Below are positions 1 to 44,516 of a DNA stretch of 44,516 nt, one piece after another. The notes under the pieces are model-generated. The model did not search any database. It was not told the origin of the DNA and worked only from the letters and a program-made list of their open reading frames with translations. Source of the stretch: Methylococcales bacterium (GTDB taxonomy: Bacteria; Pseudomonadota; Gammaproteobacteria; Methylococcales; Methylomonadaceae); NCBI GenBank assembly GCA_003584865.1, contig QVQE01000152.1:1-44516 (forward strand), written 5' to 3'. A program made the position numbers and the translations under genes. The first letter of the stretch is position 1, and each line of letters begins with the position of its first letter.

Positions 1-1
1 A

Positions 2-286
2 TCGAAACAACACATAGCTACGATTAAAGATGCTGCGAAAAAATTAACTGGGGCAACAAGGTGAGAGTTTCAAGCACAGGTGTCTATTGATTATTTGAAC
101 TCAAAATCGCACTTGGCTGAAAAGATATTTGGTTGGGATCGCAAGACGGCTACGTTAACTAGAGTCACCTTGGAATGGGCAAAAACCATGACTTGGAAAG
201 GGGTATGCCCCGTTTTGAAACTGCTGGAAACCACTTACCAAAGCCGGTACGACCTGCAATATCCACCCAATTATCTGCGGTATTGA
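2..286 (+). pseudogene. Transposase N-terminal remnant, broken by a stop
   Basis: Frame 2 reads through AAKKLTGATR, meets a TGA at 62-64, and continues in the same frame with EFQAQVSIDYL and AEKIFGWDRKT. The pattern (KLTG, two basic residues, FQAQ, YL, AE, FGW, R) is what I recall from the N-terminus of one group of DDE transposases. The stop would be a single C-to-T change in an arginine codon. After about base 165 the frame no longer follows that pattern, so only the N-terminal piece is left. The 5' end lies outside the window. The family name is uncertain; that it is a decayed fragment is better supported. Confidence 0.5.
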
Positions 287-347
287 AATGAATGATAAAA
301 TGGCATAGAGAACGGCATTGCTCCACTGAATTTAATAGGAAAATACT

Positions 348-1709
348 ATGCACTTGTTACGCGTTCAAGTCCCTGACTTTAGAGTATTAAAAGATATAGA
401 TATTACCTTTGAGCAAACATTTAATCCTACTGTCTTTCCGCTAGGCAGTCTTAATGGCGGCGGTAAAAGTACGTTGTTACAGCTGATTTTTGTGTTGCTG
501 CATTGTTCAGCGCATAGTGAACGACATCAATTTATTGCCAATATGCTGGAGCGTGTAACAATTCCAGAAGACGAAAATAGCAAGCTGCTGGCTCGATTTG
601 AGTTGATAGACGGTGATGAGAAGATTGAGTTGGAGTTTACTCTTTACAATGATGATTATTTGCGTCAATTGGATATTGATCCTATTTTTAATAAGGAAAT
701 GGTTTCTTTTGGTATCTTTCCTAAAAATGAACGTCTGCTTTCTGATGAAAGATCAGATGCTGAAATCGAACAAGACTTTTATGATGCGAATATAGATTCA
801 GATCCCTCTCTATCTCCACGTGAAAAACAAGCAATGATGAAAGCCTTAGCATCTGGTTTTGATAAATACATGGAGGAAAGAAAAAAATTAATTGCAACAA
901 TTCCACCTTTAGCTAAAAGCATTTATAAAAGCTTAACAATTAGAAAACAACATTACGTTACAAGCTATTCTTGCAATGACAATGCAATAGGGCTTTTATG
1001 TTTTTCTTCAAATGCCAACAAATCGACAAAAGACATAAAAGCTATTCTAACGATACTTTCTAAACAGGTGTTTCTTTCTGCGCCTCCCACACAAATTTAT
1101 TTATTTCTTGATGAATCGACAAAGAAATTGCTTTTTAAAAAACGTGATGTGAAAAGAAATCGTTGGATAGATAACTATGAATCAAGTCTTGATGAAGCTA
1201 AAAACAAATTACCCAACTTCTTAACCTTTGATGTTTTTGCTGTTGATGCCGTTATCTCATCAATTGAACAAGCCCGTAATCAAGACTTTAAATCCTTCGT
1301 CGATACAGGAACTAATGGCACAAGATATCAAAAAATAATGGCAGAACTGAATCTATTAATGCAAGGCAAAAAAGTATTGCCGCAATTGGATGAAAATGCC
1401 GCTATCACCGGAATAGTATTCAAAACCAATGATGACATAGAAATTTATCCAGAAGACTTAAGCCACGGCGAATTAAAACGCTTAAGCATTTATGTCTGGT
1501 TAAAATCATTACCCAAAGGTGAAAACATTGTACTCATGGATGAAATAGAAAATGCCCTACATCCTGATTGGCAATATCAAATCGTCCGCGATTTAGTCGA
1601 GTGGGGTAAAGATAACCAATATATTTTAGCGACACATTCTTACGGACTCTGCGAAGCCCTGACGCCTGCGCATGTCAAAGAACTTGAGCCTAAGCTCATT
1701 CCACATTAA
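348..1709 (+). CDS. AAA/ABC-type ATPase of the OLD/AriA kind
   Basis: A 453-residue SMC/RecF-like ATPase. The Walker A motif GSLNGGGKST is at about 33-42, after an N-terminal strand of the type seen in RecF/OLD proteins. An ABC-like signature LSHGELKRLS lies near 371-380, Walker B with catalytic acid LMDEIENALHP near 396-406, and a switch histidine in ILATHS near 425. The long middle section between Walker A and the signature is a helical insertion. AGGAAA upstream of ATG 348 serves as ribosome site. Only two bases separate its stop from the next gene, so the two are surely cotranslated. An ATPase of this size followed by a TOPRIM-like partner is the layout of PARIS (AriA-AriB) and related anti-phage systems. 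The ATPase call is firm; the defence role is inferred. Confidence 0.8.
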   Translation: MHLLRVQVPDFRVLKDIDITFEQTFNPTVFPLGSLNGGGKSTLLQLIFVLLHCSAHSERHQFIANMLERVTIPEDENSKLLARFELIDGDEKIELEFTLYNDDYLRQLDIDPIFNKEMVSFGIFPKNERLLSDERSDAEIEQDFYDANIDSDPSLSPREKQAMMKALASGFDKYMEERKKLIATIPPLAKSIYKSLTIRKQHYVTSYSCNDNAIGLLCFSSNANKSTKDIKAILTILSKQVFLSAPPTQIYLFLDESTKKLLFKKRDVKRNRWIDNYESSLDEAKNKLPNFLTFDVFAVDAVISSIEQARNQDFKSFVDTGTNGTRYQKIMAELNLLMQGKKVLPQLDENAAITGIVFKTNDDIEIYPEDLSHGELKRLSIYVWLKSLPKGENIVLMDEIENALHPDWQYQIVRDLVEWGKDNQYILATHSYGLCEALTPAHVKELEPKLIPH

Positions 1710-1711
1710 CG

Positions 1712-2659
1712 ATGAGCCTTTCAAATACCGAGTTGCAAGAGCATTGCAACACAATTATCAATTCTCGACGTGCCCAAAATAAAATCGTAATTCTTTGTGA
1801 AGGCAATATACACGCTGATGAAGGCAAAGCTTCACCTTCCAGCTATCGGCAACTAGAAAAACTTCCCGACGCCAATTTTTATAAGGCTTGCATCCCTGTT
1901 TGGTGGAAACAAAAACGCCCTGAATTTTTCATCTGTGGTGATAGACAGGATGTCATCAACACTTATTTTGAATTACAGAAAATGCACTCACAGCCGCGTA
2001 ATGATTCCTACCTGAATAAAGACAAGCTCTTTGCCATCATTGACCTGGATTTGCCGCTGTGCAAATTCGACGATAGTTATCCTATAACAGATAGTGAAGC
2101 CTTGTTTTATAGGCTCTATCAGCAAGGACAAATCAATCAACAGGCCATACTTGAAAAGTCCATTTTTATCACCGGATTAATTTATAAAGAAGCCTATTTC
2201 CTGATTCCCGATTTGCAACCTCTTTTTGATGACTATTCCCCAGTTGTGCATTTCAATAATGTGCCGATCAACCTGAAAGCTGTTTACCGAGAAATGGCGC
2301 ACAAGCTGATTAATGACGGAAATCTTATGCAGCCGGATCAGTTTAAACGTGCTTGTGAAAGAATCCAGCATTGTCAGCAGTTGAATTTTAATAGCCTAAA
2401 CGATTTACAACAAAGCTGGTTAACTGCTTTTGATACAGCCGATAAATCAACACAGCAAATCTTAATTTATGCGACATTGACTATTCATCAAGTTAAAGAT
2501 TATTGGAAAGCTGTTACACCCCATGAGGAAGGCATTATTCCAGCTGAACGCTTTAAAGAACAATTAATCTTAAAAATTGCCGACTTTTATGCGAGACAAG
2601 CACACAACAGCACTCATCACATTCCTGGTTTTTTTAATGCACTGTCAAAATGGGCGTAA
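1712..2659 (+). CDS. TOPRIM/DUF4435-like partner of the ATPase
   Basis: A 315-residue protein starting two bases after the ATPase stop, with no Shine-Dalgarno of its own, so it probably depends on translational coupling. It shows the spaced acidic residues of a TOPRIM-like fold: ILCEG near 27-31 (E30), FFICGDRQDVINTY near 72-85, and FAIIDLDL near 107-114 (D111, D113). This order (E-G, then G-x-x-x-V, then D-x-D) matches what is known of DUF4435/AriB and OLD nuclease domains. The stretch between E30 and the G-D-R motif is longer than I expect for AriB. In PARIS, AriB is released by AriA when a phage trigger is sensed; whether this protein works so is inference. It could be another OLD-like nuclease subunit. 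Confidence 0.55.
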   Translation: MSLSNTELQEHCNTIINSRRAQNKIVILCEGNIHADEGKASPSSYRQLEKLPDANFYKACIPVWWKQKRPEFFICGDRQDVINTYFELQKMHSQPRNDSYLNKDKLFAIIDLDLPLCKFDDSYPITDSEALFYRLYQQGQINQQAILEKSIFITGLIYKEAYFLIPDLQPLFDDYSPVVHFNNVPINLKAVYREMAHKLINDGNLMQPDQFKRACERIQHCQQLNFNSLNDLQQSWLTAFDTADKSTQQILIYATLTIHQVKDYWKAVTPHEEGIIPAERFKEQLILKIADFYARQAHNSTHHIPGFFNALSKWA

Positions 2660-2736
2660 TTTTGGATTAGAATAACTATCCAGTTGAAATTGAATCGTTG
2701 GATTAATATAAAAACATCAACGATCGCTTTCTAAAT

Positions 2737-2772
2737 AGCCCTTCCTTTACCATACTGGCTAAAAGGAGGGCT
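2737..2772. terminator. Bulged hairpin between convergent genes
   Basis: AGCCC...GGGCT pairs, then continues through a one-base bulge into TCCTTT/AAAGGA, between the stop of the TOPRIM-like gene and the stop of the cysteine desulfurase gene. No U tract follows on either strand, so it is at best a weak bidirectional terminator. Confidence 0.3.
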
Positions 2773-2790
2773 AAGAAGCTTCTTCAGATT

Positions 2791-4869
2791 TTAAACGAAT
2801 TGACCACTCTTAATACGTCTTACCGTACTCACCAACAGATCAACTTCCTGATGAGTGTTATAAAACGCTAACGAAGGACGCACCGTACTTTCCAGCCCAA
2901 AACGGCGCAAGATAGGTTGAGCGCAATGATGGCCGGTACGAACGGCAATACCGACTCGATTAAGGGCTACACCAATATCCTGATTACTATGGCCGTCTAA
3001 CACAAATGACAGCACGCTGGTTTTTTCAGCCGCCGTACCTATCAAATGTAAACCGGAGATTCTTCTCAGGGCATCCATGGCATACAGCAATAATTCATGC
3101 TCATAACGGGCAATATTATCGATGCCCACCTTTGATACATATTCAAGCGCAGCACCCAGACCTACCGCATCGGCGATATTACCCGTACCTGCTTCAAAAC
3201 GGGCTGGAGCGGGTTGATAGACAATTTTCTCAAACGTCACATCCTCGATCATATTACCACCACCTTGCCAAGGTGGCATTGACTCGAGCAGGTCAGCTTT
3301 ACCATAGAGTACGCCGATACCTGTCGGGCCAAATATCTTGTGACCCGAAAACACAAACCAGTCACAATCCAGGGCTTGTACATCAGCACGTAAATGCGAA
3401 ACGGATTGAGCACCGTCAAGCAATACCCGAGCACCCACACGATGCGCCATATCGATCATTTCTTTAGCCGGTGTTACTGTTCCCAAGGCATTCGAAACCT
3501 GAGTAAAAGACACCAACTTGGTCTTGGATGTGAGTAGTTTTTGATATTCACCCAACAATACTTGACCCTGATCATCAACCGGTGCTACACGTAACACCGC
3601 ACCCGTTAAATCACACAGCTGTTTCCAAGGTACAATATTAGCGTGATGTTCTAGCCAGGTAATGACTATTTCATCGCCTTTTTTAATATGTTGATGACCC
3701 CAGCTTTGAGCAACCAGATTGATTGCTTCAGTGGTTCCTCTTGCAAACACAACTTCAGATGACGAAGAGGCATTTAAGAAACGCGCCACGATATCGCGAG
3801 CTTTCTCATAAGCATCAGTCGATCTTGCTGCTAATTCATGTGCTGCACGGTGAATATTAGAGTTTTCATGTTCATAAAAATAAGAAACCCTATCAATTAC
3901 CGATTGAGGTTTTTGAGTCGTCGCCGCATTATCAAACCATACCAAAGGATGTCCGTTAACCCGTTCTTTGAGTATCGGAAAATCACGACGAATGGCTTGA
4001 ACATCAAAAGCCGGATGAGCAGAACTTAAGCTGGGTGCCTCTGAATTAAACTCACCCGTTTTAAGTTCATCTAAAAAATAATAAGTAGGTTTGGACTCTG
4101 GATTTAATGGCACCGATCCAGGGGTCGCAAACAGTTTTTTTATTTCTGCTTCGCCCGGTAACCCGTAAGTTTCAGGTGATAAGCCAGCTATTAAAGCAGG
4201 ATCAAAATCGCTCAAACTATTAGGCAATGAGGTTGGAAAAGTTAGATGAGGTTGGTTAACTCTTTCGTTACCGAACAGCTTTTGCAATTCTGCTTCAAAC
4301 GGTTTCTGTAAGCTATTTACCTTATCTATATCAGTTAATGACGCAGGTACCTCAGACGTTGCATCGACAGCGCCGATTCCAGAAGGGTGACTTCCTAAAG
4401 GCACTCGTGAAACTAACATTTGTTGTAATTGCGCTTCATCAGGCAGCCCAAAATTATTCGGTAAAATCCCTTCCAGCACTGACTTATCAAAACTTGATAA
4501 ACTAGAAGCGGTCGTTGGACTATTTAATACGACCCCTGTATCAAGACTGTGTGGCACTTGATTTAGTGAAGGTTGACGTTGCTGAGAAAAAAACGACTTA
4601 AGCTCAGCATCGCCAGGCAGGCTAAAATCCTGAACGCCAGGCGCAGACGATTTATTGACACCTGCTAAAGGTGATATCACTTCGCTTGGCACTGCCGAAG
4701 CAACTAAACCCAGTCTTGACCCATCACAGGGTAGCGCTGTAAATAGCTCATTTGCCAACTTGGTTAATTGCTCAATGTCTGGCAATGATGTATCTTGGGT
4801 AAAACTTTGCGGCGCTGTACTTGAGGGCTCAAAGTTACTTGTATTCATGATACTTGCCCACTTCGACAT
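2791..4869 (-). CDS. Encapsulin cargo: cysteine desulfurase with targeting domain
   Basis: Family 2A encapsulin cargo protein, a SufS-like PLP enzyme that takes sulfur from L-cysteine, giving alanine and an enzyme persulfide. From the start at 4869 it is 692 residues. Residues 1 to about 285 are low-complexity, rich in Ser, Pro and Leu, with five short repeats (see separate entry). The desulfurase domain follows from about 288 (FDVQAIRRDFPIL), with the PLP lysine in FSGHKIFGPTG (K511) and the catalytic cysteine in RTGHHCAQP (C649). The frame is open to 4893; ATG 4869 is chosen because GGAG lies 9 bases upstream, with ATG 4848 as another option. It overlaps the end of the shell gene by 35 bases, so the two are one operon. 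In known family 2A systems the disordered N-terminus directs the enzyme into the shell. Confidence 0.93.
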   Translation of the reverse strand: MSKWASIMNTSNFEPSSTAPQSFTQDTSLPDIEQLTKLANELFTALPCDGSRLGLVASAVPSEVISPLAGVNKSSAPGVQDFSLPGDAELKSFFSQQRQPSLNQVPHSLDTGVVLNSPTTASSLSSFDKSVLEGILPNNFGLPDEAQLQQMLVSRVPLGSHPSGIGAVDATSEVPASLTDIDKVNSLQKPFEAELQKLFGNERVNQPHLTFPTSLPNSLSDFDPALIAGLSPETYGLPGEAEIKKLFATPGSVPLNPESKPTYYFLDELKTGEFNSEAPSLSSAHPAFDVQAIRRDFPILKERVNGHPLVWFDNAATTQKPQSVIDRVSYFYEHENSNIHRAAHELAARSTDAYEKARDIVARFLNASSSSEVVFARGTTEAINLVAQSWGHQHIKKGDEIVITWLEHHANIVPWKQLCDLTGAVLRVAPVDDQGQVLLGEYQKLLTSKTKLVSFTQVSNALGTVTPAKEMIDMAHRVGARVLLDGAQSVSHLRADVQALDCDWFVFSGHKIFGPTGIGVLYGKADLLESMPPWQGGGNMIEDVTFEKIVYQPAPARFEAGTGNIADAVGLGAALEYVSKVGIDNIARYEHELLLYAMDALRRISGLHLIGTAAEKTSVLSFVLDGHSNQDIGVALNRVGIAVRTGHHCAQPILRRFGLESTVRPSLAFYNTHQEVDLLVSTVRRIKSGQFV
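4129..4785 (-). repeat. Five copies of an LPGEAEL-like targeting motif
   Basis: Inside the disordered N-terminus of the cargo, at residues 29-43 (LPDIEQLTKLANELF), 84-94 (LPGDAELKSFF), 142-152 (LPDEAQLQQML), 190-199 (PFEAELQKLF) and 237-247 (LPGEAEIKKLF). The third and fifth copies lie in a longer repeat with an upstream S-x-FD-x-x-x-x-x-G-x-x-P element. The shared pattern is LP-[GD]-x-A-x-[LI]-x-x-[LF]-[FL] with linkers of about 40-50 residues, as expected of several short helices that bind the shell interior. Confidence 0.8.
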
Positions 4870-5752
4870 TCTCGAGGACTCCGAGCGCATCATCAGTCAA
4901 CACAGCCAGCGAGCAATACAGTGAGATCAAGTAAGAAGCAATGGCTTTATGGTTTATACCCATAAAACGAACTGAAAGTCCCATGCTCAATTCCCCAGTC
5001 AGATTGGGCTGATACAAACCAACAACCCCTTGACGACTCTCACCCGTACGTAATAACAAGATATTACTTTTGCCATTAACCACTTTTAATTTATCAGTAG
5101 GAATAATAGGTAAACCACGCCAGGTCATAAATTGTGAACCAAATAAAGTAACAATAGCAGGTGGTACGCCACGACGAGTACATTCACGACCGAATGCTGC
5201 AATAGCTAATGGATGGGCCAGGAAAAATGCAGGTTCTTTCCAGACGCGAGAAATCAACTCATCCATATCATCTGGCGTCGGAGCACCCGTGCGAGGTTGA
5301 ACTCTAAAACCGGGAGCAACATTGTTTAATAAACCGTATTCAGCGTTGTTAATCAATTCACTTTCTTGACGCTCTTTAATGGTTTCAATGGTTAAGCGTA
5401 ATTGTTCATGAATCTGATTATGTGGACTGCTGTATAAATCAGAAATACGGGTATGTACATCTAATACAGTATTAACTGCATTTAAACGGTACTCACGACC
5501 CCATTCTTCATAATCAACAAAGGTTTGTGGAAGTTCTTTTTCGTCAAGGCTTGAGCAGTCTACTAAAAGACCTGCTTCATTCTTAACTTTGTTAACGCGA
5601 TAAATGCCGGCCTCAAGTGGTTTCCATTGCAATAAATGAACCAACCATCTTGGGGTGATGGTTGACAACATTGGGACTGTTTTGGTGGCATTCGCCAGGG
5701 TACGTGCGGCAACATCGCCTAATGCGGTATTTCCTTCATGGATATCAGTCAT
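4835..5752 (-). CDS. srpI: Family 2A encapsulin shell protein (SrpI type)
   Basis: A 305-residue HK97-fold shell protein of the SrpI/family 2A encapsulin group. Recognisable stretches are WLVHLLQWKPLEAGIYRVNK near 36-55, the E-loop region with FVDYEEWGREYRLN near 78-91, and AIAAFGRECTRRGVPPAIV near 183-201. It is preceded by AGGAAA ten bases before ATG 5752. The cargo desulfurase gene follows with overlap, the usual shell-cargo pairing. No cyclic-nucleotide-binding domain is present, which separates it from family 2B. In characterised members the shell assembles as a T=1 icosahedron and is linked to sulfur limitation or sulfur storage. The promoter and leader upstream are shared with the cysK operon, which supports a sulfur-controlled role. 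Confidence 0.95.
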   Translation of the reverse strand: MTDIHEGNTALGDVAARTLANATKTVPMLSTITPRWLVHLLQWKPLEAGIYRVNKVKNEAGLLVDCSSLDEKELPQTFVDYEEWGREYRLNAVNTVLDVHTRISDLYSSPHNQIHEQLRLTIETIKERQESELINNAEYGLLNNVAPGFRVQPRTGAPTPDDMDELISRVWKEPAFFLAHPLAIAAFGRECTRRGVPPAIVTLFGSQFMTWRGLPIIPTDKLKVVNGKSNILLLRTGESRQGVVGLYQPNLTGELSMGLSVRFMGINHKAIASYLISLYCSLAVLTDDALGVLENVEVGKYHEYK

Positions 5753-5816
5753 GGTAGTTTCCTATTACGGGTTAAAAATTTATGGTGGGTTTGTTTTATT
5801 AATTATTATTTTTTCC

Positions 5817-5853
5817 AAAAAAAAAGCCAACGAATCCGCTTGAATTCGTTGGC
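5817..5853 (-). terminator. Intrinsic terminator inside the encapsulin leader
   Basis: A perfect 10-bp stem (5826-5835 with 5844-5853, GCCAACGAAT paired with ATTCGTTGGC), an 8-base loop and nine U residues on the minus strand (5825-5817). It lies 64 bases upstream of the shell gene start and downstream of the predicted promoter, so it would stop transcription before the operon unless relieved. Confidence 0.85.
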
Positions 5854-5882
5854 TTCCAGTTGTCCGGTCAGCTTGAAATATT
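5844..5882 (-). promoter_or_regulatory. Conserved leader RNA element, encapsulin copy
   Basis: From AATATT at 5882 to GCCA at 5850, 32 of 33 bases equal the leader of cysK. The core GCTGACCGGACAACTGG can fold as a hairpin: GCU (5872-5870) with AGC (5854-5852), and CCGG (5867-5864) with CUGG (5859-5856) around an ACAA loop. The AGC arm shares two bases with the terminator stem, so the two folds compete. No start codon lies between the predicted transcription start and the terminator, which argues against a leader peptide. Confidence 0.7.
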
Positions 5883-5888
5883 GCTGTT

Positions 5889-5917
5889 AAAGTACTCCAC
5901 ACACTTAATTTTGTCAA
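5889..5917 (-). promoter_or_regulatory. Sigma-70 promoter of the encapsulin operon
   Basis: A perfect -35 TTGACA (5917-5912), a 17-base spacer and -10 TACTTT (5894-5889). Strong -35, weak -10. The same hexamer positions and spacer occur upstream of cysK. Predicted RNA start is near 5882, giving a leader of about 66 bases up to the end of the U tract. Confidence 0.7.
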
Positions 5918-5997
5918 AAAAGTTTTTTAAGTAATATCAAAAAGGGAATATATCGGCTATCGCTATTATAATACGCGATACAATCCATCAACGTTAC

Positions 5998-6663
5998 TTG
6001 CTACTACTACTACTATTAATTATTGTTAAAGAGAACGACTCATTGAATACATTAAATAAAATACTATCGTCAAGAGTAATGAGTTTCTTTAGTGGATTAC
6101 TACTGGCCTTGCTTTGGAGCTGGTTTGCTTATAGGCACTTAAACAATTTTATTGAAACAAACTCATGGTCTTCACTTTTCTTTGCCATTATTGAAACCTT
6201 GGCCGTATGCTTTTACCTTTTAAGGAGTGCGCCAAGTAGTGTTTCTATCAACCCTTTCGACTGGTTAGTGGCCTTTATAGGCACTTTTATGCCCCTATCA
6301 TTAAGACCTGAACAATATGGAATGCTACCCTTTGGGGAGTATTTGATTTTTCTGGGAGCATTTTTTCAAACACTCAGCATCATTTCCCTGAATCGTAGCT
6401 TCGCTTTAGTACCTGCCAAGCGAGTCATAAAGACCAGCTATATGTATCGAATAGTTCGTCATCCTCTTTACGCGAGCTATATTTTGGGAATCACGGGTTA
6501 TGTTTTACGCTATACATCGGAAGTGAATCTCACAATTTACATAATTACAATGATTTCAATCGGCATCAGAGTTATACGGGAAGAAAGTCATTTAGCTAAA
6601 GACTCTACATACATTGAATACATGCAAAAAGTCCGATATCGGCTTATTCCATTTGTCTTTTAA
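5998..6663 (+). CDS. ICMT/PEMT-like membrane methyltransferase
   Basis: A 221-residue integral membrane protein with about five hydrophobic segments and the C-terminal motif of isoprenylcysteine/phospholipid methyltransferases: YRIVRHPLYASY near 157-168, then EESHLAKDSTYIEYMQKVRYRLIP near the end (split here at EESHLAKD and YIEYMQKVRYRLIP). In this family that region binds S-adenosylmethionine and the membrane substrate. The bacterial substrate is usually unknown. The start is uncertain: TTG 5998 opens the frame, while TTG 6043 (after AAAGAGA) and ATG 6079 are also possible. It diverges from the encapsulin operon and need not be related to it. Confidence 0.75.
   Translation: MLLLLLLIIVKENDSLNTLNKILSSRVMSFFSGLLLALLWSWFAYRHLNNFIETNSWSSLFFAIIETLAVCFYLLRSAPSSVSINPFDWLVAFIGTFMPLSLRPEQYGMLPFGEYLIFLGAFFQTLSIISLNRSFALVPAKRVIKTSYMYRIVRHPLYASYILGITGYVLRYTSEVNLTIYIITMISIGIRVIREESHLAKDSTYIEYMQKVRYRLIPFVF
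6001..6015 (+). repeat. Trinucleotide repeat (CTA)5
   Basis: Five CTA units near the start of the following gene, encoding leucines if the upstream TTG at 5998 is used. Short tandem repeats of this sort can change length by slippage; unit number is a multiple of the codon, so frame would be kept. Confidence 0.6.
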
Positions 6664-6918
6664 CTGGTTTAAACAACAAGATCCAACGATCCAGTTTCTG
6701 ATAACTCTGTTTGCCATTATGGTCTACTTCAGTGATAATGAACATGAATGTTGTACTTTAATTTTCTGATTATTTTACTTTTTAGTCATTACGCATAATA
6801 CAAGACATCCTCAACGAGTTCTCATTTTGACCCCGCCTAAGGTGGATAGTCACCCAAATGGAACTAACTAAAACTGGTTACATTACAATTTCAATATATA
6901 AGAGATGGTGGTTAGTTA

Positions 6919-8301
6919 ATGATTCTAATACGATATTTGATAGTCGGTGTGGCAAATACATTAGTCGGCTTGGGTACTATTTATTTTGCCATGTATTTTT
7001 TGCACTTTAACGTTGTTCAATCAAATGCGCTTGGCTATTCAATTGGTATTTTGCTAAGTTTTTCTTTGAACAAAACCTGGACTTTTAGTAGTCGAGACCA
7101 TATTACCTCAAGTTTTATCCGCTATTTACTTGTACTGGGTATAGCTTACACGGCGAACTTAGCTACCGTATTATTTATATGTTCCCATTTTTACTTTAGC
7201 CCTTATATAGCACAGGCTATAGGGATTATACCTTACACGGCAATTGGCTTTTTGGGCAGCCGTTATTTCGCTTTCCGTACACAAGGCCAATCAGGTACAT
7301 CAGATGCCGTAGAAAATAAATTACCCAACAAAGTTGTTTTTGATAAAAAATCCGTAACACCACGGATAGTAGATGTAAGCATAGTCGTGCCCTGCTATAA
7401 CGAAGAAGCTGTTTTAGCGGAAACAACTAGCCGATTGGCGGATTTGTTGCAGCAACTTATTATCGAAAGAAGTATAACACCCTCTAGCCGCGTCTATTAT
7501 GTCGACGATGGTAGCAGTGATAAGACATGGGAACTCATTGAGTATCTGGCGGAAACCCATGAATTCGTCCACGGAATACAATTGTCGCGCAATCGTGGCC
7601 ATCAAAATGCTTTATTGGCAGGCCTATTATCTGTAGAAGGAGAAGTCATTATTAGCGTTGATGCCGATTTACAAGACGATTTGTCCGCGATAAAAAAAAT
7701 GATCGAATATTATATAGCGGGGTACGATATCGTATACGGTGTCCGAGATGCCCGTAAGACTGATACATTCTTTAAAAGCTTTACCGCCAAAGCTTATTAT
7801 CGCCTATTAAGCATGATGGGGGTTGAAATTATATACAATCATGCGGACTACCGTTTAATGAGCCGACAAACTATTGAGGCACTGAAAGAGTTTAGCGAAG
7901 TTAATTTATTTCTTCGCGGTATAATTCCCCAATTAGGTTTTTCATACGCTATTGTATATTATGACCGCGCTGAACGTTATGCAGGTGAATCAAAATATCC
8001 TTTAAAAAAAATGCTTTCATTCGCATGGCAAGGTATTACATCATTTTCAAGCATGCCTTTGCACTTTATTACAGGTTTAGGACTACTAGTCTCGCTAATT
8101 AGTTTTTTAATTACAGCATGGGCAGTTGCGATACGTTTATTTACTCAAGATGCAATCCCAGGTTGGGCTTCAACGGTATTACCGATCTACTTTCTCGGAG
8201 GCATACAGTTACTGTGCCTAGGCGTTATAGGAGAGTACTTAGCAAAAATATACTCTGAAACTAAAAGAAGACCTAGATACAGTATCAAGAAAATCATTTA
8301 A
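6919..8301 (+). CDS. GtrA-like flippase fused to GT2 glycosyltransferase
   Basis: A 460-residue fusion. Residues 1-120 form a GtrA-type domain with four hydrophobic helices and the family's N-L-x-K-T-W-T-F signature (FSLNKTWTFSS near 50). Residues about 150-385 are a GT2 domain of the GtrB/dolichyl-phosphate-mannose-synthase type: VSIVVPCYNEE at the nucleotide site, DADLQDD as the metal-binding acidic motif, and two C-terminal helices. In known systems GtrB loads a sugar on bactoprenyl phosphate and GtrA moves it across the membrane; here both would be one chain. GAGATGGTGG precedes ATG 6919. It begins a group of cell-surface sugar genes. Whether the product modifies LPS, a glycan or protein cannot be told. 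Confidence 0.88.
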   Translation: MILIRYLIVGVANTLVGLGTIYFAMYFLHFNVVQSNALGYSIGILLSFSLNKTWTFSSRDHITSSFIRYLLVLGIAYTANLATVLFICSHFYFSPYIAQAIGIIPYTAIGFLGSRYFAFRTQGQSGTSDAVENKLPNKVVFDKKSVTPRIVDVSIVVPCYNEEAVLAETTSRLADLLQQLIIERSITPSSRVYYVDDGSSDKTWELIEYLAETHEFVHGIQLSRNRGHQNALLAGLLSVEGEVIISVDADLQDDLSAIKKMIEYYIAGYDIVYGVRDARKTDTFFKSFTAKAYYRLLSMMGVEIIYNHADYRLMSRQTIEALKEFSEVNLFLRGIIPQLGFSYAIVYYDRAERYAGESKYPLKKMLSFAWQGITSFSSMPLHFITGLGLLVSLISFLITAWAVAIRLFTQDAIPGWASTVLPIYFLGGIQLLCLGVIGEYLAKIYSETKRRPRYSIKKII

Positions 8302-8341
8302 GTAATAATAAAATCATAGACACGCGCCATAGTTCCTAATT

Positions 8342-9907
8342 TTAAAGATTCCGAACGTAAACCTCCCATCCTGGAAGCTTCTCCTGCAATCGGTAATGAG
8401 TCCACTCATCTGAGAACTCAGAATCTATGCAAAAGAAATTGATGAAATTGAAATTGGAATCTTCGACGCTCTGGTTGTTTGCAGTCCTTATAGCCACAAC
8501 CTGTGGTTGCCATCTCTTAAGGTCTTCAGTAGCGAAATGGGCAGAAACTGCTTGCAAGCGTTCTGCCTGTTCGGCTTCGGCTTTACCACGTTGTTTTAAC
8601 ATAAGCGTCCCTGGAACTATAAACTGATGCATACTTCGCGATGCCCAGGACCCCGGCAATATCACTGCAAGCGGAAAGGCATCGGAGAGAGAAGTACTCC
8701 ATATTACCCAGGGCTTTCCCTGTGAATAATTTGCAATGGATTGGTATAAAGGTACTCTAAGTACATCAACCAGCAAAGGTCTATCTTTACCGCTGACATA
8801 AGACACAATAGAAAAGACAGCAATGGACAGTGAGACCCATATCCATTGGGGTACATACGAAGATAATGCCGGTTTATTAGGGCGAGGTTTGTACAATAAA
8901 TCGGCCAAAGCCAAACTCAAACTAAAAACAATCAACAAGTTGGTAGGAAGAATTTGATAATCCCAACCTTTGCTTTGCAGTACGGCCAACAGCAACCAAA
9001 CACCGGACGCAAAAATAAAACCAATAACCAAGCGTTTGCATGCATGAGTTAACGGCATAAAGTATAGAACCGTGGATACTAAGGCAAAAATTATAATTTG
9101 GCGTTTAAAAGCATGCAGGATAACCACTTTCATGTCTTGATTGAAACCAAAATACACTTGCCATGTAATTTGCATATTTTCAATCCAATCCTGAAAGTAA
9201 AGCCACACGACTACTACGTAGACCAAGCTAACCAAAGTCAATGTCATAGCTTCCAAACAAAAAAGTACCCGCCATTTGCGTTGCTGACAAGCCCTCCACA
9301 CAAAGAATACGGCAGGAACCACCAAAAAAAATGGCTTGATTAAAAAACCCAAAGAAGCAATGAGCCAGTAAATAATTACAGTCGACTTCGATTGATATTC
9401 AGAACCTAAAATATCGTCCACCAGCCATTTACATAATGCTGGCAAAGCCAAACAGATGCTTAAGTGCTCACGCTGCCCGCTGTGATAACCAGGTAACACG
9501 ACGATGACCAACAAAATAACCAGCCAACGCAACCACCAAGGTACATTCGGTAAAACCCGGGCAACTTGATAATCTATAACGTAGCTAGCAGCCAGTGTAA
9601 TAGTACCGATTAACGCCGTAAATACTGCCCAGCCGGAAATCCCGGTTAGATTGGCCAACAAAACCACCGGCAGGTAAAGAAAAACAATTAAGGGCGGATT
9701 GGTTTCCAGAATGTCTCGATAAAATAGCCCCCCATCCAATAAACGTTGCGCTTCGATAAGATAGGGAGCCGCATCATGATTAGGTGCCCAAACAAACACA
9801 TGAACCCAGTAGATAAGACCAACCACCAACAATGCTATACTTGCCTTAACAAACTGTTCTGAAAAGTGGTTTGTATTAGTCAATTTTAAATTTGAAATCT
9901 CTATCAT
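8342..9907 (-). CDS. Polytopic membrane glycosyltransferase (GT-C like)
   Basis: A 521-residue membrane protein with about ten hydrophobic helices and a soluble C-terminus. The first periplasmic loop holds NHDAAPYLIEAQRLLDGG followed by DILETNPP, the pattern of acidic residues seen after helix 1 in PMT/ArnT-type GT-C enzymes, which use polyprenyl-phosphate sugars. This fits the neighbouring GtrA-GT2 fusion, which would supply such a donor. It converges with that gene with only 40 bases between stops. Donor and acceptor are unknown. The membrane nature is certain; the transferase call rests on the loop motif. Confidence 0.65.
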   Translation of the reverse strand: MIEISNLKLTNTNHFSEQFVKASIALLVVGLIYWVHVFVWAPNHDAAPYLIEAQRLLDGGLFYRDILETNPPLIVFLYLPVVLLANLTGISGWAVFTALIGTITLAASYVIDYQVARVLPNVPWWLRWLVILLVIVVLPGYHSGQREHLSICLALPALCKWLVDDILGSEYQSKSTVIIYWLIASLGFLIKPFFLVVPAVFFVWRACQQRKWRVLFCLEAMTLTLVSLVYVVVVWLYFQDWIENMQITWQVYFGFNQDMKVVILHAFKRQIIIFALVSTVLYFMPLTHACKRLVIGFIFASGVWLLLAVLQSKGWDYQILPTNLLIVFSLSLALADLLYKPRPNKPALSSYVPQWIWVSLSIAVFSIVSYVSGKDRPLLVDVLRVPLYQSIANYSQGKPWVIWSTSLSDAFPLAVILPGSWASRSMHQFIVPGTLMLKQRGKAEAEQAERLQAVSAHFATEDLKRWQPQVVAIRTANNQSVEDSNFNFINFFCIDSEFSDEWTHYRLQEKLPGWEVYVRNL

Positions 9908-10122
9908 TGTTTCGCAAAAAATATTAGTTTGTTCTACAGGAGGTTAGGTCATCTATCTGTTGTTGAAAACAGAAATTGAGCATTTACTCTGCCATCATAT
10001 CGCACGACGGGTACGTAGGTCAAAAGTCTATTCATGCATTAGTATTGAGCCGTAAACTCTTCGGCATTAAGCAAATCACTAAGTCTTGACCCTGTTATCC
10101 TTAATTGAGTAGCCAGCACGTT

Positions 10123-10159
10123 TTTAGCACCCCATCATTAATAAAGATGGGGTGCTAAA
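10123..10159 (-). terminator. Strong 14-bp hairpin after the secreted protein gene
   Basis: TTTAGCACCCCATC (10123-10136) pairs with GATGGGGTGCTAAA (10146-10159) around a 9-base loop, 12 bases after the stop of the gene at 10171. There is no U tract beyond the stem on the minus strand, so it may protect the mRNA 3' end or work as a non-canonical terminator. Confidence 0.5.
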
Positions 10160-10170
10160 GAGCCTTAAGT

Positions 10171-12861
10171 TTATTGAATAAATAGCTGATTCGTCATTGT
10201 TGCAGTACACACGTTATAACTCGACAAAGGTGTTGCCGCCACTGTGTTAAGTGCTATACTTTTTGGCGTAGATAACGTTAAGTCCTCGTACGCACCAAAA
10301 GGATCGCTAGTGGGAGATGCTAACTTGTAGTACATAAACAAATCATTACCACAACCTATTGCATCCGCTAACTCCGCCTGCACAACCTGATTAATTCGAA
10401 CATCGCTTTCAGCCGACTCAACGATAGCCTGATTGGTTCTATTAACCGTCAGGTCAGGACCACCTTCATACATCAGGGTTTTGAGTCCATAATAATTAGC
10501 CAGACTTTTGAATTTAGCACCATAGTCAATCCCACCGTGGTATAAAGACAACCCCGAAAAGCCCGGTAGTATGAGGTTTATACCCGTTTGTAGCGAAGCA
10601 AACAAACCTGCTATATCAGTATAAGCGGTCTGAGGTGAAAAATAAGGCGCACCGCCGATGCCGTACAGATATTGACTAGGCGCTCCAAAATTCGCATTTA
10701 GATACTTGAGTGAGTCCTCAGTATAGTATGGCTGTACATATTGAGACATATAAACAGGTCTGATCGTATTATTAATAGCCGATGAACCAAAAACACCCGC
10801 AAACAATTGACTTATTTTTAAGGTTTGATGGGCTGCTCTTCGGTATCCCCAATACCACTGGTTATTTATATTATCGTAATTTAGGGTCGGATCAGCGCCG
10901 GAACTGACATCGGCTACTGCTGCTGCGGTAAGATTATGGGTTTGAGAAAACATTCCGTTCCACAATTCATTACTGTACTCCACATAAACATGGATACCAG
11001 GTTTTAGCGTCTTCTTAATCAAGGTTGCTAACTGAACAACATAGTTATTAGCTGTCATATCATTTAAATTGACCTGATCAGGAATATTAATCCAGACATC
11101 TTTACCTGATGCATTAGCAAGCTGAATAACATATTCCCAGGCAATACCCAGTGAACCTTGTTGAGTCGGATCAGTGACCGACTTTCGAGTCGCCCAACCC
11201 GTTGCCGGATTAGAATTTGTTCCCAGCGCCTCCATCATACGAATGGTACTAAAGGGTGCGATTGCGTTTAAAATCTCAGAAGTAAATACTTGGCTAGTGC
11301 CATTAGCGTAACCAGGACGCAATAACTTTAAATTTTGAACGCCATTTGTGGTATTCAAAAATACAAGCGCAACTTGTTGATCGGTTGGTTGTACAATCAC
11401 ATCAGCCGTCGTGGTGTTGGTTGCAGAATTATAAACCTGGTTTTTAACTAACCCAAAGTTGTAGCCCCTTACAGTTGCCTGACCTGTAAAACTTAGTTTA
11501 TAAGTCCCAAACATGCTTGGATACGTAGTGTTCAAAGGACGCGCTAAAGGGTCGCCAGGGTTGGTAATAAAATACACGCCAAAATCCGTTGTTGGCCATC
11601 CATTAGCATCCAAAGGTACTGGACAGTTTACAGGATCCCATGGGCACTTTAAGGATGCAAAACCTCGTGCCTGCTTCATCACATCAATAAAGGTGAGTTG
11701 TCTATCACCCCAATCGTTGACATACCCAATATTAATACCCATCTTAGAACCCGCATTAACGACAGAAGAGGTCGTCGTAATCGTTGCATTTTGGGTTACA
11801 GTGCTGCCATCCAAACCTGCGCAGGTCAATGTGTAAATGGTTGCACTATTTAAGGCTGGAGTGGTAAAAGTGCCTGATAATGCTTCAGCGCCTCTCCATC
11901 CTCCAGCGCCTACACAAGAGCTTGTACTGGTTGATAGCCACGTTAACACAGAAGTCGAACCCATCGCTATCGAAGAGGAACTGGCACTGAATGTCAGTGT
12001 GGGAGGCAATGGATGACCACCCACGGTAACAGATGCTGATTGGGCAACGGTGGACTTACCATCCAAACCTGTACATGTCAGTATAAAAACAGCTGAACTG
12101 GGCAAAGCCGCAGTAGTAAAAGTACCTGACAATGCTTGGGAACCTGTCCAGGTTCCGGATGCCAGACAGGACACCGTATTCGTTGATGACCACGATAATA
12201 CCGAAGTTGCTCCCACTGCTATTGAAGCCGGGCTAGTCGTCAAAGTTAAAGTCGGTGCTGGTGGCGCTGCAACTGAAATCCTAGTCGTTTGAGCTACTGT
12301 TGTTTTTCCATCCAAACCTGTACAAGTCAGCGTATGGTCGGTTGCAGTAGTCAAAACGGGTGTGGTAAAGGTACCGGATACAGGTTTTGAACCTGTCCAT
12401 CCCCCCGACGCTATACAAGATTTCGTATTCGCTGATGACCACGTTAATGCAGCCGTTGCATGGTAGGCTATTGAAGCTGGGCTAGGCTGCAAGGTTAAGG
12501 TCGGTGGTGGTGGTGCAACGGTAACACTAGCCGTTTTGGCTACTGTTGTTTTTCCATCCAAACCCGTACAAGTCAGTGTATAAACAGTTGTAGTGGTCAA
12601 TACTGGCGTGGTAAAGGTGCCTGATACAGGCTTTGAACCTGTCCATCCCCCTGACGCTACACAAGATGTCGTATTCGCTGATGACCATGATAATACAGAC
12701 GCCGCATTATAGGCTATTGACGCGGGACTAGCTGAAATAGCTATCGTTGGCAGAGGTATAACAACCGCTGCAACTTTTGTTGACGTTACCGCATAGGAGG
12801 AATTTATCCATAGCGTAATAAAGCCAAAGAGTAAAAAACCAGGTATATTTTGTGTTTTCAT
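10171..12861 (-). CDS. Secreted protein: four Ig-like repeats plus GH-like domain
   Basis: An 896-residue exported protein with a signal peptide (about 1-24, ending SSYA). Residues 39-362 are four Ig-like repeats of about 80 residues, each with a Cys pair (67/98, 149/180, 232/263, 316/347) and the signature LSWSS...SC...GGWTGS...SGTFTTP...YTLTCTGLDG. From about 372 a single domain starts at MGINIGYVNDWGD and includes VYVEYSNELWNG near 625-636. The Asn-Glu pair after a strand recalls the acid/base site of clan A glycoside hydrolases; such proteins are often named cellulose- or carbohydrate-binding. Substrate and activity are not established. The repeats likely hold the domain away from the cell surface. 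Confidence 0.75.
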   Translation of the reverse strand: MKTQNIPGFLLFGFITLWINSSYAVTSTKVAAVVIPLPTIAISASPASIAYNAASVLSWSSANTTSCVASGGWTGSKPVSGTFTTPVLTTTTVYTLTCTGLDGKTTVAKTASVTVAPPPPTLTLQPSPASIAYHATAALTWSSANTKSCIASGGWTGSKPVSGTFTTPVLTTATDHTLTCTGLDGKTTVAQTTRISVAAPPAPTLTLTTSPASIAVGATSVLSWSSTNTVSCLASGTWTGSQALSGTFTTAALPSSAVFILTCTGLDGKSTVAQSASVTVGGHPLPPTLTFSASSSSIAMGSTSVLTWLSTSTSSCVGAGGWRGAEALSGTFTTPALNSATIYTLTCAGLDGSTVTQNATITTTSSVVNAGSKMGINIGYVNDWGDRQLTFIDVMKQARGFASLKCPWDPVNCPVPLDANGWPTTDFGVYFITNPGDPLARPLNTTYPSMFGTYKLSFTGQATVRGYNFGLVKNQVYNSATNTTTADVIVQPTDQQVALVFLNTTNGVQNLKLLRPGYANGTSQVFTSEILNAIAPFSTIRMMEALGTNSNPATGWATRKSVTDPTQQGSLGIAWEYVIQLANASGKDVWINIPDQVNLNDMTANNYVVQLATLIKKTLKPGIHVYVEYSNELWNGMFSQTHNLTAAAVADVSSGADPTLNYDNINNQWYWGYRRAAHQTLKISQLFAGVFGSSAINNTIRPVYMSQYVQPYYTEDSLKYLNANFGAPSQYLYGIGGAPYFSPQTAYTDIAGLFASLQTGINLILPGFSGLSLYHGGIDYGAKFKSLANYYGLKTLMYEGGPDLTVNRTNQAIVESAESDVRINQVVQAELADAIGCGNDLFMYYKLASPTSDPFGAYEDLTLSTPKSIALNTVAATPLSSYNVCTATMTNQLFIQ
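11776..12747 (-). repeat. Four tandem Ig-like repeat units in the secreted protein gene
   Basis: Repeat units encode residues 39-115, 120-197, 203-280 and 287-362. The first two are nearly identical in places (WSSANT, SGGWTGSKPVSGTFTTPVLTT), also at DNA level, pointing to recent duplication; the last is the most diverged. Confidence 0.85.
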
Positions 12862-13395
12862 CGCCTTAAATCCTTTAGAACCTTCTTCAAAGAAAGTTAT
12901 GCTTTACTTACAAAAACTAACGGAAATTAGCATTTAGCAAAAAATTACGATAAAACTACCGATCAAGTTGATCTGTTTAAATCACTCAAGAGATCATGCA
13001 GATAACTAGAGATCACCTAATCGATGGGTAATTCGACTTATGCCAACTGCTCTCGTTAGCTATGTCAGGAACTGGCAAAATTCGCTAGTATTTGATTTAT
13101 GATAATGCACCTGGTTAAGCACACCAAAGGAATGAGGGTTATATCTTTATATGTTTTCATATCGGTCACCTTGAAGTTACTAGATGTTGAGCACACCAAC
13201 CGAGCTAACTCAACAAATTTTGAAGATTAATGCATTATTTGTTTCAAATTTAATCCATGAATACAATTGTTATCTGTATTCATGGAAATAAAATATCAAT
13301 CATTAAGACAATAAGTCCCACTTGCCCCTAAAATACCATTTAATCTAAAGCAAAGCAATATCTTTTTCTCGCAAATAACCTGCCCTAACATCGCC
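12862..13395. other. 534-base gap with one perfect hairpin
   Basis: No convincing gene. It holds an 11-bp perfect inverted repeat, CCATGAATACA (13255-13265) with TGTATTCATGG (13275-13285), loop 9 bases, without a U tract on either strand. A second, weaker pair GTTGAG/CTCAAC is at 13186-13214. It must also contain the promoter of the secreted protein gene, which I cannot place with confidence. Confidence 0.5.
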
Positions 13396-14847
13396 CTAAA
13401 AATATCGGGCATTTACCCAGAAATGCACAGCGATACTCGCAAAATAACCCAGTAAGATTACGGGTGTCCAACGCATGTGGAAAGCAAAAGAGTAGCCTTC
13501 CTTAATCAGACCAAGCAAAGCAACCCCAGGCGCAGAACCAATCGCCAACAAACTTCCGCCGACACCCAAAGTTAAAGTTAATAGTAGCCATTGACCCGTT
13601 ACAAGATCTGGATGCATACTCAATACGGCAAACATTAAGGTTCCGTTATCTACGAATGCAGAGGAAAGACCTATAATCGTATTAGCCAGGGTAGGGCTAA
13701 TAGATCCGAATAAAAAATGTGCAATGGCGTCAAGATAGCCAATAAATCCAAGGGCTCCAATTAACATCATCGCCCCATAGAAAAAAAGCAGCGTATCCCA
13801 ATCCACAGTACTAATATTTTTAAAAATATCAAAGTCCTGTTTTTTATTATTTCGCGGTGCTTCTACTTGAAAGAGTTGGTAGACATGAGCAAAGTCACTT
13901 TTTACTTCATGAGCCGTTTTGGTCAAGTAGTAACTAAAAAACTGTAATAAACCAAGTCCCGCCATCATTCCTGCTGCTGGCGGCAGTTGCAAGACGATAT
14001 TTGACCAAACCGTAATGGATAACGTGAGCATAAAAAGGAAAATCACCACCCTACTGCCACGACGTAACCAAATTTTACTTGTCGAAGCAGCAGGCGTTTC
14101 TTTAGGAACAAAAAAATGCATGACAACTGCCGGCACCAGAAAATTAACCATACACGGAACAGCTAAAGTGAAGAACTCATAAAATGGCAGGATTTTATTT
14201 TGCCAGACAAACAGCGTTGAAATACCACCTAAAGGACTTAAAGACCCCCCCGCATTGCTTGCTACAACAATATTTAGGCAAGCCAAAGCAACAAACTCTT
14301 TATTTCTTTTACCGACCGCAGCCGCAACAGAACCAAGTATCAAAGCTATCGCCATACCACTAATTACAGTAGAAAGCAGAAAAGCCAGAACACCTGTAAT
14401 CCAGAATAATTGCCTATAACTATATTGCCTATTGAGTAGCCATATTCTAAGGGCGTCGAAAACCCCTCGCTCCTCCATAGCATTTAAATAAGTCATTGAG
14501 ACCAGAATAAATAAAAACAACTCAATATAAGCTAACAAATTGCTTTCAAAAGCGAGTGCTGCTACTTTGGCTTCTCCTTGAAATGAGTAATAAATACATA
14601 TCGCAAACCAAACTAAAGATGATCCTAAAACCATAGGTTTAGACTTACGTAATTCCAGTACTTCTTCTGACATGGCAGCTATGTACGCCAACACGGTAAC
14701 AAATATGGAAAGGTAACCAACGATATGACTTGTTAAGCTAATCGGCTTAGGGGAATTTAAAACATCGGTTCCTTCGCCGGCAAAAGACACCAAAGGAAGT
14801 AGAAACAATAATCCGAGAGTTAAAAACTTTAATAAATTGCTATTCAT
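13396..14847 (-). CDS. nhaD: Na+/H+ antiporter NhaD
   Basis: A 483-residue protein with an N-terminal signal-like helix and about twelve further membrane helices, matching the NhaD group of the ion transporter superfamily. Typical motifs are NAGGSLSPLGGISTLFVWQ near 197-215 and SSAFVDNGTLMFAVLSM near 392-408, two re-entrant regions in this fold. Its role is exchange of cytoplasmic Na+ or Li+ for external protons, for salt and alkali tolerance. It is monocistronic, with the next minus-strand gene more than 500 bases downstream. A terminator-like hairpin lies about 130 bases upstream of its start, suggesting leader control. Confidence 0.88.
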   Translation of the reverse strand: MNSNLLKFLTLGLLFLLPLVSFAGEGTDVLNSPKPISLTSHIVGYLSIFVTVLAYIAAMSEEVLELRKSKPMVLGSSLVWFAICIYYSFQGEAKVAALAFESNLLAYIELFLFILVSMTYLNAMEERGVFDALRIWLLNRQYSYRQLFWITGVLAFLLSTVISGMAIALILGSVAAAVGKRNKEFVALACLNIVVASNAGGSLSPLGGISTLFVWQNKILPFYEFFTLAVPCMVNFLVPAVVMHFFVPKETPAASTSKIWLRRGSRVVIFLFMLTLSITVWSNIVLQLPPAAGMMAGLGLLQFFSYYLTKTAHEVKSDFAHVYQLFQVEAPRNNKKQDFDIFKNISTVDWDTLLFFYGAMMLIGALGFIGYLDAIAHFLFGSISPTLANTIIGLSSAFVDNGTLMFAVLSMHPDLVTGQWLLLTLTLGVGGSLLAIGSAPGVALLGLIKEGYSFAFHMRWTPVILLGYFASIAVHFWVNARYF

Positions 14848-15300
14848 TTATTTCCAGAATAATTATGTTAAATCGTGAATTCAGCCCGAAAATACGGCCT
14901 ATCGTCAGACATTATAGATGCCACAAAAAGTTTTGTCCTTTAGCTTTGTCGACTAAATATAAAAAATCTCCTGTTCTAAAAAAAACACCCAATAAATGAC
15001 TAATCTATCAGGGTGCTATTGAAAGTAAAGTGACACAGCAAAATTCTGCCTGAATTAATAACAGATTTGCCTTAAGCGGGTGACTTAGCCGTTATCACAC
15101 ATATTGCTATTTTGAGTATAGGGTGGGTTTACATAGAAGCGCATTAAGTGTTAGCATCCATACAAATAATAGCGCCGATAAGCTTTTGTATAAGTCGCCT
15201 TTACTGTTATAAACATATCTTATTGACTTTAGCAATTGGCTCTTAATCAATTTAATTTTAATAACTTTTCTTCAATTAGCCATAACTAAAAACTCAGAAT
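14848..15300. other. 453-base divergent region, nhaD leader
   Basis: It contains the hairpin at 14978-15017 and, on the minus strand upstream of it, a possible small stem GTGA/TCAC around TAACGGCTAAG (near 15080-15100) and AATTC/GAATT around AGGCA (near 15040-15056). Together these could be a structured leader of about 100 bases. No gene seen. Confidence 0.35.
14978..15017 (-). terminator. Terminator-like hairpin in the nhaD leader
   Basis: On the minus strand AGCACCC pairs with GGGTGTT (one G-U) around a 20-base loop, followed by eight U residues (14985-14978). No minus-strand gene lies upstream before the divergent gene at 15301, so the site either attenuates nhaD or ends a small RNA. Confidence 0.5.
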
Positions 15301-16440
15301 ATGATAACTAACAGATTTGTTGTAGGACTTAAACTATTCAAGCTTCAATGTAGAAAAGCTGTAGTCAGCAAAATAGGCTTATTAACCCCTTTCTTCAAAT
15401 ATGGTAATGCTAAACGCATCCTGTTTATTACCGAAGCCAATCCAATTGCACAAACACAAATATTTCCTTTTTTATTTTATGATCAAGCCTTATCAAAGCA
15501 GCCGTTAGCACTGCGTGAACTACCTTTAGATCGATTCAAATCCAATAATCATCCCTATCAGGGTCATCTGGATATCATTTTTTTACAAACCTGGTTCGAT
15601 TATACAAATGATGAAATGAGCGCATTGATCGCGTCAATTAAACAGAAATGGCCACAAGCCAAGTTAGTCTATGCTGATTGGTTTGCAAATACCGATTTAC
15701 GTTATGCTGAAGTTTTAGATAAGCATATTGATGCCTATTTGAAAAAAACCATCGTAAAAGATTTTAACCAATACTTGCGTCCTACTCTGGGTCATACATT
15801 ACTAACCGATTATTATAACCGCTTATTTTTCCTGGAAGATAATGAGTTCAATTTTAAAATTCCTGAGAGCTTTCAAGAAAAAATATTTATAGGCTCTAGT
15901 TTTGTCTTTGCAGATTATCTTCTAAAGAGATTTCTTCTACCATTTCCTGAAAATGAAAATCGTAGCATTGATATTCATGCGCGACTTGCTATCTCAGGCA
16001 CCCCCTGGTATCAAGGGATGCGCCAACAATGTTTTGATAAAGTGCAGAATTGTGCATCCAAAAATAAGCTGGTTAGTCAAGATAGAGTCTCTAATGACGT
16101 TTTTTTAGAGGAACTTTTGGACTCTAAAATTTGTTTTAGTCCTTTTGGCTATGGTGAAGTCTGTTGGCGAGATTTTGAGGGAATGTGTACAGGAAGTTTA
16201 GTGTTCAAACAAGATATGTCCCACGCAATTTGTAGCCCCGATATATTTATACCTTATGAAACTTACATACCTTTGGCTTATGATTTAAGCGACTTTGATG
16301 AGAAATTGGATTATTACCTTACAAATCCAGCAGAGCGGACACGAATTGCCCGCAACGCTTTTCAACGGATACATAGTTATTTTATAAATGACGAGTTTTT
16401 ACAAGATATGCGCCCTTTTTTGGAAAGTCTGGATTTATAA
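15301..16440 (+). CDS. CgeB/YkvP-like glycosyltransferase
   Basis: A 379-residue cytoplasmic protein. The C-terminal third carries the pattern of the glycosyltransferase 1 family section found in spore protein CgeB/YkvP: SKICFSPFGYGEVCWRDFEGM near 277-297 (in two parts, FSPFGYGEVCWRD and FEGMCTGSLVF), with the E of W-R-D-F-E and the following small residues at the sugar-nucleotide site, then SDFDEKLDYYLTNP and a final helix. The N-terminal half is of unknown fold. ATG 15301 has no good Shine-Dalgarno. The next gene starts 15 bases after the stop and is likely cotranscribed. Acceptor unknown; surface glycan synthesis is the likely context. Confidence 0.65.
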   Translation: MITNRFVVGLKLFKLQCRKAVVSKIGLLTPFFKYGNAKRILFITEANPIAQTQIFPFLFYDQALSKQPLALRELPLDRFKSNNHPYQGHLDIIFLQTWFDYTNDEMSALIASIKQKWPQAKLVYADWFANTDLRYAEVLDKHIDAYLKKTIVKDFNQYLRPTLGHTLLTDYYNRLFFLEDNEFNFKIPESFQEKIFIGSSFVFADYLLKRFLLPFPENENRSIDIHARLAISGTPWYQGMRQQCFDKVQNCASKNKLVSQDRVSNDVFLEELLDSKICFSPFGYGEVCWRDFEGMCTGSLVFKQDMSHAICSPDIFIPYETYIPLAYDLSDFDEKLDYYLTNPAERTRIARNAFQRIHSYFINDEFLQDMRPFLESLDL

Positions 16441-16455
16441 GCTACACGATAACTG

Positions 16456-17913
16456 ATGACAACGACAACTGAAATTTTTCCTTGGAACGACAACTTTAAT
16501 ACCGGCATTGATACTATTGATCAGCAACATGTTAAATTAGTGGCGTTAATTAATAAACTTGCGGATAATTTATACGGTCTATTGGACACTAACGGACTGG
16601 ATAGTATTTTTACCGAGTTACTGTCTTATGCGGATTATCACTTCCATACAGAAGAAGCTATCTGGACAAAATACTTTAGAAATAACCAACTAGTACTAAA
16701 CCATAAGGACGCCCATCGGCAGTTTTTTTATAGCCTGCAGAACCTGAAAAACGAAGTAAATACCGAACAACCCTTTAGTCAGGTTATCTCGAAAATCATT
16801 TCGTTCTTAACTCATTGGTTGGCTTACCATATTTTAAATAATGATATGCACATGGCTCATCTCGCTCTAGCAATAGAGTCCGGGTTATCTTATGAAGAAG
16901 CGAACATTAACGTTAAAGACAAAATGACTAAGGCCACGCAGGCTCTCATTGAGATTATTCTCTCAATGTATGACAAGCTTTCAATTCGTACCCTGCATTT
17001 AGTGAGTGAAATACGTGAGCGACAAAAAGCCGACGTAAAACTTCTTCTCGCCGCTAATGTATTTAAAAACACATTCGATAAGATTTGTATTACTGACTCA
17101 GACTTTCAGATTGTGGATGTTAATCCGAAGTTTTGTGAAATTACCCACCTTAAGTATGATGAACTAATCGGGTGCAATTTAAAAACACTTAAACCTGCCC
17201 TTGATGACCAGGAATTCTCACCTATTTTATGGGAAAACGTCAAAAATAAAGGATACTGGTCTGGTGAAATTCGATATCCGGTTCAAAAAGGCAAAATCGA
17301 ATCCGAATGGCTAACGCTCTCTTCAATCAAAGATGACCTGGGTACTATTACCAACTATGTTGGTGTATTTTCTAATGTATCTCAATTGTTAAAACGAAAA
17401 AACACACTTGAATCTTTGGCAAATTATGATGTTCTGACCCATTTACCCAATCGATTTCTGCTTAAAGATCGTTTAGAACAGGCTATCGTTAATTCCAACA
17501 GAAACTTTGAAAGATTTGCTGTTTGCTATCTGGATTTAGACAACTTTAAACCAGTGAACGACCGATTTGGTCATGCCGCTGGCGATCAATTATTGTGTGA
17601 AGTAGCGAATCGGTTTAAAAGAATTATCAGACGAAATGACACAGTAGCGAGAATCGGCGGCGATGAGTTTGTCATTATCCTGAGACAGATTAAAAATGAA
17701 GAAGATTGTAAGGATATATTAAGTCGATTATTAGTTGATATCAGTCAACCCATCCAAATTGGTACAGAAACTACCCTGGTTACAACGAGTATTGGCGTGG
17801 CCATTTATCCACAACATGGCCACGATTTTGAATCTTTGCTAAAAATAGCAGATAAAGCCATGTATGCCTCTAAACAACTAGGAAAATCACAGTACCACTT
17901 TGCTTCAGATTAG
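16456..17913 (+). CDS. Hemerythrin-PAS-GGDEF diguanylate cyclase
   Basis: A 485-residue signalling protein in three parts. Residues 1-135 are a bacteriohemerythrin domain with its di-iron ligands (H in DQQHVK, HFHTEE, NHKDAH, HWLAYH and NNDMH). A helical linker leads to a PAS domain at about 205-315. The GGDEF domain (about 320-483) has ARIGGDEF near 399-406 with an intact RxxD inhibitory site (RRND) five residues before it, so active c-di-GMP synthesis with product inhibition is expected. Oxygen or redox sensing through hemerythrin controlling c-di-GMP is the natural reading. Its stop codon overlaps the stop of the convergent epsC gene. Confidence 0.92.
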   Translation: MTTTTEIFPWNDNFNTGIDTIDQQHVKLVALINKLADNLYGLLDTNGLDSIFTELLSYADYHFHTEEAIWTKYFRNNQLVLNHKDAHRQFFYSLQNLKNEVNTEQPFSQVISKIISFLTHWLAYHILNNDMHMAHLALAIESGLSYEEANINVKDKMTKATQALIEIILSMYDKLSIRTLHLVSEIRERQKADVKLLLAANVFKNTFDKICITDSDFQIVDVNPKFCEITHLKYDELIGCNLKTLKPALDDQEFSPILWENVKNKGYWSGEIRYPVQKGKIESEWLTLSSIKDDLGTITNYVGVFSNVSQLLKRKNTLESLANYDVLTHLPNRFLLKDRLEQAIVNSNRNFERFAVCYLDLDNFKPVNDRFGHAAGDQLLCEVANRFKRIIRRNDTVARIGGDEFVIILRQIKNEEDCKDILSRLLVDISQPIQIGTETTLVTTSIGVAIYPQHGHDFESLLKIADKAMYASKQLGKSQYHFASD

Positions 17914-18818
17914 GCTAAATGAGCTTGCGTTATACTGCTACCTGAGGGAACGCTATGAGTCAACCACACATTACCACCAATCGTAGAACCTTTACCGATG
18001 GTAATGCGACCCAAAATGGTGGCTCCCGCATAAATAACAACATCATCCTCGACGATCGGATGCCTTGCCATCCCTTTTACCAGTAAGCCCGAACTGTCTT
18101 TTTCAAAACGTTTAGCGCCCAAAGTAACGGCCTGATAAACACGCACACGTTTACCAATAACAGCGGTTTCTCCAATGACAACACCCGTACCATGATCAAT
18201 GAAAAAGCTGTCACCAATTTGCGCACCCGGATGAATATCAATACCCGTGGCAGAATGCGCAATTTCAGAAATAATCCGGGCAACCAGTGGCGCACCCAAC
18301 TCATAAAGGATATGAGCTAAGCGGTGATGAATAATCGCTGTAATCCCAGGATAGCAAACCAATACTTCATCGGGACTTCTTGCCGCAGGATCGCCTTCAT
18401 AAGCGGCCTGAATATCCGTATCCAGCAGTTTTCTAGCAACCGGCAATCGAGCAGCAAACTGCCGGGCAATAATGATAGCCTGTTCATGATCTGCTTCATT
18501 AACACCTTGCAACCCAGACACAAAGTGTAACTCTCGGCTAATTTGTTTATATAGATTACGTAACAAGTTTTCTAGTGTATGCCCGACAAAATAATCAATA
18601 CCTTCTTCATTCAAATCCGGCAAACCCAGACGGTTTGGAAACAATACCGCTCCCAAACCCTCCAGAATAACCTGTAGTTCTTTACGAGAAGGTAGCTTAG
18701 GCGGATTATGACGCCGACTTCTACTTTCCAACGATTGCACACGCAAATCACGCAATTCAGTAACTATACTATCAATCCCCCAGTCATAATACCCATTTAG
18801 AGGGTAGAAGTCATTCAT
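17910..18818 (-). CDS. epsC: Serine O-acetyltransferase, EpsC type
   Basis: A 302-residue left-handed beta-helix acetyltransferase that makes O-acetylserine from serine and acetyl-CoA, the first step of cysteine synthesis. The N-terminal 140 residues are helical. The hexapeptide region carries [21 protein letters not shown] (split as [11 protein letters not shown] and [13 protein letters not shown], with the catalytic Asp-His pair), then [11 protein letters not shown] and [10 protein letters not shown]. The ATG overlaps the cysK stop by four bases (ATGA), so the two are coupled. The C-terminus lacks the Ile end typical of feedback-complexing CysE; it ends in AHLA. The long N-terminal part matches the EpsC form often found with family 2A encapsulins, but here the pair lies 12 kb from the shell gene. 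Confidence 0.92.
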
Positions 18819-19792
18819 GCGGCCAGCCCGCCCTCATCAAATAAACCTTCAAACAAAATAGAACTTAAATACCGTTCACCCGAATCAGGTAAGATAACTA
18901 CAATAGTTTTACCTGCATTTTCAGGACGCTTAGCAACACGCGCTGCCACAGCCACCGCTGCACCACAGGATATACCGGCAAGAATACCCTCTTCTTGCGT
19001 TAATCTGCGTGCATAAGCAACCGCTTCTTCATTACTTACTTGCTCAATCTCATCAACAAGGGATAAATCAAGTATGGCAGGCACAAAACCCGCACCAATA
19101 CCCTGGATTTTATGGGGGCCTGGTTGTAGTGGTTGACCTGCACGGAATTGAGTAAGAATCGGACTCGCTGACGGCTCTACAGCAATTGAAGTAATCGCCT
19201 TACCTTTTGTTTGTTTAATGTAGCGGGAAACCCCAGTAATAGTACCGCCTGTACCGACACCAGAAATAAAAATATCCACCTCACCATCGGTATCATTCCA
19301 TATTTCAGGCCCTGTGGTCTGTTCATGAATGGCAGGATTTGCCGGATTTTTAAATTGTTGTAATAATACATAACGGTCTGGATCAGAAGCCGCGATTTCT
19401 TCGGCTTTTGCAATAGCCCCACTCATGCCTTTTGCGCCTTCTGTTAATATCAGCTTTGCACCATAAGCGACGAGCAATTTTCTACGCTCTATACTCATAG
19501 TCTCAGGCATCGTTAATGTTAAAGGTATGCCGCGTGCAGCCGCGACAAACGCTAATGCAATGCCTGTATTACCACTAGTCGGCTCAATTAACTCTTTACC
19601 CGACCCTAATAAACCTCGCTGCTCAGCATCCCAGATCAAGGCAGCACCTATGCGACATTTAACCGAATACGCTGGATTACGGCCTTCAATTTTTGCCAGA
19701 ACAGTCGCAGAGGAATCTTCAATAATGCGGTTAAGCCGTACTAAAGGCGTTTTTCCTATGGACTGAGAATTATCTTTATACCAATTTGACAT
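18815..19792 (-). CDS. cysK: Cysteine synthase A
   Basis: A 325-residue PLP enzyme making cysteine from O-acetylserine and sulfide. The PLP lysine is in [10 protein letters not shown] near 41-50, the substrate loop in [12 protein letters not shown] near 67-78, the phosphate-binding turn in [10 protein letters not shown] near 176-185, and [11 protein letters not shown] near 262-272. AGGTAA lies just upstream of ATG 19792. It is the first gene of the cysK-epsC pair and carries the leader shared with the encapsulin operon, which implies joint control. Confidence 0.96.
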
Positions 19793-19848
19793 ACAGTTAC
19801 CTATTGATTAATTTGCAAAAGTGAATAGCAGGACTAAATTTTACCCAC

Positions 19849-19885
19849 AAAAAAAGCCAGCGATCCCAACATCGGGGAGGCTGGC
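19849..19885 (-). terminator. Intrinsic terminator inside the cysK leader
   Basis: Minus-strand stem of 6 bp (19880-19885 with 19856-19861, GCTGGC/GCCAGC) plus an inner 4-bp part (TCCC 19864-19867 with GGGA 19875-19878), then seven U residues (19855-19849). It lies 57 bases upstream of the cysK start. The stem sequence differs from the encapsulin copy, but pairing and position are kept. Confidence 0.83.
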
Positions 19886-19914
19886 TTCCAGTTGTCCGGT
19901 CAGCTTGCAATATT
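19880..19914 (-). promoter_or_regulatory. Conserved leader RNA element, cysK copy
   Basis: From AATATT (19914) to GCCA (19882), 32 of 33 bases equal the encapsulin leader; the one difference is G for U at 19908. The same competing hairpin can form: GCU (19904-19902) with AGC (19886-19884), and CCGG (19899-19896) with CUGG (19891-19888), around ACAA. No start codon lies between the predicted RNA start and the terminator. Confidence 0.7.
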
Positions 19915-19920
19915 CGGATT

Positions 19921-19949
19921 AAAATACTCTACACATTATATTTTGTCAA
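19921..19949 (-). promoter_or_regulatory. Sigma-70 promoter of the cysK-epsC operon
   Basis: -35 TTGACA (19949-19944), 17-base spacer and -10 TATTTT (19926-19921), aligned base for base with the encapsulin promoter, including a shared TGTGT-x-GAGTA stretch before and across the -10. That stretch could hold an operator. Confidence 0.7.
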
Positions 19950-19990
19950 CCAATCCATATAGAGAATGGACATCCAATGTGGTTAAAGCA

Positions 19991-20377
19991 TCACGATTTA
20001 CCTGTCGTTTTTTCCTTTGGTTTATTTTCTTCTTTCGGTTTATTATCCTGTTTCGACGATGACTCAACGATCTTCACTGTCTCGCCTTCAACCAATAAAT
20101 CTGAAGGACTCGCCACCAACAGATGATTTAAATCTATTCCCTCCACTATTTCGACTTCCCTTCCAAAATCCCGGCCTAACTTAACCGGACGAAAAGCGAT
20201 ATGTTTTTCCGCATCGACCGTGACCACATGGGTTCCAGCCTGATCGACCACCAACACATTGGCAGGTACCACCAATGGACTGGCTTTGCTACTGACCACA
20301 TTGATAGATATTTCCACATAAGAACCCGGTAAAATTTTACCGTCACTATTCGGTAGCGTGATAAACATCAGCCTCAT
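19991..20377 (-). pseudogene. C-terminal fragment of an RND periplasmic adaptor
   Basis: 128 codons that match only the C-terminal beta-barrel and membrane-proximal domains of efflux membrane-fusion proteins (LPNSDGKILPGSYVEI, then PLVVPANVLVVDQAGTHV, then GREVEIVEGI). The signal peptide, hairpin and lipoyl domains are missing. A charged tail rich in Lys and Glu ends it. It is directly preceded by a fragment of the matching pump, so this is the scar of a large internal deletion in an efflux operon. Confidence 0.8.
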
Positions 20378-20378
20378 A

Positions 20379-20582
20379 TTAATACCCTAGTTGAGACTCT
20401 GCCTCTATTAAAAATGCTGTCATACCTTTGTATTCCCACAACATAGCCACCACAGGGATATCAATGGTTGGAAAAATATCCGTTGGCATGTTGCGCAGCA
20501 CATAGGGTGTGGACAATAGAATAAGTAAAGCCGCTACTATAAAAGTGTATGGGCGACGTAAAGCAATATGAACAATCCACAT
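20379..20582 (-). pseudogene. N-terminal fragment of an RND efflux permease
   Basis: 67 codons that equal the start of AcrB/MexB-type pumps: MWIVHIALRRPYTFIV with the first membrane helix, then PTDIFPTIDIPVV. After about residue 50 the similarity ends and a stop follows. The usual length is over 1,000 residues. Together with the adaptor C-terminus just downstream, roughly 3 kb or more has been lost between the two, if the original order was permease then adaptor. Confidence 0.82.
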
Positions 20583-21010
20583 AACGTTAAATAATTCGAT
20601 GAGGTAATAAATTGGTTTTTATGTTTATGCTGAGCGTTATTTAAATAAAGTGGTCAATATCATGTTAAGTCTCATAATATTACGTGAATAATGAGACTAC
20701 TCACCATAAAACCATGCAATTAATGAGCCAGAAAATACAGCAACAACTCATTACCTGATATAAATTATGCTCTGATAACGATTACAATCATTAACCGCTC
20801 AATCCAGAGTAACTTATCCTGTAAAATAGTAAGCCAAGCAATAAAACACTGCTGATAAATAAGCACCCTATCAGCAACAGCTGACCAAGAAACAACAGCA
20901 CGCTCTTGTTACCACACCTTGACAAGCTAACTAATCAATCAGTTAATCAATGGCATAAATTATGCTGAACTCGCTGAAGTATCTAACACTACATAAATCA
21001 GAATCCACCC
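20583..21010. other. 428-base region upstream of the molybdenum hydroxylase operon
   Basis: No gene seen. It contains two direct copies of ATAAATTATGCT, near 20759 and 20955, the second within a sigma-54-like site. The left end would hold the old promoter of the broken efflux operon. Confidence 0.4.
20951..20966 (+). promoter_or_regulatory. Possible sigma-54 promoter
   Basis: TGGCAT, five bases, ATGCT. This keeps the GG and GC doublets at the spacing of a -24/-12 promoter, with two departures from TGGCAC-N5-TTGCT. It would start RNA about 35 bases before the 2Fe-2S subunit gene. No activator site was identified. Confidence 0.3.
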
Positions 21011-21484
21011 ATGAGCAAATACACCCTCCACATCAATGGCAACATAAAAACAGTCAGTGTTGCTTCTGATACCCCCTTGCTGTGGGTATTAAGAGATAAC
21101 TTAAGCCTTGTCGGCACTAAATTTGGCTGTGGTATCGGTCAGTGCGGAGCCTGCACTGTGCATATCGATGGCGAACCCACCCGAGCCTGTCAAACCCCTA
21201 TTTCTACTCTAGGTAATCGTAAAGTAACCACTATCGAAGGCCTTGACCCTAAAGGAGAGCATCCTTTACAAAAAGCCTGGCAAGAACTCGACGTACCTCA
21301 ATGTGGTTACTGTCAGACCGGACAAATCATGACCGCTGCAGCTTTACTGAAAAAAACACCCAAGCCTTCAGATGCGGACATCGATAAAGCCCTTGCCGGA
21401 AACCTCTGCCGCTGCGGCACTTATCTCAGAATACGAAAAGGTATTCACCTCGCCGCCGAAATAGCCACCAAGGAGTCAGCATGA
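21011..21484 (+). CDS. 2Fe-2S subunit of a molybdenum hydroxylase (IorA-like)
   Basis: A 157-residue small subunit of the xanthine dehydrogenase/isoquinoline 1-oxidoreductase family. The N-terminal plant-type cluster has [17 protein letters not shown] near 38-54, and the second, all-helical cluster has QCGYCQTGQ and NLCRCGTY. It passes electrons from the Moco subunit, encoded next with a four-base overlap, to an acceptor. No FAD subunit gene is present, as in IorAB-type two-subunit enzymes that use a membrane or cytochrome acceptor. Confidence 0.93.
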
Positions 21485-23733
21485 ACGATCAACAGTTAGA
21501 AAATGCCAGTCGCCGTGACTTTATGCGAAAGTCAGTACTGGCTAGCAGTGGACTCGCCCTGGGTTTTTATTTTAATAGCGCCGACAGCGCAACAAAACAG
21601 GTTGCCAAACCCTCTACTGTTGCTGAAACCAGTATCTTTAAACCCAATGCCTTTATTCACATCGCCACGAATGGTACGGTCACCTTAATCAGTAAACAAC
21701 CCGAAATCGGTCAAGGCATTAAAACGTCTTTACCGATGGTCATAGCAGAAGAGTTAGAGGTTAACTGGAAAGATGTAGTCATTTTACAAGGCGACCTAGA
21801 CCCTATTTATGGCAGTCAGAGTGCCGGAGGTTCTCGATCTACGCCCACTAATTACGAAGAATTTCATAAGTTAGGTGCTACTGCTCGCACAATGCTCATC
21901 AGCGCCGCCGCTGACATCTTAAAAGTACCCGTTTCTGAACTTATAGCAAAAGACAGCGCGGTTCATCATTCAGCAACCGGAAAACACCTGAGCTATGGTC
22001 AACTGGTCGAAAAAGCCGCGACCTTAGCCGTCCCTAAACCTGAAACCGTTAAACTAAAAGACTCAAAAGAGTATAAATTACTGGGCACGCGCATTAGTGG
22101 TATCGATAACCCTAGCGTGGTTACCGGCAAACCGTTATTCGGTATTGATGTACAACTACCCGGTTTACTTTATGCTGTCTACGAAAAGTCACCGGTGTTT
22201 GGCGGTAAAGTAGTCAGTGCTAATCTGGATAAAATCAAATCATTGCCCGGTGTTAAATACGCCTTCATCATAGAAGGTGGTTCAAATCTGAAAGGCTTAT
22301 TGCCGGGTGTTGCTATTGTCGCTGATTCAACCTGGTCAGCGTTTAGCGCCAGAAAACAACTCGAAGTTGTTTGGAATGACGGTACGGGTGCAACGGAAAG
22401 CTGGGCGGGTTTTACAGCACAGGCAAAAGCCCTATCAACCAAGCCAGGTACTGAAGTCTTACGTAATGATGGTGATGCAAAAGCCGCCCTCAAAAGCGCA
22501 GACAAAACAGTAGAAGCGTCTTACAGTTACCCATTCATTTCACATGCCAGTATAGAACCACAAAACTGTACGGCCTGGTTTAAAGACGGTACCTTTGAAC
22601 TTTGGGCGCCCACCCAAAACCCAGAGGCTGGACAAAAGATCATTACCGAAACATTGGGCATCCCTAAAGAAAAAATCACCCTGCATATTACTCGCAGTGG
22701 TGGTGGCTTTGGTCGACGTTTAATTCCAGATTATATTATCGAAGCCGCAGCCATTGCCCAACATGTAAAAGAGCCGGTGAAGTTAACCTGGACACGAGAA
22801 GATGATTTACGCCATGATCAATTTCGTGCCGGTGGCTTTCATTTCTTGAAAGGTGGCATTAATCAACAAGGTAAACTTATTTCATGGCAAAACCATTTTG
22901 TTACCTTTGGCAATAAAGTGCTTAAAGACGGTAAGTCCACTTTAGAGTTGGGTAGCGGTGCGAACTTATCAGGCGATGAGTTTCCAGGTCGTTGGGTTGA
23001 AAACTGCCTGCTTGAACAAACACCCTTGGAATGTAATATTCCTATGGGGCCTTGGCGTGCGCCGCGCAGTAATGTATTAGCTTGGGTGTTTCACAGTTTT
23101 ATTGACGAACTGGCTCATGCAGCAGGACGTGATCCTTTAGAGTTTCGGTTAGACATATTGGGTAACAAAGACTTTATACCGGGCACCGGTAAACAAGGTA
23201 TTCCTTATGATGTTAACCGAATGAAACACGTGTTGCAGCATGTGGCTGAGAAAGCTGACTGGGGTAAAAAAACTTTTCCTAAAGGCCAAGGGCAAGGCAT
23301 CGCGTTTCATTTTAGCCATCTGGGTTATATTGCCCACGTAGCGGAAGTCACTGTTTCTAAAACAGGTAATCTTAAAGTTGACCGGGTGGTTGTATCCACT
23401 GACATTGGTGCGCAAATTGTTAATCTCAGCGGTGCTGAAAATCAGGTGCAAGGTTCTGTGATTGATGGCTTAGGCGCACTGATGTTTCAAGATTTGAATA
23501 TCGAAAAGGGTCGTATTGTCCAAGGTAATTTCGGCGATTATCCGATGATTCGTATCAATGATGCACCGACTCAAGTCGATGTACATTTTCTTAAAACCGA
23601 GTATCCGGTGACCGGACTGGGCGAGCCTGCACTTCCGCCATTAGCACCCGCCGTTTGTAATGCCATCTTTGCTGCGACGGGTATTCGGGTACGAGAATTA
23701 CCGCTATTAAAAACTGATCTAAGCTGGAGTTGA
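21481..23733 (+). CDS. Moco-binding subunit of a molybdenum hydroxylase (IorB-like)
   Basis: A 750-residue large subunit. The N-terminus has a twin-arginine signal (SRRDFMRKS then a hydrophobic stretch, about 11-32), so the enzyme is exported folded to the periplasm. Family stretches include [16 protein letters not shown] near 78-93, GGGFGRRL near 407-414, GPWRAPRSN near 523-531 and the active-site glutamate in [14 protein letters not shown] near 713-726. Known members oxidise aldehydes or N-heterocycles; the substrate here is unknown. It lies between its small subunit and XdhC, with four-base overlaps at its 5' side. Confidence 0.92.
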
Positions 23734-23744
23734 GGGATAACATC

Positions 23745-24866
23745 ATGGCTAATAAAATCAACCACCTGATTGACGCTTACCAGCGTCTCACCCAAAAAGC
23801 TGAGAATTGTGTACTCGCAACCATTATAGAAACCTTCGGCTCGACTTATCAAAAAGCCGGTGCGAGAATGTTAATAACGACCGAAGGAGAGCTGATTGGT
23901 TTATTGGGAGGGGGATGTTTTGAAAGAGATTTAATTGAACAGGCGCTCACTGTGTTTGAAACCGGCGCACCGAAAACGGTCTTTTATGACATGCGCTCCT
24001 CAGATGATATTATCTGGGGCTTGGGACTGGGTTGTAATGGAGCGGTCAGAGTATTTTTACAATTGCTAAAAGCAGAAGAACAGTTTGCGCCGTTAAATAC
24101 CCTGATTGACGCAGCCGAAAATAATGCTCAAAGTATTATGGTCACGGTCGTGGAGTCTGAATACAATGATTTTCCGGCGGGCTATAGCTTATTTGTGCCG
24201 ACAACAACGACAAATAATCGTGAACTGCTATCCACTGCACCCTTCCCTTTTACGAGTGCTGCTCTGCAAACCATTGAGAAACAAAAACCGCATATTGAAA
24301 CGCACGTTATTAATAGCCAAACCATTAAAGCCTTTTACGAACCAATACATCCTCCTCTACGTTTACTTATTCTGGGTGCCGGTGCTGATGCTATCCCCTT
24401 AACCCAATTTGCCAGGTTACTCGGCTGGCGTATAACAGTCGTTGACCATCGACCGGGGTATATTATCAAAGACCGCTTTCCTCACGTGGATCAATTACTT
24501 TACAGAACACCGGAAACCCTCCATGATGATCTGGACATCAATCAGTTTAACGCGCTGATAGTGATGACCCATAATATCGAATATGACCAACGCTATCTTA
24601 AAGCACTGGTTTATTGTGAAATACCTTTTATAGGCTTACTGGGTCCCGTCCATCGTAAGATTAAGTTATTACAATCACTGGGAAATGACGCTTCGAAAAT
24701 TTCGTCACGGGTTTTTGGGCCGGTGGGTTTAGACATTGGTGCCGAAACACCCGAAGAGATAGCCTTATCAATCGTGGCAGGTATTCATGCTGAATTAAAC
24801 AAACGTAATGGGCAGCAACTCAACGGTGATCACTATGGACATTTATCCGACTATGTCCAGCGATAA
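23745..24866 (+). CDS. XdhC-family Moco insertion protein
   Basis: A 373-residue protein that in this family binds molybdenum cofactor, guides its sulfuration and delivers it to hydroxylases. The N-terminal domain has ATIIETFGSTYQKAGARML and GGGCFERD; the C-terminal Rossmann domain starts LRLLILGAGADAIPL and ends GPVGLDIGAETPEEIALSI. ATG 23745 follows GAGGG at good spacing and is preferred over TTG 23730. It belongs to the hydroxylase operon. Confidence 0.92.
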   Translation: MANKINHLIDAYQRLTQKAENCVLATIIETFGSTYQKAGARMLITTEGELIGLLGGGCFERDLIEQALTVFETGAPKTVFYDMRSSDDIIWGLGLGCNGAVRVFLQLLKAEEQFAPLNTLIDAAENNAQSIMVTVVESEYNDFPAGYSLFVPTTTTNNRELLSTAPFPFTSAALQTIEKQKPHIETHVINSQTIKAFYEPIHPPLRLLILGAGADAIPLTQFARLLGWRITVVDHRPGYIIKDRFPHVDQLLYRTPETLHDDLDINQFNALIVMTHNIEYDQRYLKALVYCEIPFIGLLGPVHRKIKLLQSLGNDASKISSRVFGPVGLDIGAETPEEIALSIVAGIHAELNKRNGQQLNGDHYGHLSDYVQR

Positions 24867-25443
24867 GGTCTACGCTATCGTTTTAGCGGCTGGCACTTCG
24901 AGTCGTCTTGGGCATAATCCCAAACAATTACTGAACTGGAACAATCGACCGCTGTTAGAACACGCACTCCTCAATGTTCAAGCCATTTTGCAGGAGCGTA
25001 TCATCGTTGTACTCGGTGCGCACAGCCACGCAATAGAAACGGGTATTAATCTAAACGCCTTTAAAACAGTTTTTAACCCTGACTGGCAACAGGGCATAGC
25101 TTCTTCGATACGAGCAGGTATTCAGGCATTACCTGACAACGCAACGGCTGCGCTTATCGTATTGAGTGATCAGCCTTTGATTAGGTCTGAACATTTTCAA
25201 TGCTTACTGACTACGTGGGAAAGCTCACCGACTCAGATTGTAGCCAGTGAATATCATCAATCGGTGGGCGTACCTGCCCTATTCCCTGCCCGATTCTTTA
25301 CACCGTTACAATCGCTTCAGGGCGATCAAGGCGCTAAGTCGTTATTAATTAAATTTGAAAAGGAATTAATAACAATTCCTTTGCCAGAAGCCGAACTCGA
25401 TATTGATAGCATAGAAGACTTTAATGATTTAAAAGATCATTAG
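24835..25443 (+). CDS. MocA-like molybdenum cofactor nucleotidyltransferase
   Basis: A small nucleotidyltransferase of the MobA/MocA group: AIVLAAGTSSRLGHNPKQLL (within residues 15-34) at the nucleotide site, then the acidic LSDQPLI and the C-terminal DIDSIEDF. MocA converts Moco to its cytosine dinucleotide form for XDH-family enzymes, which fits the operon. ATG 24835 is preferred (GGTGAT upstream); it overlaps the XdhC gene by 32 bases. ATG 24853 is another option. Confidence 0.9.
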   Translation: MDIYPTMSSDKVYAIVLAAGTSSRLGHNPKQLLNWNNRPLLEHALLNVQAILQERIIVVLGAHSHAIETGINLNAFKTVFNPDWQQGIASSIRAGIQALPDNATAALIVLSDQPLIRSEHFQCLLTTWESSPTQIVASEYHQSVGVPALFPARFFTPLQSLQGDQGAKSLLIKFEKELITIPLPEAELDIDSIEDFNDLKDH

Positions 25444-25488
25444 GCTAGCTGATGCCTTTCCAATCATGCGACAGCATAGGATAAAAAA

Positions 25489-25578
25489 ATGCCCCCCCCC
25501 GCAGCGGGTATCCAGACTTCATTCTCACCATTTTCCTGGGCAGAACTCTTTCATAACTTCGGCATCACCGTTCTGGAT
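25489..25578 (+). other. Possible short ORF on a nine-C tract
   Basis: ATG after seven A residues is followed at once by nine C residues (25492-25500); the frame runs 29 codons (IQTSFSPFSWAELFHNFGITVLD) in two readable parts and stops. A change in tract length would alter the frame. No family recognised; it may be the end of a decayed gene. Confidence 0.25.
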
Positions 25579-25668
25579 TAGATGTACGCTGGATGGCATA
25601 CCGATCACTGCGGGCTGGCAATCATTCACATCCCAACTACAAACTACGTACCGTAGCCTCTCCTGAAC

Positions 25669-27492
25669 TTATTCCACAGAAAACTCCCGCATCATCCCCA
25701 TATCCTCATGCTCAAGGTTATGACAGTGATACATAAACAACCCTTTGAAATCTTGAAAGGGCTTAATGATTTTAACCCGCTCACCGGGCATGACTAACAC
25801 CGTATCTTTAAAGCCTCCTTCGATAAAGCCGTCTTTTACAGTCGCATAATCGTCACTTTCCGCTACGCCAATAGAACGACTCAGGATCTGGAATGATTGA
25901 CCATGCAAATGAATGGGGTGCGCCATTGACATCATGGCACCCATACCCGCCGCCATACCTTCACCACCCATCATGCCCATGCCGCCCATTTTATGACCAT
26001 CACCTTCCGCATTCTCACTATTGCCATGATGCATTCCTCCCATCATACCACCCATGCCTCCACCGCCCATCATACCCATGCCGCCCATTTTATGACCTTC
26101 TGCCTGCGGCTTATCATGACCCGGCTGCATACCCTGCTCTTGGTCTTTAGATTTATCATCGCCATGCCCGCCACCGCCGCCATGCGCATGAAAAATCTCC
26201 ATCAGTTGTATCGTGTTAATGAGTATACGCTCGCTAGGCAAGGCATCATTATAGGCATAAGGCCGACCATTCAATAACATGGACATCGGCCCTTCAGAAA
26301 TGGCAATAGGAACGGGTTTATTAGGGTTGGCAGTATCACTGATTTGATAATGATGATAACTGGACAAGGAATTAGGTAATGCTGGACTATCACTGACCTG
26401 CCGTGTTACTTTAACAGTCAAGAGTGGATAGTCACTACCGATCGGCAATCCCATTTGATGCATACGGCTCGCATGCCCCATCATCCGCTCGGCCATTTTT
26501 GGCAACACACCCGAAAAGGAACTACTACGCAATACCAGTTGAGAGCCTACATTTCGGCCACTAAAATCAGCCCATACATCCAGGCGCTCACCCGGAGCCA
26601 ACATCACATAAGATTTATGAACCGGAGATTCCAGTAAACCACCATCAGTGCCAATCACCGTAATCGGTGAGTTATCGTCCCAGGCCAACTTATAAATACG
26701 GGCATTTGAGCCGTTGAGTATTCTAAACCGATAAGCGCGACTGGCCACATCAAGATTAAAATCAGGACGACCGTTAATGAGTATCTTATCACCGTAAAAG
26801 CCCATCATACGGTCACGCATATGACTCGCATAAATCAACTGATTATTATTATCAAACCGACGATCCTGAATCACAAGGGGAATTTCGTACTCACCGTCCG
26901 GCAAGCCCAATTTCTGTTCTTCTTGATCATTGACCAGAATAGCACCCGCTAGTCCACGATAAACCTGGCTAGCAGTCAAATTATGTGGATGTGGATGATA
27001 AATGTTCATACTGGCACGATTAAGCATCTCAAACTCATAAACATAGAGCTGGCCTTTGTCGATAGCGTACACAGGATGACCATCCATCACTGCCGGCACA
27101 TGTAACCCGTGCCAATGAGCGATAGTGGGCTCATTCAGTTCACTGCGAAAATTAATGCGGATTTTTTGGCCTTTTTCAAAACGTAAAATGGGACCTAAAT
27201 AGGAACCCGGTATCTCGGCCACTGTATTAGTAGGACCTTTAATTAGCTTTGCAAAGTATTGGAAAACCTGTGTCGGTTGACCTGAAAGAATAGAAATTGT
27301 TGATGGTTTGCTCAGTAAATCGATTTCTACATCGGGATGAAAGTTAGGGGATACTTTATTGGGTGCCTTTTTAGGCATTTCACTCATGCCTTCCATAGCC
27401 TGTAACCAGCTGGGTAATCCTGCCCCAACTAAGAGACCGGCGCCAGTCTTCGCAAAAAAGCGCCGACGAGATAGATTAATTGAATTGTGCAT
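25669..27492 (-). CDS. Multicopper oxidase with Met/His-rich insert
   Basis: A 607-residue periplasmic copper oxidase with a twin-arginine signal (SRRRFFAKTGAGLLVG, 8-23). Copper ligand motifs are HWHGLH (126-131), YHPHPHN (165-171), HPIHLHG near 530-536 and HCHNLEHEDMGMM near 587-599. Between the second and third, about residues 435-525 form an insert of Met, Gly and His (MGGMGMMGGGGMGG and related), like the Met-rich region of CueO. A role in cuprous ion oxidation and copper tolerance is likely. AGGAGAGGAA precedes the ATG. In a copper-rich metabolism such as methanotrophy this would be expected, though the host is inferred. Confidence 0.92.
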   Translation of the reverse strand: MHNSINLSRRRFFAKTGAGLLVGAGLPSWLQAMEGMSEMPKKAPNKVSPNFHPDVEIDLLSKPSTISILSGQPTQVFQYFAKLIKGPTNTVAEIPGSYLGPILRFEKGQKIRINFRSELNEPTIAHWHGLHVPAVMDGHPVYAIDKGQLYVYEFEMLNRASMNIYHPHPHNLTASQVYRGLAGAILVNDQEEQKLGLPDGEYEIPLVIQDRRFDNNNQLIYASHMRDRMMGFYGDKILINGRPDFNLDVASRAYRFRILNGSNARIYKLAWDDNSPITVIGTDGGLLESPVHKSYVMLAPGERLDVWADFSGRNVGSQLVLRSSSFSGVLPKMAERMMGHASRMHQMGLPIGSDYPLLTVKVTRQVSDSPALPNSLSSYHHYQISDTANPNKPVPIAISEGPMSMLLNGRPYAYNDALPSERILINTIQLMEIFHAHGGGGGHGDDKSKDQEQGMQPGHDKPQAEGHKMGGMGMMGGGGMGGMMGGMHHGNSENAEGDGHKMGGMGMMGGEGMAAGMGAMMSMAHPIHLHGQSFQILSRSIGVAESDDYATVKDGFIEGGFKDTVLVMPGERVKIIKPFQDFKGLFMYHCHNLEHEDMGMMREFSVE

Positions 27493-27540
27493 TTCCTCTC
27501 CTAGACCTTGATAGGTTCATTATTATTAAATATCAACCCC

Positions 27541-27580
27541 AATAAAAAATAAGGCTCTACGTTATTAACGAAGAGCCTTA
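27541..27580 (-). terminator. Terminator after rpoH
   Basis: Inverted repeat TAAGGCTCT...AGAGCCTTA (27550-27580) with inner CGTTA/TAACG and one mismatch, followed on the minus strand by a U-rich run (27549-27541). Confidence 0.85.
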
Positions 27581-27607
27581 ATTCTAGTTATTGTTTTATT
27601 ATTATTT

Positions 27608-28465
27608 TTAAGCGTCAGCCGAGAGTGATATTCTGATTTTTTTCATTGCGTTTTGTTCAAGCTGACGAATTCTTTCTGCGGAGACATTATAGCGCTCCGC
27701 CAACTCATGTAAGGTAGCTTTTTTTTCAGCTAACCAGCGACTGGATAGAATATCAAAACTACGTTCGTCCAGCTCTGCCATTGCAACTGACAATAAATCC
27801 TGACCGTGTCCTTCCCAATCTGCATTTTCAAGTATGACAGAAGGATCAGCTTCATATTGGTGAAGGTAATTGGCAGGATACGCACCTCCTTCTTCTACAG
27901 ATTCATCTACTGGCATATCAAACGATATATCATGACTACCTAAGCGTTTCTCCATTTCATAAACATCACTCAAATCAACATTCAAGTCTTCTGCAATGGC
28001 CATAGCTTCTGTATTGGACAACCAGCCTAAATCCTGTTTTGATTTACGTAGATTAAAAAACAGCTTGCGTTGCGCTTTAGTCGTGGCAATCTTCACAATG
28101 CCCCAGTTTTTAATCACATATTCATGAATTTCCGCTTTAATCCAATGCACAGCAAAAGACACCAAACGCACGCCAATATCAGGATCGAAGCGCTTAACGG
28201 CTTTCATTAAACCGATGTTACCTTCTTGAATAATATCTGGCATGGACAAGCCATAACCACTATAACCTCTGGCGACATGCACCACGAAGCGTAAATTAGT
28301 CATGACCAATTCACGAGCCGCCTCTAAATCGCCCTGATCTCTAAATCTTAATGTTAAATCACGCTCCTGTTCAGATGTTAATCTAGGCATCTGACGAACT
28401 AAATTTAAATAGGCATCAAATGTTCCAACAGATAAATTAATAGGTAAAGCTAATGCATTACTCAT
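27608..28465 (-). CDS. rpoH: Heat-shock sigma factor RpoH
   Basis: A 285-residue sigma-32. Region 2 includes LRFVVHVARGYSGYGL and DIIQEGNIGLMKAVKRFDP; the RpoH box is QRKLFFNLRK near 131-140; region 4 ends with AERYNVSAERIRQLEQNAMKK (in parts ERYNVSAERIRQLE and AMKKIR). It follows ftsX after 80 bases and ends in its own terminator, the usual position after ftsYEX in gammaproteobacteria. Confidence 0.97.
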   Translation of the reverse strand: MSNALALPINLSVGTFDAYLNLVRQMPRLTSEQERDLTLRFRDQGDLEAARELVMTNLRFVVHVARGYSGYGLSMPDIIQEGNIGLMKAVKRFDPDIGVRLVSFAVHWIKAEIHEYVIKNWGIVKIATTKAQRKLFFNLRKSKQDLGWLSNTEAMAIAEDLNVDLSDVYEMEKRLGSHDISFDMPVDESVEEGGAYPANYLHQYEADPSVILENADWEGHGQDLLSVAMAELDERSFDILSSRWLAEKKATLHELAERYNVSAERIRQLEQNAMKKIRISLSADA

Positions 28466-28545
28466 AACAACTCCAAGAAAAAAACTTTATGTAGAATTTT
28501 AGCACTCTCTAACCAAGTGTGCTAATAATTTTTTACAAGGTATTT

Positions 28546-29565
28546 TTAACTAGCCTTAGTGTATTGGAGCTGAAAAACCAGCACAGCCCATGAACCTATT
28601 ACACCCAGTAATGACGATAAAAAGATTAACGCAATCGTTTCTGTAAAGTTTAAAAAAAGTAAATGAAAGCTCCCTCCGTAAAGCTCTGATAACGCTTCAA
28701 CAGAATGATTTAATATCAACATCAGTAGTGCCACAATAAACCATGCCAATACACCAGAAATAAAACCAATCCAAAAGCCTGTGTATAAAAATGGTCTTCG
28801 TATAAAGGCATCAGTAGCACCCACTAACTTTGAAATAACCACTTCATCACGACGATTGTGTAACTCTAAACGCACTGAATTACCCACTATAAATAAGACC
28901 GCCGTTCCTAAAAGCAAACTCAGTAAATTAGCAAAAAGACGTGCTAATGAAATAATTGACTGAAGACGATCAACCCACTGTAAATCCATCTGGGCAAAAT
29001 CCACCTCCGGTGATTGCTGAAAATTCTTCAATAATTCACTCAATTCTTCTTTATCATTTAGGGCATTTTTAGGTAAAACCTGGAGCACAATGGGCAGTGG
29101 ATTTGTTTCCAGAGCATTGATAGCCGCACCAAAACCGCTGTAAGTTTTAAACTCTTGTAATGCCTGCTCTTTAGTTATTAACTTTACCGATTGCACGTTT
29201 TTATCCAGCTTAATGCTGTCGACTAATTTCTTGGCATGCGCTTCCGAAACGTCATCACGCAAAAACAACGACATTTGATTACTGGTTTCCAGATTAGCGG
29301 TCAACTGCTGGAGATTAGATACCAAGATATAAAAGCCACTGGCCAGCGAAATAGCAATCGCTAACACCGAGATAGTCATCATTGAAACAAACGGTGTAGC
29401 GACAAGTCGACCCAGACTCGAAAACAAAGCCTGTGCATGTTGATCACGATAGGCATTTAATTTATCTTTAAAATTTCCACCCGCCTTAGCAGTCTGGCGA
29501 ATTTCCGGTTTTACAGCTCTGACCGGAGGATCTTTCTTAATACGGTTTTTGTTACTCCGTTTCAT
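28546..29565 (-). CDS. ftsX: Cell division protein FtsX
   Basis: A 339-residue membrane subunit of the FtsEX complex, which couples ATP hydrolysis to septal peptidoglycan amidase activation. A basic cytoplasmic N-terminus of about 50 residues leads to TM1, a periplasmic domain (LRDDVSEAHAKKLVDSI onward) and three C-terminal helices with NSVRLELHNRRDEV, the loop conserved in FtsX. It begins three bases after the ftsE stop. Confidence 0.96.
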   Translation of the reverse strand: MKRSNKNRIKKDPPVRAVKPEIRQTAKAGGNFKDKLNAYRDQHAQALFSSLGRLVATPFVSMMTISVLAIAISLASGFYILVSNLQQLTANLETSNQMSLFLRDDVSEAHAKKLVDSIKLDKNVQSVKLITKEQALQEFKTYSGFGAAINALETNPLPIVLQVLPKNALNDKEELSELLKNFQQSPEVDFAQMDLQWVDRLQSIISLARLFANLLSLLLGTAVLFIVGNSVRLELHNRRDEVVISKLVGATDAFIRRPFLYTGFWIGFISGVLAWFIVALLMLILNHSVEALSELYGGSFHLLFLNFTETIALIFLSSLLGVIGSWAVLVFQLQYTKAS

Positions 29566-29568
29566 AAT

Positions 29569-30225
29569 TTAACTCGAAACTAATTGACCATGGTCTAATT
29601 TTAAGACCCTGTGATTAAGTTGTGTAATTAATGAAATATCATGTGATGCAATTAAAATAGTTACACCTACCCGCTGAAACTGACCAAACAAAAACATAAT
29701 TTCTTCTGACAAATCAGGATCCAGATTGCCCGTTGGTTCATCGGCGATAATAATGGGTGGCTTGTTAACCACTGCACGCGCAATGCCGACCCGCTGTTGC
29801 TCCCCTCCGGAAAGCGCCAAGGGATATTTTTTTTCTTTGCCTGTTAAACTCACCTTATCTAACGCCGCTCTAACTCGCCGTGTTACTTCATGATGACCAT
29901 AACCTGCTATTACTAAAGGCAAAGCCACATTATCAAAAACAGTTCTATCGTGCAACAACTTATAATCCTGATAGATAAAGCCCATTTTTCTTCGTATGTA
30001 CGGTAATTGACTTTCTTTAGCGAGACTTAAATCTTGACCATCTAATAATATCTGACCTCGACTAACACGCTCCATCACCGCAATAAGCCGCAATAAAGTG
30101 CTTTTACCGGCCCCCGAGTGTCCTGTGAGAAACGCCATTTCGCCACGCTGCAAATGAAAGCTGATGTTGCGTAATACGTCGCCAGTCTCTGCGTAGCGCT
30201 TGCTAACATTGACAAAATTTATCAT
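29569..30225 (-). CDS. ftsE: Cell division ATP-binding protein FtsE
   Basis: A 218-residue ABC ATPase: Walker [10 protein letters not shown] near 35-43, Q-loop YQDYKLL, signature LSGGEQQR near 137-144, Walker [13 protein letters not shown], and switch histidine IASHD. Its start is six bases after the stop of the CtaA-FtsY fusion, keeping the standard ftsY-ftsE-ftsX order. Confidence 0.97.
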
Positions 30226-30231
30226 AAGAAT

Positions 30232-32163
30232 CTAGTCTTTCACAAATAAGGCATTAACAAATAATTCAGCATCAAAATCCTGTAAATCATCAATACCTTC
30301 CCCTATACCGATAAATCGAATAGGAATCCCGGTATGTTTTGCCAAGGCAAAAATAACCCCTCCTTTTGCAGTCCCATCTAATTTTGTTAATACTAAACCT
30401 GTTAGAGCAACAGTTTCATTAAAAAGTTTTGCCTGCGACAAGGCGTTTTGTCCCGTCCCGGCATCTAAAACCAACAAAACCTCATGAGGAGCCGCTTCAT
30501 CGAGTTTCCCCATAATGCGCTTAACCTTCTTTAACTCTTCCATTAAATTTGATTTTGTATGCAAACGCCCTGCAGTATCGGCAATTAACACATCGATACC
30601 TTTAGCTTTTGCAGATTGCAGACCATCATAGATTACCGAAGCTGAATCTGCTCCGGTGTGCTGAGCTACAACTGGAATACCATTACGCTCCCCCCACACT
30701 TGCAACTGTTCAACCGCTGCGGCTCTAAAGGTATCACCTGCGGCTAGCATCACACTGTTTCCTTGTGCCTGCAAACGTTTTGCCAATTTCCCGATGGTTG
30801 TAGTCTTTCCAGCCCCATTAACACCCACTACCAGGATAACAAAAGGTGTATCCTGAACCGGTATTTCAAGCGGCAAACTACACGGTTTTAGAATACTTAA
30901 CAACTCATATTTTAAAGCAGTTGACAAGGCTTCTCCGTCCGTTAACTGGTGCTTTTCAAGACTATTTGTTAAGTGCCTGATAATTTCAGTAGTGGCATCA
31001 ATCCCTACATCGGCCATCAGCAGGTTAGCTTCGATCTCTTCTAATAATTCATCATTAACTTCTTTTGAACCCAGTGGCAAACTTGATAATAAGCCACTTA
31101 AACCCGAACGGGTTCTTTTTAATTGAGATTTAAGACGTAAATATAAAGATTCAGGTAAAGGTTCTTCATAGGGTGGCTCAAACTTGGCTTCAAATGACAC
31201 TACCCGTTCTTGCTGTGGTTGACTATGAATAGCATCAACAGGGTCAGTTTTGACCCGACCATATCGACTATAAAAGCTAATTGCCAACAACGGTAACATG
31301 AGTATTACCGCAAGACCTTGATGAATCGAAACGAACCACAATGGCAAGGACAATTTTGCGCTGATAATGGTAAAACCAATCAACGTAAACAACAGCCCGC
31401 CCAACCACAAACCAGCCGTTCTTACTGATTTTAAAGAATTGATTGCAGTTGCACCAAACATCACGGCGCTTAACAGCACAAATACCAATAACGTACCTAC
31501 TCTATGTAGCCAATTGACCGCTATCCAAGCATCAGGCGAAATAACACCGAAATCTCCTGTAAATATTCCCCTGGTTAAGTCTAAGGCACCTGCATAATCA
31601 CCTTCAGGCCACCATAAGCCATTACATTGTGGAAAACCAGCACACGCCGAAGCAGCGTGATTAGCACTGACCCACACGCCCAGAATAATTTGTATCCCTA
31701 ACACAAGCATGGCAAAACGAGTTAGAAGTATAAGGCCTTGGCGTCTACCTTCATTGACTTTTATTGGTTCTACTGCTGATGGATTAGCACGTAAATACAA
31801 CCCAAACAGCAGCCAAAAAGTTAGCATACCTAATAATACATGACTAGTAATGACAAGAGGCATATTAAGAACAACTTTTGCCGAAAGACCTAGTGCAGCT
31901 TGTACAATAACTAATACCAATACGAATAAAGAGGTCAAAATGGCTGCCAACTTACCCTGTTGTTGTCGCCATGCAGTTAAAGTCAAAATCAGAACAGACA
32001 AGCCTAAAGTCGTTGTTAAATATTGATGAACCGTTCCGTTTAGTATTGTAATTAAATCCGGGGTAAACCCACCCGGTTCTACATTAGCCAACCGAACTAA
32101 TGAACCCAATACAAGAATTATTAACGTTAAAACAACGCTAAAAAGTGTTAATTTTCTAAACAT
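30232..32163 (-). CDS. ctaA-ftsY: CtaA/COX15 heme A synthase fused to FtsY
   Basis: One open frame of 643 residues from ATG 32163 (GTG 32175 also opens it). Residues 1-300 are a COX15/CtaA heme A synthase: eight membrane helices, four heme-ligand histidines (H46 in TVHQY, H108 in ITSHVL, H220 in NWLHRV, H281 in SIHQGL) and CAGFPQCNGLWWP. A linker (about 303-340) leads to a complete FtsY NG domain: P-loop GVNGAGKTTT (447-456), AAGDTFRAAA, IADTAGR (527-533), LTKLDGTAKGG (592-602). Eight helices leave the C-terminus on the cytoplasmic side if the N-terminus is there, so FtsY would be correctly placed. FtsY usually has a soluble acidic A domain instead. GTG 31200, in the linker, could allow separate FtsY synthesis. 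It lies between oxidase-assembly genes and ftsEX. Confidence 0.93.
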   Translation of the reverse strand: MFRKLTLFSVVLTLIILVLGSLVRLANVEPGGFTPDLITILNGTVHQYLTTTLGLSVLILTLTAWRQQQGKLAAILTSLFVLVLVIVQAALGLSAKVVLNMPLVITSHVLLGMLTFWLLFGLYLRANPSAVEPIKVNEGRRQGLILLTRFAMLVLGIQIILGVWVSANHAASACAGFPQCNGLWWPEGDYAGALDLTRGIFTGDFGVISPDAWIAVNWLHRVGTLLVFVLLSAVMFGATAINSLKSVRTAGLWLGGLLFTLIGFTIISAKLSLPLWFVSIHQGLAVILMLPLLAISFYSRYGRVKTDPVDAIHSQPQQERVVSFEAKFEPPYEEPLPESLYLRLKSQLKRTRSGLSGLLSSLPLGSKEVNDELLEEIEANLLMADVGIDATTEIIRHLTNSLEKHQLTDGEALSTALKYELLSILKPCSLPLEIPVQDTPFVILVVGVNGAGKTTTIGKLAKRLQAQGNSVMLAAGDTFRAAAVEQLQVWGERNGIPVVAQHTGADSASVIYDGLQSAKAKGIDVLIADTAGRLHTKSNLMEELKKVKRIMGKLDEAAPHEVLLVLDAGTGQNALSQAKLFNETVALTGLVLTKLDGTAKGGVIFALAKHTGIPIRFIGIGEGIDDLQDFDAELFVNALFVKD

Positions 32164-32174
32164 TCTGTTTCCCA

Positions 32175-32927
32175 CTAACCAATTTGTGAAATTCTAAGTA
32201 GATGCATAAGGTCATCTTTCACTTTATAAGCATTAAAACCTGGCTCATATTGCATCATTAAATTCCCTAGTGGATCGATTAAAAACAACATTCCATCTGG
32301 AATATTTCCCTTTCTAATAGCCAATATTTTTTTAACAGCATCCAGACTCGGCTTAACTCTAATCAGATCCGAATTAAGAGCAACTTCGCGATTTTCGTTA
32401 ACAATTAAACGGTTTATCAAATGATCATCTATTTTGTTTTCTTCATGCAATAAACTCGAATAAAGTGCTTTACTATTTTTGTCGTCCAAACGATTTAGCC
32501 GCCATAACAACGTATCTTTTAGCCACCATTGTTGAGCAACGTCTTGAGACGGCTCTTTAAAAACAATAACTACACGTCGTGTACGCGGTAATTCTTTGTT
32601 TAACATAAGTCTTAATTGCTTTGTTTTAAGCAGTGCATCTAAACAGACTTCATTACAACCCGTATTTGGAATTACATTAACTATTAACCAATGCCCCGGT
32701 AATTCCCCAATATTGCTTGTTGAGAATAAATCAAACCCAGAAAAGTCTGTGCGACTTATAGCCACTGAAGGAATAACAAGCTGTCCGGTATTGGTAGTTC
32801 CTTTGACTAAGCCAGGGTGTTCTTTCAATCCCCAAGCAATTAAAAATGGAATAATAGTCATTCCAAAAATAATAATAATTAAGCGTTGATTTTTCTTTAG
32901 CTGATTATTCTTTTGTTGATTATTCAT
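32175..32927 (-). CDS. SCO-like oxidase assembly protein, thioredoxin fold
   Basis: A 250-residue membrane-anchored protein: basic N-terminus, one helix (about 16-34), then a periplasmic domain with VNVIPNTGCNEVCLDAL near 88-104. The CxxxC pair sits where SCO1/PrrC proteins bind copper, and a MLFLIDPLGNLMMQY stretch near the end fits a thioredoxin-like fold. Proteins of this kind occur between SURF1 and CtaA in many oxidase clusters. Direct copper delivery to oxidase is inferred. It overlaps the SURF1 gene by eight bases. Confidence 0.72.
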   Translation of the reverse strand: MNNQQKNNQLKKNQRLIIIIFGMTIIPFLIAWGLKEHPGLVKGTTNTGQLVIPSVAISRTDFSGFDLFSTSNIGELPGHWLIVNVIPNTGCNEVCLDALLKTKQLRLMLNKELPRTRRVVIVFKEPSQDVAQQWWLKDTLLWRLNRLDDKNSKALYSSLLHEENKIDDHLINRLIVNENREVALNSDLIRVKPSLDAVKKILAIRKGNIPDGMLFLIDPLGNLMMQYEPGFNAYKVKDDLMHLLRISQIG

Positions 32928-33636
32928 TTTTACTTCTTTTTATACTATACCAAAAAAATAGTACTGTTAGAGTAGCTGCCAAAGCAAACCATTGAACAGC
33001 GTAGGCCAGATGTTGCTCTGGTGGCATAATCGTTGTAACTTGCCATTCTCTTTTAAACCCTTCAGGTAAATTCTTATCTAACTCAACCTGGAATATTGCT
33101 ACTGAATAACCTAGTTTTTCAGACAATACACGGGCATCAACTACTTGTAAGACTGAAGGCCAACCCTTCGTCGGTATTTCTGCACCGGCTAACTTGAGAC
33201 CGACACTAGGGAAATTATTTATCCGTCCCTTGAGTAGGCTTTGCTCAGTTACAATCTGTATATCGGGTAAAATTGATCTATCCTGATTTAAAGGCACCCA
33301 ACCTCTATTGACTAATACGGCTTTCGATTGACCTGCTATTATAAAGGGGGTTAATACAAAGTAGCCGACCCGCCCATTACTGACTTGATTATCTATCAAA
33401 AATTGATGTGATTGATCATAATGTCCAATGGCTTGAACGTTTTTATATCGAAGTGACTCAACATCACCAGTAATCACACTAGTCAACTCTAGAATTTCTG
33501 ATGAGGCTAACCCTTGTTTTTGTTGCTCAAAGAAGGATCTTTTTTGTTCAGCTCGTCCTAATTGCCATATACCCAGTGCAATTAATATTGATACTGTACA
33601 AAGGTAAACCAACGTTGGGAGTTTTTTTAGTTTCAT
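32920..33636 (-). CDS. SURF1-family oxidase assembly protein
   Basis: A 238-residue protein with one N-terminal and one C-terminal membrane helix. SURF1 marks are LGIWQLGRAEQK near 20-31, GYFVLTPFI, VLVNRGWVPLN near 127-137 and YAVQWFALAATL near the C-terminus. It assists heme a insertion or subunit I maturation. The longer frame begins at 33666, but ATG 33636 gives the usual start just before the first helix. Confidence 0.9.
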   Translation of the reverse strand: MKLKKLPTLVYLCTVSILIALGIWQLGRAEQKRSFFEQQKQGLASSEILELTSVITGDVESLRYKNVQAIGHYDQSHQFLIDNQVSNGRVGYFVLTPFIIAGQSKAVLVNRGWVPLNQDRSILPDIQIVTEQSLLKGRINNFPSVGLKLAGAEIPTKGWPSVLQVVDARVLSEKLGYSVAIFQVELDKNLPEGFKREWQVTTIMPPEQHLAYAVQWFALAATLTVLFFWYSIKRSKNE

Positions 33637-33864
33637 TATTATATCCGTTCTATTAAACCTATCCAAACTTACCTATAGGTAACTTTAGTATTAACTTCCT
33701 GCTTCACTGCGGCTGGTTTTGTTATTCGGCATCACGAACTGTTGCTTGCTGTACGTCTGACTTTCGTTTTAGGGCGCATCACCGACCTAATACGATTAAT
33801 AATGTGCTTAAGGCAATTATTAAAGACTAAAATATACAAACCCTCAATTAATCGTAACGCCACC

Positions 33865-34122
33865 ATGATTCTTCAAAGCATCGTCATAATTACTTTTATC
33901 CTTATCATTGCTAGCCTAGGCTCAGCACTTTTTCATCTTATCAACCATAAAACCGAAGAGCAATCGCATAAAACGGTTAAATCACTGACATTTCGCATTA
34001 CGCTTTCAGTTATTTTATTTATTTTTCTCTTTATAGCAGTAGCCACTGGCCTTTTTAAGCCTCATGGCCTGGGTTCAAGAATACATCTACAAAAACCAGT
34101 ACCCAGTGATGCGACTCAGTAA
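33865..34122 (+). CDS. DUF2909-type small membrane protein
   Basis: An 85-residue protein with two hydrophobic helices (about 2-22 and 43-65) and a basic loop between. Two-helix DUF2909 proteins are regularly found beside SURF1 in oxidase clusters. The frame is open from 33742, but ATG 33865 is the start at the first helix. It faces away from SURF1 and ends at a bidirectional terminator. Confidence 0.65.
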   Translation: MILQSIVIITFILIIASLGSALFHLINHKTEEQSHKTVKSLTFRITLSVILFIFLFIAVATGLFKPHGLGSRIHLQKPVPSDATQ

Positions 34123-34138
34123 CGCAACAATCTCTTGA

Positions 34139-34179
34139 CAAAAAAAAAGCGCCGCCTGTGCTTAGGCAGCGCTTTTTTT
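34139..34179. terminator. Bidirectional terminator
   Basis: GCGCCGCC (34149-34156) pairs with GGCAGCGC (34165-34172) with one mismatch, flanked by eight A on the left and seven T on the right. It serves the DUF2909 gene and, on the other strand, the cytochrome oxidase operon. Confidence 0.92.
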
Positions 34180-34195
34180 ATGGATGTTTAGAAGT

Positions 34196-35047
34196 TTACA
34201 ATAGATAAACAAAGATAAACAAGCCTAACCATACCACGTCAACAAAGTGCCAATACCAGGCAGCGGCCTCAAATGCGAAATGGTTTTCTGGTTTGAAATG
34301 TCCTCTGGCACTACGAAATAAAACCACACTTAATATAATCGCACCCACGCAGACATGGAAGCCATGGAAGCCTGTTAACATAAAGAAAGTTGAACCATAA
34401 ACCCCAGAGCCTAAAGTTAACCCCATCTCGGTATACGCTTCATGATATTCGAAAGCTTGAAAAGAAACGAATAAAAAGCCCAAAGCCACAGTTGCAATCA
34501 AGCCTTTAATCAACTGATCGCGATTATTTGCTAACAAACCATGATGTGCCCACGTACAGGTTACACCACTGGTTAACAGGATTAACGTGTTCAAAAAGGG
34601 TAAACCCCATGCGCCCATCGGCTCAAAATCACCCCCGACTTTACCTGGGCCATTAGTTGGCCAGGTTGCATCAAATGCAGGCCACAGTAATTCTTTAGTC
34701 GCACCCCCACCTAACCAAGGCACTGATAAATTACGTGTGTACCAAAGTGTACCAAAGAACACCGCAAAAAAGACGATTTCTGAAAAGATGAACCACATCA
34801 TGCCATGACGATAAGAAATACCTACCTCATGATTATACATGCCCGTTTCACTTTCAGTGGCTTGCAAAGTAAACCAACCCACCAGCATGGTAATGAAAAT
34901 AAGTAAACCTACCACCATTAGAGCTGGGCCAATCGAAGAACCATTTAAATAGTTTGCAAATCCAGCCAGCATAGTGACCAGACCCGCAGTACCTATAACG
35001 GGCCAAGTCGCTTTATGCGGAATGTAATAAGCGGTATTCGTAGACAT
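34196..35047 (-). CDS. ctaE: Cytochrome c oxidase subunit III
   Basis: A 283-residue, seven-helix subunit of aa3-type oxidase: MMWFIFSEIVFFAVFFGTLW (at about 84-103), WPTNGPGKVGGDFEPMGAWG loop, FHGFHVCVGAI near 224-234 and WYWHFVDVVWL near the C-terminus. The extra loop between helices 3 and 4 is common in proteobacterial CtaE. Last gene of the oxidase operon. Confidence 0.96.
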   Translation of the reverse strand: MSTNTAYYIPHKATWPVIGTAGLVTMLAGFANYLNGSSIGPALMVVGLLIFITMLVGWFTLQATESETGMYNHEVGISYRHGMMWFIFSEIVFFAVFFGTLWYTRNLSVPWLGGGATKELLWPAFDATWPTNGPGKVGGDFEPMGAWGLPFLNTLILLTSGVTCTWAHHGLLANNRDQLIKGLIATVALGFLFVSFQAFEYHEAYTEMGLTLGSGVYGSTFFMLTGFHGFHVCVGAIILSVVLFRSARGHFKPENHFAFEAAAWYWHFVDVVWLGLFIFVYLL

Positions 35048-35059
35048 AAGATTCCCCTT

Positions 35060-35611
35060 TTATTTTTTTACTGATTTTTCAGTATTGTCGAAAAACGTGT
35101 ATGAGAGTGTAATGGTTTTGTATTGCTCTGGTATGTCAGGATTAATAACAAAACGCATCGGCAGTGTTTTTGCTTCTCGGGGTTTAAACGTTTGTTCCGA
35201 AAAACAGAAACACTCAATTTTTTCAAAATAACGACTGATAACAGCTGGCGTAAAACTGGCAATTGCCCTAGCTTGAATCTCCTTATCCGTTTTATTTTCA
35301 GCATAAAAATTCACCGTATAATACTGCCCTGGATGAACGTTTAATTGTTTCTTTTCTGCATGAAATTCCATCGGTGTTGACTCATTCAATATGGTCATGA
35401 ACTCAACCGAAACCTCCCGGTTCATGTCAACTTTATAAGCAACCTCAGGGACTTTTTTAATATCATCGGGTCTATCTCGCTCAATCCATTTCCATTCACA
35501 TAACACATCGTAAAGCGGGACTAAAGCGTAACCAAAACCGAACATAGCCACCGCGATTAAAAGCAGCATTCGCGCTAACTTAAGGTTTTTCTTGCCGACC
35601 GAATCGTTCAT
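35060..35611 (-). CDS. ctaG: Cytochrome oxidase copper chaperone CtaG/Cox11
   Basis: A 183-residue protein with one N-terminal helix and a periplasmic Ig-like domain. The copper motif is ECFCFSEQTF near 132-141, preceded by PLYDVLCEW near the helix end. It inserts CuB into subunit I. Its ATG overlaps the stop of the small gene upstream. Confidence 0.95.
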   Translation of the reverse strand: MNDSVGKKNLKLARMLLLIAVAMFGFGYALVPLYDVLCEWKWIERDRPDDIKKVPEVAYKVDMNREVSVEFMTILNESTPMEFHAEKKQLNVHPGQYYTVNFYAENKTDKEIQARAIASFTPAVISRYFEKIECFCFSEQTFKPREAKTLPMRFVINPDIPEQYKTITLSYTFFDNTEKSVKK

Positions 35612-35706
35612 GGCGAAACCGCTTGCGCAACGGCAAACAGATAAACAATTAAGGTAACCGCCACCAAAATAACGGCTGTTAACAGGTTTTTATTTTTAGT
35701 TGTCAT
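35608..35706 (-). CDS. 32-residue single-helix oxidase assembly protein
   Basis: ATG 35706 opens 32 codons: a basic start (MTTKNKN), one hydrophobic helix (LLTAVILVAVTLIVYLF) and a short tail ending VSP. The TGA overlaps the ctaG ATG by four bases. A tiny membrane protein at this place, between subunit I and CtaG, is known from proteobacterial oxidase operons as a small assembly protein. Too short to be found by length filters. Confidence 0.75.
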   Translation of the reverse strand: MTTKNKNLLTAVILVAVTLIVYLFAVAQAVSP

Positions 35707-35718
35707 ATATTCTTAAGT

Positions 35719-35758
35719 GGTACATTGCCCAGTTATTTAGATAAGCAGGCAATGTACC
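35719..35758 (-). other. Intercistronic 11-bp hairpin after ctaD
   Basis: GGTACATTGCC (35719-35729) and GGCAATGTACC (35748-35758) pair perfectly around 18 bases, starting ten bases after the ctaD stop and ending just before the small gene. No U tract, so it is likelier an mRNA-stability or processing element than a terminator. Confidence 0.6.
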
Positions 35759-35767
35759 TTTTATGCC

Positions 35768-37408
35768 TTAGTGTGAGTCCAAAACATGTTCGGTAGGCAC
35801 AACAGTTGGCGGTGTAGTCCAAGTATGGTAAGGCAGTGGTGATGGTAAAGTCCACTCTAGGCTGTGCTTAGCCGCATCTTCCCAAACTTCGTCAGATACT
35901 TTTTCACCAGTACCGCCTCTTATAGTATCAATCACTATATACAAGAATAACAATTGGCTGACTCCAAATATAAAACCACCCACACTTGAAATCATATTCC
36001 AATCCGCAAATTGCACCGCATAATCAGGAATTCTGCGAGGCATACCCGCTAAGCCCAGGAAATGCTGAGGAAAAAACAAGACATTCACAGAAACAACCGA
36101 TATCCAAAAATGCAATTGACCAATTTTCTCGTTATACATGTGCCCCGTCCATTTAGGTAACCAGAAGTATCCCGCCGCCATCAAAATAAAGACAGACGCA
36201 GGTACTAAGGTGTAATGGAAATGGGCAACGATAAAATAAGTATCATGGTATTGAAAATCAGACGGTGCAATAGACATCATCAAGCCAGTAAAACCACCCA
36301 TGGTAAACAACACCACGAAAGCAATGGAAAACAGCATGGGGGTTTCAAAGGTCATCGCGCCTTTCCACATGGTCGCCGTCCAGTTAAATACTTTAACACC
36401 GGTTGGCACCGCAATAATCATAGTCGCATACATGAAATACAATTCACCGGCTAGAGGTAAACCGACCGTGAACATGTGATGCGCCCAAACGATAAAAGAC
36501 AAGAAGGCAATAGAACCTGTCGCCCATACCATTGAAGCATAACCAAACAAAGGCTTACGAGCAAATACGGGAATAATAGTAGAGGCAACACCAAACGTTG
36601 GCAGAATCATAATATAAACTTCTGGATGACCAAAGAACCAGAATATATGTTCATAAAGTACTGGGTCACCACCACCCGCTGCATTAAAGAAGCTAGTATG
36701 GAAAAATTTATCAGTCAACAACATGGTTACTGCGCCAGCGAATACAGGCATAACAGCAATTAACAAAAAGGCAGTAATCAACCAAGTCCATACGAACAAA
36801 GGCATATCCATCAACTTCATAGAGGGCGCACGCATATTGAAAATAGTCGCGATAATATTGATCGCGCCCATGATCGAAGAAATACCCAATAAATGTACCG
36901 AGAAAATAGCAAACGGTAACGCTTTACCTACAGTAATGGGTTGCAGCACTAAAGGTGGATACAACGTCCAACCACCATTGGGTGCTCCTCCCTCCATAAA
37001 TAAAGTACTCGCTAATAACAACACGCCCGCGACCAACATCCAGAAACTCATGTTGTTCATACGAGGTAAAGCCATATCAGCAGCACCAATCATTAATGGA
37101 ATTTGCCAGTTAGCCAAACCCACAAAAGCAGGCATAACTGCACCAAATACCATCACTAGAGCGTGCATGGTGGTCATTGAATTAAAAAATGCAGGATCTA
37201 CAAACTGTAAACCTGGCTCAAATAATTCAGCCCGAATAACCATGGCCATTGCACCACCGACAAAAAACATCGCTAAGGCAAATAATAAATACAATGTACC
37301 AATATCTTTATGATTGGTAGTCGTAATCCATCTTAACAGACCCTTAGCAGGACCGTGATCGTGATGATCATCAGCATGATGATCATGTTCATCTACGACA
37401 GCAGACAT
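35768..37408 (-). CDS. ctaD: Cytochrome c oxidase subunit I
   Basis: A 546-residue heme-copper subunit with twelve helices. Seen: TTMHALVMVFGAVMP with a heme a ligand, WFFGHPEVYIMILPTFG with the CuB histidine and cross-linked tyrosine (A-type oxidase), the paired CuB His in IVWAHHMFTVG, the K-channel stretch, and FIVAHFHYTLV with heme ligands. The N-terminus is rich in His and Asp (DEHDHHADDHHDHG, about 5-18), which is unusual and may bind metal. Confidence 0.97.
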   Translation of the reverse strand: MSAVVDEHDHHADDHHDHGPAKGLLRWITTTNHKDIGTLYLLFALAMFFVGGAMAMVIRAELFEPGLQFVDPAFFNSMTTMHALVMVFGAVMPAFVGLANWQIPLMIGAADMALPRMNNMSFWMLVAGVLLLASTLFMEGGAPNGGWTLYPPLVLQPITVGKALPFAIFSVHLLGISSIMGAINIIATIFNMRAPSMKLMDMPLFVWTWLITAFLLIAVMPVFAGAVTMLLTDKFFHTSFFNAAGGGDPVLYEHIFWFFGHPEVYIMILPTFGVASTIIPVFARKPLFGYASMVWATGSIAFLSFIVWAHHMFTVGLPLAGELYFMYATMIIAVPTGVKVFNWTATMWKGAMTFETPMLFSIAFVVLFTMGGFTGLMMSIAPSDFQYHDTYFIVAHFHYTLVPASVFILMAAGYFWLPKWTGHMYNEKIGQLHFWISVVSVNVLFFPQHFLGLAGMPRRIPDYAVQFADWNMISSVGGFIFGVSQLLFLYIVIDTIRGGTGEKVSDEVWEDAAKHSLEWTLPSPLPYHTWTTPPTVVPTEHVLDSH

Positions 37409-37463
37409 ACTTTATACCTCGAAAATTATTAAAAAAGAGTGAGTCGATAACAACATCTGAAGC

Positions 37464-38585
37464 TTATTCATCATCATCGGGAAGAGCTGTTTGCTTAGGC
37501 TGTAATTCATCACCTACTTTATTACCCAAATTGTTACGCACGTACGTCATCAGCTCAGCAAACTCTTTGCCACTCAGTTTGTCAAATTTGGGCATTTTTG
37601 AAGTGCCCGCACGTAAGAAGCCATCTAAAGACTCCCACTTTCCTGTCACAATTGCACTGCCGGTCAAAGCAGGAATTAACCCCGGAACGCCTGCACCGCC
37701 AATTTGATGACAGCCTACACAATTCTTCAAATAAACTGATTCCCCATGTGCCATCAATTGCTGAGTCGATTGATCACTCAAGTCCGGCTTTTGTTTTTGC
37801 AGCTCTAAAGTTCTCTTAACCCAGGCATCATAGTCCGGTTGTTCCATGGCAATCACTACGATAGGCATAAAACCATGATCCCGACCACATAACTCGGTAC
37901 ATTGACCGCGATAAGTACCCGGTTTTTCTACATAAGTCGATGCTTCATTAATAAAACCAGGATTAGCATCTTTTTTCCAACCGAAATCAGGTACCCACCA
38001 AGAATGAATAACATCCATTGAGGTTAACACAAAACGGACTTTTTTCTTGACAGGAATAACCAGTGGTTTATCAACATTCAATAAGTAGTGAGGCACTGAA
38101 CGCGGATCAGCACCCACCGTTCTGTGTACCTTTTCACTGGCTTCATCTAAATGACTTTCAAAATGAATGTCATTATCCAGATATTTATAATCCCAATACC
38201 ATTGACGACCCGTCACTTGAATCGTCATGTCAGACTTTTCAACATCATTTAATTCCAACATGGTTTTTGTTGCTGGAATCGCCATGCCAATCAAAATCAG
38301 CGTCGGAATAATAGTCCAGATAATTTCGACAGTAGTGTTCTCATGAAATTGAGCTGCGACATATCCTTTTGATTTACGATGATGGTAAATCGAATAAAAC
38401 ATGGCACCAAACACACCAATGCCTATAAATACGCAAATCCACAGAATCAGCATATGCAGATCATAAATGTCATTACTGACTTTTGTGACCCCTTTCATTA
38501 AATTGAGCGTATAGTCCGCATGCGCTGTTCCTAGCCCTAAAGCCAGTAGGATCAGACCTGCGAATAGTTGCTTTGCTTTGTTCAC
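37464..38585 (-). CDS. ctaC: Cytochrome c oxidase subunit II with cytochrome c domain
   Basis: A 373-residue subunit with signal peptide (about 1-23), two helices, a CuA domain (HSWWVPDFGWKKDANPG; CTELCGRDHGFMPI near 231-244) and a C-terminal cytochrome c domain with heme site CVGCHQ near 291-296 and an axial Met in KMPKFDKL. The fused cytochrome makes this a caa3-like subunit II. First gene of the operon; its promoter should lie in 38586-38760. Confidence 0.96.
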   Translation of the reverse strand: MNKAKQLFAGLILLALGLGTAHADYTLNLMKGVTKVSNDIYDLHMLILWICVFIGIGVFGAMFYSIYHHRKSKGYVAAQFHENTTVEIIWTIIPTLILIGMAIPATKTMLELNDVEKSDMTIQVTGRQWYWDYKYLDNDIHFESHLDEASEKVHRTVGADPRSVPHYLLNVDKPLVIPVKKKVRFVLTSMDVIHSWWVPDFGWKKDANPGFINEASTYVEKPGTYRGQCTELCGRDHGFMPIVVIAMEQPDYDAWVKRTLELQKQKPDLSDQSTQQLMAHGESVYLKNCVGCHQIGGAGVPGLIPALTGSAIVTGKWESLDGFLRAGTSKMPKFDKLSGKEFAELMTYVRNNLGNKVGDELQPKQTALPDDDE

Positions 38586-38761
38586 GGAGCAGCCTCTTCG
38601 ATAGTAGTTATAAATTCTTGCAAATGCTAAATCGCCTCATAATTTCAAGACACTGTTGTTATCTTAATTTCTGCGTACGACAAATATCACAAAAAACGCA
38701 TAGATTTTAACCCATGACGCTTATCTATACTAGATGTCCTTTTATGATTTTAATTTAACGC

Positions 38762-38802
38762 AAAAAAAAAGCTTGTGACTTTATTTTGTCACAAGCTTTT
38801 TT
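38762..38802. terminator. Bidirectional terminator after bacteriohemerythrin
   Basis: GCTTGTGAC (38771-38779) pairs with GTCACAAGC (38788-38796), with nine A on the left and six T on the right, 20 bases past the hemerythrin stop. Confidence 0.92.
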
Positions 38803-38822
38803 AAGTCAATAAACGATTTATG

Positions 38823-39221
38823 TCAACTGTTTAATGCTTCCGCATACGCTTTATCGAAAGTAGGGATATGATGATCTAACCATCCTTTAACGAGTTGCCC
38901 CACTTCTTCGGTCACTTCTGCCTCACCTGCATGGAATTTGGTCTGTAAACCGCCACATATTCCAACTAAAGCCACATGTTCTGCTTTATGAGCATCATAA
39001 GCAGAGTAGCTCTTAACCATCATTTCTTTTTCTTCATGATCAAAATGACCTACCACATAAGCGATCAAATCATCCAATTGTGTACCAATTGCTGCGCGTT
39101 CGGCACCACCGACTGCCAAGTCATATAACTTATTCAGCTTATCAAATAAAATTTGATGTTCTTCGTCAGCAAATCCAACATTAGTGCCGTATTGATCAGC
39201 TGTCCACGTAATTAAAGCCAT
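38823..39221 (-). CDS. Bacteriohemerythrin
   Basis: A 132-residue single-domain hemerythrin. Ligands visible are H22 (DEEHQILF), H58 and HFDHEEKEM around 59-66, H77/H81 in DAHKAEHVAL, and HHIPTFD near the C-terminus. It binds O2 reversibly at a di-iron site. A strong AGGAGA precedes the ATG. Such proteins carry oxygen to particulate methane monooxygenase in methanotrophs; its place beside the oxidase operon would also suit oxygen supply to respiration. Confidence 0.95.
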   Translation of the reverse strand: MALITWTADQYGTNVGFADEEHQILFDKLNKLYDLAVGGAERAAIGTQLDDLIAYVVGHFDHEEKEMMVKSYSAYDAHKAEHVALVGICGGLQTKFHAGEAEVTEEVGQLVKGWLDHHIPTFDKAYAEALNS

Positions 39222-39310
39222 GATTTATTCTCCTGTTGTTATTTTTGTCGTAGCAGTTTTAATTTTAAACCGCATGAAAAGTATGGATTAATTATGACTA
39301 ATAGTCAAAC

Positions 39311-41239
39311 TTAATGTAATTTACTTATAAAAGATGCCCCAATTCGACAATCACCACTCACCGAATGATCAAGCACCCCTTGCTCGAAATCCCTATAAGT
39401 AGGCAACTGAAAAGCAATTCGGTTAATTTTTCCACTTGAAAATTCAAACTCAATGGCTCCCCCTTTCGCTCTAGGGCTGTTTGGTTTAGTGGTAAACAAC
39501 ACAAAACCAGCGTTAGCAATCGGCTGCCCCTGTTGATCAGGTGCTAAACGCGCACAACTAAACTCATTAAATGCCAATCCCGTAATAACTTGTACTAACT
39601 GACGTGCTGTTACGATAAGCCCCTCACCAGGAATAGTTATTGGTACAGAAACCACTGGGATTGCCGCCTGACTAGTTTCTGACGCAGGCGCAGGTACTGA
39701 AGTACCCCCTGAAGGTGAACCTGATAGCAACGAAGAGTTGATTACAGGTGGTGTAACTGGCTCAACCATTGGTGGTGATAATAATTTCTCTAAACCAAAA
39801 TCGCCTAAATGATTTTGCAACAACACAGTTCCATCACCATTTTTAGTGGTTGCCAACAATGGATACAACTGTTGCTCCATTTCAACCTTGCTAGGATTAT
39901 TAAGAACTGAAATCAGTTGCCGTTCAATCGATTTAAGCGGAGATAGTAACTGCTCTTTTTTCTGACTAATCGATTCCATTTGCTGCCAATCAATTTGAGA
40001 GTTAACAGATAACCCCATTAATTTCATCACCGTATAATCTTCTGTTGCTAAACACGAACTAAAGTTTTTAGCCTGATAACCCGCCATTACGTTCGTAGAA
40101 ATTTCGGCATTCTGAACTTTCTGGGGAGACAGATTATAATTTTTCCAATCATTACTATTTGTTAAGAAATAATAAAGAAAGGCATTACGATCAAACTTAT
40201 TAAAACCCAAATCTTTCAACACTAGCTTTATTTTTCGGCAATTATTATCCACCTCAGCGTAATTAGCCCAATCAGGTTTTAAATTTGGTTTTGCTGGATG
40301 CTTTGAATCTTCAATCATTTGTAACAGCTTAACTTCACCGGATGCTGACTTAATAGGCGAATAACTAATCTCATCAAACGTTAAATCTCTCGCATCAGGA
40401 ACCCCATTCGCAGAACTCTTTAACAACAAGGAAGGAATAAGCTCCGGAAAAATCTTTAACTCCCCTAGTGGCTGAGTATCCGCGCCAAAAATATTAACCC
40501 CACCTTCAGCTACGGCATACACTTTAAACAAGGTTTGATTAAGCACACCTGTTTTTCCCGAGAAATCAACCAATGGGGGCAATGAATGAGACTCTGAACT
40601 ATTTTTGACAGTTGTTTTACTCGCTGTAGATAAGGGGGTTGTTTTTACCAACTGACCAGCAAACTGTCCAACGACGGCAACGCCCATTCCCACACCCGTT
40701 AAGGCTAATAAATTACTTGCCGCAGTGACATCATTGGTTAAACCTGAAACATCCATATCACTATTAGCGCTGGATATAAAACTGTAATCAACATCGGTTG
40801 CTTTACCCGAATCCAAACGTATCCAAGGCGTCAAAATTGTTTTCTTAGCGTCAAATTTAAAATTACATTTCCCGGAAGACGCCTTATACACAAACCCCGG
40901 CACCTCATTATTAAACTTAAGAACCTCATTACGAATAGTAAAAACCAAAGAAGAAGACAAATCCCCTTTCTCATAAGAAGGGGTCATATTATTACAACCC
41001 GCCTTTAATACGTTATCGCCTTTAAAATTGAATTCAGAAATTAACCGCACATAATAATCATCTCCGTCAATCACTTCAAAACCCGGTAAAGACTGGAATT
41101 GATGCAACTGAGTAGATTGTACAGACTGCGGATCATTATTATTTTGACTCGATGGATAATCAATTGCAATTTGCCGAGTCGATGTACATCCTGCCAACAT
41201 ACAGCTGGCGATTAAACTAACTACATAACGATTAGACAT
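39311..41239 (-). CDS. Large lipoprotein of unknown function
   Basis: A 642-residue lipoprotein with a lipobox at MLAGCTS (C18). After it comes a Gln/Asn/Ser stretch, a soluble domain to about residue 180, a glycine-rich hydrophobic stretch (LLALTGVGMGVAVVGQFAG) near 180-200, then a mostly soluble region with a Pro/Ser/Thr-rich linker near 495-530 and a C-terminal domain. No family recognised. The HEAT-repeat gene lies upstream on the same strand at 94 bases, so they may be cotranscribed. Confidence 0.8.
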   Translation of the reverse strand: MSNRYVVSLIASCMLAGCTSTRQIAIDYPSSQNNNDPQSVQSTQLHQFQSLPGFEVIDGDDYYVRLISEFNFKGDNVLKAGCNNMTPSYEKGDLSSSLVFTIRNEVLKFNNEVPGFVYKASSGKCNFKFDAKKTILTPWIRLDSGKATDVDYSFISSANSDMDVSGLTNDVTAASNLLALTGVGMGVAVVGQFAGQLVKTTPLSTASKTTVKNSSESHSLPPLVDFSGKTGVLNQTLFKVYAVAEGGVNIFGADTQPLGELKIFPELIPSLLLKSSANGVPDARDLTFDEISYSPIKSASGEVKLLQMIEDSKHPAKPNLKPDWANYAEVDNNCRKIKLVLKDLGFNKFDRNAFLYYFLTNSNDWKNYNLSPQKVQNAEISTNVMAGYQAKNFSSCLATEDYTVMKLMGLSVNSQIDWQQMESISQKKEQLLSPLKSIERQLISVLNNPSKVEMEQQLYPLLATTKNGDGTVLLQNHLGDFGLEKLLSPPMVEPVTPPVINSSLLSGSPSGGTSVPAPASETSQAAIPVVSVPITIPGEGLIVTARQLVQVITGLAFNEFSCARLAPDQQGQPIANAGFVLFTTKPNSPRAKGGAIEFEFSSGKINRIAFQLPTYRDFEQGVLDHSVSGDCRIGASFISKLH

Positions 41240-41332
41240 GTATTAAACCTTATACCGCACACTATACGGCGCTTCAAAATAAAACATTTAACGGAGAATC
41301 AAACAAAATTTACCTACAGATTAATCAAATGC

Positions 41333-43174
41333 TTAATTGTATCTCGCACTTTTATTCTGCCTATCCACAGTGGGTGAACGCTTAAACACAATAGTTACGA
41401 CATACCAAATCACTTTTAGAAACAGTGTAATACCAAAAGCCACCAATACCCCCCACTGGAAGATACCTCCCCATGTAGATCCTTCTTTAAACTGCGGATA
41501 ATAAGGGGTAATACTAGCCAAATATCTAAAACAGAAGACAGAGACGATTAAGACCCCAATACTTACATAAAACTTTTTCCCCTTGAGAAACAAGGGGAAA
41601 AATGCCAATAAAGGACAAGCCACCATTATCAGGAGAAAAGTTTTATTAATCAATAGTGTTAATAGAGGATCCTGTATCTGTGCCAACCTTTCTGCAGTTG
41701 CCGTACTGACCTCAATTGTTTTATCCTCTAAAAGAGGAGCGATAGTATGGATGGCATCCGTACCCTGTAAATCTAGCAGCGCATTCATGGCACCTATCCG
41801 TATCTTTGGGTTATAATTTTTTAAAAGAAACACCAGCGATGGAATTGCTTCCTTAGCCTCTAATTTTGCCACGGCTGCTATCGCCACGAGGCGCACATTA
41901 ACGTCTTTATCTTGTAAAAGAGAAATAATTTTTGGCGTCGCTTCTTTTGCCTGCAAAACATTTAATGTTGTAATCGCTACAGTGCGTATATTTTTATTGG
42001 TGTCTTTCAAAAGTGGCAAGACATTAGAAATTACTTCACCTTTATTGCGTAATAAATTGTCTTCTTGCAGTTTCGTCAATATTTCCAATGCCCGGATTCT
42101 TACCTGGACATCACTATCATTTAACAAGGTAACAACGTAAGGGGTCAATGTTTTTTCTTGCAAATGGTATAACGAATTTATCGCCTGAATACGCACACTG
42201 GCAACAATATCATTTAAAAGTGGAGTAATTCTGGAAATTGATTTTTCTCCCTGAAGATCCTCTAAAGCTGCGATCGTGTTACTGCGTATATCAGGATTGG
42301 AATCTTTCAACAGCGGAACAAGTCCGGGAGCCGCTTCTTTTGCCTGTGCTTTGCGCAACAGATCTATCGCAGAAAGACGTAATTTTACATTTGAATCATT
42401 CAAAAAAAACATAATACTTGGCACCGCTCTTTGTGCGTCTAAATTCTGTAATACCTTCATAGCTCTTAAACGTACATTATCATCCTGATCGTTTAACAGA
42501 GACATAATACCGGGAAATGCCTTTTTTCCTTGCAATAGCTCCAGCATCTCCATCGCTCGAATACGAATAGCACTTTCATTATCTTCCAAAAGTTCTGTAA
42601 TACCAGGGATAGCCTCATTTGCCCGAAATTCAGATAACGTGTTCATAGCCGCCAAACGTACGCTGCTTTCATCATCGTTTAATAGTAGGATAATGCCGGG
42701 AATCGCTTCTCTAGCATCTAATTGCAATAAAACCTGCATGGCTCTGGTGCGGATACTGCTGTCTTTTTCATGTAGTAGAGAAATAATGCTTGGAATGGCT
42801 TCTCTTGCATGGAATTGCACTAAGACATTAATTGCTTTATTCCGTACAGCGCTATCCGTATCTTGCATACGAGGAATAATGCTGGGGATAGCTTTTTTTG
42901 CACCTAATTGCCCTAGCGCTTCAATTGCTGCTTCACGGACATAGGCTTCGCTATCTTTCAGGAAAGGTATAATACTAGGGATTGATTTTTGTTCAACTAA
43001 ACTTTGTAAAAGTTGCAATACGTCTGTTTTACTATTGCTCAGGTTATTTCCTTCCACACATCTATTTTCAGTTCCAGAGGGATAATTAGTACAGTTTTTT
43101 GTTTTTTCAGCCAGAACTGCATGATTAACTAAAACCAAGATCATGGAAAAAATAAAATGCGGAATTATTTTCAT
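41333..43174 (-). CDS. Periplasmic HEAT-repeat protein with C-terminal helices
   Basis: A 613-residue protein: signal peptide (ending VLA near 22), about thirteen HEAT-like repeats of 31 residues each (about 60-480), then three hydrophobic helices (about 505-525, 533-552, 573-597). The repeat reads like A-I-P-x-I-x-x-L-L-x-D-x-x-x-x-V-R-x-x-A-[IM]-x-x-L-x-x-L-x-A-x-E. This is a PBS-lyase/HEAT scaffold that binds another protein; the even spacing and repeat similarity suggest growth by duplication. Partner unknown; the adjacent lipoprotein is a candidate. The repeats would face the periplasm. Confidence 0.85.
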   Translation of the reverse strand: MKIIPHFIFSMILVLVNHAVLAEKTKNCTNYPSGTENRCVEGNNLSNSKTDVLQLLQSLVEQKSIPSIIPFLKDSEAYVREAAIEALGQLGAKKAIPSIIPRMQDTDSAVRNKAINVLVQFHAREAIPSIISLLHEKDSSIRTRAMQVLLQLDAREAIPGIILLLNDDESSVRLAAMNTLSEFRANEAIPGITELLEDNESAIRIRAMEMLELLQGKKAFPGIMSLLNDQDDNVRLRAMKVLQNLDAQRAVPSIMFFLNDSNVKLRLSAIDLLRKAQAKEAAPGLVPLLKDSNPDIRSNTIAALEDLQGEKSISRITPLLNDIVASVRIQAINSLYHLQEKTLTPYVVTLLNDSDVQVRIRALEILTKLQEDNLLRNKGEVISNVLPLLKDTNKNIRTVAITTLNVLQAKEATPKIISLLQDKDVNVRLVAIAAVAKLEAKEAIPSLVFLLKNYNPKIRIGAMNALLDLQGTDAIHTIAPLLEDKTIEVSTATAERLAQIQDPLLTLLINKTFLLIMVACPLLAFFPLFLKGKKFYVSIGVLIVSVFCFRYLASITPYYPQFKEGSTWGGIFQWGVLVAFGITLFLKVIWYVVTIVFKRSPTVDRQNKSARYN

Positions 43175-43434
43175 AGTTAATGAACTGTATTAATAGGAAC
43201 ATAGAGTATATATGCTTTCCTTATTTCTTGCACGACAGGCAACACGGGTTAAATCAATACGATCATTAATCTTTTATCTCAGAGTTTCTATCACCCATTA
43301 AATGATTCATTGTTAGAATATGTAACCGATATTCAGCACCCTATTGGTATCTTATTGATATTCAATTAACTGGTTTTTAATACTTATTTTTTAGGGTGTA
43401 GAATATCGGTTATAACTATAACTATAAGTCTGCG

Positions 43435-43941
43435 TTAAAAACTACCTATGTAATCCATTTTTCCTACATCGACTCCATTATGGCGAAGAATTGCGTAGGT
43501 ACAGGTCAAATGAAAATGAAAGTTAGGAATTACAAAATCAACTAAGTAAGCTTGGCCTAAAAACTTAAACTCCCGGCTACCAAATTTAACGGTAATATCG
43601 CGTTCTTCACTGCCATCAATTTGTGAAGCCTCAATACTTTGTAAAAAAGCGACAGTCTTGGCAACACGTGCTTGTAACTCTGCAAAAGTAGCTTCATTAT
43701 CTTCATAACTGGGAACCTCTATACCCGCTAAGCGAGCCGCGCAACCTTTAACCATATCAGTAGCAATTTGCACTTGACGGCTTAGAGGAAACATATCGGG
43801 TGTTAAGCGAGCATTAATAAAAATAGCAGGCGCAATTTTCTTTGCTTCAGCGTGCGCGGCTGCTTTATCCAGGATTGTAGATAAATTATCTAACATACGT
43901 ATAAATGCAGGAATAGAGGCTTGATACATAGTCAATGACAT
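43435..43941 (-). CDS. DUF1993 protein
   Basis: A 168-residue soluble helical protein matching DUF1993: MYQASIPAFIRMLDNL at the start, PDMFPLSRQVQIATDMVKG near 48-66, and NFHFHLTCTYAILRHNGVDVGK at the end (as NFHFHLTCTY and LRHNGVDVGK). The family has a DinB-like four-helix fold; its function is not known. Monocistronic by appearance. Confidence 0.88.
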   Translation of the reverse strand: MSLTMYQASIPAFIRMLDNLSTILDKAAAHAEAKKIAPAIFINARLTPDMFPLSRQVQIATDMVKGCAARLAGIEVPSYEDNEATFAELQARVAKTVAFLQSIEASQIDGSEERDITVKFGSREFKFLGQAYLVDFVIPNFHFHLTCTYAILRHNGVDVGKMDYIGSF

Positions 43942-44008
43942 ACAGATTTAACTCCATGAATTAAGTGAGGGGGGGTGTAAATGACATTATAAGGGAAACT
44001 GATGTTAA

Positions 44009-44257
44009 TCTGTTTTTTGTAATAGCGTATATACTCTTTGGGTTGATTTTATACCCCAAACAACCCAGCGATTTTTGCAACAGTGGTGCCAAACTTTACG
44101 GCAATGTCAAGGATACAAACAACTCGAAGCCAGTCTGCAAAAAGATATTAAAGCCTTCTTTGGCGATTATAAAAACGCCCTCGTCTCTGCCACCACGCTT
44201 TTATATCAAATCAGTCATACCGAATTAATGACTATAAAAGCCCTATTATCATGTTGA
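44009..44257 (+). pseudogene. C-terminal gene fragment, unknown
   Basis: A frame without a start codon upstream (stop at 44006) reads FIPQTTQRFLQQWCQTL, then GYKQLEASLQKDIKAFF and ends at 44257. It looks like the end of a helical protein that has lost its 5' part. It overlaps the end of the next minus-strand gene. I do not recognise the family. Confidence 0.3.
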
Positions 44258-44516
44258 TTTATTATTTGAATGCTTCTTGCGGCACCACATTTAAATCTAA
44301 AGATAGAACTGGATTGTCGTTCTGCTGGTTTTTTCTGAGATTGAATTTCTATTCGCTTAGTTATAAGCGATTGATCCTGGTACATTTCCCTATCCAGACT
44401 AAATCCTCTTGTACTTAAATCGTCTAAAGAGATAGCTGATTCAATCACAGAGCCATTTATAATGTGTTCAGGAGAATAGATCACACGTAATAAATATTCA
44501 TCATCGGCAACTATTC
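44215..44516 (-). CDS. Hypothetical protein, cut by the window edge
   Basis: The frame is open to the right edge, so only the last 100 or so residues are seen. Readable parts are VADDEYLLRVIYSPEHI, NGSVIESAISLDDLSTRGFS and IFRFKCGAARSIQI. The edge before the first in-frame ATG (44484) encodes residues that fit the same protein, so the true start is likely outside. No family is assigned. Confidence 0.55.
   Translation of the reverse strand, partial: IVADDEYLLRVIYSPEHIINGSVIESAISLDDLSTRGFSLDREMYQDQSLITKRIEIQSQKKPAERQSSSIFRFKCGAARSIQIINQHDNRAFIVINSV

Follow-up and report, generated by a model that had tools for sequence, protein, structure and literature searches.

PARIS is marked by sensing of Ocr-type triggers, an AriA hexamer and tRNA cleavage: AriA holds AriB, and in response to a phage anti-restriction protein AriB cleaves tRNA-Lys (PMC11455837; PMC12409363). 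According to the latter, a 2025 paper on AriB, the mechanism of AriB activation remains to be elucidated. The published rule for PARIS (PMC9122126) asks for an ATPase scoring at least 32 bits to AAA_15 or at least 27 bits to AAA_21, adjacent or fused to a protein scoring at least 27 bits to DUF4435 (PF14491). The two-gene kind made of an OLD ATPase and a TOPRIM protein has as a whole already been described (PMC10568477 and PMC12839542). We describe here a gene pair, A and B, from a Methylococcales bacterium that looks like a variant of this kind, apparently PARIS-like in its working. It lies in the window, by which we mean the whole stretch of 44,516 nucleotides that was analyzed (assembly GCA_003584865.1, contig QVQE01000152.1); the source genome is 2.5 Mb long and 75% complete.

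Set against the PARIS rule, A scores 61.4 bits to AAA_15 and 62.8 bits to AAA_21, both also above the Pfam cut-offs, and the genes are adjacent, 2 bp apart. None of 11 members of the B family reaches the DUF4435 (PF14491) threshold, the single match having an E value of 0.077, and neither B nor its 11 aligned relatives match the PADLOC AriB models. DUF4435 genes elsewhere in the order clear the cut-off in 7 of 101 genomes. Because B fails the published rule, the pair was not filed as PARIS. A variant rather than standard PARIS is what the first-pass annotation had suggested, and the comparison agrees: A clears the ATPase thresholds, B fails on DUF4435, and B carries a longer insert. The PADLOC search that it had proposed gave AriA as the best model for A (2.3e-20) and no model for B.

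Architecture of the pair and its surroundings

The features discussed below are as follows.

2..283, + strand: remnant of an ISAzo13-type transposase, internally deleted, lying ahead of A (comparison with ORFs of the loci L030 and L181; Pfam)
348..1709, + strand: gene A, AriA/OLD-like ABC ATPase, 453 aa (ORF; Pfam and PADLOC; aligned A proteins)
546..1391, + strand: center of A (roughly residues 67-348), its most variable segment in protein sequence and the proposed trigger-recognition segment (segment identities; synonymous differences)
1712..2659, + strand: gene B, probable TOPRIM-type nuclease, 315 aa, with invariant E30, D53, D111, D113 and E160 (ORF; alignments and profile comparison)
1802..1867, + strand: insert of B between the motif-1 Glu (E30) and D53 (family alignment; DUF4435 comparison)
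2791-4893, - strand: class-V aminotransferase family gene, 700 aa, the next gene downstream of B (Pfam)
4835-5752, - strand: type 2A encapsulin shell gene, SrpI-like (PF19307, 3.3e-104)

Both open reading frames of the pair were found on the + strand, the stop of A preceding the start of B by 2 bp. The OLD/AriA-like ATPase named at first pass is borne out by the Pfam scores and by AriA as top PADLOC model, with PtuA models close behind (2.5e-19). We take residues 36-42 (NGGGKST) to be the Walker A motif, 371-375 (LSHGE) the signature, 394-401 (IVLMDEIE) Walker B, and H430 the H-loop; the key residues of all four are invariant across nine aligned A proteins, including that of the window. Pfam found no nuclease domain fused to A. 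In PDB searches, A alone matched PtuA chains, and a nine-protein A profile reached chains of PtuA, retron ATPases and AriA, the best of them at 1.5e-8. A 12-protein A profile matched an ATPase ORF in 16 of 23 DUF4435 loci (E values of 4.5e-15 to 3e-5) and, weakly (about 1e-4), in 2 of 30 RloB loci; each locus was screened with 1.5 kb on either side, which may truncate some of the ATPase genes. The variable center of A is a candidate sensor surface for a phage trigger.

Searched alone, B returned nothing below an E value of 0.1 in Pfam, PADLOC, NCBIfam or PDB. Among 14 full-length B proteins, the sole invariant acidic residues are E30, D53, D111, D113 and E160, and their order is that of the DUF4435/TOPRIM motif. 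As first aligned, seven DUF4435 proteins have five invariant acids (E34, D38, D90, D92 and E118), of which only three (in seven proteins) or four (in 13 proteins) remain invariant on realignment. Compared profile with profile, 11 B proteins and seven DUF4435 proteins of the same order gave a P value of 2e-5 and a probability of 77%; 14 B proteins against the same seven gave 1.9e-4 and 48%, and against 13 DUF4435 proteins 1.4e-4 and 53%, with a score of 38.6. None of 150 column-shuffled controls attained the score between B and DUF4435 (best P value, 0.043; best score, 21.3), and the DUF4435 profile outscored all 79 single-sequence decoy proteins run against the B profile. In these alignments the motif-1 Glu is matched by E30, the second acid by D53 and the D-x-D by D111/D113. 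The last Glu (E160, in TGLIYKEAYFL against ENYLL) falls outside every profile alignment and was matched by eye. The TOPRIM/DUF4435-like acidic pattern claimed at first pass thus stands for five invariant acids in the right order, four of them profile-aligned, and less firmly for the fifth. On this basis B is probably a TOPRIM-type protein.

Single DUF4435 proteins behaved unevenly against the B profile. D50 aligns over the motifs (P = 0.001) and puts the noninvariant E49 on the motif-1 Glu, in which case the insert would precede that Glu rather than follow it; D59 aligns over motif 1 only (P = 0.0085), the alignment of D56 falls off the motifs, and D57, D49, D53 and D52 gave no signal (P = 0.15 to 0.33). 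AlphaFold models of B had mean pLDDT values of 44 (full length, three alignment rows) and 38 (residues 1-175 alone), too low to assign a fold. The claim of a long insert after the first Glu holds in 14 of 14 full-length members, in which 21 to 24 residues separate the motif-1 Glu from the next conserved Asp, versus 4 in six DUF4435 proteins and 3 in the seventh. The distance from the D-x-D to the last Glu is 46 to 47 residues in B proteins versus 23 to 38 in DUF4435 proteins. Against the RloB profile, B aligned over 16 columns (P = 0.003), so that of the two partner families compared DUF4435 fits B better.

Scans with single members of the 11-protein set gave DUF4435 in one (E = 0.077) and AbiLii in one (0.016). 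Other weak matches were LuxT_C in five of the 11 (best, 0.011; a region outside the motifs) and, in one each, DUF6308 (0.0019) and the PADLOC model RT_UG10 (0.0003). PDB profile matches of B, mostly labeled toxin B, were dismissed as chance (E values of 0.27 or worse), and a reading of its IDLDL as a nucleotidyltransferase motif was dropped on motif spacing. Near the C terminus of B, outside the TOPRIM motifs, an SxHHxPxFF sequence (residues 300-308; window positions 2609-2635) is invariant in 11 aligned B proteins and is kept only in part in L132, the copy of G736.

The transposase remnant is real. Window positions 2-283 are 97% identical to a 98-aa ORF of L030, with one TGA inside the window copy; that ORF consists of two parts, which correspond to noncontiguous portions of one 401-aa ORF in L181 (Pfam DDE_Tnp_ISAZ013, 3.4e-73), and this makes the remnant an internally deleted fragment. 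The genome has seven matches to the ISAzo13-type transposase, that of the window included. For the idea of a mobile locus, the remnant is confirmed and its role as the mover of the pair is unsupported, as pieces of the same transposase are scattered through the genome. The window fragment and short ISAzo13-type fragments on four other contigs of this genome, G000 (C49, C81, C112 and C130), may be nonautonomous elements. Elsewhere, an integrase core ORF (rve_3, 2.2e-10; L133:2-325, genome G050) lies upstream of a C-terminal remnant of B, and a transposase-type ORF, lacking a Pfam match, is suspected by reading in L018; a nonsystematic reading of ORF lists recognized no transposase beside the other copies. 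The same kind of reading recognized no defense genes around the window copy.

The 700-aa aminotransferase has a long N-terminal stretch that, as we take it, resembles the tail of an encapsulin-cargo cysteine desulfurase. Farther along the window, positions 10171-12861 (- strand) encode an 896-aa protein with internal repeats, and comparison with L030 shows self-similar blocks around 12059-12737. An RloB-family gene elsewhere in the genome (L155; G000:C129:733-1323; 127 bits) possibly belongs to another ATPase-partner system.

Distribution and the pqqB-pqqC interval

A B profile found 18 positive genomes among 311 of the order, and a single-protein search found 16 among 201 of the family; in two relatives B is 97 to 100% identical to that of the window. 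Fourteen of the 18 have a full-length B and four a broken or cut one: G194 is split, G152 is cut at a contig start, and G050 and G088 hold C-terminal remnants. Among 398 genomes of the phylum, the profile found the window and one weak match (G606; 2.9e-4, with stops), which on reading showed no A and no clear B and was left out of the counts. A search with A among 274 genomes of the class (E value of 1e-10) returned the genome of the window and G736, of another family, in which a full-length B follows the A. No relatives of B were found among plasmids, phages and viral contigs and none of A among viral contigs; a plasmid search with A gave one match, covering 36% of the protein.

A lies directly upstream of B in all 15 full-length cases (the 14 and G736), the A of G188 being truncated by a contig end. 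The two-gene unit seen at first pass is thereby confirmed, with both ORFs in place 2 bp apart. Six genera of the family carry the pair, as does one genome from a different gammaproteobacterial family, and omega for B is 0.17 to 0.48 in six of the seven pairs compared, the seventh being saturated (estimates without a formal test); for these reasons A and B are a unit beyond chance. The distribution of the pair is patchy and decaying. The first-pass annotation had named conserved core genes outside islands as the finding that would tell against it; this is not what was seen, as 18 of the order's 311 genomes have B, which is broken or cut in four of them.

The relatives sit among core genes, mostly those of the pqq operon, and not in classical defense islands. 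The pqq operon makes the cofactor of methanol oxidation. In 9 of 18 genomes the pair or a remnant adjoins pqqC (L022, L023, L024, L025, L027, L028, L029, L016 and L018), and pqqB is visible on the other side in five of the nine (L022, L024, L025, L027 and L028); in the remaining four, the contig or fetched stretch stops before the position of pqqB. The pqqC label rests on a Pfam TENA/THI-4/PQQC match and relatives, and pqqB is presumed from its sequence and place, Pfam giving Lactamase_B_2. Also between pqqB and pqqC, beside the pair, are a Uma2-type gene (L025, L027 and L028) or a 509-aa ORF (L022). Uma2-type genes beside the pair were assigned by Pfam in L028 and L023 and by reading in L025 and L027, and that of L028 matches the PADLOC candidate PDC-S03 at 2e-26. 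In L018, a B remnant adjoins an uninterrupted pqqC. Copies elsewhere lie beside encapsulin genes (the window, L030 and L031), beside fae (L021) or at other sites.

Of 201 family genomes, 189 have pqqC. The region upstream of it was surveyed in 130 of the 189 (30 returned loci and 100 picked from the search list), a set that excludes seven genomes with the pair at pqqC and includes two (G120 and G115). Both pqq genes were seen in 111 loci; the gap between them is at most 150 bp in 100 loci, 151 to 400 bp in two and above 400 bp in nine. The 19 loci without pqqB in the stretch comprise 2 that carry the pair, 2 that are too short and 15 others. The 11 wider gaps hold Uma2 genes alone in four (L096, L125, L216 and L240; tblastn); DUF302 genes in three (one by Pfam, two by likeness); the defense candidate PDC-M02A/B in G026 (L120:322-2003; PADLOC, 2e-71 and 1.1e-133); a GIY-YIG-like gene just under the Pfam cut-off in L236; and a DUF1878 gene with one gene of no known family in L248. 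One, of 152 bp, is empty. Together with the pair, these contents indicate that the pqqB-pqqC interval accepts accessory cargo, defense candidates included. The interval may be a defense insertion site in methanotrophs, a role not mentioned in the titles and abstract openings of the open-licence papers among the matches listed.

Exchange between A and B

Residues 239-349 of A fall into two types that are 29 to 39% identical to each other: alpha (the window, L023, L025, L027, L029, L034 and L036; 53 to 87% identical) and beta (L020, L021, L022, L024 and L028; 52 to 76% identical). The A of L132 (G736) belongs to neither (28 to 37%). Type II of B consists of L027, L028 and L029, which are 58 to 61% identical and share 32 to 39% with type I rows; the B of L132 shares 35 to 42% with all rows. 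Each of the four possible pairings of an A type with a B type was found, and the pqqC-adjacent copies by themselves include all four.

Trees of A and B were computed after the types had been named. Beta rows form one clade both in residues 239-349 of A (support, 97/94) and in its core (95/93), and type II rows form one clade in the tree of B (100/100). B rejects a constraint placing the beta rows together (AU p = 2.9e-17); type II rows together are rejected by residues 239-349 of A (AU p = 3.7e-56) and, with L029 left out, by the core of A (AU p = 0.002). This conflict between the trees indicates that A and B have been re-paired.

Core and segment 239-349 of A divide the copies into the same two types. 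Between L034 and L036, pS runs 0.05, 0.53, 0.64 and 0.05 along A and is 0.07 in B, the pattern expected if the center of A alone was exchanged. The jump is weaker between the window and L034 (0.35, 0.56, 0.61 and 0.26 along A; 0.31 in B), is not clear in the other five of seven pairs, and is absent or reversed in L023-L025 and L022-L028. We are thus less sure that the center has been swapped apart from A's own core, which is clear at synonymous sites in one of seven pairs, L034-L036, whose mosaic could be a chimeric assembly because both copies lie on short metagenome-assembled genome (MAG) contigs (3.8 and 3.3 kb).

The unit seems to move between species. Window positions 1-3200 differ from G184 at nine positions, and positions 3200-5800 differ by up to 27% per 200 bases; the comparison with G142 is patchier, with identical stretches also in the encapsulin region.

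Proposed function and relation to known systems

We consider it likely that the pair is a PARIS-like anti-phage unit in which an ATPase sensor and keeper is joined to a metal-dependent TOPRIM nuclease that stops the infected cell. This reading draws on the unit itself, its strict pairing, the intact ATPase motifs, the five acids, the patchy decay, the pqq site and the exchange between A and B. By analogy with PARIS, A should act as sensor and keeper, with B as the effector nuclease. A, an ABC ATPase, would hold B in check and would use its variable central segment to detect a phage product; B would then be freed or activated, would cleave nucleic acid at a metal-dependent TOPRIM site formed by E30, D53, D111, D113 and E160, and would thereby stop the infected cell (abortive infection). 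As a tentative first guess, the substrate may be tRNA, as for AriB.

How far the pair stands from PARIS is open to more than one reading. It could be a divergent PARIS (AriAB) subtype whose B is an AriB/DUF4435 protein too far drifted for the HMM cut-off to catch, its trigger class and its tRNA target unchanged, as the ATPase score of A, the profile link between B and DUF4435 and the identical gene order would suggest; we find this rather unlikely, given that B falls short on DUF4435 in all 11 members scanned, has longer spacings at two places and, with its 11 aligned relatives, lacks an AriB model match, whereas other DUF4435 genes of the order pass the cut-off (7 of 101 genomes). A separate ATPase-TOPRIM lineage, with a split metal motif, free re-pairing, an exchangeable center cassette and spread by homologous recombination in the conserved flanks pqqB and pqqC, is possible if somewhat doubtful: the re-pairing follows from the tree conflict and the cassette exchange mainly from one pair, and we infer the route of spread.

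Readings that depart further fare less well. The low pLDDT of the fold models (44 and 38) and the modest DUF4435 profile probabilities (48 to 77%) would suit a B that is not TOPRIM at all but another effector with convergent acids, perhaps a nucleotidyltransferase or some different D-x-D enzyme, with an AriA-like ATPase driving it; OLD-type ATPases with non-TOPRIM nucleases are reported in a survey of BREX neighborhoods (PMC12839542). Such a B is improbable in view of the four invariant acids of five that lie in register with the DUF4435 profile, the 150 shuffles that never attain its score and the absence of PDB profile matches better than an E value of 0.27. Location could also be function, the pair serving methylotrophy or PQQ regulation and not defense, since 9 of 18 copies adjoin pqqC and one (L021) lies beside fae, the gene of the formaldehyde-activating enzyme. 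We judge this very improbable: in samples of 201 family genomes taken alike, 189 have pqqC and 16 have B, the pqqB-pqqC gap is 150 bp or less in 100 of the 111 loci with both genes seen, L018 keeps a B remnant beside an uninterrupted pqqC, and the interval also houses Uma2, DUF302 and PDC-M02 genes.

The DUF4435 and PADLOC AriB models overlook the A-B family, so ATPase-TOPRIM defenses are probably undercounted. If the central segment of A reads the trigger, it offers a testable handle on phage sensing by such ATPases.

Gabija combines GajA, a fused ATPase-TOPRIM protein, with the UvrD-like helicase GajB, and Septu has the HNH protein PtuB as partner of its ATPase. Like OLD class 1 and GajA (class 2), the pair would have an ABC ATPase working with a TOPRIM nuclease, but here the ATPase and its partner are separate proteins. 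A has no nuclease domain match, the gene that follows lies on the opposite strand and belongs to the class-V aminotransferase family, and reading the ORF lists revealed no GajB-type helicase next to the pair. With Septu and retron-Septu it shares an ATPase that matches PtuA models (2.5e-19) and PtuA PDB chains; B, in contrast, matches no PADLOC model and no Pfam HNH family, PtuB included. AbiL and RloA-RloB likewise join an ATPase to a small protein whose motif-1 strand (CEG) is similar, but the alignment of B with the RloB profile covers 16 columns (P = 0.003), RloB (PF13707) has no match in B or 11 family members, and the A profile is weak in 2 of 30 RloB loci. From PARIS the pair differs in a B that matches neither PF14491 nor AriB, in spacings of 21 to 24 versus 3 to 4 residues and 46 to 47 versus 23 to 38, and in its range as found to date, which comprises 18 of the 311 order genomes and a single genome from another family. 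It resembles PARIS in its adjacent genes, the first encoding an ABC ATPase without a fused nuclease and the second a partner whose acids follow the TOPRIM-type order.
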